Shown: piece by piece, positions 1 to 48,182 of the stretch | How the letters are laid out: each line of letters starts with the position of its first letter | How positions within the stretch are numbered: position 1 is the stretch's first letter | Assembly (NCBI GenBank): GCA_031272035.1 | Contig: JAISUO010000095.1 | Coordinates: 1-48,182, forward strand | From: Synergistaceae bacterium | GTDB taxonomy: Bacteria > Synergistota > Synergistia > Synergistales > Aminobacteriaceae | DNA length: 48,182 nucleotides | Direction: 5' to 3' | Translations under genes and position numbers: made by a program | The notes under the pieces: generated by a model | Seen by the model: only the letters and a program-made list of their open reading frames with translations | Databases searched by the model: none | What the model was told of the DNA's origin: nothing

Positions 1-4
1 ACAT

Positions 5-31
5 GCTCCCTGTTCACGGGAGCTTTTTTTT
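5..31 (+). terminator. Intrinsic terminator of an upstream gene
   Basis: A perfect 6-bp stem (GCTCCC at 5-10, GGGAGC at 18-23) with a 7-nt loop is followed directly by eight T. This is a textbook Rho-independent terminator. It ends a transcript coming from the left, so the GntR gene that follows starts a new unit. Confidence 0.85.
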
Positions 32-49
32 ATGGGAATTTTTTATACA

Positions 50-78
50 TTGACAAATCGGATTATCTGGTGTAGGTT
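50..78 (+). promoter_or_regulatory. Candidate promoter of the GntR regulator gene
   Basis: A perfect TTGACA at 50-55 is followed after 17 nt by a poor -10 (TAGGTT, 73-78). It lies between the terminator at 5-31 and the GntR start at 146. The good -35 and poor -10 leave the assignment uncertain. Confidence 0.4.
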
Positions 79-87
79 GTCAGACAT
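77..87. promoter_or_regulatory. Candidate GntR/FCD operator
   Basis: TTGTCAGACAT contains the perfect inverted repeat TGTC-A-GACA and resembles the TnGT-n3-ACnA type of site bound by FadR-subfamily GntR proteins. It overlaps the candidate -10 at 73-78, where a bound repressor would block RNA polymerase. Autoregulation by the adjacent gene at 146 is an inference. Confidence 0.35.
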
Positions 88-145
88 CAGAGGGTGAATG
101 TATTAGGAATATTTCGATAAAAAATAACGATTAAGGAAAAAACAG

Positions 146-856
146 ATGGAACGTGCCGTATTCGATCCGCTGGAAAGAAAAAATCGCAACGTCATCGTCT
201 GTGAAAGTATCCGTGAAAAAATTCTCTGCGGATTCTGGAAGCCGGGGGAACAAATTTACACGGAAGCTGAACTGATGAAGGCCTTCAACGTCAGTCGTTC
301 TACGATCCGGGAAGCTCTCAACCACCTGAAGGCGGGGAACCTCATCTATACGGTACCGGGGCTGGGAACTTTCGTCTCGGAAAACATCGACTCCCAAAAC
401 CCCATTCCACGACTCGACCTCACCAATATGGAAGATATGCTGCAACTGTTGGATTTCAGAAGAGGGGTGGAGCCGTTTTGCGCGTATCTGGCTTCAAAAA
501 AAATCACCGACGGCGAAATCGACCTGCTTTCCGACTTTATCGCGATTCAGGAAAAATCCGCGGCGGAGGAGTCCGATGAGTTCGAGATGGCGGATATTCG
601 TTTTCACTCGGCTATAGCGGCGTCCACGCGCAACGACCTGTACATCCACACCTTCGAGATGATCCTCGATATTTTCAGGAAACAGCAAAGCCTGTCGGGG
701 TCTTATGAGTGGCGGCGCAACAGAGCGCTGAAATACCACAGACAGCTGATTCGAGCTTTCAAAAAGCGTGATTCGGAACGAGTGGCGCTGGTGATGCAGG
801 AACACATCGAAGACACCCGGAATTACGTTTTTCAGATGTTGGCGGAAAAAGCATAA
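146..856 (+). CDS. GntR family transcriptional regulator, FCD (FadR) subfamily
   Basis: This 236-residue cytoplasmic DNA-binding regulator probably controls the catabolic genes that follow. A winged helix-turn-helix spans about residues 15-78, with the GntR signature around 'SRSTIREALNHL' and the wing 'PGLGTFV'. An all-helical FCD ligand domain covers about 95-232 and keeps the usual metal ligands: D150 and H154 (D-x3-H), H198 and H220. FCD regulators usually bind small organic acids that induce or repress the neighbouring pathway. An AAGGAA site lies just before the ATG. A palindrome at 77-87 may be its own operator. The ligand cannot be read from sequence; the adjacent TTT transporter suggests a carboxylate. 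Confidence 0.92.
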   Translation: MERAVFDPLERKNRNVIVCESIREKILCGFWKPGEQIYTEAELMKAFNVSRSTIREALNHLKAGNLIYTVPGLGTFVSENIDSQNPIPRLDLTNMEDMLQLLDFRRGVEPFCAYLASKKITDGEIDLLSDFIAIQEKSAAEESDEFEMADIRFHSAIAASTRNDLYIHTFEMILDIFRKQQSLSGSYEWRRNRALKYHRQLIRAFKKRDSERVALVMQEHIEDTRNYVFQMLAEKA

Positions 857-871
857 ACAAAATCGTTTTTT

Positions 872-884
872 GTGATGATATCAC
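872..884. promoter_or_regulatory. Perfect inverted repeat before the transketolase genes
   Basis: GTGAT-GAT-ATCAC is a perfect 5-bp inverted repeat with a 3-nt centre. It sits 16 nt after the GntR stop and ends just before the Shine-Dalgarno of the transketolase gene (GGAGGTGAGG, 886-895). It could be an operator or a small hairpin affecting translation; its sequence differs from the candidate operator at 77-87. Confidence 0.3.
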
Positions 885-897
885 TGGAGGTGAGGGT

Positions 898-1734
898 GTG
901 GACAGGGAATTGGTAACTTCGCTGAGCGAAAAGGCGCGGAGTGTGCGCCTGGGGATCATCGACGCTCTCGGCGTTGGTAATCGCGGTCATCTGGGGGGAT
1001 CCATGTCCTGCGCGGACATCGTGGCGGCGCTGTACTTTTACAAAATGCGCCACAGCGCGCAGAAGCAGGACGATCCCAACCGCGACCGGTTCATCATGAG
1101 CAAGGGGCACTCCGTTCTCGCGCAGTACGCCGCGCTGGCGGAGACGGGATATTTCGACAAAAAGATCCTTGGAACCACCAAGACGCTGGGCAGCATTCTT
1201 CAGGGGCATCCCGAGAGAACAACCCCCGGCATCGAGGCAAACACCGGTTCGCTGGGGCAGGGTCTGTCCGTGGGAGTGGGGATGGCCCTCGCCGGAAAAG
1301 CCGACGGGCTCGACTATCATGTTTACGTAATCGTCGGAGACGGCGAGCTGGCGGAAGGACAGATCTGGGAGGCCGCGATGGCGGCGTCTCATTACGGGCT
1401 GGACAACCTGACGGCCATCGTGGACATGAACGGCATCCAGGCCATGGGAAAAACCCGCGACCGCTACGCGATAGGCAACATTCCCGGTCGTTTTGCGGCC
1501 TTCGGCTGGAAAACCTTCGAAATCGACGGGCATGACATGGCGGAGATCGTGGATACGCTGGACAGGGCCGCTGCGGTTCGGGGACTTCCCACGGCTATTG
1601 TGGCCCGAACGGTGAAGGGAAAAGGCGTTGATTTCGCGGAGAACACCCACGCGTACCACAACAATCTCCTGAACGTCGAAGAGCGCGAGAAAGCCATCGC
1701 TTCCGTCATGGCCTCGGCGATGTCGGCGAAGTGA
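898..1734 (+). CDS. Transketolase, N-terminal (TPP-binding) subunit
   Basis: This is the N-terminal half (278 residues) of a split transketolase, which moves a two-carbon ketol unit between sugars using thiamine diphosphate. Visible motifs include 'KGHSVLAQYAALAETGYF', the donor region 'GHPERTTPGIEANTGSLGQG', and the TPP/Mg signature beginning 'GDGELAEGQIWEA' and running to 'DMNGIQ'. A full-length enzyme is about 620-670 residues; here the rest is in the next gene. The GTG start has a strong GGAGGTGAGG site 3 nt upstream. No tal, rpe or rpi is adjacent, and the pair lies between a GntR regulator and a dehydrogenase plus TTT transporter. This suggests a dedicated catabolic transketolase rather than the housekeeping pentose phosphate enzyme. 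Confidence 0.93.
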   Translation: MDRELVTSLSEKARSVRLGIIDALGVGNRGHLGGSMSCADIVAALYFYKMRHSAQKQDDPNRDRFIMSKGHSVLAQYAALAETGYFDKKILGTTKTLGSILQGHPERTTPGIEANTGSLGQGLSVGVGMALAGKADGLDYHVYVIVGDGELAEGQIWEAAMAASHYGLDNLTAIVDMNGIQAMGKTRDRYAIGNIPGRFAAFGWKTFEIDGHDMAEIVDTLDRAAAVRGLPTAIVARTVKGKGVDFAENTHAYHNNLLNVEEREKAIASVMASAMSAK

Positions 1735-1750
1735 AAAAGGAGGAACGGTT

Positions 1751-2686
1751 ATGGAAAAAAATCCTCGTATGGCCTATGGCGCCGCGCTTTTGGAGCTTGC
1801 CGGAAAAGACCGCCGTATCGTGGCTCTCGATGCCGACCTCTGCAATTCCACCCAGTCGGTCCAGATCGAGAAGAATCTGCGGGGGCAGTACTTTGAAATG
1901 GGCATAGGCGAAGCCAACATGATCTGCGCCGCGGCGGGCCTCGCTCTGTGCGGCAAAATTCCCTTTGTCCATTCCTTCGCGGTTTTCGTGGCCGGACGAC
2001 CCTTTGACCAGATCCGTCAGGGCGTTTGCCTGCCCAATCTCAACGTGAAGATTGTCGGTTCCAGCGCCGGACTGTCCGATTTTCCGGACGGCGCGACCCA
2101 CCAGTCCTTTGAAGATATGGCGCTTATGCGGGTGCTGCCCAACATGACCGTCTTTTCTCCGGTGGACGCCGTCGAGGTGCCGAAGGTCGTTCGAGCGGCC
2201 CTCGCCATCGAAGGTCCGGTTTACATTCGTCTGAACCGCAACGACGTGCCCGTTCTGACGGAGGACTCCACGCCCTTCGAGACGGGCAAACCCCTCGTGC
2301 TGGCCGAAGGCGGAGATGTGGCGCTCTGTGCCACGGGGCTCATGACCGATCTGGCCATGAAGGCGCGCGAATCGTTGAATGCGGATGGAATCAGCGCCAG
2401 GGTCGTGAACTTCAGCACCATAAAGCCGCTGGACGCGGAAGCTGTGAAAAAGGCCCTCGCCGGAGTGCGGGCCCTCGTCACGGCGGAGGAACACAGCGTC
2501 ATAGGCGGCCTTGGGGCGGCCCTGTCCGAAACTCTCGCCGAAAATCCGCTTCCCATGAAGCGCGTGGGCATCGCCGATCGTTACGGCCAGTCCGCTCAGG
2601 ATTACGAAATGCTTCTGGAACACTACGGGCTGACGCCTCTGGCCATCGCGAAGGCCGCCAGGGAAATTCTGTCCCGGGGAAAGTAA
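1751..2686 (+). CDS. Transketolase, C-terminal (pyrimidine-binding) subunit
   Basis: This is the C-terminal half (311 residues) of the split transketolase and presumably forms an alpha2-beta2 enzyme with the preceding product. The pyrimidine-binding domain carries 'GIGEANMICAAAGLAL', with the conserved Glu that activates TPP, and 'SFAVFVAGRPFDQIR'. The C-terminal domain (about 185-311) has 'VVNFSTIKPLD' and 'TAEEHSVIGGLG'. The ATG lies 17 nt after the N-subunit stop behind AAAAAGGAGG, so the two are co-translated. Split transketolases are common in anaerobes and appear both in central metabolism and in special sugar pathways; sequence alone does not settle the acceptor sugar. Confidence 0.93.
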   Translation: MEKNPRMAYGAALLELAGKDRRIVALDADLCNSTQSVQIEKNLRGQYFEMGIGEANMICAAAGLALCGKIPFVHSFAVFVAGRPFDQIRQGVCLPNLNVKIVGSSAGLSDFPDGATHQSFEDMALMRVLPNMTVFSPVDAVEVPKVVRAALAIEGPVYIRLNRNDVPVLTEDSTPFETGKPLVLAEGGDVALCATGLMTDLAMKARESLNADGISARVVNFSTIKPLDAEAVKKALAGVRALVTAEEHSVIGGLGAALSETLAENPLPMKRVGIADRYGQSAQDYEMLLEHYGLTPLAIAKAAREILSRGK

Positions 2687-2704
2687 CCTTAAACGATATA
2701 CACA

Positions 2705-2732
2705 CATACAGAACACATACGCATACAGAACA
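2705..2732. repeat. 11-bp direct repeat, 17-bp period
   Basis: CATACAGAACA occurs at 2705-2715 and again at 2722-2732, separated by 6 nt. It lies between the transketolase stop and the Shine-Dalgarno of the next gene. It could be an operator pair or a slippage product. Confidence 0.6.
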
Positions 2733-2749
2733 GAAAAGGAGTTTTGGCG

Positions 2750-3634
2750 ATGAGCAAAATTGGATTTATCGGACTGGGGATCATGGGGAAGCCCATGGCG
2801 AAAAACCTTCTGAAGGCCGGAAAGTCTCTGGTGGTGTTTGACGTGGTGAAAACCGCGCTGGACGAGGTGGTCGCGGCAGGCGCGACAGGCGCGGGGTCTC
2901 CCGCCGAGGTGGCCGCCGCTTCCGACGTCATTGTCACCATGCTGCCGAACTCTCCCCAGGTGCGGGAGGTCGTCTGCGGTGCAAACGGAGTGCTGTCCTC
3001 CCTTCGCAGGGGGCATATTCTGGTGGACATGAGCTCCATCGCGCCTCTGGTGAGCCGCGAGCTCTGCGCCCTTCTGGAGGAAAAGGGCGCCGACATGCTG
3101 GACGCTCCGGTCAGCGGCGGGCAGGAAAAGGCGGAAAAGGGCACCCTCGCCATTATGGTGGGGGGAAAGGAAGAGATCTTTCAGAAGGTGAAGGACGTTC
3201 TGGACGTCATGGGAAAGAGCAACTACGTCGGGGGCAGCGGCGCGGGGCAGATCACGAAGCTGGTCAATCAGACCATTGTCGGAATCAACATCGCGGCGGT
3301 GGCGGAGGGCATGAGCCTGGCCAAAAAAGCCGGCGTCGACCCCGAAAAGGTGTTCAACGCCATCCGCGGAGGGCTTGCGGGCAGCCAGTGCCTTGAGGAC
3401 AAGGCTCCCCGCATGTTCGAGGGCCGCTACAATCCGGGCTTCCGCATCAACCTTCATATTAAAGACTTGGGAAATGTTCAGGAGACGAGCCGGGGCCTGC
3501 ACCTTTCCATGCCTCTGGTGGCTCAGGTCATGGAGATGATGCAAAACCTGGCGGCCGACGGGCATGAAACGCTGGATCACGGTTCTCTGGGGCTGTTCTA
3601 CGAAAAGCTGAATAACATTTCTCTCAAAAAGTGA
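2750..3634 (+). CDS. Beta-hydroxyacid dehydrogenase (3-hydroxyisobutyrate / tartronate semialdehyde reductase family)
   Basis: This 294-residue NAD(P)-dependent enzyme interconverts a beta-hydroxyacid and its semialdehyde. The N-terminal Rossmann motif is 'GFIGLGIMGKPMAKNLLKAG', the substrate loop is 'DAPVSGG' (118-124), and the catalytic region 'GAGQITKLVNQ' carries K170 and N173. It is closest in style to GarR/GlxR and MmsB proteins, but subfamily and substrate cannot be fixed. The ATG at 2750 is preferred because AAAAGGAG ends at 2741, a normal distance; an in-frame TTG at 2744 is too close. It sits between the split transketolase and a TTT transporter, suggesting it handles an intermediate or side product of the same pathway. 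Confidence 0.88.
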   Translation: MSKIGFIGLGIMGKPMAKNLLKAGKSLVVFDVVKTALDEVVAAGATGAGSPAEVAAASDVIVTMLPNSPQVREVVCGANGVLSSLRRGHILVDMSSIAPLVSRELCALLEEKGADMLDAPVSGGQEKAEKGTLAIMVGGKEEIFQKVKDVLDVMGKSNYVGGSGAGQITKLVNQTIVGINIAAVAEGMSLAKKAGVDPEKVFNAIRGGLAGSQCLEDKAPRMFEGRYNPGFRINLHIKDLGNVQETSRGLHLSMPLVAQVMEMMQNLAADGHETLDHGSLGLFYEKLNNISLKK

Positions 3635-3638
3635 GTCA

Positions 3639-3672
3639 GGGGGGAACGGGAGATCTTTATCCCCATCCCCCC
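3639..3672 (+). promoter_or_regulatory. GC-rich hairpin upstream of tctC
   Basis: Six G (3639-3644) face six C (3667-3672), and an inner GGG (3648-3650) can pair with CCCC (3661-3664). No U-run follows, so it is not a classic terminator. A matching hairpin follows tctC; together they may set or stabilise the tctC message. Confidence 0.55.
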
Positions 3673-3696
3673 AAAACCTAAAAGGAGGCGGAATAA

Positions 3697-4761
3697 ATGA
3701 AGAAGTACGGTTTTTGGGTGGCAGTGCTGCTTCTCGTCTTCGTGGCGTCGGGGTCCGCGTTTGCGGCGGACAAGGTATGGGAGAAGGGGACTCCCACGGT
3801 CTACGTCGGGTTCGGAGCCGGCGGCGGGACGGATACGGCGGTTCGTCCCCTGATCGCGCTGATGGAAAAGCGCCTGGGTGAAACCGTCAACGTCGTCAAC
3901 ATGCCGGGGGCGGCCAGCGCCCTCGCCGCGGAGGAAGTTCAGGGCAAGGCTCACGATGGCTACAGCCTTTTTGCCACGGGATCCGGCTGCTTCGGCGGCT
4001 TCCTCATCACCGATACCTCGAAGCAGGGCGTTCCCTGGAACTGGTGGGGCTTCCATCACATTCAGGGTCCGGCGGCTCTGGTTGTGAATCCCGAAAAATC
4101 GGGAATCAATACGGTGGAAGACGCGATCAAAGCCCTGCAGGAAGGTAAGGCCAACGTCGGAGTCTCCTCTCTGGGGGCGGGTATCCACGCTTTCGTCGAG
4201 GCCTTTGCCGGGGCGGCGGGAGTCAAAACGCCCATCAATTACGTCACGTCCGGCGGCGACGGCAAGACCTGCGTCTCCGTCATGGCCGGAGAAATCGAAA
4301 TAGGATCCATTTCCTTCTCGGCCGGTATCGACTACGTTCGTTCCGGCAAGCTGAAGGCCCTCTTCCTCAACCGGAGAGAGCTGCTCAAACTGTCCGACAC
4401 CCTCAGCATTCCCCCCATCACCGACCTGGGGCCCCAGTTCGCCAGCATTCCCGACCTTGCGGAAACCTGGCCCGTCATGATCCCGCGGGACGCCCCGAAG
4501 GCCATTGTGGACAAACTGCAGGAGGCCTTCCTCTGGGCCTGCGCTCAGCCGGAGATGAAGGAATTCGCCGAGAAAATGGGTTATCAGGTCATCACCCGTT
4601 ACGGAGAGGAAGCCGACAAGGTCCTGGATTACCAGTACGCGGCCTACGCCTGGGTGATGTTCGACGCCGGGCTGGCGGACGTTTCCCCGGAAAAGTTCGG
4701 GATTCCGCGCACGGCGGACTGGGACTGGAACAAGGAAAAAGCGAAGTACGGGTACAAATAA
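3697..4761 (+). CDS. tctC: TTT transporter periplasmic substrate-binding protein (TctC/Bug family)
   Basis: This 354-residue extracytoplasmic solute receptor delivers its ligand to the TctA/TctB membrane complex. The signal peptide is clear: charged start 'MKKYGFW', a hydrophobic core, and cleavage after 'SAFA' near residue 23. The mature part begins with the Bug-family motif 'GFGAGGGTDTAVRPL', where glycines and Thr-Asp contact the ligand carboxylate, and has the type II periplasmic-binding fold layout. A strong AAAGGAGG precedes the ATG. Family members bind di- and tricarboxylates, aromatic acids and other small acids. GC-rich hairpins lie on both sides of the gene, a layout that often gives binding proteins higher expression than the permease. 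The ligand is not predictable. Confidence 0.92.
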   Translation: MKKYGFWVAVLLLVFVASGSAFAADKVWEKGTPTVYVGFGAGGGTDTAVRPLIALMEKRLGETVNVVNMPGAASALAAEEVQGKAHDGYSLFATGSGCFGGFLITDTSKQGVPWNWWGFHHIQGPAALVVNPEKSGINTVEDAIKALQEGKANVGVSSLGAGIHAFVEAFAGAAGVKTPINYVTSGGDGKTCVSVMAGEIEIGSISFSAGIDYVRSGKLKALFLNRRELLKLSDTLSIPPITDLGPQFASIPDLAETWPVMIPRDAPKAIVDKLQEAFLWACAQPEMKEFAEKMGYQVITRYGEEADKVLDYQYAAYAWVMFDAGLADVSPEKFGIPRTADWDWNKEKAKYGYK

Positions 4762-4777
4762 ACATGAACTGAAACCC

Positions 4778-4803
4778 GGGGGGCGGGGTGTTTTCCGCTC
4801 CCC
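4778..4803 (+). promoter_or_regulatory. GC-rich hairpin after tctC
   Basis: A 9-bp stem (GGGGGGCGG at 4778-4786, CCGCTCCCC at 4795-4803, one G-U pair) closes an 8-nt loop. No clean T-run follows. Hairpins at this place behind binding-protein genes commonly protect the upstream mRNA and lower read-through into the permease genes. Confidence 0.65.
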
Positions 4804-4831
4804 GTTCTGATTTTGCGAAGGAGGTGTTTTC

Positions 4832-5404
4832 TTGACCGACCTGACCGATCTGTCGCAGGGGCCGACTCCGAAGAGCGGGGTTCCGGACGCGGGCGGCGAA
4901 CCCTCTGGGACCGGCGGAAAAAAACGTACAGCGGGCAGACTGGCCGGAGCGGACTTCATCACGGCGGTTCTGCTCATTGTTTTTGGGGCGGTATTTTTTG
5001 CGGGGGCGGCGGGAATGCGGGTGTACCGAACGATTCTCGTTTCTCCCGGCTTTTTCCCGATGATTCTGGGGATTCTCTTTATCGTCTTCGGCCTGGTTCT
5101 CATGTATTCTTCGTCACGGCGGAGAGGTCGGGCTGATGCCCGCCGCATCCTTTCGGGGGGCAATCTCAAAAGGGGCTTCACTTCTCCCGTGTTCAAAAAA
5201 GGCGGCATCGTTTTTTTGCTGATTCTCGGCTACGTGGCTCTTTTGGGGAAAATCAGTTTTGTATATCTGAGCATGGCGTATCTTTTTCTCACGTTCTTTT
5301 TTCTGAAGGCGGCAAAATGGTACTGGATTCTCATCATTTCCGCGGTTGCCCCCATCATCGTCCAGATCGTTTTCAGCCACGTTTTCAGGATTCCCATGCC
5401 ATAG
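4832..5404 (+). CDS. tctB: TTT transporter small membrane subunit (TctB family)
   Basis: This 190-residue membrane protein is the small permease partner of TctA. It has a polar Gly/Pro-rich N-terminus of about 45 residues, then hydrophobic helices near 48-70, 75-95, 128-147 and 150-188, matching the usual four-helix TctB plan. The TTG start is chosen because AAGGAGGTG ends 5 nt before it and no better in-frame start is near. TctB is poorly conserved in sequence and is recognised here mainly by size, topology and its place between tctC and tctA. The extended cytoplasmic N-terminus is somewhat longer than usual. Confidence 0.85.
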   Translation: MTDLTDLSQGPTPKSGVPDAGGEPSGTGGKKRTAGRLAGADFITAVLLIVFGAVFFAGAAGMRVYRTILVSPGFFPMILGILFIVFGLVLMYSSSRRRGRADARRILSGGNLKRGFTSPVFKKGGIVFLLILGYVALLGKISFVYLSMAYLFLTFFFLKAAKWYWILIISAVAPIIVQIVFSHVFRIPMP

Positions 5405-5418
5405 GGAGGCGGGACGAT

Positions 5419-6936
5419 ATGGAGTACTTCCGGCACATCACGAGCATGTTCTCCGCCATGGCGCGGGATCCCTGGATCATCGCGCTGATTTTCGGCGGTT
5501 CCATCATGGGGCTTCTCGTGGGGGTCATTCCCGGTCTGACCGCCACCATGGCCCTGGCTCTTTTGATCAATATTTCCTACGGAATGCCTCTGGAACGGGC
5601 GGTGGCCTTTCTGCTGAGCGTTTACGTGGGAGCCACGTCAGGGGGTCTGTGTTCCGCCATCATGATCAACATTCCCGGGACTCCGGCTGCGGCGGCCACG
5701 GCTCTCGACGGCTTTCCCCTGGCCAAACAGGGCAGGGGAGGACTGGCCATCGGGACGGGCTTCATCGCTTCTTTTGTCGGTACGGTTTTCAGTATTCTCG
5801 TCATGCTTCTGCTCACCCCGATCCTCTACCTCATCGCCATGAAGTTCGGACACTGGGAAATGTTTCTTCTGGCGCTCTTTGGCATCATGATCTGCGGTTC
5901 CCTCAGCACGGACAAGGACCCCATCAAGGGCTGGATCGTGGGATTTCTTGGATTTGCCCTGTCCATGGTGGGAATGGAGGAGATCTTCGCCTTTCCCCGT
6001 TTCACCTTCGGCAACCTGCAGCTCAAGGGCGGCATTCCCCTGATCGCCACGCTGATCGGTGTGTTCGGCATTTCGGAGGTGCTGGGCGTCCTTCAGGAAA
6101 GCGTGCCCTACCGGATAGAGGGCAAAGTGGGGCGCGTCATCCCTCCCCTGGGGGTGTTCAAATCGCTCATCCCTTCTATTTTACGCTCCGGCGTCATCGG
6201 CGTCATCATCGGCATCATCCCCGGCGCGGGGGAGGACGTGGGCTCGTGGCTCGCCTACGACATGGGGAAGCGGCGGTCGAAGGACGGAGATAAATTCGGA
6301 ACCGGAATTTTGGAGGGGGTGGTCTGTCCGGAGGTGGCCAACAACGCGGTTATCGGCGGAGCCATGATTCCCCTTCTGACCCTGGCCGTTCCGGGGAGCC
6401 CCCCCGCCGCCATGTTCCTGGCCGCCATGAACCTCCACGGAGTGCGGCCGGGTCCCATGCTCAACATCGAAAATCCGGCCTTCCTTCCGATGGTGGGGGC
6501 CTCGCTGATGTGCGCCTCCCTGGCCATGCTTTTCTGGGGTCTGCTGCTGGCCAAGCCGATGGTGGGCGTCCTCAAGGTCAAGCGCGAGATTCTTCTGCCG
6601 CTGGTGGTCCCTCTGACGGTGATCGGCGCTTACGGCGGCGGAGTACGCATTTTCGACGTCTATCTGATGCTTTTTGCCGGAATGATCGGTTATTTTCTCC
6701 GTCAGATGGATTATCCCCTTGCGCCGCTGGTGCTGGGGCTCATTCTGGGGCCTCTGGCCGACGTGAGTTTCCGGCAGGCCCTCATGCAGAGCCGGGGAAT
6801 GATTCTGCCCCTTCTTCAGCGCCCTCTGGGGCTGATCCTCATGGCGTCCGTGGCGTGGCTGATCTGGAGCGGCGTTGTCCGCGCCCTGGCCTATTACAGA
6901 AAAATGGATCAGGAAATTGCGATTGGAGATGAATGA
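5419..6936 (+). CDS. tctA: TTT transporter large permease subunit (TctA family)
   Basis: This is the ion-coupled transport subunit of the TTT system, 505 residues with about 11-12 membrane segments. The family's two internal-repeat signatures are visible: 'GVIPGLTATMALALLINISYG' near the start and 'GIIPGAGEDVGSWLAYDMGK' in the second half, the latter probably lining the substrate/cation site. The ATG at 5419 follows tctB by 14 nt with GGGAGG at 5404-5409. The reading frame stays open upstream, but that stretch overlaps tctB and lacks membrane character. With tctC and tctB this completes the transporter, which uses an ion gradient rather than ATP. Confidence 0.95.
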   Translation: MEYFRHITSMFSAMARDPWIIALIFGGSIMGLLVGVIPGLTATMALALLINISYGMPLERAVAFLLSVYVGATSGGLCSAIMINIPGTPAAAATALDGFPLAKQGRGGLAIGTGFIASFVGTVFSILVMLLLTPILYLIAMKFGHWEMFLLALFGIMICGSLSTDKDPIKGWIVGFLGFALSMVGMEEIFAFPRFTFGNLQLKGGIPLIATLIGVFGISEVLGVLQESVPYRIEGKVGRVIPPLGVFKSLIPSILRSGVIGVIIGIIPGAGEDVGSWLAYDMGKRRSKDGDKFGTGILEGVVCPEVANNAVIGGAMIPLLTLAVPGSPPAAMFLAAMNLHGVRPGPMLNIENPAFLPMVGASLMCASLAMLFWGLLLAKPMVGVLKVKREILLPLVVPLTVIGAYGGGVRIFDVYLMLFAGMIGYFLRQMDYPLAPLVLGLILGPLADVSFRQALMQSRGMILPLLQRPLGLILMASVAWLIWSGVVRALAYYRKMDQEIAIGDE

Positions 6937-6948
6937 GGAGTGAGTGAT

Positions 6949-7767
6949 TTGACGGATTCTATTGGCGGGTATCTTGAAACGGTCTTTTCTCTGAAGGATA
7001 AAATCATCCTTTTTACAGGGGCCACGGGCGGTATTGGAAGCGTTCTGTGCAGGGGGTACGCGAAGGCCGGCGCGACGGTGGCGCTCTGCGACGTGGACCT
7101 CGGCAGACTGGCGGAGCTGGAAAAGGAAATCCGCGAGTCGGGCGGGGAGGCGTCTTCTTTCAGGCTCGACCTGACCCATCAGGGAGACATCGCGGACTGC
7201 GTGAATCAGGTGATTCGCAAATACGGAAGAATCGACGTTCTGTTCAACTGCGCGGGCATCAACAAACGCGAGGGGATCCTGGACGTGGACGAAAGCACCT
7301 ATGACCGCATCATGCAGATCAACCTGAAGGGGCTTTATTTCATTTCCCAGGAAGTGGCAAAGCACATGAGGACGGCGGGAAAAGGCAACATCATCAATAT
7401 GGCGTCCCATAACTCCGTGGGGATGCTGGGCGGCTGCAGCGTCTACGGCGCCACGAAGAGCGCTGTCACCGCCCTGACCCGATCCATGGCGGTGGAATGG
7501 GCGAAGTTTGGAATACGCGCCAACGCCATCGCTCCGGGCCATATTCTCACCCCTCTGACCACCGTGACCTGGGAGCATCCGACACGAAGCGCCTACCTGA
7601 AGGACCGGATCGCCATGCAGCGCCCGGGAGACCCGGAAGAAATCCTTGGAATTGCCATTCTTCTGGCTTCGGATGCCTCCAGTTACATGTCGGGAATGAT
7701 GGTTCACGTGGACGGTGGATGCCTTGCCGGCGGAACACCCTGGGACTTCGACACGCAATTTAAATGA
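6949..7767 (+). CDS. Short-chain dehydrogenase/reductase (classical SDR)
   Basis: This 272-residue NAD(P)-dependent oxidoreductase belongs to the group that includes gluconate 5-dehydrogenase-like and 2-deoxygluconate 3-dehydrogenase-like enzymes. It shows the cofactor motif 'TGATGGIG', 'NCAGI', the catalytic Ser in 'NMASHNS', and Tyr-x3-Lys in 'SVYGATKSAV'. The TTG at 6949 is preferred because GAGGAG (6935-6940) lies 8 nt before it; an in-frame GTG at 6940 overlaps that site. It closely follows tctA, so it is probably part of the same operon and oxidises or reduces a hydroxyl or keto group of the imported compound. The exact substrate is unknown. Confidence 0.9.
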   Translation: MTDSIGGYLETVFSLKDKIILFTGATGGIGSVLCRGYAKAGATVALCDVDLGRLAELEKEIRESGGEASSFRLDLTHQGDIADCVNQVIRKYGRIDVLFNCAGINKREGILDVDESTYDRIMQINLKGLYFISQEVAKHMRTAGKGNIINMASHNSVGMLGGCSVYGATKSAVTALTRSMAVEWAKFGIRANAIAPGHILTPLTTVTWEHPTRSAYLKDRIAMQRPGDPEEILGIAILLASDASSYMSGMMVHVDGGCLAGGTPWDFDTQFK

Positions 7768-7803
7768 AAATCTGGATGAAAATCTGAAGAAAATCTAAAA
7801 TCT
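7764..7803. repeat. Short tandem repeat across the SDR stop codon
   Basis: ATGAAAATCTGG (7764-7775) and ATGAAAATCTGA (7776-7787) are 12-bp tandem copies, followed by shortened AGAAAATCTA and AAATCT copies. The array includes the TGA stop of the dehydrogenase (7765-7767). The core GAAAATCT appears three times and AAAATCT once more. Confidence 0.6.
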
Positions 7804-7871
7804 ATCTGAGTAAATTCCGTCGAAAAGGCCTGCCGCTTTTTTGAAATAGCTTTTTTTCGTAGAATTTCTTC

Positions 7872-7880
7872 TGTTATAAT
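7872..7880 (+). promoter_or_regulatory. Extended -10 promoter of the nitroreductase gene
   Basis: TGTTATAAT gives a perfect TATAAT (7875-7880) with the TG extension (7872-7873). No good -35 lies at the right distance, only a T-rich tract. It sits in the 185-nt gap before the gene at 7953 and would give a leader of about 65 nt. Confidence 0.55.
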
Positions 7881-7952
7881 TTCGTTGTAATCTGTAGCTG
7901 AAGGAATTGAGTATCTGAACAGATTGGAAATTAAATACCTGGAGGAGCAGTA

Positions 7953-8552
7953 ATGGGCGGAAGTATCGAAAAAGTTGTGCAGGACAGACGGTCATGGTAT
8001 GCCATCAACGATCAGTCTCCGGTTACAGACGAGCAGATCCGTGGAATCGTCGATTTTGCTCTGCTGCACGTCCCGTCGGCCTTCAACTCGCAGTCGACGC
8101 GTCTCGTGCTTTTGCTGAAGGAGCATCATAAAAAATTCTGGGACATTGTCATGAATGCGTTGAGAGCCGTGGTTCCCCCGGAGAAATTCGCCCCTTCGGA
8201 GCAGAAAATCAACTCTTTCGCGGCGGGGTACGGGACGATTTTGTACTACGAAGATCAAAAAGTGGTGGAGGACCTGCAGAGTCGTTTTCCCGGCTACGCG
8301 AAAAACTTCCCCGCCTGGTCTCAGCAGACTTCCGCCATGCACCAGATCGTGATCTGGATGATGTTGGAAGACGCGGGACTGGGGGCGTCTCTGCAGCATT
8401 ACAATCCTCTTGTGGACGAGGAGACGCGTCGGGTCTGGTCTCTGGATCCCGCCTGGACTCTGGTGGGGCAGATGCCCTTTGGCGGCAGAGTGAAAGCTCC
8501 GGACGCGAAGGAATTTCACTCTCCGGACGAACGAAGAAAGTTTTTCGGGTAA
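7953..8552 (+). CDS. Nitroreductase family protein
   Basis: This 199-residue cytoplasmic flavoprotein probably binds FMN and reduces substrates with NAD(P)H. The FMN-phosphate region 'VQDRRSWYAI' lies near the N-terminus, followed by 'HVPSAFNSQSTRLVLL', typical of the nitroreductase subgroup related to yeast Frm2/Hbn1. A second conserved block 'QQTSAMHQIVIWMMLEDAGLGASLQHYNP' region covers about residues 125-153. The ATG follows CTGGAGGAGCAGTA closely. An extended -10 promoter lies upstream, so it need not belong to the preceding catabolic operon. A 14-bp tandem repeat spans its stop codon. The physiological substrate is unknown; the subgroup has been linked to lipid or oxidative stress responses in yeast. 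Confidence 0.88.
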   Translation: MGGSIEKVVQDRRSWYAINDQSPVTDEQIRGIVDFALLHVPSAFNSQSTRLVLLLKEHHKKFWDIVMNALRAVVPPEKFAPSEQKINSFAAGYGTILYYEDQKVVEDLQSRFPGYAKNFPAWSQQTSAMHQIVIWMMLEDAGLGASLQHYNPLVDEETRRVWSLDPAWTLVGQMPFGGRVKAPDAKEFHSPDERRKFFG

Positions 8553-8568
8553 AATTTTTCGAGTAAAA
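8541..8568. repeat. 14-bp tandem repeat spanning the nitroreductase stop codon
   Basis: TTTTTCGGGTAAAA (8541-8554) is followed directly by TTTTTCGAGTAAAA (8555-8568), one mismatch. The first copy contains the end of the gene, Phe-Gly-stop. The second lies in the untranslated tail. Confidence 0.75.
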
Positions 8569-8722
8569 ATAAAATATAAATAAAAACGCCAATGCTGTCA
8601 GCGTGGGGAGAGGCTTTACGGTCTTTCCTCGCATTAACACAATATTCTGAATACGGTTCATGCCGTGAGGTGAGGTCTGAACAAGGTTTTTTACGCGGAC
8701 GGTAAAGTGGGAGGATAGTTGA
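8569..8722. other. Intergenic gap before the histidine kinase
   Basis: An A-rich stretch follows the nitroreductase stop, then mixed sequence. No clear terminator, TATAAT promoter or tRNA was seen. GGGAGGA at 8709-8715 is the ribosome site for the next gene. Confidence 0.5.
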
Positions 8723-10555
8723 GTGAAACGATCGCCTCTTTCTCTGTTTCGGGGCAGGGTATTTTTGTTACTCTTTTTGTGCATCAATGTGCCCTGTTTT
8801 GCCACATGGTACGTGGTGAAGCATGTCATGGAAGGGACGCTTTTGCAGGAAAAGGAAGCAAACCTGATGACGCTGGCCAGGGTGCTGAATTCACGTCTGG
8901 ATGAGGGCGGTTATTCGGCGATCCTGGAGGCGGCGGGGGCGGAATCCGCCGACCGTGCGGAGCAGATAAGAGTGCTGAACCAGGCTCTGGAGAAGGCCAC
9001 AGACGACGTGGCCCTCAGTTCTCCGGGACTGGGAGTGGGGTTTTACTCGCGGAACCTGGACGCCATCCTCACCTATGGTCCGTCGGCTGAGTTTTCGCAG
9101 ATGGTGGGGCGATCCATTGCCCCGGATCACGGCGGCCGGGTGGTCATGGCCACCAACGTGCCGAAGGTCGCGATGGGAACCATGGTGCGGGGAAACATCC
9201 TGAACGCGATGTTCCCCGTGGAGCGAAGGGGCGAGGTCATCGGTTACATCTGGGCCAATGAGCTTGTCACGGACATCGTGCTCCATTTCAGAAAGATCAG
9301 TCGCAACGTTTTCATCATCGTGGGGCTGGCCTATATCCTGATGGTCATTCTCGTCATCATGATTTTCAAAAGAACCGTATTCCTGGAGCATAAGGCCCTG
9401 CTCATGGCGGAGGCCGCGAATACCTCCCAGAAAGAGTTTCTGGCGCGCATGAGTCACGAGATCCGCACGCCGATGAACGGAGTGCTGGGCATGACGCATC
9501 TGGCGCTTCAGGCTTCCCCTCCTCCGGAACAAAAAGCCTATTTGAAAAAAATAGAGTCTTCCGCTTCATTGTTGCTGGGGGTCATCAACGACATTCTGGA
9601 TTTTTCCAAAATCGAGGCGGGCCGTCTTGTTCTGGAGAAACGCCCCTTCTGCGTTCGGGAAATGGCGGAGAACATCCGGGATCTGATCCTGCCCCGGGCC
9701 GTGGAAAAGAACCTGGAACTGGAGGTTTTTCTGGAGGACTCCGTTCCGGAATACGCCATAGGGGATGAACTGCGCCTTTCGCAGGTTTTGCTCAATTTGC
9801 TGGGCAATGCGGTAAAATTTACCAACAGCGGGTCCATTGTTCTGACCATGGGTTGCGAGATTCTGTCCTCGGGGCGTCTGAGGCTCGACTGTTCCGTTCG
9901 GGACTCCGGCATCGGAATGACGCAGGAGCAGCAGAAAATGCTTTTCACGCCCTTCACTCAGGCAGATAATTCCATCGCGCGAAAATTCGGCGGAACCGGT
10001 TTGGGCCTTTCCATCAGCCGGACGCTGGTGCAGCTCATGGGCGGGCATATTGGCGTGGAGAGCGAACCGGGCAGGGGAAGCACCTTTTTCTTTTCCGTGG
10101 AGCTGGAGCCTGGCGTTCCGAAAACGGAAGAAGACGCTTCGGACGCGGGAAAAGGCTCCGTTTCGGAGGACGGGGATTATACAGGACATCGTTTCCTGCT
10201 GGTGGAGGACAACGTCATCAATCAGGAGATAGCCGTCGCGGTTCTTTCCGAACTTGGAGCCGAGATCGACGTCGCCGATAATGGAGAAGAAGGGCTGAAT
10301 GCGTTTTTGCAAAGGGATTACTCGCTGATTTTCATGGATCTTCAGATGCCGGTCATGGACGGGCTGGAGGCCACGAGACGCATTCGTGCCTCCGGTCGTC
10401 CCAACGCGGCGACGATTCCCATTGTTGCCATGACGGCCAGCGCGATGGTGGAGGATCGGGAGGCGACCCTGAAGGCGGGGATGAATGGGCACGTCACCAA
10501 ACCCCTCGACATTCGGGAACTCAAAAAAACCGTCCGTCGCCTGCTGGAGACGTAA
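8723..10555 (+). CDS. Membrane hybrid sensor histidine kinase with receiver domain
   Basis: This 610-residue two-component sensor has two membrane helices (about 11-30 and 196-216) enclosing a periplasmic sensor region of about 165 residues that I do not recognise. The dimerisation domain has the phospho-accepting H245 in 'MSHEIRTPMNG'. The ATPase domain has the N-box around N362, 'DSGIGM' and 'GGTGLGLS'. The C-terminal receiver (about 488-608) carries D539 in 'FMDLQMP' and K593. No HAMP or Hpt domain is visible, so a separate Hpt protein and output regulator are needed for a full phosphorelay. The GTG start has GGGAGGA 7 nt upstream. It stands alone between the catabolic and flagellar regions; a link to motility is possible but unproven. 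Confidence 0.93.
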   Translation: MKRSPLSLFRGRVFLLLFLCINVPCFATWYVVKHVMEGTLLQEKEANLMTLARVLNSRLDEGGYSAILEAAGAESADRAEQIRVLNQALEKATDDVALSSPGLGVGFYSRNLDAILTYGPSAEFSQMVGRSIAPDHGGRVVMATNVPKVAMGTMVRGNILNAMFPVERRGEVIGYIWANELVTDIVLHFRKISRNVFIIVGLAYILMVILVIMIFKRTVFLEHKALLMAEAANTSQKEFLARMSHEIRTPMNGVLGMTHLALQASPPPEQKAYLKKIESSASLLLGVINDILDFSKIEAGRLVLEKRPFCVREMAENIRDLILPRAVEKNLELEVFLEDSVPEYAIGDELRLSQVLLNLLGNAVKFTNSGSIVLTMGCEILSSGRLRLDCSVRDSGIGMTQEQQKMLFTPFTQADNSIARKFGGTGLGLSISRTLVQLMGGHIGVESEPGRGSTFFFSVELEPGVPKTEEDASDAGKGSVSEDGDYTGHRFLLVEDNVINQEIAVAVLSELGAEIDVADNGEEGLNAFLQRDYSLIFMDLQMPVMDGLEATRRIRASGRPNAATIPIVAMTASAMVEDREATLKAGMNGHVTKPLDIRELKKTVRRLLET

Positions 10556-10871
10556 TCTCAGGTTTACGGCCGCAAACGGTATGAGAAAAGTATTCCGTAT
10601 CTGGTGTCCTGAAACAGCTTTTGTAAACTTTTGTAAAATTCTTGAGATGTAGAAATATCAAGATAAATATATGTTACAATAAAAAAAGTTGTATTGTTTA
10701 TTCTGATACTAGGGATTTTTTGCGAAAAGAACAGCGAAAAGAAGCATTTTAGATTAAGTAGTGCTGTCGCTTGTTTATAAAATGGACTGTCGTAAGATAT
10801 GTGCATTGTCGCTGTAATCTGTGCAGGATATGGAGAAATTATCGCTCTCAGCAGGAGGTTTGTGGGGCCCC
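10556..10871. other. Intergenic region before fliE
   Basis: This AT-rich gap should hold the promoter of the flagellar operon. A weak -10 (TGTTACAAT, 10672-10680) is the best sigma-70-like match. No sigma-28 or sigma-54 site could be seen with confidence. A 10-bp tandem repeat is present at 10618-10637. Confidence 0.4.
10618..10637. repeat. Perfect 10-bp tandem repeat
   Basis: CTTTTGTAAA occurs twice head to tail, at 10618-10627 and 10628-10637, 62 nt after the histidine kinase stop. It resembles the other short tandem repeats found beyond stop codons in this window. Confidence 0.75.
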
Positions 10872-11183
10872 ATGATGGTAGATATCGCAAAGCTGTCAGA
10901 TTTCGAAACCGGAGAAAAAGAAAAACGTCAGGTATCTGCTTCGCCCGTTGTCAGACAGGGAGAACTTTCCTTTGAGGAATTGCTCTCCACATCAATGAAG
11001 AAAGTCAATACGCTGCAGCTGGAGGCGGACGATATGGTTCACAGGCTTGCAACCGGAGATGTAGAAGATATTTCCGAAGTGGTGCTGGCTTCTTCGCGAG
11101 CGGAAGTCGCACTGAGGATGTTTATGGAGCTGCGCAACAAGTTTGTGGATGCTTATCAGCAACTGTCGAGAATGTCGGTTTGA
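10872..11183 (+). CDS. fliE: Flagellar hook-basal body complex protein FliE
   Basis: FliE joins the MS ring to the rod and is one of the first export substrates. The call gives 103 residues, the usual length, ending in the conserved C-terminal helix 'ALRMFMELRNKFVDAYQQLSRMSV' and preceded by 'SFEELLSTSMKKVN'. The start is uncertain. ATG at 10872 lies 13 nt behind AGGAGG (10853-10858), a little far; in-frame GTG 10821 or ATG 10830 would add 14-17 residues but have poor ribosome sites. It opens the flagellar cluster. FliE is normally preceded by flgB and flgC, which are absent here. Confidence 0.9.
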   Translation: MMVDIAKLSDFETGEKEKRQVSASPVVRQGELSFEELLSTSMKKVNTLQLEADDMVHRLATGDVEDISEVVLASSRAEVALRMFMELRNKFVDAYQQLSRMSV

Positions 11184-11230
11184 GTTCAAAAACGGACATT
11201 GATTAAAGTCATGGTTATGGATACCATAAA

Positions 11231-12793
11231 ATGGAAAGCCTGAAACAATTGTTCGCCAGATTTTTGCTTTTTTGGGCGACGCTGAAGGTCTGGCAGAAAG
11301 CGTCGTTGTTTTTGGCGATTTTTCTGGTGTTTGCTCTCCTGGGAATGGCGGTTCTCTGGGCGGGCCGTACGGCTTATGAACCTCTGTTTACCGGCCTGGA
11401 GGTGGAGGATCAGTCCGCTATCGTCACCTACCTCAGAGAAAATAAAATTCCCTATCGACTGGATCCGGCGGCCAACGCCATCCTTCTTCCCCGAAGCGAA
11501 GTGTATGAAGTAAGGCTTTCTCTGGCCCAGGAGGGATTACCCAAAGGGGGCAGCAGAGGATTTGAAATTTTTGACGAATCCAAGATGGGAATGAGCGAGT
11601 TTCAGCAAAGAATCAGCTACCTGCGCGCCCTGGAGGGCGAGTTGCAGCGTACCATCGCTCAGATCGACGCCATCGATTCTTCCCGGGTGAGCATCGTCAT
11701 CCCGGAGCAGCGTCTGTTCCTGGAGCAGCAGCAGCCCTCGACGGCGTCTGTTCTGGTGCGCCAGAAGCCGGGGGCGCAGCTGGGCCCCAATCAGATCAAG
11801 GCCATTATCCATCTGGTTTCCCGAAGCGTCGATGGTCTGCAGCCGGAAAACGTGACGATCATCGATACTGCCGGCCGCAACCTCTCCGACATGATCGCCG
11901 AAGAACCCTTCGTCTACTCCGCGGATGGCCGGGTGGTGTCCCTCCAGAGGATAACCGAGCGGCAGCATGAGAAGGAACTGGAAACCAAGGTGCGCATCAT
12001 GCTGGAGAAGCGCTATGGCGTCGGCAATGTGGTCGTAGGTGTCCGAGTGGACCTGGACTTTGACAAAAGGAAAATTTCCGTGAAGGAGTATCTGCCCTAC
12101 GGCGATACGGGACAGGGACTGGTGCGCAGCACCAACAAAACGGATGAAAGCTATACGGGAGAAGATCCTGTACCGGTGGGCACGCCGGGAACTACCACCA
12201 ATATCCCCGGTTATCCGGTCAACACCCAGAACAGGAATACCGAATATAACCGAACGGATACCACTAACAATTTTGAGATCTCGTCCCGCGAAAGCGAAGA
12301 GGTCGTAACGCAGGGCGGAACCCGAAGGCTGACGGCTTCGGTTCTGGTCAACGCGGAACTGAACGCTGACGAACTTTCTCAGTTGAAGATGCTCATCTCG
12401 GGACCGTTGGGCTACAATGAAGCGAGAGGTGACAGCATTGTCGTGGAGGCCATGAAGTTCGACACGACCCTGGCTGACACTCTTGCGGCGGAACTGCGCC
12501 GGGATCGGCTGCTTCGCATGGCCATCGGCTCTCTGATCGCTCTGCTTGTTCTGGCCTGTGTGGCAGCGACGGGTCTCTGGTGGCTTCGGAGGAGAAAAAT
12601 GCGTGCTGCACTCGATGCAATGCAAAAAGAAAACAAACATGTTCCTACGATTCAGGAAATGTTGACTTCCCCTGATATGCTGGCGTTTCAGGGAGAGATG
12701 GCGGTTCTGGAAGAACAATTGAAGGCTTATGCCAAGAATAATCCTGCTGAGGTCGCGAACCTGGTCAACGAGTGGATTTCGACGGATAGTTGA
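11231..12793 (+). CDS. fliF: Flagellar MS-ring protein FliF
   Basis: FliF forms the membrane ring on which rotor, rod and export gate assemble. The 520-residue protein has two membrane helices (about 22-45 and 437-457). Ring-building motifs sit between them, including 'YEPLFTGLEVEDQSAIVTYLRENKIPYRL' region near 57-85 and 'EGELQRTIAQID'. The cytoplasmic tail ends in the acidic FliG-binding segment 'VANLVNEWIS'. The ATG is not preceded by a good Shine-Dalgarno; instead a 5-bp hairpin (ATGGT 11211-11215, ACCAT 11223-11227) lies just upstream. It is 47 nt after fliE and starts the core fliF-fliJ block. Confidence 0.97.
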   Translation: MESLKQLFARFLLFWATLKVWQKASLFLAIFLVFALLGMAVLWAGRTAYEPLFTGLEVEDQSAIVTYLRENKIPYRLDPAANAILLPRSEVYEVRLSLAQEGLPKGGSRGFEIFDESKMGMSEFQQRISYLRALEGELQRTIAQIDAIDSSRVSIVIPEQRLFLEQQQPSTASVLVRQKPGAQLGPNQIKAIIHLVSRSVDGLQPENVTIIDTAGRNLSDMIAEEPFVYSADGRVVSLQRITERQHEKELETKVRIMLEKRYGVGNVVVGVRVDLDFDKRKISVKEYLPYGDTGQGLVRSTNKTDESYTGEDPVPVGTPGTTTNIPGYPVNTQNRNTEYNRTDTTNNFEISSRESEEVVTQGGTRRLTASVLVNAELNADELSQLKMLISGPLGYNEARGDSIVVEAMKFDTTLADTLAAELRRDRLLRMAIGSLIALLVLACVAATGLWWLRRRKMRAALDAMQKENKHVPTIQEMLTSPDMLAFQGEMAVLEEQLKAYAKNNPAEVANLVNEWISTDS

Positions 12794-12836
12794 GAATGAT
12801 GGCGAGGTACTCGATATATAATGAAGGAGTTTTCCG

Positions 12837-13856
12837 ATGGCGAAGTCGGCTAAGGTAAGCAATATATCCAACAGAGAAAAAATTGCGGTTCTCATGGTTG
12901 CGTTGGGGAATGACATCGCCGCGGATGTTTACAAACAGCTTGACGATGCGACGATCGAGTTGATCACTCTCGAAATAGCGAATCTGAGGAAAATTTCGCC
13001 CGACCTGAAACTGGAGGTTATGAAAGAGGCCCAGGAAGTCCTGATGGCGAGGGAGTTCATGGCCCGGGGCGGCGTAGAGTACGCCCGGGATGTTCTGGAG
13101 AGGGCTTTGGGGCCGGAGCGGGCGCAGAATCTTCTCACCCGCATCACGGCCAGTCTCCAGGTCCGGCCTTTTGACTTTATGCGTCACACTGACCCCCAGC
13201 AGATTCTCGGTTTCATCCAGGGAGAACATCCTCAGACCATCGCCCTGATTCTTTCCTATCTTGACGCCGCGCAGGCCGCGATGATCATCAGCGGACTGCC
13301 CGCGGTGATGCAGGCGGAGGTTTCCCGGCGCATAGCGAAGATGGATCGCATCACGCCCGAAGTGCTTCGGGAGGTGGAACGAGTGCTGGAGCGCAAGCTG
13401 AGTACCGTCATGGGACAGGATTTCACCCTGGCGGGAGGTATCGACGCGGTGGTGGCCATCATCAACAGCGCCGACCGCACCACCGAGCGCAACATTATGG
13501 AATACCTGGAAGAAAACGATCCCGAACTGGCGGAGGAAATTAAAAAGCGCCTCTTCGTGTTCGAGGATATTATTCGTCTGGACGATCGCTCGCTGCAGCG
13601 CGTGCTGCGCGAGGTGGAAATGAAGGAGCTCGGACTGGCCCTCAAGGGCGCCACGGAAGAGCTTCGAACGAAATTCTTCAAGAACATGTCCAAACGGGCC
13701 GCCGAAATGCTCCAGGAAGATATGGATTACATGGGGCCGGTGCGCGTAAAAGACGTGGAAGAAGCTCAGCAGAAGGTCGTCAACGTGGTCCGGGCGCTGG
13801 AGGAAGCGGGAGAAATCGTTGTAGCGGTAGGCGGAGAGGACGAGTTGGTTGTCTGA
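12837..13856 (+). CDS. fliG: Flagellar motor switch protein FliG
   Basis: FliG couples the stator to rotor rotation and binds FliF and FliM. The 339-residue protein has the N-terminal FliF-binding domain, the middle domain with the EHPQ motif ('IQGEHPQTIALILSYL'), and the C-terminal torque domain with the charged stretch 'FEDIIRLDDRSLQRVLREVEM'. AAGGAG precedes the ATG. It overlaps fliH by 8 nt, indicating coupled translation. Length and domain order are entirely normal. Confidence 0.97.
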   Translation: MAKSAKVSNISNREKIAVLMVALGNDIAADVYKQLDDATIELITLEIANLRKISPDLKLEVMKEAQEVLMAREFMARGGVEYARDVLERALGPERAQNLLTRITASLQVRPFDFMRHTDPQQILGFIQGEHPQTIALILSYLDAAQAAMIISGLPAVMQAEVSRRIAKMDRITPEVLREVERVLERKLSTVMGQDFTLAGGIDAVVAIINSADRTTERNIMEYLEENDPELAEEIKKRLFVFEDIIRLDDRSLQRVLREVEMKELGLALKGATEELRTKFFKNMSKRAAEMLQEDMDYMGPVRVKDVEEAQQKVVNVVRALEEAGEIVVAVGGEDELVV

Positions 13857-14868
13857 TTTGCGTCAGGGGGTCCTGCGTGCTGTGCGCCTTCTTCCGGACG
13901 TGGTGAAGATAGGCGCAGAACCTGAAAGAGATTCTGCTTCTTTCAGAGAGGAAAGTCATCCATCGAATCGAGCGAATCGAGACCGGTCTGCCGGTAAAAA
14001 GGAAAATCCCTCAGCCGGTGAAAACACCCCGGAGGCGCCAAAAAGCGAAACCTCCGGGGAACTTCCTGCAGATCCCCTGCAGGAACTGAAGGACCAGATA
14101 GCAGCTCTCCAGGCCGAACTGGCGGAAACCAGATCCGCCAAGGCCCAGGTTGTTTCCCGGATCACCTCTCTGGAGGCTGAACTTGCCGAAAACCGGGAGG
14201 CCGTCGCCAAAAAGGAACAGGAACTGGCGGCCGGCGTTGAAGCGAATCGTGAGCAGGCAAAACGGGAAGGTCGGGAAAAAGGTCACGCCGAGGGTTTGAA
14301 AAGTGGCCGTGAAGCGGCTCTGAGTCAGGCCCGGACTGAGATTGCGAAAGAGTACCGGGACAAACTGTCGGGTCTTGTGACGCTGATCGAAAGCTTTGCG
14401 TCGAAACTGGACGAAAATTTTGCTGAATTGCTGATGATGAACCAGCCGCGTATGCTTCGCCTCTGGCAGGAAATGCTGAAAAAAATGCTGCAGCGGGAGG
14501 TTGCAATGGACTCCGAGGCGGTGCTGGGAGTCCTGGGCGACCTGCTGAAACGCCTGAGCGACAGGAATCGCCTGGTGATTTACGTCAATCCCGAGGACAC
14601 GGCGCTCCTGGAAAATAGAATGCATGAAGAATTTGAAGACGTTTTGAGGGGCGTTCGTCACATCGAACTTAAATCCGACGCGAACGTGGACCGGGGAAGC
14701 TGCATCGTGGAGACGAATCTGGGTGTTTACGATGCGCGCTGGCGGACTCAGCTGGATCAGATCGACTCCACGGTGGAAAGCCTTTTCCACAGACTGGGAA
14801 AACCGGTGGAAGCCCCTGTTGAAGGCGCCGAAACGACGGACCAGGCGGATATTGTGCACAATGAATGA
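13849..14868 (+). CDS. fliH: Flagellar assembly protein FliH
   Basis: FliH binds the export ATPase FliI and regulates it, resembling the peripheral stalk of V/F-type ATPases. The 339-residue protein is longer than the common 230-270, mainly through a charged, poorly conserved N-terminus. A coiled coil spans about 75-150, including alternating Glu/Lys/Gln and a Gly-rich 'GREKGHAEGLKSGREAA' segment like the GxxxG repeats of FliH. The globular C-terminus has 'DANVDRGSCIVETNLGVYDAR'. The TTG start overlaps fliG by 8 nt and has GGAGAGGA 8 nt upstream inside fliG. It ends in an ATG-AATGA overlap with fliI. Confidence 0.9.
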   Translation: MSDLRQGVLRAVRLLPDVVKIGAEPERDSASFREESHPSNRANRDRSAGKKENPSAGENTPEAPKSETSGELPADPLQELKDQIAALQAELAETRSAKAQVVSRITSLEAELAENREAVAKKEQELAAGVEANREQAKREGREKGHAEGLKSGREAALSQARTEIAKEYRDKLSGLVTLIESFASKLDENFAELLMMNQPRMLRLWQEMLKKMLQREVAMDSEAVLGVLGDLLKRLSDRNRLVIYVNPEDTALLENRMHEEFEDVLRGVRHIELKSDANVDRGSCIVETNLGVYDARWRTQLDQIDSTVESLFHRLGKPVEAPVEGAETTDQADIVHNE

Positions 14869-16186
14869 AGTGAATCTTTTTACAATTTTGGAGTCAGATT
14901 TGGAGCAAACCCGGCTCGTGAGGATCAACGGTCGCATCGTGCAGGTCGTTGGGCTTGTGGCGGAGTCTCAGGGGCCGGATGTCTGTGTGGGTGATTTATG
15001 CAAAATCTGTTTCCGGGACGGCTCTCACGGGTTGGATGCGGAGGTCGTGGGGTTTCGGGAAAATCGCGTGCTTTTGATGCCCCTGGGGAACCTGCGAGAG
15101 GTCGGCCCGGGATGTGATGTCATTTCCATGGATCGCCCTCTGGGGGTATCCGTGGGAGATGCGTTGTTGGGCCGGGTTCTGAATGGTCTTGGAGAGCCCA
15201 TCGACGATGCCGGACCTCTTGTTGCCACGAATTTTTATCCTCTCTATGCGAACCCGCCTCACCCTCTGAGACGACAGATGGTGGACAAGCCTCTGTCGGT
15301 GGGAGTGAAGGTCATCGACGGGCTTCTGACTTTGGGAAAAGGCCAGCGTATCGGTATCTTCGCCGGATCGGGAGTGGGGAAGAGCACCCTGTTGGGGATG
15401 ATGGCCCGTTATACCACCGCCGACGTCAACGTCATCTCTCTGGTGGGGGAGCGAGGGCGGGAAGTGCGGGAGTTCATCCAGCGGGATTTGGGCGAGGAAG
15501 GGCTCAAACGCTCCGTAATCATCGTGGCCACCTCGGATCAGCCGCCCCTGATTCGTCTGAAAGCGGCTCAGACCGCCACGGCTGTCGCCGAATTTTTCCG
15601 GGACGAGGGGAAGGACGTCCTTCTCATGATGGACTCCGTGACCCGCGTGGCCCGGGCCCAGCGTGAAATCGGGCTTGCCATCGGAGAACCTCCGGCCACT
15701 CGAGGCTACACGCCGTCGGTTTTCGAGATGCTGCCCCGTCTGCTGGAGCGGGCCGGAGCGGGGGAGCGTGGGAGCATTACGGGCATTTACACCGTGCTGG
15801 TGGAGGGCGATGACATGAACGAACCCGTGGCGGACACGGTGCGGGGTGTCCTGGACGGGCACATCGTTCTGTCCCGAAAAATCGCCTCTCGCAATTTTTA
15901 TCCCTCCGTCAGCGTGCTGGAAAGCGTCAGCCGCGTCATGCCGGTGATTGTTTCCCCGGCCCACCGCGACGCCGCGGGACGGGTGCGAAGTCTTTTGGCC
16001 ACCTACGCCGAGGCTGAAGACCTCATCAACATCGGAGCATATAAAACGGGAGCCAATTCTCAGGTGGACTGGGCTTTGAAACACCTGGAATCGGTTCGCC
16101 GGTTTTTGAGTCAAAAAGTGGAAGAATCCTCTTCGTTTGAGGAAACCACGCGGCAAATCATCGCTCTGGCCCCGGAAGAATCGTAA
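14861..16186 (+). CDS. fliI: Flagellar export ATPase FliI
   Basis: FliI is the ATPase of the flagellar type III export apparatus, related to the F1 beta subunit. At 441 residues it is normal length. The Walker A motif reads 'GIFAGSGVGKSTLLGMMAR', Walker B 'VLLMMDSVTR', and 'ERGREVREFI' matches the family. The ATG at 14861 overlaps the fliH stop. The frame is open further upstream but that stretch lies inside fliH and lacks FliI similarity. There is no obvious Shine-Dalgarno, so translation is probably coupled to fliH. Confidence 0.97.
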   Translation: MNEVNLFTILESDLEQTRLVRINGRIVQVVGLVAESQGPDVCVGDLCKICFRDGSHGLDAEVVGFRENRVLLMPLGNLREVGPGCDVISMDRPLGVSVGDALLGRVLNGLGEPIDDAGPLVATNFYPLYANPPHPLRRQMVDKPLSVGVKVIDGLLTLGKGQRIGIFAGSGVGKSTLLGMMARYTTADVNVISLVGERGREVREFIQRDLGEEGLKRSVIIVATSDQPPLIRLKAAQTATAVAEFFRDEGKDVLLMMDSVTRVARAQREIGLAIGEPPATRGYTPSVFEMLPRLLERAGAGERGSITGIYTVLVEGDDMNEPVADTVRGVLDGHIVLSRKIASRNFYPSVSVLESVSRVMPVIVSPAHRDAAGRVRSLLATYAEAEDLINIGAYKTGANSQVDWALKHLESVRRFLSQKVEESSSFEETTRQIIALAPEES

Positions 16187-16212
16187 GGTAAGAAATCAGG
16201 AGATGTTCGAAG

Positions 16213-16737
16213 ATGCAGCAGCGTATTCAAAAGTTCAGCCGAATGCTGAAACTTCGGGAGAACGACCGCAGAACGGAACAGACAATCCTGGCCTCCGAGC
16301 GCAGGGAAGAGGAAGAAGCCCTTCAGCGTCTCGACCTGCTGGGGCAGGAAAAAAATCAGGCTATGGCGTCCTTCAGCGGCAACAAAGACAAAATTTTTTC
16401 CCGAAGTGAAATCTGGTTTCAGAGGCAGGCCATCGAGGTTCTGGAAAAACATATCGGCGAGGGGAAGGAAAACCTTCGCGACATACAGCACAGAATAACC
16501 CTCACGGAGGAGCGTCTGGTGGAGCGTCACCGGGACGTTCGCATGATGGAGGGTTACGTGGACCGCCTGAAGGAAAATCTGCGTCAGACGGAAATCACCA
16601 CGGAGCAGATCGAACTGGACGACATCGCCGTGATGCGATACACCAGACCCGGGGTTCAAAAATCCGGAAGCGCGGTCCTCCTCCGTCATGAAAAAGAAAT
16701 CCGGAAAGAAGAAACGCGAAAGGAAGAGAACAGATGA
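16213..16737 (+). CDS. fliJ: Flagellar export protein FliJ
   Basis: FliJ is a small coiled-coil protein that sits in the export ATPase ring and helps couple it to the export gate. The 174-residue product is almost wholly charged alpha-helix with heptad patterns, and its N-terminus 'KFSRMLKLRENDRRTEQ' fits the family. It is assigned by its position right after fliI as much as by sequence, since FliJ is poorly conserved. AGGAG lies 10 nt before the ATG; another ATG at 16203 is out of frame. The last residues contain a doubled 'RKEET/RKEEN' unit. The stop overlaps the next start (ATGA). Confidence 0.85.
   Translation: MQQRIQKFSRMLKLRENDRRTEQTILASERREEEEALQRLDLLGQEKNQAMASFSGNKDKIFSRSEIWFQRQAIEVLEKHIGEGKENLRDIQHRITLTEERLVERHRDVRMMEGYVDRLKENLRQTEITTEQIELDDIAVMRYTRPGVQKSGSAVLLRHEKEIRKEETRKEENR
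16702..16731. repeat. 15-bp imperfect tandem repeat at the fliJ 3' end
   Basis: CGGAAAGAAGAAACG (16702-16716) and CGAAAGGAAGAGAAC (16717-16731) encode RKEET and RKEEN, four mismatches apart. The repeat ends 3 nt before the fliJ stop codon. Confidence 0.55.
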
Positions 16738-17318
16738 GGTCCAGACCGGTCAATCTCGATAAAGTACGGAATCGTATCGAAGAAATTCTTCGGAAGAGCA
16801 GCTTCAGCCTCGAACAGCAAATGCGGGGCGGATCCGTGAAGGAGAGCGAGTCGGGAAATCGTTTTGTCGAAGTTCTGGACTCCCAGCAGGCTAAGGGACG
16901 CGAGGCAAAGAAAACTCAGGGTCAGAGAGACATGGACGAACTGAGAAAATACACCGCCCGCGCCGCGGATAAATACCGGCTGGACGAAGAGCTGATCCGG
17001 GCCGTTATCCAGGTGGAGTCGGGCTGGAAAAGCGACGCCGTTTCCATCAAGGGAGCCCAGGGGTTGATGCAGCTCATGCCCCGTACGGCGTCTATGCTGG
17101 GAGTGGAGGATTCTTTCGATCCCGAACAAAATATCGAGGGCGGGGTAAAATACCTCTCCGATTTGACCGATAAATATGAAGGCGACATTGAAAAAGCTCT
17201 GGCGGCCTACAATGCCGGTCCGACCAGGGTGGATTCAGGCGGGAAACTGAGCGCGGAAACTGAGCGATATGTTAAAAACGTGATGGCGTTATACCATCGT
17301 TACCGGGAGGAAGACTGA
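16734..17318 (+). CDS. Lytic transglycosylase (SLT domain) in the flagellar operon
   Basis: This 194-residue protein has a GH23-type SLT domain (about 68-190) that cleaves peptidoglycan glycan strands. The catalytic Glu is E95 in 'VIQVESGWKSDAVS', followed by 'GAQGLMQLMP' and 'ALAAYNAGP'. The N-terminal 65 residues are polar with no signal peptide or membrane helix. In this operon it probably opens a hole in the wall for the rod, the job done by FlgJ or SltF elsewhere. The lack of a Sec signal suggests export through the flagellar channel. Start and stop overlap fliJ and the next gene by 4 and 1 nt. Confidence 0.88.
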   Translation: MRSRPVNLDKVRNRIEEILRKSSFSLEQQMRGGSVKESESGNRFVEVLDSQQAKGREAKKTQGQRDMDELRKYTARAADKYRLDEELIRAVIQVESGWKSDAVSIKGAQGLMQLMPRTASMLGVEDSFDPEQNIEGGVKYLSDLTDKYEGDIEKALAAYNAGPTRVDSGGKLSAETERYVKNVMALYHRYREED

Positions 17319-18016
17319 TGGGCGAAGAGCGACGGGAGGACAGACCTTCCCGACAGGAGAGACGCCCGGATGAAGCGGCGAAGGATGAAAAAGCGCCGGT
17401 TGTTCCAAAGAAGAAGAAAAAGCAGAGTAAACTGACTCTTTTTTTCCTGGCGCTGCTGTTGGCTTTTGGGGTGGGAGCGGGATTGCATTTCAGCGGCATG
17501 TGGGACGCCCGTCCTTTGATGTGGAGCATTCTTCCAAAGATTCCCTACATCGGAGAGCCGGTTTCCCGATTTTTCAGAGTGCCGAAGGAATATACCCTGA
17601 CCACGGCGGAACGGCGGGCTTACGAACTGACCGAGTGGCAGAAGCGTCTGGACGAGCGGGAGCGCAGCCTTACGGATCGGGAATCGAAGGTGGAAACCCT
17701 TTCCGGCGACTTGGGTCAGCGGGCGGAGCGCTTGTCCAAACAGGAGAACAGCGCGTCCCGTCAGACCTCGCCTCAGCAGGCGGAAAACTCCGCCTCGGAC
17801 GCGGATAAAAAGTTGCTGGATCAGGTGGCGAGGACGTATCAGGATATATCTCCCCGCAGCGCCGCCCAAATCGTTGAGCAGATCGATGAAGGGCTGGCGG
17901 TGGGGCTTTTGAGAAAACTTCCCGTGGATGCCCGGGCCTCCATCCTTGGAAAGATGGAACCGAAAAAGGCGGCCAGACTGACGGAACGCATGGCGCTGGA
18001 ACCTGGTCGGCAATGA
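17318..18016 (+). CDS. MotE-like flagellar protein (MgtE_N-type C-terminal domain)
   Basis: This 232-residue protein has a charged cytoplasmic start (about 1-42), one membrane helix near 44-66, a coiled coil at about 105-135 ('EWQKRLDERERSLTDRESKVE'), a Ser/Gln-rich linker, and a helical C-terminus (about 165-232). The last part, with 'ISPRSAAQIVEQIDEG' and 'GKMEPKKAARLTERM', resembles the MgtE N-terminal domain found in MotE and related flagellar chaperones. MotE-type proteins assist stator assembly. It sits between the transglycosylase and fliK, as such genes do in other phyla. The exact function here is inferred. Confidence 0.78.
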   Translation: MGEERREDRPSRQERRPDEAAKDEKAPVVPKKKKKQSKLTLFFLALLLAFGVGAGLHFSGMWDARPLMWSILPKIPYIGEPVSRFFRVPKEYTLTTAERRAYELTEWQKRLDERERSLTDRESKVETLSGDLGQRAERLSKQENSASRQTSPQQAENSASDADKKLLDQVARTYQDISPRSAAQIVEQIDEGLAVGLLRKLPVDARASILGKMEPKKAARLTERMALEPGRQ

Positions 18017-18050
18017 AGTGAACCGAAACAGAATACAGGGGTGAAAACGG

Positions 18051-19604
18051 ATGCAGGATATAATGTCTCTTCCCGTGCCGATACAGAGCGTACAGAGCGC
18101 GCAAAACAGTTCCTCCGGTTCGAAGTCGGCGGACAGAGGGTCGGAAGATTTCGAAGCGGGGCTTTTTGCGTCGTTTCTGTCAAGCAGTTCTCAGGCCCTG
18201 GAGAAATCCGAATCCGAAGGGACTTCCGACGCATCCCTGAATCTGACTCTGGCGGCCCTCCAGGGGGAAACGCGAACGGAACGGTCGGCGACTTTACCGC
18301 TGATCCTCACCGGTGATGGCCCGTCCCTTTCGAACTCGATTCTGGATTTGTTCGCCTCGGTGAAGGAGGACATGGAAGCCCAGGGCGTCGACATGACGAA
18401 CCTTGCGGGAGAGGTGAAGGAGTGGCTTGGAGAGGATTTTTCGGACTTGGACGCGGACCGGCTGGCCGCCGCGCTGTCCCGGCTGCGTGATCGGTATTTG
18501 ACCTCCGTGCGAAGCGACGGCCCCAATCACCTCAATGTGGACGTTGCGGTGGGAGATGACCTGACGCTGGCCCTGGATGCGGCCCTCAGCGGAGTGGATG
18601 ACGACGGAGCGAAGGACGACGACAAATCCGGAGAAAAAGAGGCCTCCGATGCCTCTCTGGCCTCCGCCCGGCTTCTGGCCTCTCTGTCGAATTTTGCGAA
18701 TCTCTCCGGGGTGACGACGGACAGCCCCGCGGACAAAGCGGAGCAGGGAAAGGGCGCGGAGGGCCTGGGAGGCGTTCTGACGCCCAGAGTGTACTCTTAT
18801 CTTAAATCCGGCGCCCGCGCTCTTTCAGAGGAAACGGGAAATAAAAATTTGAATCCGGAAAAGGAAGGCGCTTCCACGGAAGCCGGCCCGACGGAAAAAG
18901 AGAACGCCCTTCCGGTTGCCGCGCCGAATGAAGCCGCCGGCGGCAACACCGGAGAGGGGACTGAAAATCCTGAAAAGGATTCGTCCCGGAGTCGGTCGGA
19001 GGTTGCTCGAAGTTCATCGAAGGACGGGGACAAGGCTGTCGCTCAATCGGGACAAACGGACGAAACCTTGGGGAAAACGTCTTCCGCCGAGCGCAGAACG
19101 AGCAGTTTCGACGAGTTTTTCAGCGCGGTCGTGACGCGCGGGGAGCAGTCCGGTTCTTCCGGGGAGGTTCTGGACCTTTCCAGGGGAGCCTCTCTGTCGA
19201 GAAACGAAACTCTTCGTGAAGGATTGGACAACGTTGTGCGCTTCGTTCGCACCAACGGCACTCAAAAAGCCTCGCTGATCGTGGACCCACCTGCGCTGGG
19301 GCGCATCAGTGTGGAGCTGACCAGCGGTGCCACGGGGTTGGATGCTTCCATTAAAGTGAGCAGCGAACAGATCCGACAACTGGTACAGGATCAGATTGTA
19401 CAGCTTCGCATGTCTCTGGAGCAGCAGGGGGTCCAGGTGGCCCATTTTTCAGTGGATGTTCAGCAGGACAGCGAGCATCAGCGACAGTCCGGGCAGCAGC
19501 AGAGCCGGAACGCGCGGAGAGTTCCGGGGGAAAACCCGGATGTGGAAGAAGAAACAGTTTTCAGGGTGGATCTGAATCAGGGGCTGCTGTACTGGGTGGC
19601 CTGA
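18051..19604 (+). CDS. fliK: Flagellar hook-length control protein FliK
   Basis: FliK measures hook length and switches export specificity from hook to filament through FlhB. The 517-residue product has a long low-complexity N-terminus rich in Ser, Glu, Asp and Gly, acting as a flexible ruler. The compact C-terminal Flg_hook domain (about 385-480) has the signature 'LIVDPPALGRISVELTSG' and 'IVQLRMSLEQQGVQVAHFSVDV'. The ATG is preceded by AGGGGTG. It lies 34 nt after the MotE-like gene and just before flgD, the usual order. The N-terminus shows no conserved sequence. Confidence 0.92.
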   Translation: MQDIMSLPVPIQSVQSAQNSSSGSKSADRGSEDFEAGLFASFLSSSSQALEKSESEGTSDASLNLTLAALQGETRTERSATLPLILTGDGPSLSNSILDLFASVKEDMEAQGVDMTNLAGEVKEWLGEDFSDLDADRLAAALSRLRDRYLTSVRSDGPNHLNVDVAVGDDLTLALDAALSGVDDDGAKDDDKSGEKEASDASLASARLLASLSNFANLSGVTTDSPADKAEQGKGAEGLGGVLTPRVYSYLKSGARALSEETGNKNLNPEKEGASTEAGPTEKENALPVAAPNEAAGGNTGEGTENPEKDSSRSRSEVARSSSKDGDKAVAQSGQTDETLGKTSSAERRTSSFDEFFSAVVTRGEQSGSSGEVLDLSRGASLSRNETLREGLDNVVRFVRTNGTQKASLIVDPPALGRISVELTSGATGLDASIKVSSEQIRQLVQDQIVQLRMSLEQQGVQVAHFSVDVQQDSEHQRQSGQQQSRNARRVPGENPDVEEETVFRVDLNQGLLYWVA

Positions 19605-19638
19605 AAAGATTCGCCATGTTACGGGGAGGTATGGGAGA

Positions 19639-20091
19639 ATGGCTGTAAACAGTGTTACGGACCCCACGGGGGGATTGTCCTCAAGTCAGCTTGAGGCTGC
19701 ATCGCGCTCCGTTTCGCAGGAACTGGACAAGGACGCCTTTCTGAGGCTCCTGATCGCGGAGTTGTCCAATCAGGATCCGCTGAATCCGATGGATGACCGG
19801 GAATTTATCTCACAGATGGCGGAGTTCAGCAGTCTGGAGCAGATGACCAACATGACGAAGGCCCTGGAGGGACTGGCCTCCACTCAGGAGCAGTATTCGG
19901 CCGTCAGTTACATCGGCAAGACGGTATTTTTCCCGTACCAGGACGCCGAGGGGAACACGATTTCCGCCTACGACAAGGTGATAGCGGTGTGGTACGACGC
20001 TACGCAGGGGACTATTCTTCAAACGACCTACGGAGAAATAGCGCTGAAAAATATTGAAGGCGTGATGAACGAATCTCCCGACTCCCTCTGA
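19639..20091 (+). CDS. flgD: Flagellar hook-capping / scaffold protein FlgD
   Basis: FlgD caps the growing hook and allows FlgE to polymerise. The 150-residue protein has the conserved N-terminal export/capping motif 'LDKDAFLRLLIAELSNQDPLNPMDDREFISQMAEFSS' region (about 29-65). It is much shorter than the proteobacterial form (about 220-230) and lacks the full Ig-like and Tudor-like C-terminus, as in many Firmicutes-type FlgD. The start at 19639 is preferred over an out-of-frame ATG at 19631, because GGGGAGG (19623-19629) is correctly spaced only for the former. A strong terminator follows. Confidence 0.93.
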   Translation: MAVNSVTDPTGGLSSSQLEAASRSVSQELDKDAFLRLLIAELSNQDPLNPMDDREFISQMAEFSSLEQMTNMTKALEGLASTQEQYSAVSYIGKTVFFPYQDAEGNTISAYDKVIAVWYDATQGTILQTTYGEIALKNIEGVMNESPDSL

Positions 20092-20121
20092 AAGCGCCCT
20101 GTACATTTTGAGAGCGGCCCG

Positions 20122-20155
20122 CGGTATTTCGCCTTTGGCGGGATACCGTTTTTTT
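20122..20155 (+). terminator. Strong intrinsic terminator between flgD and flgE
   Basis: A 12-bp stem (CGGTATTTCGCC at 20122-20133, GGCGGGATACCG at 20137-20148, with two T-G pairs) closes a 3-nt loop and is followed by seven T. It splits the flagellar cluster into an upstream fliE-flgD unit and a downstream flgE unit. Confidence 0.9.
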
Positions 20156-20321
20156 ATGGCTGTCATGGCAATTTCAATTTCAGTTTCGATGTGGAGCATC
20201 CGACATTTAAACAGACTGAGGCAATAACGTAAACTGGAGCATTCAGAAGATTGACCTCATGGAATGGGGTATACAGTTCGCGGAGCGATGAAGCCTTATC
20301 GCAGGAGGGTGTCAGTATAAA

Positions 20322-22358
20322 ATGTTAAGATCGCTTATGACGGCAGTGACGGGAGTGCGCGCGCATCAGACCATGCTCGACGTGACGGGAAACAACATCG
20401 CGAACGTCAACACGACGGGGTTCAAAAAGGATGTCACCATTTTTCAGGATCTCCTTTATCAGACGAGCAGCGGCGCCACCGGTCCCGGAGACAATATAGG
20501 AGGCGTCAACCCCGTTCAGGTCGGTCTGGGCGTCAAGGTCGCCGCTATCGAAACCATTCACAGTCAGGGCGCCGCGCAGTACACGGGCAACAAATCGGAC
20601 GTGATGATCGAGGGCGAGGGGTATTTTATATTCAGTACGGGAAGCGGGGCCAACGTCTACGGCCGGGCTGGCAACTTCTACGTGGGGCCCGAAACGGAAT
20701 ATCGGCTGACCCACTCGGGCACGGGCTACCTGGTGCAGGGCTATCAAATGGAGCGTGACCCGCTGAACCCGCTGCAGTTCAACACAGGCAGCGAACTGGG
20801 AGATATTCGCATCCCCATTGGGACCAAAATGGAGGCCCGGGCCACCACCGTCGCGGCGTTCAAGTGCAACCTGGACAGCCGATCGGACGTCTATCTGCCC
20901 ATCGGGTTCAAGGACATTCCCTGGGCGGATGGCTCCGGAAACGGAGAACACGCGCAGATCATGATGAACGGCCAGTCTTACGACGTGACGGTGACGACGG
21001 ACCTGACCAGCACCAACGGGCAGGGGTATCTGACCTATACCTTCGACACGGTTCCTCCGGGGACCGGCACGGGGTTGACACTCGTATTCGACATGGTGGG
21101 AACGACGACCGACCCTGACGGGAAAACTGTCCCGAAGCTTGAGATCAATACTACGAGTTCGACGATGTTGGGCGCTGCGCTGCCAGGGGGGACTCTGCAG
21201 GCAACCCCGACTTTCGATGCGGTGACGGGAACCCTGAAGTTTACCGACTCCACTCCGCCAACGCCGACAAACGCGCTGTTGTGGGAAACAAACCTGTACG
21301 AAAGCATGAGCTATCAGTCTTTCAGCGTGACGGGGACGGGGGGACAAAACTATACCGTGATCGCGGAATTCGACGAGTCGACCCTCACCAACAGGGATGC
21401 GCCTGTAGATATGATCTTGTGGTTTGACGATGGGACCGGAACAATGACTCCAGTGCAGACGAAAGTTTCCTTCAAATCTGACGGAACCTTTGATACCGTG
21501 ACGATAACGGGTACTCTTCCGGGTGGATTTACGGCGGGTACAGATTTTGAAATTGTTCCCACAGCAAACGGCAACGGGCTGGAGATCAAGGCGGCGAACC
21601 TTACAACCGGCGCTCCGATGTCCACGGTGGGGCAGATCACCATGGGGGGAATCCACCAGACCAAGATGACCGTGTACGACTGCCAGGGGTATGCCTACAC
21701 CATGGAGGTCCAGTTCAAAAAGGTGTCGGAGAACACCTGGCGCTGGGAGGTCTTTTTCCCGGATTATCCCAATCTGGTGCCGACTCCTTCCAGCGGGGAG
21801 CTCGTTTTTGACAACAGCTGCCTCCTGCTCAAGCCTGAAACGGTGGACATCAACGTGCCCTACAGCCTGTTGGGGCGGGACAATGGAACGATCACCCTGG
21901 ACTTCAGCGGAAAGACCTTCGGCTTGGATAAAATGGAGGGCATCACGCAGTTCGCCTCTGAGACCACGACCAAGGGATACTACCAGGACGGCTATGAAAT
22001 GGGCGTCATGAACAACTACTCCATCGGCCAGGACGGGATCATCACGGGGCAGTACACCAACGGGCAGAATATGCCCCTTTACAGACTGGCGCTGGCGCAG
22101 TTCGCCAACCCCATGGGGCTCGATCAGGTAGGAGACACGATGTTTGCCGAGACGATCAACTCCGGAAAAGCGAACATCAACGCGGCTACGGTCAACGGCG
22201 CGGGTAAAACCCAAAGCGGTTATCTCGAGGGCTCGAACGTCGACCTGACGGAGGAGTTCACGCACCTGATCATCGCTCAGCGCGGCTTCCAGGCCAATAC
22301 CCGCGTGATAACGGTCAGCGATCAGATTCTTGAAGAAGTCGTCAACCTGAAGCGTTAG
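20322..22358 (+). CDS. flgE: Flagellar hook protein FlgE
   Basis: FlgE polymerises into the hook, the universal joint between rod and filament. The 678-residue protein is longer than the Salmonella form (403), owing to extra surface domains in the middle. The N-terminal rod/hook signature 'GVRAHQTMLDVTGNNIANVNTTGFKKD' region (about 11-38) and the C-terminal helix 'VDLTEEFTHLIIAQRGFQANTRVI' region are both present and form the D0 coiled coil. The Thr/Gly-rich centre (about 190-480) is the variable exposed part. AGGAGG lies 13 nt before the ATG. The 166-nt leader after the terminator must contain its promoter, though none is clear. Confidence 0.95.
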   Translation: MLRSLMTAVTGVRAHQTMLDVTGNNIANVNTTGFKKDVTIFQDLLYQTSSGATGPGDNIGGVNPVQVGLGVKVAAIETIHSQGAAQYTGNKSDVMIEGEGYFIFSTGSGANVYGRAGNFYVGPETEYRLTHSGTGYLVQGYQMERDPLNPLQFNTGSELGDIRIPIGTKMEARATTVAAFKCNLDSRSDVYLPIGFKDIPWADGSGNGEHAQIMMNGQSYDVTVTTDLTSTNGQGYLTYTFDTVPPGTGTGLTLVFDMVGTTTDPDGKTVPKLEINTTSSTMLGAALPGGTLQATPTFDAVTGTLKFTDSTPPTPTNALLWETNLYESMSYQSFSVTGTGGQNYTVIAEFDESTLTNRDAPVDMILWFDDGTGTMTPVQTKVSFKSDGTFDTVTITGTLPGGFTAGTDFEIVPTANGNGLEIKAANLTTGAPMSTVGQITMGGIHQTKMTVYDCQGYAYTMEVQFKKVSENTWRWEVFFPDYPNLVPTPSSGELVFDNSCLLLKPETVDINVPYSLLGRDNGTITLDFSGKTFGLDKMEGITQFASETTTKGYYQDGYEMGVMNNYSIGQDGIITGQYTNGQNMPLYRLALAQFANPMGLDQVGDTMFAETINSGKANINAATVNGAGKTQSGYLEGSNVDLTEEFTHLIIAQRGFQANTRVITVSDQILEEVVNLKR

Positions 22359-22409
22359 GGTAAACCCGGATAACTGGTAGAATCGCTTACGGATAAAGAG
22401 GCCGAATGG

Positions 22410-22643
22410 ATGATCGAACTCCATCGTTTGAACGGAGAGCTTTTTCTCCTGAATTCTGATATGATTGAGACTGTGGAGGTGACGCCGGATACGGTAGTGC
22501 GCCTCATCAATGGCCATCGTTACGTTGTCAGGGAAAGTTTCGACGATATTCGGAATGACATGATCGATTTTCGTAAAAAAGCCGGTTATACCTGTATTCC
22601 TTCGGGTATGCCGCTGGAGTCGGACGGTCCGCAGCAACGTTAG
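22410..22643 (+). CDS. flbD: Flagellar FlbD/SwrD family protein
   Basis: This 77-residue protein starts 'MIELHRLNGELFLLNSDMIETVE' region and matches the small FlbD/SwrD family found between flgE and motA in Firmicutes, spirochaetes and Synergistota. In Bacillus subtilis, SwrD raises motor torque, apparently through stator function. The conserved Asn and 'TPDTVVRLINGHRYVVRES' segment are present. AAAGAGG lies 7 nt before the ATG. Its place before motA-motB supports a stator-related role. Confidence 0.9.
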   Translation: MIELHRLNGELFLLNSDMIETVEVTPDTVVRLINGHRYVVRESFDDIRNDMIDFRKKAGYTCIPSGMPLESDGPQQR

Positions 22644-22673
22644 AAAACTCGTCATGCAGGGGGGACGCGTAAC

Positions 22674-23456
22674 TTGGATTTAACCACTGTCATTGGTTGC
22701 CTTATGGCTTGGATACTCGTCATTGGAGCTATGGCTTCAGGAGGAAACCTCGGGGCCTATATCGACTTCCCTTCCATCCTGATCACCGTAGGAGGAACTG
22801 CGGGAGCTGTCACCATGGCGCATTCTTCCGATGTCCTGAAATCGGCAGCGGGTGCTTTCAAAAGCGCCTTCGTATCCAACGAGCCCAACCTTCTTGCGAT
22901 GGTGCAAACGATCGTCAGCTTTGCTGAAAAGGCGCGGCGGGAGGGATTGCTGGCACTTGAAAGCGATGTTGCGGATCTGGACGACGAGTTTTTGCGCAAG
23001 TCCATTCAGCTCGTAGTGGATGGAACGGACCCTGAGCTGGTGAAAGCGATTCTGGACACGGAAATCGGTATTTTGGAGGATCGGCACTCGGCCAACAAGG
23101 CAATTTTCGACGCTATGGCGGAGTTGGCTCCGGCCTACGGAATGATTGGAACTCTGATCGGTCTCATCGCCATGCTGGGGAACCTGTCGGACGTGAGCGC
23201 CCTTGGGCCGGGCATGGCGGTGGCCCTTATCACCACCATGTACGGTTCCATGATCGCAAACATGTTTGCCATCCCCACCTCCAAGAAACTGGCGGCCCGC
23301 TCCGCCAAGGAAATCGTTTCCATGGAGCTGATGGTGGAGGGGATTCTCGCGATTCAGGCGGGAGAAAACCCTCGTATAGTCGAAGAAAAACTGAAGGTCT
23401 TCCTGCCGCCGAGACTGCGCACCAGGCTGGAGGCCGAGCAGAAAGAGAAAGAGTAG
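22674..23456 (+). CDS. motA: Flagellar motor stator protein MotA
   Basis: MotA forms the pentameric part of the stator ion channel and pushes on FliG. The 260-residue protein has four membrane segments (about 4-22, 28-48, 145-167, 176-198) and a cytoplasmic loop with the charged residues that contact the rotor. The conserved 'APAYGMIGTLIGLIAML' and 'GPGMAVALITTMYGSMIANM' contain the prolines and small residues needed for conduction. The TTG start is the only one that gives the normal MotA N-terminus. It is translated together with motB. Sequence does not tell whether H+ or Na+ is used. Confidence 0.95.
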   Translation: MDLTTVIGCLMAWILVIGAMASGGNLGAYIDFPSILITVGGTAGAVTMAHSSDVLKSAAGAFKSAFVSNEPNLLAMVQTIVSFAEKARREGLLALESDVADLDDEFLRKSIQLVVDGTDPELVKAILDTEIGILEDRHSANKAIFDAMAELAPAYGMIGTLIGLIAMLGNLSDVSALGPGMAVALITTMYGSMIANMFAIPTSKKLAARSAKEIVSMELMVEGILAIQAGENPRIVEEKLKVFLPPRLRTRLEAEQKEKE

Positions 23457-23468
23457 AAGGGAACGAAC

Positions 23469-24203
23469 ATGGCACGACAGAAAAAAGCTCCGGAAGCTCC
23501 GCCGGGCGCACCTCTCTTTATGGCGACCTATGGAGACATGATGACACTGGTTTTGTGTTTCTTCGTGCTGTTGTTTGCCATGTCGTCCATAGACTCGCAA
23601 AAGTTTCAGAAGGCGCTGATTTCTCTGAGAGGCTCTCTCGGAGTTCTGAAGGGCGGGGTCACTACGGAGGAGTCCACCATGGAAACGCCCAATGATTCCA
23701 GGCGGGAAGATGGGAAGGACGCCGGTTCCGCGGAGCGCTACGAAATGGACACCCAGCATGTGGCTCAGACGGTGGCCAGTTTCCTGCGGACCCAGGGTCT
23801 GGACAAGGCCATCCAGGTCACCGTTAACCAGCGGGGCGTGGCCGTCTCTCTCTCGGAGCAGTTCCTTTTCGACAGCGGAAGCGCCGTTCTGAAACCGGAA
23901 GGGCAGCGTTTGCTCAGTAAAATGGCGACCCTGGTGAGAAACGAGGTCCCCGCTCTTTCGGTGGAAGGGTACACGGATTCAACCCCTCTCAATGGGGGGA
24001 TTTACAGAGACAACTGGGGGCTGTCTTCCTCCAGAGCGGCGGTTGTAGCCTCCTTTCTGGCCTCCAGTGGTTTTCCTTCTCAGAAACTTCAGGCGGTGGG
24101 TTACGCTTCCAATCATCCGGTGGTGCCCAACGACTCTCCCGACCACAGGGCTTTGAATCGCCGGGTAGAGCTTGTGTTTCTGTCGCAGTATCCGAAACAT
24201 TAA
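23469..24203 (+). CDS. motB: Flagellar motor stator protein MotB
   Basis: MotB anchors the stator to peptidoglycan and supplies the ion-binding Asp. The 244-residue protein has one N-terminal membrane helix (about 18-40) with the essential D23 in 'MATYGDMMTLVLCFFVL', a plug/linker region rich in charged residues, and an OmpA-type peptidoglycan-binding domain (about 125-240) with 'VEGYTDSTPLNGG', 'NWGLSSSRAAVV' and 'NRRVELVFL'. It follows motA by 12 nt with AAGGGAACG as ribosome site. Confidence 0.95.
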   Translation: MARQKKAPEAPPGAPLFMATYGDMMTLVLCFFVLLFAMSSIDSQKFQKALISLRGSLGVLKGGVTTEESTMETPNDSRREDGKDAGSAERYEMDTQHVAQTVASFLRTQGLDKAIQVTVNQRGVAVSLSEQFLFDSGSAVLKPEGQRLLSKMATLVRNEVPALSVEGYTDSTPLNGGIYRDNWGLSSSRAAVVASFLASSGFPSQKLQAVGYASNHPVVPNDSPDHRALNRRVELVFLSQYPKH

Positions 24204-24224
24204 TAAGGGGTTGACCGGAAGACC

Positions 24225-24674
24225 ATGAAAAGGATCATTATTTTTATCATTGTGGGACTGGTGATGTTTGGCGTCGGTTTTGGCGGCGGAATGATGCTGG
24301 GTCGTTCCATGGCCTCCAACGCGGCCGCAGAGGCCGAGAACAAAAAAATAGACGCTCCGGGGCCGGTGGTGTCCGTGGGAGAGTTCACGAGTAATCTTGC
24401 GGGTTCGGGCCGACACGTCATCAGTTTTACCGTGTCTCTGGAGGCCCTGAACGACAAAGCTGCGGAACTGCTCAATTCTCCGGGCTGGCTTCTCAGGATA
24501 AAGAACGAAATCCTTCTGATCGTGAAGGATAAAATTTACGAGGACCTCACGAGCGCCGAGGGGGCTCTGCATTTCGCCGAGGAGATCAAGAGATCCCTGA
24601 ACGCGCAGCTGCCGGAAATCAAAGGCGAAGTTCCCGTGAGACGTGTTTTGTTTGAAACGTTTGTTTTGCAGTGA
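24225..24674 (+). CDS. fliL: Flagellar basal body-associated protein FliL
   Basis: FliL surrounds and supports the stator at the inner membrane. The 149-residue protein has a single N-terminal membrane helix (about 4-26) with a Gly-rich 'GVGFGGGMMLG' end, and a periplasmic domain with the family pattern 'VGEFTSNLAGSGRHVISFTVSLE' region and 'LRIKNEILLIVKDKIYEDL'. Its position between motB and fliM is standard. The alpha/beta domain resembles stomatin folds. Confidence 0.92.
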   Translation: MKRIIIFIIVGLVMFGVGFGGGMMLGRSMASNAAAEAENKKIDAPGPVVSVGEFTSNLAGSGRHVISFTVSLEALNDKAAELLNSPGWLLRIKNEILLIVKDKIYEDLTSAEGALHFAEEIKRSLNAQLPEIKGEVPVRRVLFETFVLQ

Positions 24675-24707
24675 CAGTCAGTGTTATTTTAAGGCAGGTG
24701 AGAGTTC

Positions 24708-25748
24708 TTGACTCCCGATGTGTTGTCCCAGAGTGAAATTGATTCCCTGTTGAGCGCGCTGACGAGCGGGTCCGTGGATCTCGACTCCATGACCCGGGAC
24801 TCCAGCGAGTACAAAATTAAGGTTTATGACTTCAAGCGTCCGGACAAGTTCAGTAAGGACCAGCTTCGAGCCATACAGATGATCCACGAGGCTTTTGCCC
24901 GTCAGCTGACCACCGTCATGTCGACGCTGGTGCGTTCCATGATTTCGGCGGAGGTGGCGTCTGTAGATCAGCTCGCTTATGAGGAGTTCGTCAACTCCCT
25001 GGTTCAGCCGACGGTTATCGGTACGCTGGAGATGTACCCCTTCAATGGGAACGCCCTTATAGAAATCAATCCCAACCTCGTTTTCGCGATTATCGACAGA
25101 CTTCTGGGAGGAAAAGGAGAGTTTTCCGGCAAGGCCAGAGAGCTTACGGATATAGAGAAAACGGTGACGGAGCGCGTCCTGATGCGGATGCTGGAACTCC
25201 TCGAAGAAAGCTGGAGTACCGTGGTGGACGTGCGTTTTCGGTTTGAAAGCATGGAGAGTAATCCGTTCTTTGTGCAGATTTGTCCCCCGCGGGATATGGT
25301 TCTTCTGGTCATCGTCAAGCTGAAGGTGGCCGAAGTGGAGGGTATGATCAGCCTTTGCATCCCTTACTTCCTCATGGAGCCCATTATCGATAAACTTTCG
25401 TCACAGCAGTGGTTTGTTTCTACGAGTCGCAAGAGTGACGAGAGCGTGAGAGAAAATCTCATGAAATCTCTGGAGAAAGTGAGAGTTCCGCTGGCGTTGG
25501 AACTGGGACATACCATCCTCAGCCTGGCCGACGTCTATTCTCTCGAAGCCGGAGACGTCATTCGCCTGGATGAGATGACGAATGAAGATGTCGATGTCAG
25601 AGTGGGAAATTACGTTCGTTTCAAGGCAAAACCGGGAACCGTCGAAGGGCGTCTTGCCGCCGAAATTACGGGTAAAGTCGACGTGGATCCGGAAGCAGAT
25701 ATGAGTACGGCGGAATCAGCGGCCGGAACCGAGGGAGGAAAAAATTAG
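24708..25748 (+). CDS. fliM: Flagellar motor switch protein FliM
   Basis: FliM is the C-ring protein that binds phosphorylated CheY and reverses the motor. The 346-residue protein has the N-terminal CheY-binding peptide 'VLSQSEIDSLLSAL' (about 5-18), the CheC-like middle domain (about 45-230) with the family's 'YEEFVNSLVQPTVIGTLEMYPF', and the C-terminal SpoA domain (about 255-325) that joins FliN. The TTG start is required to keep the CheY-binding peptide at the terminus. It ends directly against fliY (no gap), so the two C-ring proteins are made together. Confidence 0.96.
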   Translation: MTPDVLSQSEIDSLLSALTSGSVDLDSMTRDSSEYKIKVYDFKRPDKFSKDQLRAIQMIHEAFARQLTTVMSTLVRSMISAEVASVDQLAYEEFVNSLVQPTVIGTLEMYPFNGNALIEINPNLVFAIIDRLLGGKGEFSGKARELTDIEKTVTERVLMRMLELLEESWSTVVDVRFRFESMESNPFFVQICPPRDMVLLVIVKLKVAEVEGMISLCIPYFLMEPIIDKLSSQQWFVSTSRKSDESVRENLMKSLEKVRVPLALELGHTILSLADVYSLEAGDVIRLDEMTNEDVDVRVGNYVRFKAKPGTVEGRLAAEITGKVDVDPEADMSTAESAAGTEGGKN

Positions 25749-26885
25749 ATGGATGAACTGCTCAGTCAGGATGAGATAAACGCGCTTCTTTCGGGAGGTT
25801 CGTTCACGCCTTCGTCCTCTTCCGACCTGTCCATGGAGGATTCTCAGGTTTTGGACGAAGTCGGGTCCGTCTTTTCCAACTCGGAAAGCAGTGTTTTTGG
25901 AATGCTGGCGGGAAAAGACGTCAACGCGAAGGTCGAAGAAACAAAAGTCATGACCCAGGCGGAGTTCAAGGGACAGTTTGCTGAGGCGCCGTTTTTGTTC
26001 CGGGCGACTTTCGGCGGTTTCGACGACATGCCTCTGGCGTTTGTGGTAGACGTTCGCGGGGCGCTGACTTTGGCGGACCTGATGATGGGCGGGGAAGGCA
26101 AAGAGCTTCCGGAGTCCCCCAGTGAACTGTATTTGAACGCGGCTCAGGAGGGATTAAGTCAGGTTCTGGGGTCTTCCTTTACCAGTCTCAGTAGCGGGCT
26201 TCTGGGCGGACGACGTCTGATGCCGGAAAACACCGCTTCCGCGCTGCAGAAAGAAGACTGGCTGCCTTTCACCGACGCCGGAGCGGAGGGAAAGATATGG
26301 GTTTCTTCCGTGAAGGTGGAAATCGACGGACTGGAACCTTTTTCCGTGTGGACTGTCATGCCGGCGGAGTCGGCGAAAAATCTGGCCCAGGCGATCCATC
26401 AGGTCATGAACGCCTCCAGTGCTCCCGCCCCATCCGTTGCGGCCCCCGCCCCCGCTCCGGCCCCTGCGCCGTCCGGCGCTCCGGCTGGAGGAGGATTCGC
26501 CGCGCCGGCCTCTGCACCGTCGATGTCCATGCCACCCGTGCGAGGCGCACAGCAGCCGGGGCCCATGGTGGACGTGCATCCCGCGGAGTTCACGCCTCTC
26601 GCTGCCAGGGGACCGGCGGGAGCTTCCGCCAGCAGGATTGATCTGATCGCTGACATCCCGGTGCGAGTGACGGTGGAATTGGGGAAAACAAGGAAAAACA
26701 TATCCGAAATTTTGAACATGACCACGGGGTCTGTAATTGAACTGGACAAAATGGCGGGAGAACCTGTAGATGTACTGGTTAATGGAAAGCTCATCGCCAG
26801 AGGAGAGGTCGTGGTCATCGACGAGAACTTTGGAGTACGTATCACCGAGGTTTTGAACGCGGCTTCCAAAACCTACGCGATGTAG
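25749..26885 (+). CDS. fliY: Flagellar motor switch protein FliY (FliN with CheC-like domain)
   Basis: This 378-residue C-ring protein has a FliM-like CheY-binding start 'LSQDEINALLSGG' (5-17), a CheC-like domain (about 30-215), an Ala/Pro-rich linker (about 223-295), and the FliN/SpoA domain (about 298-370). FliY in Bacillus is a CheY-P phosphatase through two D/S-x3-E-x2-N half-sites. Here the matching places read E37-V-G-S40 and N130-x3-E134-x2-S137, so the key Asn is Ser in both; P159 of the second site is kept. Dephosphorylation activity may be lost, leaving a structural role. The gene begins at the base after the fliM stop. Confidence 0.92.
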   Translation: MDELLSQDEINALLSGGSFTPSSSSDLSMEDSQVLDEVGSVFSNSESSVFGMLAGKDVNAKVEETKVMTQAEFKGQFAEAPFLFRATFGGFDDMPLAFVVDVRGALTLADLMMGGEGKELPESPSELYLNAAQEGLSQVLGSSFTSLSSGLLGGRRLMPENTASALQKEDWLPFTDAGAEGKIWVSSVKVEIDGLEPFSVWTVMPAESAKNLAQAIHQVMNASSAPAPSVAAPAPAPAPAPSGAPAGGGFAAPASAPSMSMPPVRGAQQPGPMVDVHPAEFTPLAARGPAGASASRIDLIADIPVRVTVELGKTRKNISEILNMTTGSVIELDKMAGEPVDVLVNGKLIARGEVVVIDENFGVRITEVLNAASKTYAM

Positions 26886-27006
26886 TCGGCTGAGGGTTTT
26901 ACGGTCGGAAATTCATCAGGATCCGCTGAAATATTTTCGACAGCGTGAGGCATGTTTTATCTCTTTAAATAACGTAATTATCCCCTCGAATAACTTCGGA
27001 GCTTCG

Positions 27007-27015
27007 TGGTATAAT
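27007..27015 (+). promoter_or_regulatory. Extended -10 promoter upstream of cheY
   Basis: TGGTATAAT gives a perfect TATAAT (27010-27015) with the TG extension. No clear -35 is present. It lies in the 261-nt gap after fliY and would give a leader of about 125 nt before cheY, so cheY-fliO-fliP-fliQ-fliR-flhB can be transcribed separately from fliM-fliY. Confidence 0.6.
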
Positions 27016-27146
27016 CTTCAAGAGAATTACCTGAAATCCAAAACAGGTTATACGAGTGGTGACTGGCCGGGGATTTTCGATAGCTTTTGAGGTGCGGGAA
27101 GCTCGTTTTGAGGTCAGAGAATCTTTTACTGAACGAGGGGTGCAGC

Positions 27147-27509
27147 ATGGGCAAAAAGGTTCTTATAGTGGATGACGCAGCCTTTATGCGTATGATGTTG
27201 AAGGATATCCTTCAAAAAAATGATTTTGAAGTCGTTGGCGAAGCTGAGAACGGAAAGCTTGGCGTTGCGGCTTACCAGAAGTTCAAGCCGGACATCGTGA
27301 CGATGGATATTACCATGCCGGAAATGAACGGGATTGATGCGGTGAAGGCAATAAAGGCGCTTGACCCCGGGGCAAAGATTGTCATGGTTTCCGCTATGGG
27401 CCAGCAGCCCATGGTTATTGAGGCGATTCAGGCGGGGGCCAATGACTTTATCGTCAAACCTTTCCAGCCGGAGCGTGTTGTGGAGGCTATTTCCAAAGTT
27501 CTTGGCTGA
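27147..27509 (+). CDS. cheY: Chemotaxis response regulator CheY
   Basis: CheY carries the phosphoryl signal from CheA to the motor switch. The 120-residue single receiver domain has the acid pocket D9/D10, the phospho-accepting D54 in 'IVTMDITMPEMNGID', S82 and K104 ('FIVKPFQPERV'). The ATG at 27147 is preceded by GAGGGGTG and gives the normal length; the open frame continues upstream without CheY similarity. It lies between fliY and fliO with its own promoter. No cheA or other chemotaxis gene is nearby. Confidence 0.96.
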   Translation: MGKKVLIVDDAAFMRMMLKDILQKNDFEVVGEAENGKLGVAAYQKFKPDIVTMDITMPEMNGIDAVKAIKALDPGAKIVMVSAMGQQPMVIEAIQAGANDFIVKPFQPERVVEAISKVLG

Positions 27510-27533
27510 TTTATTTGTCCTCAGAGGAGTTGT

Positions 27534-27860
27534 GTGACTACGAAGGAGGTCAGTCTCGCTTCTTACGTAATACGTGTTGTTTTGGCTCTTGGTCTGATGT
27601 CCCTGGCGGCACTGGTTTTTGTTGCATGGGCCAGAAAAAAAGGTTGGGCGAAACAAAATCAGACGTATGTTGAAATTATGGCATCCTTGCCGTTGGGTAA
27701 GGATGTTTTTTTCGTTTTGCGCTGTGGCCCGGAGGTCTTTGCCCTGACTTCCGGTTCCGGGGGGACCCGTCTGATAAGCAGGTGGAAATATGAAGAATGG
27801 AAACAGTATGACGGAAAGACGGAGCTCCCAAAGAATGAGCGCGGGCCGGTCTCGGAGTGA
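27534..27860 (+). CDS. fliO: Flagellar biosynthetic protein FliO
   Basis: FliO is a small membrane protein that helps assemble the FliP ring of the export gate. The 108-residue product has one membrane helix (about 10-32) and a cytoplasmic tail with the family pattern 'VEIMASLPLGKDVFFVLRCGPEVFAL'. It is identified as much by position before fliP as by sequence, since FliO is poorly conserved. The GTG start lies close behind AGAGGAG. Its 3' end overlaps the likely fliP start. Confidence 0.82.
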   Translation: MTTKEVSLASYVIRVVLALGLMSLAALVFVAWARKKGWAKQNQTYVEIMASLPLGKDVFFVLRCGPEVFALTSGSGGTRLISRWKYEEWKQYDGKTELPKNERGPVSE

Positions 27861-28797
27861 ATCCGGGATCGATTCCGGAATGAACGCCGGACCGCGTGCG
27901 GGGAGGTTTTTTGAAAACTCCGGAGGCGTTGACAGGGGTATTTGGGACTGTCTCGTCTTCAGGTTTTCGGTTCCGTCTTTGGTTTTAGACTGGAAGAAAC
28001 AGAAAAATCGAATTTTTACGATCCTTATCCTTGCGGCCTCGCTGACCCTCTTTTCCTGCCTGACGTTCTCCTTTCCCGTCGAGGCTGCCGTCGCGGAGGA
28101 GGCTCCACGGATACCTGTTCCGATGCTGCAGTTGAGCCTTACGCCTGCGGAATCTCCGCGCGACGTGGCTTTATCCCTGCAAATTTTGGCGCTGATGACT
28201 GTTTTGAGCCTGGCGCCGGCAATTTTGCTGATGTTGACGAGCTTTACGCGTATTGTCATCGTTCTGGGCTTCGTTCAGCGTTCCATCGGCCTTCAGCAGA
28301 CGCCGCCTCAGCAGGTCGTGGTGGGACTCGCTCTTTTTCTCACGCTTTTTACCATGTACCCCACCTGGAATCGGGTTTACGAGCAGGGTCTCGCTCCCTA
28401 TATGGCGGGCAATATCAATTCATCCCAGGCCTGGACGGAGACGGTGACCCCGATGCGGGAGTTCATGCTTCGCTACACCCGCCAGGAGGAGCTGTCCCTG
28501 ATGGTTTCCATGTCCGGGATGGAACGTCCCGCTTCTGAGGATGTGGTCCCCACGAGAGTTCTGGTTCCCGCTTTTATGCTGAGCGAGCTCAAAACCGCTT
28601 TTCAGATGGGCGTGGTGATCTACATTCCTTTTATCGTGGTGGATATGGTGGTTTCCAGCGTCCTGTTGGCCATGGGCATGATGATGCTGCCTCCCATGTC
28701 GATCTCCCTGCCGTTTAAAATACTGCTGTTCGTCATGGCCGATGGCTGGAATCTCGTAGTCGTGAGCCTTCTTAAAAGTTTTACGAACGTGCCCTGA
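27835..28797 (+). CDS. fliP: Flagellar biosynthetic protein FliP
   Basis: FliP forms the pentameric core of the flagellar export gate. The C-terminal 240 residues are typical: 'LLMLTSFTRIVIVLGFVQRSIG', 'TPPQQVVVGLALFLTLFTMYPTW' region, and the end 'MADGWNLVVVSLLKSF'. A signal-like helix 'KNRIFTILILAASLTLFSCLT' precedes the mature part. The start is uncertain: ATG 27835 (with GGAG upstream, overlapping fliO by 26 nt), ATG 27880, or TTG 27979 (272 residues, closest to the family length). Residues before the signal helix are not conserved. Confidence 0.92.
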   Translation: MSAGRSRSESGIDSGMNAGPRAGRFFENSGGVDRGIWDCLVFRFSVPSLVLDWKKQKNRIFTILILAASLTLFSCLTFSFPVEAAVAEEAPRIPVPMLQLSLTPAESPRDVALSLQILALMTVLSLAPAILLMLTSFTRIVIVLGFVQRSIGLQQTPPQQVVVGLALFLTLFTMYPTWNRVYEQGLAPYMAGNINSSQAWTETVTPMREFMLRYTRQEELSLMVSMSGMERPASEDVVPTRVLVPAFMLSELKTAFQMGVVIYIPFIVVDMVVSSVLLAMGMMMLPPMSISLPFKILLFVMADGWNLVVVSLLKSFTNVP

Positions 28798-28826
28798 TAC
28801 TTCGGGACGAAGGGTGAAAAATCGCC

Positions 28827-29102
28827 ATGGAAATAATTCCTGTCAGTATGTATGATGTTTTGAGCGGCGCGGTGTGGACGATGCTTTACGTCGTTTTGCC
28901 CGTTTTGCTGGTGGCTATGGGAGTGGGACTGATTATCGGCATTTTACAGACCGCCACGTCCATCCAGGAGCAGACCCTCATTTTTGTTCCCAAAATTCTG
29001 GCGGTATTTTTGTTTCTCGTCCTCGCCGGTCCCTGGATGTCCGGAAAAATTTTGCAGATGACCCGGGATATTTTGGGACAGCTTGAACGATTCATAAGAT
29101 GA
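28827..29102 (+). CDS. fliQ: Flagellar biosynthetic protein FliQ
   Basis: FliQ is a two-helix membrane protein of the export gate, wound around the FliP/FliR core. The 91-residue product has hydrophobic helices at about 15-40 and 55-75 and the conserved 'GLIIGILQTATSIQEQTLIFVPKI' region joining them. It lies 29 nt after fliP and 27 nt before fliR, the standard order. Nothing is unusual about it. Confidence 0.95.
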   Translation: MEIIPVSMYDVLSGAVWTMLYVVLPVLLVAMGVGLIIGILQTATSIQEQTLIFVPKILAVFLFLVLAGPWMSGKILQMTRDILGQLERFIR

Positions 29103-29129
29103 AGGGCATTGAATGAATAAGGGGAATAA

Positions 29130-29918
29130 ATGATGGACAGGCTCGAAATTCCCGTTCAGTTGCTGATGGTGTATTTTTTGATTCACCTGCGTTTTGTGGG
29201 AATGATGTTCACGTCGTCGCTTTTTGTTGCGGCGGGGGCGCCTCTGCCGCTGCGTTTTTTGGGAGCCGTCCTCCTGACCGTTATCGCCGCCGGCACGGTC
29301 CGGGAGAGCCTTATTCCGATGATCCTTTTCGAAAACTGGATCTCGATTTCCATTTTGGCCCTGAGGGAATTTTTGATCGGAACCCTCATCGGTCTTTTGG
29401 CCGGCCTGCCCCTGTTTGCCCTCCAGACGGCGGGAGAACAGATCGGAATGGCGATGGGCCTGTCCATGGCCAACGCCATAGACCCCATGACCCAGAGCCA
29501 GACGTCTCTGGTGTCGCAAATTCAGTTTATGGTGGGGCTCTGGTTCTACTTTCGCTGGAACGGACATCTGCTGATGGTTCAATCGGTGGTGGAAAGCCTG
29601 CGTTACATCCCCCTGGCGAAACTTTCCCTGATTCCGGCCAGTGAGATCGCTTTTGGCGTTTGGGTGCAGGGCGTTTTCCGCCTGGCGATGAAAATGGTGA
29701 TTCCCTATTACTGCGCCCTGCTGCTGGCGGACGTGGGGCTGGGTTTTCTCGCGCGAACCGTGCCTCAGATGAACGTGTTCATTCTCGGACTGCCCCTCAA
29801 GGTCGGGCTGGGACTTTTCGTGCTGATGCTGGCTCTGCCTCTAACGGTGGACCTGGTTCACGAACAGCTGGAGCGGTGGATCGACTTCGCGCTCAAAACC
29901 GCTCTGATCTGGCGATGA
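29130..29918 (+). CDS. fliR: Flagellar biosynthetic protein FliR
   Basis: FliR completes the export gate with FliP and FliQ. The 262-residue protein has about six hydrophobic segments and the family features 'LREFLIGTLIGLLAGLPLFALQTAGEQIG' region, 'SMANAIDPMTQSQ' and 'VPQMNVFILGLPLKVGLG'. AAGGGGA precedes two adjacent ATG codons (29130 and 29133). It overlaps flhB by 4 nt (ATGA), showing coupled translation. Confidence 0.95.
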   Translation: MMDRLEIPVQLLMVYFLIHLRFVGMMFTSSLFVAAGAPLPLRFLGAVLLTVIAAGTVRESLIPMILFENWISISILALREFLIGTLIGLLAGLPLFALQTAGEQIGMAMGLSMANAIDPMTQSQTSLVSQIQFMVGLWFYFRWNGHLLMVQSVVESLRYIPLAKLSLIPASEIAFGVWVQGVFRLAMKMVIPYYCALLLADVGLGFLARTVPQMNVFILGLPLKVGLGLFVLMLALPLTVDLVHEQLERWIDFALKTALIWR

Positions 29919-31039
29919 CGCCCGTCGGCGAAGAAATGGGGATTCGGGCCTTCTTTTTCGACCTGCAGTTTTTTGCGCAGGAGCGAACGGAACCCGCCAC
30001 CCCGAAAAAACGTCAGAAGGTGCGGTCCGAGGGGAAGGTCTGCAAAAGCGTGGACCTGACGGCGGCTGTGGAGATTCTGGCGGGGCTGCTGGGGCTTTTG
30101 GCCATGGGCTCTTCCATTATTCTGGGACTGGTGGGCTACCTGCGGGAAACCCTCTCCTTTCTGGGGGAGGAAACGCTGCTGCGGGATGGCTGGTTCAGCT
30201 GGACGGCGGATACGGCGGTGCGGGTTTACGTCAGCTCCTGGGTGTTCGTGGGCCTTCTTATCGTCGTTGCCGTCATCGCCGTCATAATCCGGCAGGTGGG
30301 CTGGAGCATCACCTTTGAGCCCTTCAGTTTCAATCTCGGACGTCTGAACCCCGTCACCGGCATGAAAAAGATCATCTCCCTGAGGTCTGTGGTGGAGCTT
30401 CTCAAGGGCCTGCTGAAGGCGTCGATTTTTGCCCTCATCATTTACATCGCGCTGAAGGACAAGCTGCCCGACGCGATCCGGGCGATGCAGATCCCACCGG
30501 AAAACGGGGCGCTTCAGCTCTGGGATCTGCTCTGGAACCTGTCCATGCGACTGGCCCTCATGCTGTTGGTCATGGGAGCCATCGACTACTTCTACCAGAA
30601 ATGGGATTTTGAAAAATCCATTCGAATGAGCCGGCAGGAGATCAAGGAAGAGTATAAGCAGATGGAGGGGGATCCCCAGATCAAGAACAAGATTCGCCAG
30701 AAACAGCGGGAACTGGCGAAAAAAAGAATGATGTCCTCCGTTCCGAAGGCGGACGTGGTCATCACCAACCCCACAACTCTGGCAATCGCTCTGGTGTACA
30801 ATCGGGAACTGATGGTCGCCCCCCAGCTCACGGCCAAGGGCAAGGGCTTCGTCGCCCGAAGAATTCGTGAAATTGCTGAGGAATACGGCATTCCCATCGT
30901 CGAAGACAAACCCCTCGCCTGGGCGCTTTACGAGGGAGTCGAGATCGGGGAAGAAGTTCCGGAAAACCTGTATCGCGGTGTTGCGGAAATCCTGGCCATG
31001 GTTTACCGGCTGAAGAAAAAACCTTCTGTTGTTGTATAA
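29915..31039 (+). CDS. flhB: Flagellar biosynthetic protein FlhB
   Basis: FlhB controls which substrates the flagellar export machine accepts and is the target of FliK. The 374-residue protein has an N-terminal motif 'ERTEPATPKKRQKVRSEG', four membrane helices (about 48-75, 100-125, 165-182, 208-225) and a cytoplasmic domain. FlhB normally cuts itself between Asn and Pro in NPTH; here the site is N285-P286-T287-T288, with Thr in place of His. The Asn and Pro needed for chemistry are kept. The ATG overlaps the fliR stop; a longer open frame upstream lies inside fliR and is not FlhB-like. flhA does not follow. Confidence 0.95.
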   Translation: MTPVGEEMGIRAFFFDLQFFAQERTEPATPKKRQKVRSEGKVCKSVDLTAAVEILAGLLGLLAMGSSIILGLVGYLRETLSFLGEETLLRDGWFSWTADTAVRVYVSSWVFVGLLIVVAVIAVIIRQVGWSITFEPFSFNLGRLNPVTGMKKIISLRSVVELLKGLLKASIFALIIYIALKDKLPDAIRAMQIPPENGALQLWDLLWNLSMRLALMLLVMGAIDYFYQKWDFEKSIRMSRQEIKEEYKQMEGDPQIKNKIRQKQRELAKKRMMSSVPKADVVITNPTTLAIALVYNRELMVAPQLTAKGKGFVARRIREIAEEYGIPIVEDKPLAWALYEGVEIGEEVPENLYRGVAEILAMVYRLKKKPSVVV

Positions 31040-31095
31040 TCGCAGGAAGATTTTTGTAATGTAAAGGGATGTCATGAAAGGAGTATTACACCATT

Positions 31096-31929
31096 ATGTT
31101 AAAAAAAATGAAAAATTTGATGCCTGGGATGCCGGAGCTCCCTGCGGGGAAAAATAAAGAGGGGCGCAGGCTGGCCCGGTGGAAATTTCTGCTGGCTCTG
31201 GCTCTGGTGTTTTTGACCTGTTCTTCCGCGGCTGCGGCCAGGGAGGACAAGGTTCTGAAGGACTGGACGAGAAGTCTGGAGTTCACCGATTCCAGCGGCG
31301 GGCAGGTGGTGCGGATCAAAGTCACCTACTACGCGGCGGAGTACATTGAGGCCCTGATTCGCTCCGAGGCCGAAAAAAACCTCTGGACCCGGGACGAGGA
31401 AGAGCGGTACAGATATAACCTCCTCAAAACTCTGGACCTGGAGGAGAAAATCGCGTTCCACGTCGATTTTGACGTTTTGGGGACCGCCGTGTACCTTCAG
31501 CCCTTTGACCGACAGCTCAAACTTTACGCGGGCAAAAGAACTCTGACGCCCGTAGATTACGACAAACGTTTCAATTTCAAACTCCAGGGGCAGCGGGACG
31601 GCATGATCTGGTTTCCCCGTTTCGACGGAAAAACGGGCAAAAATCTGCTGGACGGCGTGAAGGATCTGCGGCTTACCATCAACGGCTCCATCAGTCAGGC
31701 CACCACCCGAGCAGGAGACGTCCGGTTCGTCTGGGACATCCGGGGCGACGACCCCTCCTCGCTCAACAAGGGGCTGGCCGCATCGAGACTGGAGATGGAC
31801 CGGCTGATTAAACGCACCGAAAAGCTTCGCACGGACAGGGCAAAACTGCAGGAGCAGCTGGACGCCATCGATAAGGAACTGCGCGAGGTGGACAACCGCA
31901 TCGATACGCTGCAAACACAGAACGATTAA
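31096..31929 (+). CDS. Exported protein of unknown function with C-terminal coiled coil
   Basis: I do not recognise this 277-residue protein. A charged start is followed by a hydrophobic segment (about 30-48, ending 'SSAAAA') that looks like a signal peptide or anchor. The middle (about 50-215) is mixed alpha/beta, with 'KVTYYAAEYIEALIRSEAEK' and 'FHVDFDVLGTAVYLQPFDR'. The last 45 residues are a strong coiled coil ('RLIKRTEKLRTDRAKLQEQL'). AAAGGAG lies 12 nt before the ATG. It follows flhB by 56 nt and precedes pfkA. A role at the cell surface or periplasm is likely; a link to the flagellum is only positional. Confidence 0.75.
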   Translation: MLKKMKNLMPGMPELPAGKNKEGRRLARWKFLLALALVFLTCSSAAAAREDKVLKDWTRSLEFTDSSGGQVVRIKVTYYAAEYIEALIRSEAEKNLWTRDEEERYRYNLLKTLDLEEKIAFHVDFDVLGTAVYLQPFDRQLKLYAGKRTLTPVDYDKRFNFKLQGQRDGMIWFPRFDGKTGKNLLDGVKDLRLTINGSISQATTRAGDVRFVWDIRGDDPSSLNKGLAASRLEMDRLIKRTEKLRTDRAKLQEQLDAIDKELREVDNRIDTLQTQND

Positions 31930-31993
31930 TGAATAAATTGACTGACTGCTGACTGCGGAAGGTTTTTCTCAATATTAAGGGGGCATTTTTAAT

Positions 31994-32950
31994 ATGGAAC
32001 GCATTGCGGTACTCACCAGCGGGGGGGACGCGCCCGGAATGAACGCGGCCATAAGGGCGGTGGTTCGGACGTGTCTTTTTAACGAAAAAGAATGTATAGG
32101 CGTCATGAGGGGCTTTGAAGGGCTTATTGACGGGGATTATATTCCCCTGAACCGGGCCTCGGTGGGGGGCATTCTTCACAGGGGAGGCACGATTTTGAAA
32201 ACGGCCCGCAGCGAGCGGTTCATGACCGAACAGGGACAGGATGCCGCCATCGCCAAAATGCGGGAAGCAGGAATAGAGGGTTTGGTTGTGATCGGAGGCG
32301 ACGGCTCCTTCCATGGAGCCAAACGGCTGCACGACAAGGGATTTCCTGTCATTGGCATCCCCGGAACCATCGACAACGACGTGGCCGGCACGGATGAGAC
32401 CATCGGTTTCGACACGGCCGTAAATACGGCGCTGGAGGCGATCATGCGCCTGCGGGACACGGCGTCCAGTCACGACCGCCTATTCATCGTGGAGGTCATG
32501 GGGCGCAACGCGGGGTTCCTCGCTCTGGAAATCGCGGTGGCCTCCGGCGCGGAGTACGTGGTGGTTCCCGAACTGCCCCTGAGCATCGGCAACCTCTGCC
32601 AGAGATTGCGCATTTCTCACGAGGTGCGGAAGAGCCATACTCTCATTATCCTTGCGGAGGGCGTGATGCACGGCAACGATATGAGGGACAAACTCCAGGA
32701 TACGGGAGGCTATGACGCTCGCGTCACGGTGCTGGGCTATATCCAGCGGGGAGGCAGTCCCACCTCCTTCGACGTCATTCTGGCCTCGCGGATGGGCGCT
32801 TACGCGGCGGAATCCCTGTTTGTGGGAAAGTCCGGCGTGATGGTGGGGAACATGAACCACAGAATGGTTCTGACCGACCTGGAACGGACCTGGAGTGAGC
32901 GCAAAAGCCTGAGCCCCGAACTTTTGGGTCTGATGGAGAAACTGAACTAG
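31994..32950 (+). CDS. pfkA: ATP-dependent 6-phosphofructokinase
   Basis: PfkA phosphorylates fructose 6-phosphate to fructose 1,6-bisphosphate, the committed step of glycolysis. The 318-residue protein matches the bacterial ATP-type: 'GGDAPGMNAAIRAVVR' at the nucleotide site, 'GGDGSFHGAKRL' (Gly after the Asp, as in ATP rather than pyrophosphate enzymes), the catalytic 'PGTIDNDV', and 'VEVMGRNAGFLAL'. AAGGGGG precedes the ATG. It is followed after 5 nt by the DUF4392 gene, probably in the same transcript. Allosteric control by PEP/ADP is usual for the family but cannot be confirmed here. Confidence 0.96.
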   Translation: MERIAVLTSGGDAPGMNAAIRAVVRTCLFNEKECIGVMRGFEGLIDGDYIPLNRASVGGILHRGGTILKTARSERFMTEQGQDAAIAKMREAGIEGLVVIGGDGSFHGAKRLHDKGFPVIGIPGTIDNDVAGTDETIGFDTAVNTALEAIMRLRDTASSHDRLFIVEVMGRNAGFLALEIAVASGAEYVVVPELPLSIGNLCQRLRISHEVRKSHTLIILAEGVMHGNDMRDKLQDTGGYDARVTVLGYIQRGGSPTSFDVILASRMGAYAAESLFVGKSGVMVGNMNHRMVLTDLERTWSERKSLSPELLGLMEKLN

Positions 32951-32955
32951 AGCCG

Positions 32956-33891
32956 TTGAACCTTGTTCCCGGTGTCACGCGTCTTTTTTCAGTACACGAT
33001 TACGCAATCCGTTATAATCCGGAGGGCGATAACCAGGGGGTAGATCTTTCGGTGGACATTGATATTGCTGCGCTGCAGGCGATTGTAGCGCCCAACACGC
33101 AGGCTCGGGGGGCCTCGTCTCTTTGTCGGCCCGTCTTTTGGGAACGGGCGCTGGAGCTGCTGATAAAATCTTCCCGGGTCGTGATCGTCACGGGGTTTTA
33201 TATCCGTCGAATGCAGGCCTCCGAAACGGACGGGCCGCCCGGCGCCGTTATTTTGGGTCGGGCTTTGGCCTCGGCGGGCAGGGATGTTCTTTTGCTGACC
33301 GACAGCCGGTGTCGCGTGTATCTGGAGGCCTGTTCCCGAAGCGTAGGAGGGCCTGCCGTGATTTGCGCCGACGATGCCGCGGCGGTATCCGCTCCCATGG
33401 ACCTCCTGGTTTTCATCGAGCGCCCGGGGAGAGCCGTCGACGGATGCTATTATAATATGAAGGGAGTGGACATCAGCGATGTGGTGGCTCCCCTGGATGA
33501 TCTGGCAGAATCCGCGTCAGAGCGGGGTATTCCGGTCCTTTCCATTGGCGACGGAGGCAACGAAGCCGGTATGGGAGCGCTTTATGATCCGCTGAAGGCC
33601 CTTCTCCCCGACTTCTCGATCTGTATCTCAAAAGTTCCCTCAAACGTCTGCCTGCCCGTAGATGTCTCGAACTGGGGAGGCTACGCGCTGGCGGCGCTTC
33701 TGTCCGTTTTTTACCATCGCTGGCTGGGGCTCGACGAAAACGAAGAGGACAAAATGTTGCAGGCGCTTCTGAAAGCGGGGGCCGTCGACGGTATTTTGGG
33801 GCTTGCGAATCCTTCGGTGGATGGCATTTCTCTTCCTGAATTGAATGAGGTTTCATTGGCCATAAAAAACTGGTATTTTGGGAGTCTGTAA
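32956..33891 (+). CDS. DUF4392 / D-glutamate cyclase-like domain protein
   Basis: This 311-residue protein matches the DUF4392 family, whose domain forms the C-terminal part of vertebrate D-glutamate cyclase (DGLUCY). Family hallmarks are visible: 'VVIVTGFYI', 'TDGPPGAVILGRALASAG', 'VFIERPGRAVDGCYYNMKGVDIS' region, 'SIGDGGNEAGMG' and 'GGYALAALL'. The bacterial protein is the single domain without the DUF1445 half. If it acts like the cyclase it would convert D-glutamate to 5-oxo-D-proline, but this is an inference. The TTG start lacks a strong ribosome site and follows pfkA by 5 nt, suggesting coupled translation. Confidence 0.8.
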   Translation: MNLVPGVTRLFSVHDYAIRYNPEGDNQGVDLSVDIDIAALQAIVAPNTQARGASSLCRPVFWERALELLIKSSRVVIVTGFYIRRMQASETDGPPGAVILGRALASAGRDVLLLTDSRCRVYLEACSRSVGGPAVICADDAAAVSAPMDLLVFIERPGRAVDGCYYNMKGVDISDVVAPLDDLAESASERGIPVLSIGDGGNEAGMGALYDPLKALLPDFSICISKVPSNVCLPVDVSNWGGYALAALLSVFYHRWLGLDENEEDKMLQALLKAGAVDGILGLANPSVDGISLPELNEVSLAIKNWYFGSL

Positions 33892-33897
33892 GGTATA

Positions 33898-34335
33898 ATG
33901 TCAAAAAAGCGACGGCCATTTTTATTGATAGTTATGCTTTTTGCCGCAGCTTTAGCGTTCCTTTCCTTCTGGGTTATCCGACAGAATAGTACTCGGCCGG
34001 GAGAATCTCTGGAGATTCGTAATGTTGTAGTCAGTACTGAAGTGGATAACAGGCTCCATCTGACAGGCGCTGTTTCGCGGTTTCCCTACGGAACGAGGCA
34101 GGTGTGTCTGCGTTTTGATTACGGAAAAGCCGCGAAGAACAGTACTATCAGGATACACTGGTTTCTGGGAGAGAAACGTGTTCAGTCGGATACTTATGCT
34201 CTTTCGGTCCCGTCGGGTTCGAAAATTTATGGACTGGTGCGGGAAAATGGTCAGCCTTTGCCCAGAGGTTCTTATTCCATAAGTATCATCAGCAACGAGG
34301 AACGTCTCTCCGAGTTCAGATTTGAAATTTATTAG
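33898..34335 (+). CDS. Small membrane-anchored protein of unknown function
   Basis: I do not recognise this 145-residue protein. The start 'MSKKRRPFLLIVMLFAAALA' is a positively charged region and single membrane helix (about 7-27), probably an anchor with the rest outside. The remainder is predicted beta-rich, with 'VVVSTEVDNRLHLTG', 'GTRQVCLRFDYG' and a Ser/Gly turn-rich end, like an Ig-type or carbohydrate-binding sandwich. It follows the DUF4392 gene by 6 nt with TAAGG close to the ATG. The function is unknown. Confidence 0.7.
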   Translation: MSKKRRPFLLIVMLFAAALAFLSFWVIRQNSTRPGESLEIRNVVVSTEVDNRLHLTGAVSRFPYGTRQVCLRFDYGKAAKNSTIRIHWFLGEKRVQSDTYALSVPSGSKIYGLVRENGQPLPRGSYSISIISNEERLSEFRFEIY

Positions 34336-34420
34336 GGCCGCTTTTGCGATCCTGAAGCGTCGCTCCGCCTCTCCCATGCGCGGAGAAACGTGTATTTATA
34401 ATCATGAGGTGAAATGGAAT

Positions 34421-34471
34421 ATGGCTTATATTTTTTCGTACAGGGCGGCATATCGTTATGGTTGCATCTAA
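34421..34471 (+). CDS. Candidate 16-residue leader peptide overlapping rho
   Basis: A 16-codon frame ([16 protein letters not shown]) has a good ribosome site, AGGTGA at 34407-34412, 8 nt before its ATG. It ends at TAA 34469-34471, inside rho, whose ATG at 34458 is in another frame and has a weaker ribosome site. Four of sixteen residues are Tyr. Coupling to rho translation is possible; rho genes elsewhere are autoregulated through their leaders. There is no direct proof it is translated. Confidence 0.4.
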   Translation: MAYIFSYRAAYRYGCI

Positions 34472-36146
34472 AGAAAAGAAGGAGGTCGCGGAACAGACGG
34501 TTCTGACCCGGAAACGAACCCGGACCGTTCGGGAGACGACTGCGGAGACCCCTGCGAGGAGACGAGTGACGGCCAAAACTCCCTCCCCGGATGTCCCTCA
34601 GGAGCCTGCGACGGCGGAAGCTCCTCCGGAGGAAAGCCCCAAAGCGACGCCGAAACCCCGGGGACGACGACCTCGGCTGACGGGGGGAGAGACGCCTCTT
34701 CTGCCTCTGCTCGCGGAGCCCTCGGCGCCGGAGCCTTCGAAGGCGCAGGAAACGGCTCCCCCCGCCTCTCAGGAAACGCCGGAGCCCCCTGCTTCCCAGC
34801 CCGTCGCGACGGAATCCCCTTCTTCGAATCTGCCGGCCCCTGCAGCCGTTCCGGAACCTCCTGCTCCCGCGGTGGAGGTCTATTCTCCTCCCAAACCCAA
34901 GCATTCGTATGGATACCTCGCCGCTCAGACTCTGGTGGACCTGCGAAAAATCGGAAAAGAACTCTCTGTGCCGGGAGCGACGACACTCCGCAAGGACGAT
35001 CTCATTATTTCCGTTCTGAAGGCCCAGGCCGAAAGCATGAACTACAAGTTCGGCGGAGGCACCCTTGAAATTCTGCCCGAGGGGTTCGGTTTCCTTCGAC
35101 CCAAGGGAATGCTGCCCACGGACAATGACGTTTATCTGTCCGTTTCCCAGATCCGACGCTTCGGGCTGCGCAACGGAGACGTGATCTGGGGGCTCATTCG
35201 TCCTCCGCGGGAACAGGAACATTACGAGGCTCTTCTTCGAGTGGAGACGGTGAATTTCTCGGATCCGGAGCATTCCCGGCGTCGGGCCCAGTTCGGGCAG
35301 CTTACGCCCATTTTCCCCAATATCCGCATGAACCTGGAAACGGGGCCCAAGGACCTGGCCACCCGGCTGGTGGATATGTTCGCTCCCATTGGAATGGGGC
35401 AGAGGGCTCTGATCGTCTCGCCTCCGAAAGCGGGAAAAACGACCCTTCTGAAGCGAATCGCCAACGCCATCTCCGTAAACTGCCCCGACGTGATCCTGAT
35501 GGCTCTCCTGATTGACGAGCGCCCCGAAGAAGTCACGGACATCGCGCGATCGGTGGACGGAGAGGTCATCGCCTCCACCTTCGACCGTCCCGCGGACGAA
35601 CACATCCGTGTGGCGAACCTGGCCCTGGAGAAAGCCAAACGTCTGGCCGAGGCAAAACGGGACGTGGTCATTCTGCTGGACTCCATTACGCGCCTGGCGC
35701 GGGCCTCGAACCTGACGGTTCCTCCTTCGGGACGGACCCTGTCAGGCGGTCTGGACCCCTCCGGACTGTATTTCCCCAAGCGGTTTTTCGGCGCGGCCCG
35801 CAACTTCGAAGAGGGCGGCAGTCTGACCATCGTGGGCACGGCGCTGACGGATACGGGCAGCCGCATGGACGACGTCATCTACGAGGAGTTCAAGGGGACC
35901 GGCAACATGGAGCTGCACCTGTCCCGCAAACTGGCGGAGCAGAGAATTTTCCCCGCCATAGACATCACCCGGTCGGGAACCCGAAGAGAGGAGCTCCTGA
36001 TGCCGGAGGACGAACTCGCCCGCCTCTGGGTGCTGCGCAAGCGCATCGTGGGCGTCGACGAGGCCGGAGCTCTGAATCTCATTCTCGATAAACTGCGGCA
36101 GACTCAGAACAATAAGGAATTTTTACTTTCCATTAAGCTGCCCTGA
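34458..36146 (+). CDS. rho: Transcription termination factor Rho
   Basis: Rho is the hexameric RNA helicase that ends transcription at untranslated RNA. The 562-residue protein has a long Pro/Glu/Ala-rich N-terminal extension (about 1-145) not found in E. coli Rho, then the RNA-binding domain ('[17 protein letters not shown]', '[19 protein letters not shown]') and the ATPase with Walker A '[14 protein letters not shown]', 'LIDERPEEV', '[12 protein letters not shown]' and the Q-loop '[13 protein letters not shown]'. Such extensions are disordered RNA-binding regions in several phyla. The ATG has only weak AGGG upstream and overlaps a possible leader peptide. Confidence 0.96.
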
Positions 36147-36161
36147 AGAAGGGACGTCCTG

Positions 36162-36202
36162 AAGCGGAATAAACATCTGAATTGGGACAAAAGTCCGCTT
36201 TT
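36162..36202 (+). terminator. Possible weak terminator after rho
   Basis: AAGCGGA (36162-36168) can pair with TCCGCTT (36194-36200) across a 25-nt loop, followed by a short T-run. A smaller GGAC-AAAA-GTCC hairpin competes with it. The long loop makes it a weak candidate. Confidence 0.3.
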
Positions 36203-36254
36203 AATCGGGACGTGACAAAATCAGGGAAATATGAAGGCATAGAACTTCCGACTA

Positions 36255-36263
36255 TGGTATAAT
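36255..36263 (+). promoter_or_regulatory. Extended -10 promoter upstream of the M23 peptidase gene
   Basis: TGGTATAAT gives a perfect TATAAT (36258-36263) with the TG extension; no proper -35 is seen. It lies in the 307-nt gap between rho and the peptidase. The remaining AT-rich leader of about 180 nt to 36453 shows no recognisable riboswitch. Confidence 0.6.
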
Positions 36264-36453
36264 CAGGAAAACGGGAGTTTGCCCTCTGAAAAGCAGATAT
36301 TATTTTTGTGTGAGTTTTTTGGGGCAACAACTGTTGTATGTAATTTTTAATTTGTGTGTAGTTTTAATTTGACTATCTTTAATTTCCAGAAAAAAGATGC
36401 CTGTTGAGGGAATGTGTGTGATAGTCCAGCCTGCATAACCGGGAGGGATGTGT

Positions 36454-38115
36454 TTGAAAACATCCGGACGGAAGCGAGTCTCCGTCGACGAGAAGAGAAT
36501 GAGCGTCAAAGAGTTTCGATGGGGATTTTGCTTGTTGATAGTTTTGATGTTTGGATTGTCGGTTTTCCTGATGGTATCGGCGGGAAGCCGTTTTTCCGAA
36601 GCCGCCTGGGGAATTTTGCCAATCGACGGCAGCGATGATATTTCAGCGGACGGTTTTATGGCCGTTGACCTGAGCGACACGGTGGAGCAGGATACGAATC
36701 CGTTCGCGATGGTGGCGTCGATGAGAGGCGCGGCGTTTGCGTTTCAGCGCCCTGCCGACGACGGGGAATTTCTTCCGGGCGAGGGGGAAACAGGGACCCC
36801 GGAGTTCTTTCGACGTTCGCTTCCCTCGGAGGTGAACGCGGGGGCCAATCTGCCCGCAGCGGAGAAGATCGAATCGGATTTGAAATTGCCTTCCGCCGCA
36901 ACAAAAATGACGTCCATCCCGCTTCCTTCGCCGTTCAGCGAACCAGTGGGAGATTTCGGGCCTCTGCCCCGGGATCTTTCGGATTTTGAGTCCATCGTTC
37001 TGAATACCACTGAAGATGGTTTACGCCTTCCGGACGATTCTCTGGGAGATCTTCCTTCCATGGATCTTCCGGACGAAGATATCATTCTGGCGCAGGTGGG
37101 GCCTCACTGGAAGGAGCACGTGGTCAAAACCGGAGAAACGCTGTCGGACATTGCGCTTTTGTACGGCGGGGTCACGACGCAGGATATTCTCAGAGCCAAT
37201 GGTCTGAAAGACGCCAACCGCCTTACGGCCCAGCAGATTCTTCTCATTCCGGACGATGCCGGATACATTGAAGATACGCTGGAAGAGGTGCGCATTCGGC
37301 AGTCCCGGGTGGCGGCGCTTCGGGAACAGGTGGTTCCCCTGAAGGTGGCCGCCTACGTGGTGACGGCGGGGGACAACCTCTGGTCCATCGCCAACTCTCA
37401 TGATCTGGAACTGGATACGCTCATCGGGAGCAACACGTTCAGGGAATCCACCGTTCTGAAGCCGGGCATGGTGCTGAGAATCCCCAATCAGGATGGTATT
37501 TTTTACAAACTGAAAAAAGGGGACACAATGGACAGCCTCGTCAGAAAATACCAGGTGTCCCTCAGCAAGATCAAAAAGGTAAATCCGACGGTGGACGTGG
37601 TTTCTCTGAAGGCAGGGGACGAAATTTTCCTGCCGGGAGCCCGGCCGGAGGCCATTGTCGAGGCGAAGAAAGCCGATACGCCCGGAAAGAAAACCGCTTC
37701 CCCGGCCGCGACGGTTCAAAATAAGGGAGCCCGTCTCTACCGGTGGCCGGTTATGGGAAAGATCAACAGCCCCTTCGGATGGCGCCGTCATCCCATCACG
37801 AAGCGGAAGGACTTCCACACGGGGCTGGACATCAAGGCCAACCGGGATACGGTGATTCGATGCGCCCGGGACGGCAGGGTGGCTTACTCCGGATGGATGG
37901 GAGGCTACGGTAAGGTCGTTGTTGTGGAGCACGCCAACGGTCAGTCCACTCTGTACGCCCATTGCAATTCCCTTCTGGTGCAGAAGGGGGAGAAGGTCTC
38001 CGTTGGGCAGAATATCGCCAGAGTGGGTACCACGGGCCGGACGACCGGACCTCACCTCCACTTTGAAGTGCGCCTGGGCAACAGGGCCGAAAATCCGCTC
38101 AAGTATCTGAGGTAA
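36454..38115 (+). CDS. LysM / M23 family peptidoglycan endopeptidase
   Basis: This 553-residue envelope protein cuts peptide cross-links in peptidoglycan, or activates amidases if inactive. It has a membrane helix near 27-47, an acidic, Pro-rich stretch, three LysM motifs ('HVVKTGETLSDIALLYGG', 'YVVTAGDNLWSIANS', 'YKLKKGDTMDSLVRKYQVS') and an M23 domain at the end. The zinc ligands are visible in 'HTGLD' and 'HLHFEV', so it should be active. The TTG at 36454 is preferred: GGGAGG (36441-36446) touches the ATG at 36448 and is properly spaced only for the TTG. It stands alone with its own promoter and terminator. Confidence 0.92.
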   Translation: MKTSGRKRVSVDEKRMSVKEFRWGFCLLIVLMFGLSVFLMVSAGSRFSEAAWGILPIDGSDDISADGFMAVDLSDTVEQDTNPFAMVASMRGAAFAFQRPADDGEFLPGEGETGTPEFFRRSLPSEVNAGANLPAAEKIESDLKLPSAATKMTSIPLPSPFSEPVGDFGPLPRDLSDFESIVLNTTEDGLRLPDDSLGDLPSMDLPDEDIILAQVGPHWKEHVVKTGETLSDIALLYGGVTTQDILRANGLKDANRLTAQQILLIPDDAGYIEDTLEEVRIRQSRVAALREQVVPLKVAAYVVTAGDNLWSIANSHDLELDTLIGSNTFRESTVLKPGMVLRIPNQDGIFYKLKKGDTMDSLVRKYQVSLSKIKKVNPTVDVVSLKAGDEIFLPGARPEAIVEAKKADTPGKKTASPAATVQNKGARLYRWPVMGKINSPFGWRRHPITKRKDFHTGLDIKANRDTVIRCARDGRVAYSGWMGGYGKVVVVEHANGQSTLYAHCNSLLVQKGEKVSVGQNIARVGTTGRTTGPHLHFEVRLGNRAENPLKYLR

Positions 38116-38253
38116 AATCCCGCAGAAATTTGGGAAGATTTTTGGGAGATTGACAATCGGGGAAATTGGCTTCTTGACGAAGTGAGCCCTGAACGGTTAG
38201 AATATCTTAAATAGAATATTTCAAAACGCAGAATGTGATTTTTCAAGAATAGC

Positions 38254-38294
38254 ACCGGACTGGAATTTTTTTTTTCTGGTCCGGTTTTTGTTTT
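38254..38294 (+). terminator. Intrinsic terminator upstream of pyrG
   Basis: A 12-bp stem (38254-38265 with 38274-38285, core ACCGGAC/GTCCGGT plus wobble pairs) has an all-T 8-nt loop and is followed by TTTT-G-TTTT. It ends the M23 peptidase transcript about 140 nt after its stop. Confidence 0.85.
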
Positions 38295-38317
38295 GTGTAC
38301 GAGTATGATTTAATCGG

Positions 38318-38345
38318 TTTTTATGTTTCAGTTTTTTATGTTTAG
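38318..38345. repeat. 14-bp imperfect tandem repeat upstream of pyrG
   Basis: TTTTTATGTTTCAG (38318-38331) and TTTTTTATGTTTAG (38332-38345) are tandem near-copies. A third partial TTTATG follows and runs into the pyrG ribosome site. No promoter is recognisable nearby. Confidence 0.6.
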
Positions 38346-39974
<1,629 letters not shown>

Positions 39975-39981
39975 TAAAATA

Positions 39982-40008
39982 CGCAGGGCGACCTTTGCGC
40001 GTGTTTTT
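39982..40008 (+). terminator. Probable terminator after pyrG
   Basis: CGCAGG (39982-39987) pairs with CC and TGCG (to 39999) with a 2-nt bulge around a GCGA loop. CGTG and then five T follow. It is of moderate quality. Confidence 0.4.
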
Positions 40009-40077
40009 GCCTCGTATCCGCGATGGGGTTTCTGGAGGGTTTTCAGGAGAGTTTTCATGAGAACGGAGGGATGAAGT

Positions 40078-41208
40078 TTGGAAAAAGTAAGGATTATAAA
40101 GAAGCAGGTGTTGAGTTCACTCTTTGTGCTGGTATTCCTGCTTTGCGGCGGAGTTGCCAATGCCGCCGAAAACGAGGGCAAATCTTCTTCCATGCAGATG
40201 ATGGAACGCGTGGAGATGGTGGTCTACGGAGAAGCGGGCAAGGGAGGACTCATCGACCGTCTGAACACGCTGGAGAAGGAGCTTTTTGGACGAAGCCTGC
40301 CGGGGAGCATCTCCGAACGGCATACGGCGATTCTCAATTTTCTTGAGGTCGGGACGGCGGATCAGCCCTCCATGCTTTTCAAGCTGGGCGTGGCCGAGTG
40401 GATCGTCCGGCAGGCCATACAGCCCGATGGATCCGCTCTGAAGCGGGTGGAGAGTCTGGAAAAAGAGCTGGACGGCGAAATGCAGTATGGAAAACCTGTA
40501 GCCATGCGTGTTGAGCGGATTCTTGCCACCCTGGTGGCCGATCCTGTAACTTTTCAGGAGGCTATCCTGCCCACAGCCACGGTGCTGAAGGCAAAATTCC
40601 TTGAGGAGCTCGGGCCGGCCACCTCCAAAAAAGGAGATTCGGTGAAACTTGTGCTGGCGGACGATCTTTTTGTGGATAAAATACTGGTCGCTCCCAGGGG
40701 CAGCTTCATCGACACCCGGGTTCGGGAGGTGAAACAGCCTCGGGCTTTTGGGGTTCCCGGTCAGGTTCTTCTGGAATTTCGCTCCCTGGTTCCGCTGGGG
40801 CCGCAGCAACCGCCTGTGACCGTGGGAGACGCCTCCAAAAAAGCCACTGAAGAGGCTCAGAAGGGTAAGGACAAGGGAGAGAGCGGCATCATCGGCGCGG
40901 CCGGAGCCAGCATTGGCGGAGCGGTTCTGTTGGGGCCCGTGGGGCTCATCGGAGGAGCTCTCGTTCGAGGTAACGCCGTCAAAATTCCGGAGGGATCCGT
41001 TACCTTCGTAGAGACCTCCGGCGACGTCCGAATTTCCGGCTGGCCGGTTCCGGAAAGTCTCCACATCGACCCGAACGCCACCATCAAAGAGGGCGTCGTG
41101 CCGACCACCACCACAACCACCACCATTACCACAACAACCACCACTCACGGCACGGGGACAGGCGGCAGGGAGACCATCGAACTGCCTCCCGAGCAGAAGA
41201 TCAACTGA
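40078..41208 (+). CDS. Exported protein of unknown function with Thr-rich tail
   Basis: I do not recognise this 376-residue protein. The start 'MEKVRIIKKQVLSSLFVLVF' with 'GGVANA' at about 28-33 is a signal peptide. A helical part (about 35-170) is followed by a small beta domain with 'VKLVLADDLFVDKILVAPRG', then a Gly-rich hydrophobic stretch (about 265-300, 'GASIGGAVLLGPVGLIGGAL') like a glycine zipper, and a low-complexity Thr tract before the end. The TTG start is required: GGAGGG (40065-40070) leads an ATG at 40071 that is out of frame. It heads a run of envelope genes ending in lptD and may act in the same compartment. Confidence 0.75.
   Translation: MEKVRIIKKQVLSSLFVLVFLLCGGVANAAENEGKSSSMQMMERVEMVVYGEAGKGGLIDRLNTLEKELFGRSLPGSISERHTAILNFLEVGTADQPSMLFKLGVAEWIVRQAIQPDGSALKRVESLEKELDGEMQYGKPVAMRVERILATLVADPVTFQEAILPTATVLKAKFLEELGPATSKKGDSVKLVLADDLFVDKILVAPRGSFIDTRVREVKQPRAFGVPGQVLLEFRSLVPLGPQQPPVTVGDASKKATEEAQKGKDKGESGIIGAAGASIGGAVLLGPVGLIGGALVRGNAVKIPEGSVTFVETSGDVRISGWPVPESLHIDPNATIKEGVVPTTTTTTTITTTTTTHGTGTGGRETIELPPEQKIN
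41102..41145. repeat. ACC/ACA trinucleotide-rich tract (poly-Thr)
   Basis: A run of ACC, ACA and ATT codons encodes about fourteen Thr with one Ile near the end of the preceding protein. It looks like an expandable triplet tract of the kind used as flexible, possibly glycosylated linkers. Confidence 0.7.
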
Positions 41209-41210
41209 GC

Positions 41211-42446
41211 GTGGTTCGAGTGAAAAACAGGACGCCGGCGCGAAAATTTTCGTTACTCTGTTTAAGCGCGTTTCCGCTCCTGCTTTTTTCTCTGTGGAGC
41301 TTCTCCGTGGCTTTTGCCGGCCCCCTGGAGGACACCGTACGGATTCTGGAGCGGGAAACCTCGTTCCACTGGGGGCGCGACTGCCTGGTGTGGATCGTCC
41401 ATTACCCGGAGGATCTGGTGGACCCCTGGGTGGACGCCGAGGCGGGCCGGGCCGGCATGTCGGAGGCCGAGCGGCGGGCCTACAGGGAGAGTTTTATGTC
41501 CGATATTTCCATGGGGAAGGCGGAGGCGTTCCTGTTCACCGTTTACGCTTTTGGTCCCCGCCCCCTCAGCTTTGCCCCCTTTTCCGAAAAGGTGGCTCTG
41601 GTGACCTCCGAGGGGAAACGCTTCAAACCTGTGCGTTATGACCGTTTTTTGGATCAGCCCGTGTCCGGCATCGCTCAGGGGCTGGTTTTTTTCCCGAAGC
41701 AGAAAGGTGAGGAATATGCCCTTGCGGTGCAGGGAATGGGGGTCTACGACGAGCGCCTTTTCGCCTTTGGAAGCCATCCTTCCCAGCCTTACGGCTCTCC
41801 CGCGGCCGGTGAGGCGGAGCCCGAAGTCGTGGTAGTGGAGCTTCCGCGGGCGAAGGACGGAAACAGGGCAAACGGCGGTTCCAAAGAGTCTGGAGTAAAA
41901 AAGGCGCCGCCCGAGAAAAATTCGGTCCGGAAGGCCGGTCTCCCCGACGCCCCCAAAGTCATCGAACGGCCTCAGCCGGCGCCGCCTCTGGTGACCCGTC
42001 CAAACGTTCCTGAAATTGTCATCTCCGAGCCGGAACCCCAGAGCATGGCCGATTTTATCGCGTCCGTGCGCGGGGAGGAAAAAGGCCTGAGCAGCGCCGA
42101 CGAAACGGGAGCTCCCCGGGAAGATGAAAATAAGGATAACGTCTACGTCTCCAGAGAAAAAACGATTCGCTCCTTCCTGGATCTCTGGATGAAGGGCGAC
42201 TCCGACGGAATGTACGCGATGCTGTCCTCTTCTTCAAGGGAGAGCTATTCTCCGGAGGCCTTCGGAGAGGAGATGCGGAAGGGCGCGGATTTTCGCGCGG
42301 CGCTGAGGGATGGCTACAGCATAAACTGGACGGGGCCCGACCGCGCGAAAATCACGGCGGTTAAGCGCCTGCTCGTGATTCGAACGCTGGCCGTGCGGAC
42401 GCTGGGAGTTCTGCGGGAGGGGTCGGCCTGGAAGATCGTATGGTAA
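41211..42446 (+). CDS. Exported protein of unknown function
   Basis: I do not recognise this 411-residue protein. A signal peptide (hydrophobic at about 14-34, ending 'SVAFA') is clear. The first domain (about 38-200) has 'FHWGRDCLVWIVHYPEDL' and 'FLFTVYAFGPRPLSFAPFSEKVAL' region. A Pro/Glu/Lys-rich linker (about 200-290) follows, and a C-terminal domain (about 305-411) with 'VSREKTIRSFLDLWMKGDSDGMY' region resembles NTF2-like or similar small folds. The GTG at 41211 follows the previous stop by 2 nt; an in-frame GTG at 41220 is an alternative. Placed before lptC, it may be a periplasmic or outer-membrane factor. Confidence 0.72.
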   Translation: MVRVKNRTPARKFSLLCLSAFPLLLFSLWSFSVAFAGPLEDTVRILERETSFHWGRDCLVWIVHYPEDLVDPWVDAEAGRAGMSEAERRAYRESFMSDISMGKAEAFLFTVYAFGPRPLSFAPFSEKVALVTSEGKRFKPVRYDRFLDQPVSGIAQGLVFFPKQKGEEYALAVQGMGVYDERLFAFGSHPSQPYGSPAAGEAEPEVVVVELPRAKDGNRANGGSKESGVKKAPPEKNSVRKAGLPDAPKVIERPQPAPPLVTRPNVPEIVISEPEPQSMADFIASVRGEEKGLSSADETGAPREDENKDNVYVSREKTIRSFLDLWMKGDSDGMYAMLSSSSRESYSPEAFGEEMRKGADFRAALRDGYSINWTGPDRAKITAVKRLLVIRTLAVRTLGVLREGSAWKIVW

Positions 42447-42491
42447 GGCGGAGCGGCCTGAACGCAAAAAATATAAGTAAAACATAAAAAT

Positions 42492-43040
42492 ATGAAGGTA
42501 AAAAAAACTCATTTTTATCTGCTGCTGTTCCTTTTGGGGGCAGGGCTGATGATTCAATACGCCTGGCGCGATTTTCACCTGGACGTGGCCCTTTTGGGGC
42601 TGGAGACGGGGCTGCCGGAGATCGTGCTGGAGAACCTGGAGTTTGAACGGGAAATCTCCGGAGACCTTTGGCGGGTGCGGGTTCCTTTCGCCCGACGAAG
42701 CGACGGGGTGGTCAGCGCGTCTTCCATCGACATTCTGCGTCAGATGCCGGACGGCAGAGAATGGTACTTCAAAAGCGGGCGGGGCGTTTTTCGCGAGGCC
42801 TCCCGGAAGGCGGAACTGTACTCCCTTCTGGGGACGCTGGAGGGAGGAACGCGGGTGTGGAACCTGGAGAGTCCCTTTCTCTCCTGGTCGGAAGGAACCA
42901 ACGAGTTTCTCTTTTCCGGGGGGTTTACGATCTACGATGCGGAATTTATACTGAAAGCCGATACAGCGAGTATCGACAGCAGCGGCATCGTATTGCTGGA
43001 CAGGGGAGGCACGATCCGGTGGACACAAAATGGAAAATGA
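42492..43040 (+). CDS. lptC: LPS export protein LptC-like
   Basis: LptC is the membrane-anchored periplasmic bridge that passes LPS from LptBFG to LptA. The 182-residue protein has one N-terminal helix (about 6-24) and a beta-rich periplasmic domain with repeating patterns such as 'GVVSASSIDILRQMPDGREW' and 'LFSGGFTIYDAEFILKADTASIDSS' region, as expected for the LptC/OstA jellyroll. Its sequence is weakly conserved; the assignment leans on position directly before lptD. No good Shine-Dalgarno precedes the ATG, only an A-rich leader. It overlaps lptD. Confidence 0.78.
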   Translation: MKVKKTHFYLLLFLLGAGLMIQYAWRDFHLDVALLGLETGLPEIVLENLEFEREISGDLWRVRVPFARRSDGVVSASSIDILRQMPDGREWYFKSGRGVFREASRKAELYSLLGTLEGGTRVWNLESPFLSWSEGTNEFLFSGGFTIYDAEFILKADTASIDSSGIVLLDRGGTIRWTQNGK

Positions 43041-44728
43041 CAGTTCGGTGCTTTCTCCTGGCGGTTTTGTTCCGCGGAATTTTTGCGGCTTCGTTTTTTT
43101 CTCCGGTTCCCGCCGCCGCTTTTTCCCTGGCGGAGCAGCCGGAAAGTCTCCGCCTGGAGGCGGGAAGGGTTCGCTACGACGACGAATCGGGCACGACGAC
43201 GGCCGAGGGCGACGCGCATCTGACCTGGGGAGAGACCACCATCCAGGCCGAACGCATCGATTATGACGCCTCCACTCAAAAAGTGAGGGCATCTTCCCCT
43301 CCGGGGGGATCGGTGGTGCTGCGCAACGGCGGACGGACTCTCATGGGCGATTCTCTGGAGTACGACCTCGATACCGGCGAGGGGCTCCTGCAGGGGGCGA
43401 AAAGCGCCGTCCCTCTGGGCAGCGGGACGCTTTACGTTTTCGGAGGAGGACTGGACGTGATCCCCTGGGATATGGCCCGGGAGCGGGGGCTCGTCAGGGG
43501 AAACTCCCTGAAGGACGCTCCCGATCTCATTGCCCGGTGGACGAAGGTCACAGCCACGACCTGCGCTCTGGATCATCCCCACTACCGCATCGAGACAAAA
43601 AGCATCACCTTCATTCCCGGCCGTCTGGTGGTGGCGAAACGCCCGCGCCTTTACCTGGGGGAAACCTATCTGCTCACCTGGCCAGCGGATTACATCGTGG
43701 AAATCGACCGCAGGGCTCTGCGGCAGTCGGTGACGCCTTACATTCAAAGCAGCGGCAGCAAGGGGACGGGCTTCGGCCTCAGCGGAACCTTCGGCTGGAG
43801 CACGGGAGCTCTGGATCTGGGGCTGTCCTGGTGGAGCCGGGTGGACCTGGAGGGAATGGCGGAAATCGAGCAGGAGCTGGGCGGAGGATGGGGCGTCCGG
43901 ACAGGGGTGGAATACTCCTGGGACAAGGCCTGGAGGGAAAAAGAGTGGCGTCCGTGGGCGAGCCTGTTTTACGGCTGGAAGGACTGGCGGGCCTCCGTCT
44001 CCTGGAGGCGCAACGAGTTCGTGGAGGATCGAAAAACATCCCTTTATGAGTATCAGGGGCGCTTGGATCGCAGACCGGAAATCGAAATTGCCTCGCCCTG
44101 GATCAGGGACCCGGCCGTTCAGGGCTCCTGGCTCCGCCTCAACGCCTTCTGGGGACAATACCGGGAAAAAACTCTCGATTTTTCCGGCGGATGGACCACC
44201 CGAAGCGGCGCGCAGCTGCAGCACTGGTTTGAAACGCCGGCGGGCCGGAACCTGGATTTTTTCTGGAATCTTACGGGCAGCGCCTGGTTTTACAGAGAAA
44301 GCGACGACGAGCAGCGGGTTCTGGACGTGTTTGGAGGGCTGCGGTACCGGCTGGGCATTTTTGAGCTGGGGACCGGTTATCAGCGGCGTTATGTCGACGG
44401 GTATTCTCCAATGCTCTGGGACAGCTTCAAAGAGGCGGAACGGGTCCATCAAAAAATACGGTTTCCCGTCGGCCGGGAGTTCTTTTTGCAGGTACGGGGA
44501 AGCTACGACCTGAACGAATCCATGATCGACGAGGTCAACTACGCTTTGCAGTGGATCAACGACTGCATGAAATGGGAGCTGCGTTACCTGAACGATCGCA
44601 CGTCGGGGGGAGAGGATCGGGTCAGCCTCAGCGTGTCCCTTCTGGCGTTTCCCCGGACTCCCGCGTCTTTTGGGCAGTACGAGGAGGAAGATCCCTTTCT
44701 TTCTCCGGACGATCTTCCGGAAAAGTGA
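43019..44728 (+). CDS. lptD: LPS-assembly protein LptD (OstA family)
   Basis: LptD is the outer-membrane beta-barrel that inserts LPS into the outer leaflet. After a signal peptide (about 7-35, 'LLAVLFRGIFAASFF'), an OstA-like N-terminal domain has 'LEAGRVRYDDESGTTTAEGDAHLTWG' region and 'AERIDYDASTQKV'. The rest is rich in alternating aromatic strands typical of a barrel. At 569 residues it is shorter than E. coli LptD (784). The GTG at 43019 fits AGGGGAGG (43002-43009) best; ATG 43037, overlapping the lptC stop as ATGA, is also possible. Its presence shows a diderm envelope with LPS or a similar glycolipid. Confidence 0.88.
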   Translation: MDTKWKMTVRCFLLAVLFRGIFAASFFSPVPAAAFSLAEQPESLRLEAGRVRYDDESGTTTAEGDAHLTWGETTIQAERIDYDASTQKVRASSPPGGSVVLRNGGRTLMGDSLEYDLDTGEGLLQGAKSAVPLGSGTLYVFGGGLDVIPWDMARERGLVRGNSLKDAPDLIARWTKVTATTCALDHPHYRIETKSITFIPGRLVVAKRPRLYLGETYLLTWPADYIVEIDRRALRQSVTPYIQSSGSKGTGFGLSGTFGWSTGALDLGLSWWSRVDLEGMAEIEQELGGGWGVRTGVEYSWDKAWREKEWRPWASLFYGWKDWRASVSWRRNEFVEDRKTSLYEYQGRLDRRPEIEIASPWIRDPAVQGSWLRLNAFWGQYREKTLDFSGGWTTRSGAQLQHWFETPAGRNLDFFWNLTGSAWFYRESDDEQRVLDVFGGLRYRLGIFELGTGYQRRYVDGYSPMLWDSFKEAERVHQKIRFPVGREFFLQVRGSYDLNESMIDEVNYALQWINDCMKWELRYLNDRTSGGEDRVSLSVSLLAFPRTPASFGQYEEEDPFLSPDDLPEK

Positions 44729-44774
44729 GTTTTGTGCAGATTTTTATTCTTTTATTATTGAGGGGGCATTTAAG

Positions 44775-45488
44775 ATGGTTAAGTATGAAACGCCCGAACT
44801 GATCGAACGGCTTCTGGATTTTGACACCCCGACCATCACCAACGTCATCGCCACCTATCCGAAAAATCCGAACTGCCTGAAGCTATACCACCCTTGGAAG
44901 GGCAAATGGTATACGAATCAGAGTCTGAAGTGCATGTTTCCGGAGCTTGGCCGGCGGGCGGGCTATGCCGTCACCTGCGTCTACGGTCCAAGCGACCCGG
45001 ATTTCAACGGAAAACTGACGATCGCCGACATTTTTCGGGCCATCGATGCCTCTCCCAAGCCCGTCATCCTGGCAATCAAACAGGATTTTCCCGACGAGAT
45101 CAAAAATATCAACGGGCTGGCGGGAGGGATGATGATGTCCTCCTTCAAGTCTCTGGGGACGGTGGGGGTACTTTCGGACGGCCCTTCCCGGGACCTGGAC
45201 GAGGTACGCCCCTTCGGCATTCAGTACATGCTCACGGGGGTCACGCCGGGGCACGGAGATTTTGCGATATACGGGGTCAACGTGCCGGTGAATATTTGCG
45301 GCATGGACGTGGCGCCGGGAGACGTCATCCACATGGACGAGAACGGGGCGGTGAAGTTTCCCTCCGACCGACTGGCGGAGGTGGTCGAGAATGGCCGCAA
45401 AATGATTCTGGACGAAGGGGAAAGGCAGAAAAAAATTCTCGACGCCGAGTCTGTAGAGGAGGTTATCCGGATCTTTCAGGGGTATTGA
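44775..45488 (+). CDS. RraA-like / HMG aldolase family protein
   Basis: This 237-residue protein belongs to the family that includes RraA (an RNase E inhibitor) and 4-hydroxy-4-methyl-2-oxoglutarate/4-carboxy-4-hydroxy-2-oxoadipate aldolases. The aldolase signature G-x20-R-D-x2-E/D is present: G118, R139-D140 and E143 in 'GVLSDGPSRDLDEV'. That suggests a metal-dependent pyruvate aldolase or oxaloacetate decarboxylase rather than a pure RNase regulator, but the substrate is unknown. GAGGGGG precedes the ATG at 44775; an open frame upstream runs into the lptD gene and is not conserved. It lies between lptD and the convergent greA. Confidence 0.82.
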   Translation: MVKYETPELIERLLDFDTPTITNVIATYPKNPNCLKLYHPWKGKWYTNQSLKCMFPELGRRAGYAVTCVYGPSDPDFNGKLTIADIFRAIDASPKPVILAIKQDFPDEIKNINGLAGGMMMSSFKSLGTVGVLSDGPSRDLDEVRPFGIQYMLTGVTPGHGDFAIYGVNVPVNICGMDVAPGDVIHMDENGAVKFPSDRLAEVVENGRKMILDEGERQKKILDAESVEEVIRIFQGY

Positions 45489-45506
45489 CGAGGGGGCGGG
45501 CGTCGG

Positions 45507-46013
45507 TCATTTTTTGTCCAGCAGGGCGATCTTCGTGATTTTCAGGTGGCGTACGCCTTTCGGGATTTTGACGAAAACTTCCTCGCCCACGCTCTTACCC
45601 AAAATGGCCTGCCCCACGGGGCTTTTTTGGGAGATGCTGTGGTTTTTGGGGTCGGCTTCTTCGGAGCCTACGATGGTATAGGTGTAAACTTTGGAAGGGC
45701 TGGTCATTTCCTTGAGTGTGACGGTGAGTCCGATGGAGACTTTTTCCGTGTCCAGTGTGTCTTCGTCCAGTATTCGCGCCTTGCTGAGCTGCATTTCGAG
45801 CTGAAGAATCCGGGTTTCGAGCTTGTTCTGTTCTTCCTTGGCCGTGGCGTATTCCGCGTTCTCGCTCAGGTCTCCAAAGGATCGCGCCTCTTCCAGCTGT
45901 CGCGCAATTTCCGCCCGGCGTTCCGTCCTCAGCTCCACCAGTTCCGCGGTCAGGCGCTCGTAGCCGCTTCGCGTCATTGTCGCTTCATTGTCGACTGTTT
46001 TAGAAGTTGCCAT
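45507..46013 (-). CDS. greA: Transcription elongation factor GreA
   Basis: GreA rescues stalled RNA polymerase by stimulating transcript cleavage. The 168-residue protein has the N-terminal coiled coil with the tip acidic residues in 'EARSFGDLSENAEYATAKEE' and the C-terminal FKBP-like domain ending 'VKIPKGVRHLKITKIALLDKK'. It is the only clear minus-strand gene here and converges with the aldolase-family gene. On the minus strand GGAGGA lies just upstream of the ATG. Repeats at 46026-46051 lie in its leader. Confidence 0.95.
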   Translation of the reverse strand: MATSKTVDNEATMTRSGYERLTAELVELRTERRAEIARQLEEARSFGDLSENAEYATAKEEQNKLETRILQLEMQLSKARILDEDTLDTEKVSIGLTVTLKEMTSPSKVYTYTIVGSEEADPKNHSISQKSPVGQAILGKSVGEEVFVKIPKGVRHLKITKIALLDKK

Positions 46014-46025
46014 TCATCCGTCCTC

Positions 46026-46051
46026 CATATATTTCAAACTTCATATATTTC
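46026..46051. repeat. 10-bp direct repeat in the greA leader
   Basis: CATATATTTC occurs at 46026-46035 and 46042-46051 with a 6-nt gap, a 16-bp period. It is just upstream of the greA ribosome site. On the minus strand it reads GAAATATATG twice. Confidence 0.65.
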
Positions 46052-46194
46052 ATGCTCCGTATTTTCAAAATCGCGTGGTATTTTAACAGGTATCGCCAGG
46101 CTGGGCAATAGGAATCGAATCACGTCAAATTACCTTTTTCGATGCTAAGATTACAGACAAAACGCGGCAGCGATTTTTTGCAGGAGGTGTTTGC

Positions 46195-46914
46195 GTGACG
46201 GATACGGCAAGAATGTCCCGGGTGCTGTCGAACCTGCAGCTTTCGAGGGATTTTTTTCTCATGCGGGTTGCGGAACCCAACGAGGCAAAGATGGGGCAGT
46301 TTTACATGCTGCGCTCCTGGGGGATGTATCCTCTGCTTTCCCGGCCCTTGAGCGTGTACGATGCGGACCCCGAAACCCTGACGTTCCTGTATAAGGTGGT
46401 GGGGCAGGGGACGAAACTTTTCTCCGGGCTGAGGGCGGGGGATTCTGTCGCCACGGGCAGGGCTCTCGGCAACACTTTTCCCGTCGTGACGGGCAGAGTG
46501 GCGCTGGTGGGGGGAGGGGTCGGCATCGCGCCCCTTTACCTGACGGCTAAAACGCTTAAAAAAATGGACGCCTCCACTCGACTCGACCTGTATCTCGGTT
46601 TCAGCGACGAAGCGGTGCTCTGCGGCGAGTTCGAAAAGGTGGGAGACCGGGTGGTGACCGATGTGGGCGGGTTCATCACCGACCGAATCTCCCCGGAGGA
46701 CTACGACTGGGTGCTGACCTGCGGTCCGGAGGCGATGATGCGGGCCCTTTACGGAAAATGTGAAAAGGCCGGAACGAAACTCTACGTCTCCATGGAAAGA
46801 AGGATGGCCTGTGGTTTCGGCGTCTGCCTGGCCTGCGGCTGCGACACGAGCCGGGGCAGGAAAAAAGTTTGCGTGGACGGCCCCGTTTTTCCCGCCGAAG
46901 AAGTTTTTATATGA
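46195..46914 (+). CDS. pyrK: Dihydroorotate dehydrogenase electron-transfer subunit
   Basis: PyrK carries electrons from NADH to the catalytic PyrD subunit in type 1B dihydroorotate dehydrogenase. The 239-residue protein has the FAD-binding 'RPLSVYDAD' and the nucleotide site 'VALVGGGVGIAPLY'. The four cysteines that hold the [2Fe-2S] cluster are C206, C211, C214 and C226 (C-x4-C-x2-C-x11-C). A GTG start follows AGGAGGTG at normal distance. It is followed after 109 nt by pyrD. The final codons and stop form part of a 17-bp tandem repeat. The NAD-linked type fits an anaerobe. Confidence 0.95.
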   Translation: MTDTARMSRVLSNLQLSRDFFLMRVAEPNEAKMGQFYMLRSWGMYPLLSRPLSVYDADPETLTFLYKVVGQGTKLFSGLRAGDSVATGRALGNTFPVVTGRVALVGGGVGIAPLYLTAKTLKKMDASTRLDLYLGFSDEAVLCGEFEKVGDRVVTDVGGFITDRISPEDYDWVLTCGPEAMMRALYGKCEKAGTKLYVSMERRMACGFGVCLACGCDTSRGRKKVCVDGPVFPAEEVFI

Positions 46915-46948
46915 GAGAAGTCTTTATGTGAGAGAAGTTTTTATTTGA
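46898..46948. repeat. 17-bp tandem repeat, three copies, across the pyrK stop
   Basis: Copies at 46898-46914, 46915-46931 and 46932-46948 have consensus GAGAAGTYTTTATRTGA. Each ends in TGA, and the first contains the pyrK stop codon. Copies 2 and 3 lie in the gap before pyrD. Confidence 0.8.
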
Positions 46949-47003
46949 TGCAATATTTGTACTTATATTATGAAGAGATCTTTTACGGGGTGAGGGTGCC
47001 GGT

Positions 47004-47027
47004 ATGAGGAAGAGGTTTGCGCCATGA
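47004..47027 (+). CDS. Candidate 7-residue upstream peptide before pyrD
   Basis: ATG 47004 opens a 7-codon frame (M R K R F A P) ending at TGA 47025-47027, overlapping the pyrD ATG (47024) as ATGA. A GTGAGGG site lies about 7 nt upstream. It may couple translation into pyrD, but it could be chance. Confidence 0.25.
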
Positions 47028-47938
47028 GAGGCGGAGCGGTGGATCTTTCCGTGGACTTTGCGGGCATAAAAATGAAGAACCCGGTGGTTCTGGCCTCCGG
47101 GACCTGTGGTTTCGGCAGAGAGCTGGCCGAGCGCTTTGACGTGGAAAAACTGGGAGGGCTGGCCTCCAAGGGGCTGACGCTGAAGGCCCGGGACGGCAAC
47201 AGTGGAGTTCGGATCTGGGAGACCCCCAGCGGGATCATGAACAGCATCGGGCTGGAAAATCCCGGGGTAAAGGGCTTCATCGAGAAAGAACTGGACTGGT
47301 TCGGAAGCCTCAATACCGCCAGAATCGTCAACCTGGGGGGACACTGCCTGGACGACTACCTGGAAGGGGTATCGCTCCTGAACGACCTGGATTTTGACAT
47401 TCTGGAGCTCAATATTTCCTGCCCCAACGTGAAACAGGGAGGAATGAACTTCGGGGTGAAGACGGAGGTGGCCCGGGAGGTGGTCCGCAGGGTCCGGGGG
47501 GTCTGCCGTCACCGGCTGAGCGTAAAATTGTCGCCGAACGCGGAGGATATTGTCGAGCTGGCCCGCGCCTGTGAGGAAGAGGGCGCCGACGGCCTGTCCC
47601 TGACGAACACCTTCCTTGCCATGGCCGTGGACATTTACCGGCGCCGTCCGGTCTTCGAGAACACCTACGCGGGTCTTTCCGGCCCGGCGATAAAGCCGAT
47701 CTCCCTGCGGATGGTCCATCAGGTGGCCCGTGGGGTTTCGATTCCGGTTATGGGCATCGGAGGGATCTCGACCTGGCAGGACGCGGTGGAGTTCATCATG
47801 GCGGGGGCCACAGCCGTTCAGATCGGCACGGCGACCTTCATAAAGCCGGATGTGGCGCTGGATGTCATCGAAGGGACGGCGGCCTTCATGAAAGAGGAGC
47901 GCATCGAGAGCCTCGAAGAAATTCGCGGATCGATATAA
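47024..47938 (+). CDS. pyrD: Dihydroorotate dehydrogenase 1B, catalytic subunit
   Basis: PyrD oxidises dihydroorotate to orotate, the fourth step of pyrimidine synthesis. The 304-residue FMN enzyme starts '[22 protein letters not shown]' region and has the catalytic Cys in '[14 protein letters not shown]', the mark of class 1 enzymes. The FMN site 'SNT/LTNTFLA' region and '[19 protein letters not shown]' near the end are normal. It works with PyrK just upstream. The ATG is chosen over nearby codons because it opens the conserved N-terminus. No other pyr gene is in this window except pyrG, which is 7 kb away. Confidence 0.96.
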
Positions 47939-47957
47939 AAAAAGTTCAAAAAAGGTA

Positions 47958-47985
47958 TTGACACTTTTGCTGTACGTGGTATTAT
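47958..47985 (+). promoter_or_regulatory. Strong sigma-70-type promoter at the right edge
   Basis: TTGACA (47958-47963) is followed after 16 nt by TATTAT (47980-47985); TTATAC two bases on would give 18. It starts 19 nt after the pyrD stop and points to the right, toward a gene beyond the window. Confidence 0.75.
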
Positions 47986-47991
47986 ACCGAA

Positions 47992-48182
47992 CGTTGTCAG
48001 CGAGAACGGCAACGACGAAGCCCGAAAAACACGGTGATAATCGGTGTTTATAGGGTGAGCCTATATAGGCAAAAGCAACTTGACAAAATTACAGGCGAGC
48101 CAAAAGAGGTAAAAGAGCAGTGAGGCGGAAGTCCGTTCGGAGGTCGAAAGGCTGAAGAGCCGCGGAAAGAAGCCGAAGGTCG
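47992..48182 (+). other. Structured leader running off the window edge
   Basis: Downstream of the promoter lie three hairpins in a row: CGTTG/CAACG (47992-48014), AACAC/GTGTT (48028-48048) and the perfect TATAGG/CCTATA (48049-48065). A purine-rich stretch follows to the edge. No protein start, tRNA or rRNA sequence is recognisable. It may be the leader of a stable RNA or a ribosome-related operon. Confidence 0.45.

Follow-up and report, generated by a model that had tools for sequence, protein, structure and literature searches.

Within the 48,182-nucleotide stretch of Synergistaceae DNA analysed here (the window), positions 146–7767 form a single co-directional operon of eight genes, as defined by ORFs and Pfam/NCBIfam matches, and this operon probably, if only just, encodes the import of a sugar acid, most likely a C5 aldonate, and its kinase-free cleavage by ketol transfer. 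From the gene families, the conservation of gene neighbourhoods, an active-site motif and a candidate operator, all of which are observed, we infer every reaction, the substrate and the regulation. The original prediction had proposed import of a hydroxylated acid and two-carbon transfer from it; comparison across genomes supports this, and the linkage to a GarR-type reductase, the motif and the transporters sharpen it.

The gene order is GntR–TKA–TKB–GarR-type reductase–TctC–TctB–TctA–SDR, with all genes, like every other feature given below, on the + strand and all cited Pfam matches above curated cut-offs. The block had been described as a regulator, a split transketolase, a dehydrogenase, a TTT transporter and an SDR without a sugar kinase, isomerase or transaldolase, and this description is confirmed: by Pfam, none of these three, nor an aldolase, occurs among the eight genes. 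The window starts at a contig end. A strong terminator-like hairpin with a T run, ascribed to the preceding gene (5–23), is the probable 5′ boundary and suggests that, despite the contig end, the operon starts at the GntR gene, and a weak terminator-like hairpin with three G-C pairs (7820–7844) is a possible 3′ boundary; either hairpin could be due to chance, because the scan of positions 1–9000 returned 17 terminator-like sites versus 9.6 in shuffled sequences.

The first gene (146–856) encodes a GntR/FadR-type regulator with a GntR winged helix (Pfam, 3.3e-15) and an FCD domain (1.1e-22), probably an acid-responsive repressor of its own operon. Upstream of it lies a proposed promoter/operator (50–88) composed of a −35 element, TTGACA (50–55), and a TGTC-N-GACA inverted repeat (TTGTCAGACATC; 77–88) that overlaps the −10/start region; this promoter is absent from the list given by a simple promoter scan, and its −10 is poor. 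In all 16 loci examined, TTGAC upstream of the GntR gene is followed 27–29 nt downstream by the repeat—the chance expectation for such repeats being about 0.03 per 280 nt—and the repeat is likely the GntR operator, through which the regulator would repress the operon by binding over the −10 region. This conserved layout, together with recurrence of the gene set in related Synergistaceae, places the grouping of the genes beyond chance. The window's genome holds two exact operator sites, namely the operon promoter and one on contig C84, and a search of that genome for a regulon, allowing at most one mismatch, gave no clear excess (20 + 29 sites versus 14 + 22 for the reversed pattern).

TKA (898–1734; Transketolase_N, 8.6e-51) is the N-terminal, ThDP-binding half of a split transketolase, and TKB (1751–2686; Transket_pyr and Transketolase_C) is the pyrimidine-binding and C-terminal half, with the split-chain transketolase of Carboxydothermus as the nearest solved sequence for both (6yak for TKA, 6yaj/6yak for TKB). 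Equivalents of H26, H66, H100, H261, R358, S385, D469, H473, and R520 are kept in TKA/TKB. The head-group motif of TKB is R6-S33-F76-S105-R163 (RSFSR), which differs from both the phosphate-type (RSFHR) and the sulfo-transketolase (RAFDR) motifs, S105 being the equivalent of H461; the E468 equivalent is Pro in TKB and Gly in 75/80 rows of the clade. RSFSR is found in 71 of these 80 rows, a serine count that is partly by construction since the clade was gathered partly by the motif GSS[AC]GLSDF, and in 17/17 Synergistaceae relatives gathered by whole-protein similarity; residues at the H461 position were located by ungapped counting back from D469. In a quick-method tree of 117 rows, with the motif columns dropped and the Synergistaceae orthologues already present through the relatives search omitted except for three, the label needs two changes, and the odd row is taken to be the second transketolase of L085 with the motif RSFYR. 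A PADLOC scan of TKB gave no match.

According to PMC12016104, the E. coli transketolase variant R358I/H461S/R520Q cleaves 5-keto-gluconate to tartaric semialdehyde, with an activity reported to be only 55.3% higher; the other two changes, R358I and R520Q, are not shared by the clade. By analogy, the serine at the H461 position is suggestive, though not proof, of a keto-aldonate donor. That the enzyme is instead an ordinary pentose-phosphate transketolase lying by chance in a mixed operon would fit the conserved ThDP-site histidines of TKA and the R358, S385, D469, and R520 equivalents of TKB, but is very improbable given the catabolic linkage conserved across phyla; it was set aside on the altered head-group residues and on the five Transketolase_N matches that the window's genome contains besides TKA. 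With six such matches in total, the operon enzyme is not the sole transketolase of its genome. A special pathway had been called unlikely if homologues of the pair were always the only transketolase and sat in standard pentose phosphate settings; neither is the case, since at most loci of this type the neighbours include a GarR, dehydrogenase, or acid-transporter gene instead.

The next gene (2750–3634; NAD_binding_2/NAD_binding_11) had been called a beta-hydroxyacid dehydrogenase, and the family assignment stands while the function can be narrowed: by equivalog score, it classifies as a tartronate semialdehyde (2-hydroxy-3-oxopropionate) reductase. It exceeds the cut-offs of two NCBIfam equivalogs, PRK11559 (410.6 bits over 397) and TIGR01505 (372.3 over 340.75), and its nearest PDB entry is 1vpd (330 bits), with 149 bits for the 3-sulfolactaldehyde reductase 6sm7. 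Furthermore, at E ≤ 5e-102, a threshold near the TIGR01505 cut-off of 340.75 bits, PRK11559 is matched by 55/55 and TIGR01505 by 54/55 of the clade GarR proteins, and no other NCBIfam model, including that for threonate dehydrogenase, is matched by any of the 55 (alignment A2 combines 54 of these clustered proteins with the window reductase and omits L141). Given this assignment, the two dehydrogenases of the operon most likely work as a pair, one oxidising before the transketolase step and the other reducing after it. The same scores bear on a sulfonate route of the sulfo-transketolase type, in which the substrate would be a sulfosugar and the reductase a sulfolactaldehyde reductase. Such a route would fit a split transketolase whose head-group site is altered, and the superfamily of the reductase is also that of 3-sulfolactaldehyde reductase, but the reductase reaches only 193 bits against the cut-off of 348 for the sulfolactaldehyde reductase model, the motif is not RAFDR, and an isomerase was not found in the block by the Pfam scan; with both the motif and the reductase tests failing, this reading was set aside as very improbable.

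TctC, the periplasmic solute-binding protein (3697–4761; 1e-19), TctB, the small membrane subunit (4832–5404; 8.9e-17), and TctA, the large membrane subunit (about 5419–6936; 1.1e-129, scanned from 5410, with the start placed at the ATG of MEYFRHIT), are adjacent and all exceed their Pfam cut-offs, making a complete TTT transporter; the nearest PDB entries to TctC are Bug27 and other TctC-type proteins. A GC-rich 12-bp hairpin in the tctC/tctB gap (4777–4804; hairpin scan and sequence) may keep the membrane-subunit genes transcribed at a lower level than tctC. The last gene (6940–7767; adh_short_C2, 1.7e-59) encodes an SDR dehydrogenase; among the solved structures closest to it are several with gluconate or hexonate dehydrogenase names, such as 4ibo, 1vl8, 5u9p, and 4g81. 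Among the 25 of 232 families listed, it lies above no equivalog cut-off; it is barely above one subfamily model, glucose 1-dehydrogenase PRK07231 (216.1 over 215), and below the gluconate 5-dehydrogenase equivalogs PRK08085 (196 vs 408) and PRK07097 (183.5 vs 369). Its proposed role is to oxidise the aldonate, once imported, at the penultimate carbon.

Gene neighbourhoods were compared between the best 80 of 244 transketolase relatives, from nine named phyla, and 20 + 10 control loci of other transketolases of the same order, some of them on short contigs and including loci of the window's genome. Fifteen of the 80 clade loci are from Synergistota, most of them on the same contigs as the loci of the genome survey below; L140 and L141 come from a single record and are almost identical, and the TKB of L122 was located by tblastn after the choice of ORFs had missed it. 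GarR (>150 bits) lies within 6 kb of the transketolase in 56/80 clade loci versus 0/30 controls, and in 36/46 versus 0/21 when the count is restricted to loci flanked by 3 kb or more on each side; since 10/46 well-flanked loci have no strong GarR nearby, part of the clade may serve another role. An SDR or MDR is near the transketolase in 56/80 clade and 4/30 control loci. TTT, TRAP, and GntP transporters occur in 18, 9, and 9 of the 80 clade loci (0, 2, and 0 of the 30 controls), and are counted as supporting an acid substrate. Between clade loci, both the transporter (TTT, TRAP, or GntP) and the dehydrogenase (SDR or zinc MDR) interchange. Among 81 Synergistaceae genomes, a GarR sharing 69% identity or more is present in 17/18 genomes with this transketolase and 1/63 without it, the identity lines of 65% (transketolase) and 69% (GarR; next GarR, 56%) having been set after gaps were seen in the lists; in one genome (G086) the GarR is on a different contig from the transketolase, yet is retained. 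GarR-like genes as such are common, with a match at E ≤ 1e-40 in 69/81 family genomes.

Glycerate kinases of two unrelated families, representatives of which were confirmed by Pfam, are within 6 kb of the transketolase in 10/80 clade loci versus 1/30 controls, in the order GK–TKA–TKB in L081, L092, and L102 and TKA–TKB–GarR–GK in L101. That only 10 of the 80 clade loci have such a kinase nearby is a point against the pathway. The window's genome encodes a DUF4147 (MOFRL-type) glycerate kinase outside the operon, which is not specific because 75/81 family genomes have one (the GarK type is present in 1/81); glycerate kinase thus failed as a discriminating marker within Synergistaceae.

In the proposed pathway, TctABC would import an aldonate, most likely C5, and the SDR would oxidise its penultimate hydroxyl to give a 4-keto-pentonate (HOCH2-CO-CHOH-CHOH-COOH) and a reduced cofactor. 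The split transketolase would then transfer the ketol unit of the 4-keto-pentonate to glyceraldehyde 3-phosphate, yielding xylulose 5-phosphate and tartronate semialdehyde, which the GarR-type reductase would convert to glycerate, consuming the reducing equivalent from the SDR, and a glycerate kinase—encoded elsewhere in the window's genome and beside the module in some others—would produce phosphoglycerate. All five carbons would be retained, redox could balance inside the operon, and one ATP would be spent last. If the transketolase keeps its normal face selectivity, a D configuration at C3 is required, leaving D-ribonate, L-lyxonate, D-arabinonate, or L-xylonate; D-ribonate and L-lyxonate, both giving D-glycerate, would match the stereochemistry best. 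L-lyxonate is a breakdown product of vitamin C. Glycosidase and uronate neighbours vary (GH51, GH43, GH4, GH88, UxuA) and single out no pentonate. Where a locus has both dehydrogenases, two acids that are epimers at C4 could be converted to a single keto acid.

A C6 acid is a possible though unlikely substrate: from an aldonate/ketouronate (e.g., L-galactonate/D-tagaturonate or gluconate/5-keto-gluconate), the transketolase would produce xylulose 5-phosphate and a tetruronate, which the GarR-like enzyme would reduce to a tetronate. The 5-keto-gluconate cleavage of the E. coli triple variant (PMC12016104) and the resemblance of the SDR to gluconate/hexonate dehydrogenases are in keeping with this, as are uronate or sugar-acid type genes adjoining L131, L124, and L113. 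In L121, moreover, genes for a DUF1537 kinase and a PdxA homologue come after SDR–TKA–TKB–GarR; the NCBIfam models they match, below the cut-offs, include those for D-threonate kinase and D-threonate 4-phosphate dehydrogenase, and the two genes point to a four-carbon acid; however, such genes occur in 1/100 loci searched, the GarR proteins match tartronate semialdehyde reductase and not threonate dehydrogenase models at the threshold used, and the glycerate kinases beside the module would be left without a role. Among 10 clade-bearing genomes searched, UxaC was not found in three and UxuA was not found in two, and hexuronates were set aside as a general substrate. Treponema parvum (L091), which is dependent on uronic acids, is undecisive, its genome having ordinary UxaC and UxuA.

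A C3 route is improbable. Here, an acid would be oxidised to hydroxypyruvate/tartronate semialdehyde, hydroxypyruvate would serve as the transketolase donor with release of CO2, and GarR would balance the pool. An AP_endonuc_2-type TIM-barrel gene, a fold that hydroxypyruvate isomerase also has, lies near L093 (Pfam) and L137 (homology), but these are 2/100 loci searched, and the route offers no clear job for the conserved SDR or zinc MDR and leaves the GntP transporters unexplained. Hydroxypyruvate is reported to be an accepted transketolase donor that renders the reaction irreversible (PMC3657141).

Beyond the window, the chances are about even that the pentonate reading describes a widespread bacterial pathway, in which a natural transketolase of a third head-group class (RSFSR) cleaves a non-phosphorylated keto-aldonate and pentonates are converted to xylulose 5-phosphate and glycerate with no kinase acting early and no dehydratase or aldolase involved, and that modular versions with swappable transporters and SDR/zinc dehydrogenases exist in at least eight phyla. 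If so, this would be a sugar-acid route with no carbon loss spread over many phyla, and would account for recurring gene sets of transketolase, 2-hydroxy-3-oxopropionate reductase, and dehydrogenase. Transketolases that act naturally on keto sugar acids would then also be available, whereas until now this activity has been improved by engineering (PMC12016104). Searches of the open-access literature found no paper on the gene set or on a natural keto-aldonate transketolase pathway.

Among known systems, the sulfo-transketolase pathway for sulfoquinovose (SqwGH) likewise relies on a split transketolase, with a non-phosphorylated anionic ketose as ketol donor and glyceraldehyde 3-phosphate as acceptor, and its clostridial form has a reductase that deals with the leftover aldehyde (PMC9594981). 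The operon differs in its RSFSR motif, in entry through a dehydrogenase rather than an isomerase, in having GarR instead of a metal-dependent ADH and acid-type transporters, and in the lack of an isomerase for a second cleavage. By Pfam, the eight genes include no sulfosugar or sulfoerythrose isomerase and no sulfoacetaldehyde reductase or dehydrogenase; the original prediction that the apiose and sulfoquinovose enzymes are missing holds for the block. The apulose-4-phosphate transketolase route of apiose also applies a split transketolase to an unusual sugar, and needs a kinase and a phosphorylated donor; it was set aside since no kinase is found by Pfam in 146–7767. The glucarate/galactarate and glyoxylate pathways end, as proposed here, in GarR/GlxR and glycerate kinase (tartronate semialdehyde to glycerate to phosphoglycerate), and obtain tartronate semialdehyde from the aldolase GarL or glyoxylate carboligase, whereas the sole C-C cleaving enzyme of the operon is the transketolase. 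The Carboxydothermus hydrogenoformans enzyme (6yaj/6yak) shares the two-chain architecture, but has His at the S105 position in the alignment and is reported to carry the phosphate-type RSFHR motif (PMC11659671). Finally, keto-aldonate cleavage by a transketolase has parallels in the engineered E. coli TktA R358I/H461S/R520Q, with the same serine at the H461 position (PMC12016104), and in a proposed plant tartrate step, debated as the missing step of grape tartaric acid synthesis (PMC11066805, PMC12016104). Unlike the laboratory mutant or the unproven plant step, the transketolases described here form a natural, GarR-linked clade that keeps both head-group arginines.

Open reading frames and Pfam and NCBIfam matches bear out the co-directional block of the original prediction, with eight same-strand genes within 146–7767 encoding a GntR/FCD regulator, a transketolase split into two halves (TKA and TKB), a beta-hydroxyacid dehydrogenase (GarR), a complete tripartite tricarboxylate transporter (TTT; subunits TctC, TctB, and TctA), and a short-chain dehydrogenase (SDR). 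The window is one entire contig of a 3.18-Mb genome assembled in 122 contigs. Terminator-like hairpins lie at 5–23 and, more weakly, at 7820–7844, and a strong, GC-rich hairpin in the tctC–tctB gap (4777–4804) perhaps sets a high TctC:TctAB ratio; terminator-like sites numbered 17 in window positions 1–9000, versus 9.6 in shuffled sequences. The genes 3′ of the operon, for a nitroreductase and a hybrid histidine kinase (Pfam) as well as flagellar genes recognized by eye, were counted outside it.

GarR exceeded both NCBIfam cut-offs for tartronate semialdehyde reductase (410.6 versus 397, and 372.3 versus 340.75), and its closest solved relative is such a reductase (1vpd). At E ≤ 5e-102, approximately the TIGR01505 cut-off, PRK11559 was matched by all 55 GarR proteins (the window's and 54 relatives) and TIGR01505 by 54, with no other NCBIfam model matched among the 55. 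The operon's GarR scored below the cut-offs for threonate dehydrogenase (214.8; cut-off 350) and sulfolactaldehyde reductase (193; cut-off 348). The closest matches of the SDR among solved structures are gluconate/hexonate dehydrogenases; it exceeded none of the equivalog cut-offs in the 25 NCBIfam families shown out of 232, and barely passed the subfamily model for glucose 1-dehydrogenase (216.1 versus 215). The solved relatives of TctC are all distant. By chemical reasoning, a transketolase yielding tartronate semialdehyde must start from HOCH2-CO-CHOH-CHOH-COOH, a 4-keto-pentonate, which the SDR would form from a C5 aldonate.

When 180 genomes from the order were searched, 18, including the window's, had TKB at ≥65% identity. 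The window's closest named relatives are Synergistaceae MAGs. Where the contig is long enough, the order TKA–TKB–GarR–TctC–TctB–TctA–dehydrogenase is maintained in Synergistaceae, with variants. A zinc-dependent alcohol dehydrogenase (best NCBIfam model L-threonine 3-dehydrogenase, below cut-off) replaces the SDR after tctA in genomes G020, G021, G024, G036, and G037; a TRAP transporter and a further zinc-dependent alcohol dehydrogenase are inserted between the GntR gene and TKA in G020 and G036; an additional open frame separates tctC and tctB in G095; and the G086 operon is without the reductase, a 78% identical copy being located on a different contig. A named relative (L068; transketolase 74% identical) has GarR, SDR, and MDR, with genes resembling an ABC transporter replacing TTT. 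A rearranged SDR–GarR–TKB–TKA–SDR–TctABC locus adjoining a transaldolase/FSA-family gene was also observed in another Synergistaceae genome (L054:7245-16042; G063:C280). Among the 81 genomes of the family, GarR at ≥69% identity was present in 17 of the 18 bearing the transketolase versus 1 of the 63 lacking it (Fisher p = 2.5e-15, indicative only, given the relatedness of the genomes and because the two identity thresholds, 65% for the transketolase and 69% for GarR, were set after the gaps had been seen). In the sole exception, G092, the contig stops just after the transketolase gene. Weaker GarR-like genes are frequent, with matches at E ≤ 1e-40 in 69 of the 81.

Scanning a genome collection (84,980 species per the tool description) with the TKB alignment gave 244 relatives, the best 80 of which were retained as a clade: Bacillota 28, Synergistota 15, Spirochaetota 12, Planctomycetota 10, Bacteroidota 5, Pseudomonadota 5, Acidobacteriota 2, and Atribacterota, Chloroflexota, and an unknown phylum 1 each. 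GarR lies within 6 kb of the transketolase at 56 of these best 80 loci versus 0 of 30 controls (20 + 10 other transketolase loci from the same order); when 3 kb of flank was required on each side, the counts were 36/46 versus 0/21, a strong GarR being missing from 10 of the 46. Eight of the nine named phyla among the best 80 have at least one locus with GarR nearby, the exception being Atribacterota. The locus from that phylum (L085) carries two tandem TKA–TKB pairs, one of which belongs to another motif class (RSFYR), adjoining genes that by eye resemble acetoin/pyruvate dehydrogenase. An SDR or zinc MDR is near the transketolase at 56/80 clade loci versus 4/30 controls (SDR alone 33, MDR alone 19, both 4, neither 24 of the 80). 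TTT, TRAP, and GntP transporters were found at 18, 9, and 9 of the 80 versus 0, 2, and 0 of the 30, the DctM and GntP domains having been confirmed on one representative each, and genes resembling ABC systems were seen by eye at some other clade loci. With the motif columns removed, a tree of 117 rows required two changes of the clade label, versus a mean of 28.8 in 500 shuffles, none as low.

By comparison with human transketolase and E. coli TktA, the head-group residues of TKB were located as R6, S33, F76, S105, and R163, equivalent to E. coli R358, S385, F434, H461, and R520. RSFHR is reported for phosphate-using transketolases and RAFDR for sulfo-transketolase (PMC11659671). RSFSR occurs in the window, in 17/17 Synergistaceae relatives (≥51% identity; gathered by whole-protein similarity), and in 71/80 clade rows, the remainder being RTFSR (5), RGFSR (3), and RSFYR (1); the clade was partly gathered with a motif containing the serine, which makes its constancy across the 80 in part a product of selection. 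Non-clade rows have RSFHR, RSYHR, RSFYR, and others, with RAFDR in one control; serine at the H461 position also occurs in two control rows and one paralogue, all without the last Arg. E468, which in E. coli is reported to form a salt bridge to R520 (PMC3657141), is replaced by Gly in 75/80 clade rows. TktA R358I/H461S/R520Q is reported to cleave 5-keto-gluconate (PMC12016104); because the reported gain is 55.3%, the serine is a suggestive hint at a keto-acid donor rather than decisive.

A special pathway had been considered unlikely if such a pair were always the sole transketolase, in a pentose phosphate setting. This does not apply here, because the genome has six Transketolase_N matches, and GarR and TTT are absent around the other five as far as the contigs extend; a 33% SDR is near one of these. 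Elsewhere in Synergistaceae, a split transketolase with the sulfo-transketolase motif RAFDR lies close to a contig end (L156:7145-9006; G089:C30), and another, 50% identical and with His at the H461 position (L055:6961-11033; G086:C38), is flanked by genes that by eye are FGGY sugar kinase-like and DeoC-like.

Natural transketolase donors have the 3S configuration, which for 4-keto-pentonate would correspond to D at acid C3, and therefore to D-ribonate, L-lyxonate, D-arabinonate, or L-xylonate. Of these four, only D-ribonate and L-lyxonate would lead to D-tartronate semialdehyde and so to D-glycerate, which is the form used by GarR and glycerate kinases. D-xylonate and L-arabinonate would require the opposite transketolase face and are less likely, although GH51 and GH43 genes adjoining a few loci lend them some plausibility. 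Vitamin C breakdown is reported to yield L-lyxonate and L-xylonate (PMC11066805). A C6 version of the pathway with a C4 product is suggested by L121:3030-5352, where genes for a DUF1537 kinase and a PdxA homologue come after TKA–TKB–GarR, as that version would need, but this gene pair was found at 1 of the 100 loci searched. The chain length is not settled by the uronate genes at L131 or by the sugar-acid or pectin-type genes at L124 and L113. A hexuronate route fed by an isomerase is unlikely as the general role because searches of 10 genomes bearing the clade did not find UxaC in 3 and UxuA in 2. The window's genome contains a second possible sugar-acid locus of three genes in a row (G000:C77:6183-10558, equivalent to L150:6183-10558), encoding a glyoxylate-carboligase/acetolactate-synthase-like enzyme (508 bits, below the 711 cut-off), a beta-hydroxyacid dehydrogenase 37% identical to GarR of the operon, and a dehydratase of the IlvD/Edd type.

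With respect to the glycerate expected from the C5 pathway, a glycerate kinase lies within 6 kb of the transketolase at 10/80 clade loci versus 1/30 controls, and the ten belong to two unrelated families (DUF4147/MOFRL 7, GarK type 3). The gene order is GarK-type kinase–TKA–TKB in the Planctomycetota loci L081, L092, and L102 and TKA–TKB–GarR–kinase in L101; in the Pseudomonadota loci L103, L116, and L126, the kinase is divergent and adjoins TKA. Searches of the window's genome found a gene for a DUF4147 kinase (contig C11), a type present in 75 of the 81 family genomes, and no GarK-type kinase.

Upstream of the GntR gene, all 16 Synergistaceae loci examined (the window and 15 others) have a TTGAC −35 element followed 27–29 nt on by a TGTC-N-GACA repeat (one TATC and one GACG variant) that overlaps the −10 region and is expected by background about 0.03 times per 280 nt; the window's promoter was not reported by a simple promoter scan. 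The repeat is a candidate operator, and the layout fits FadR-type autorepression that would be lifted by a pathway acid. The genome has just one further exact match to TTGTCNGACATC (G000:C84:3132-3143), which could be a second regulator target.

Judged from sequence, the operon belongs to a widespread module comprising an acid importer, a proposed penultimate-carbon dehydrogenase, an RSFSR transketolase, and a tartronate semialdehyde reductase. An ordinary explanation for the operon was not found, nor was a description of such a module in the open-access papers searched. Compared with the sulfo-transketolase pathway, the module of the window would work similarly, yet is not a member of that pathway.
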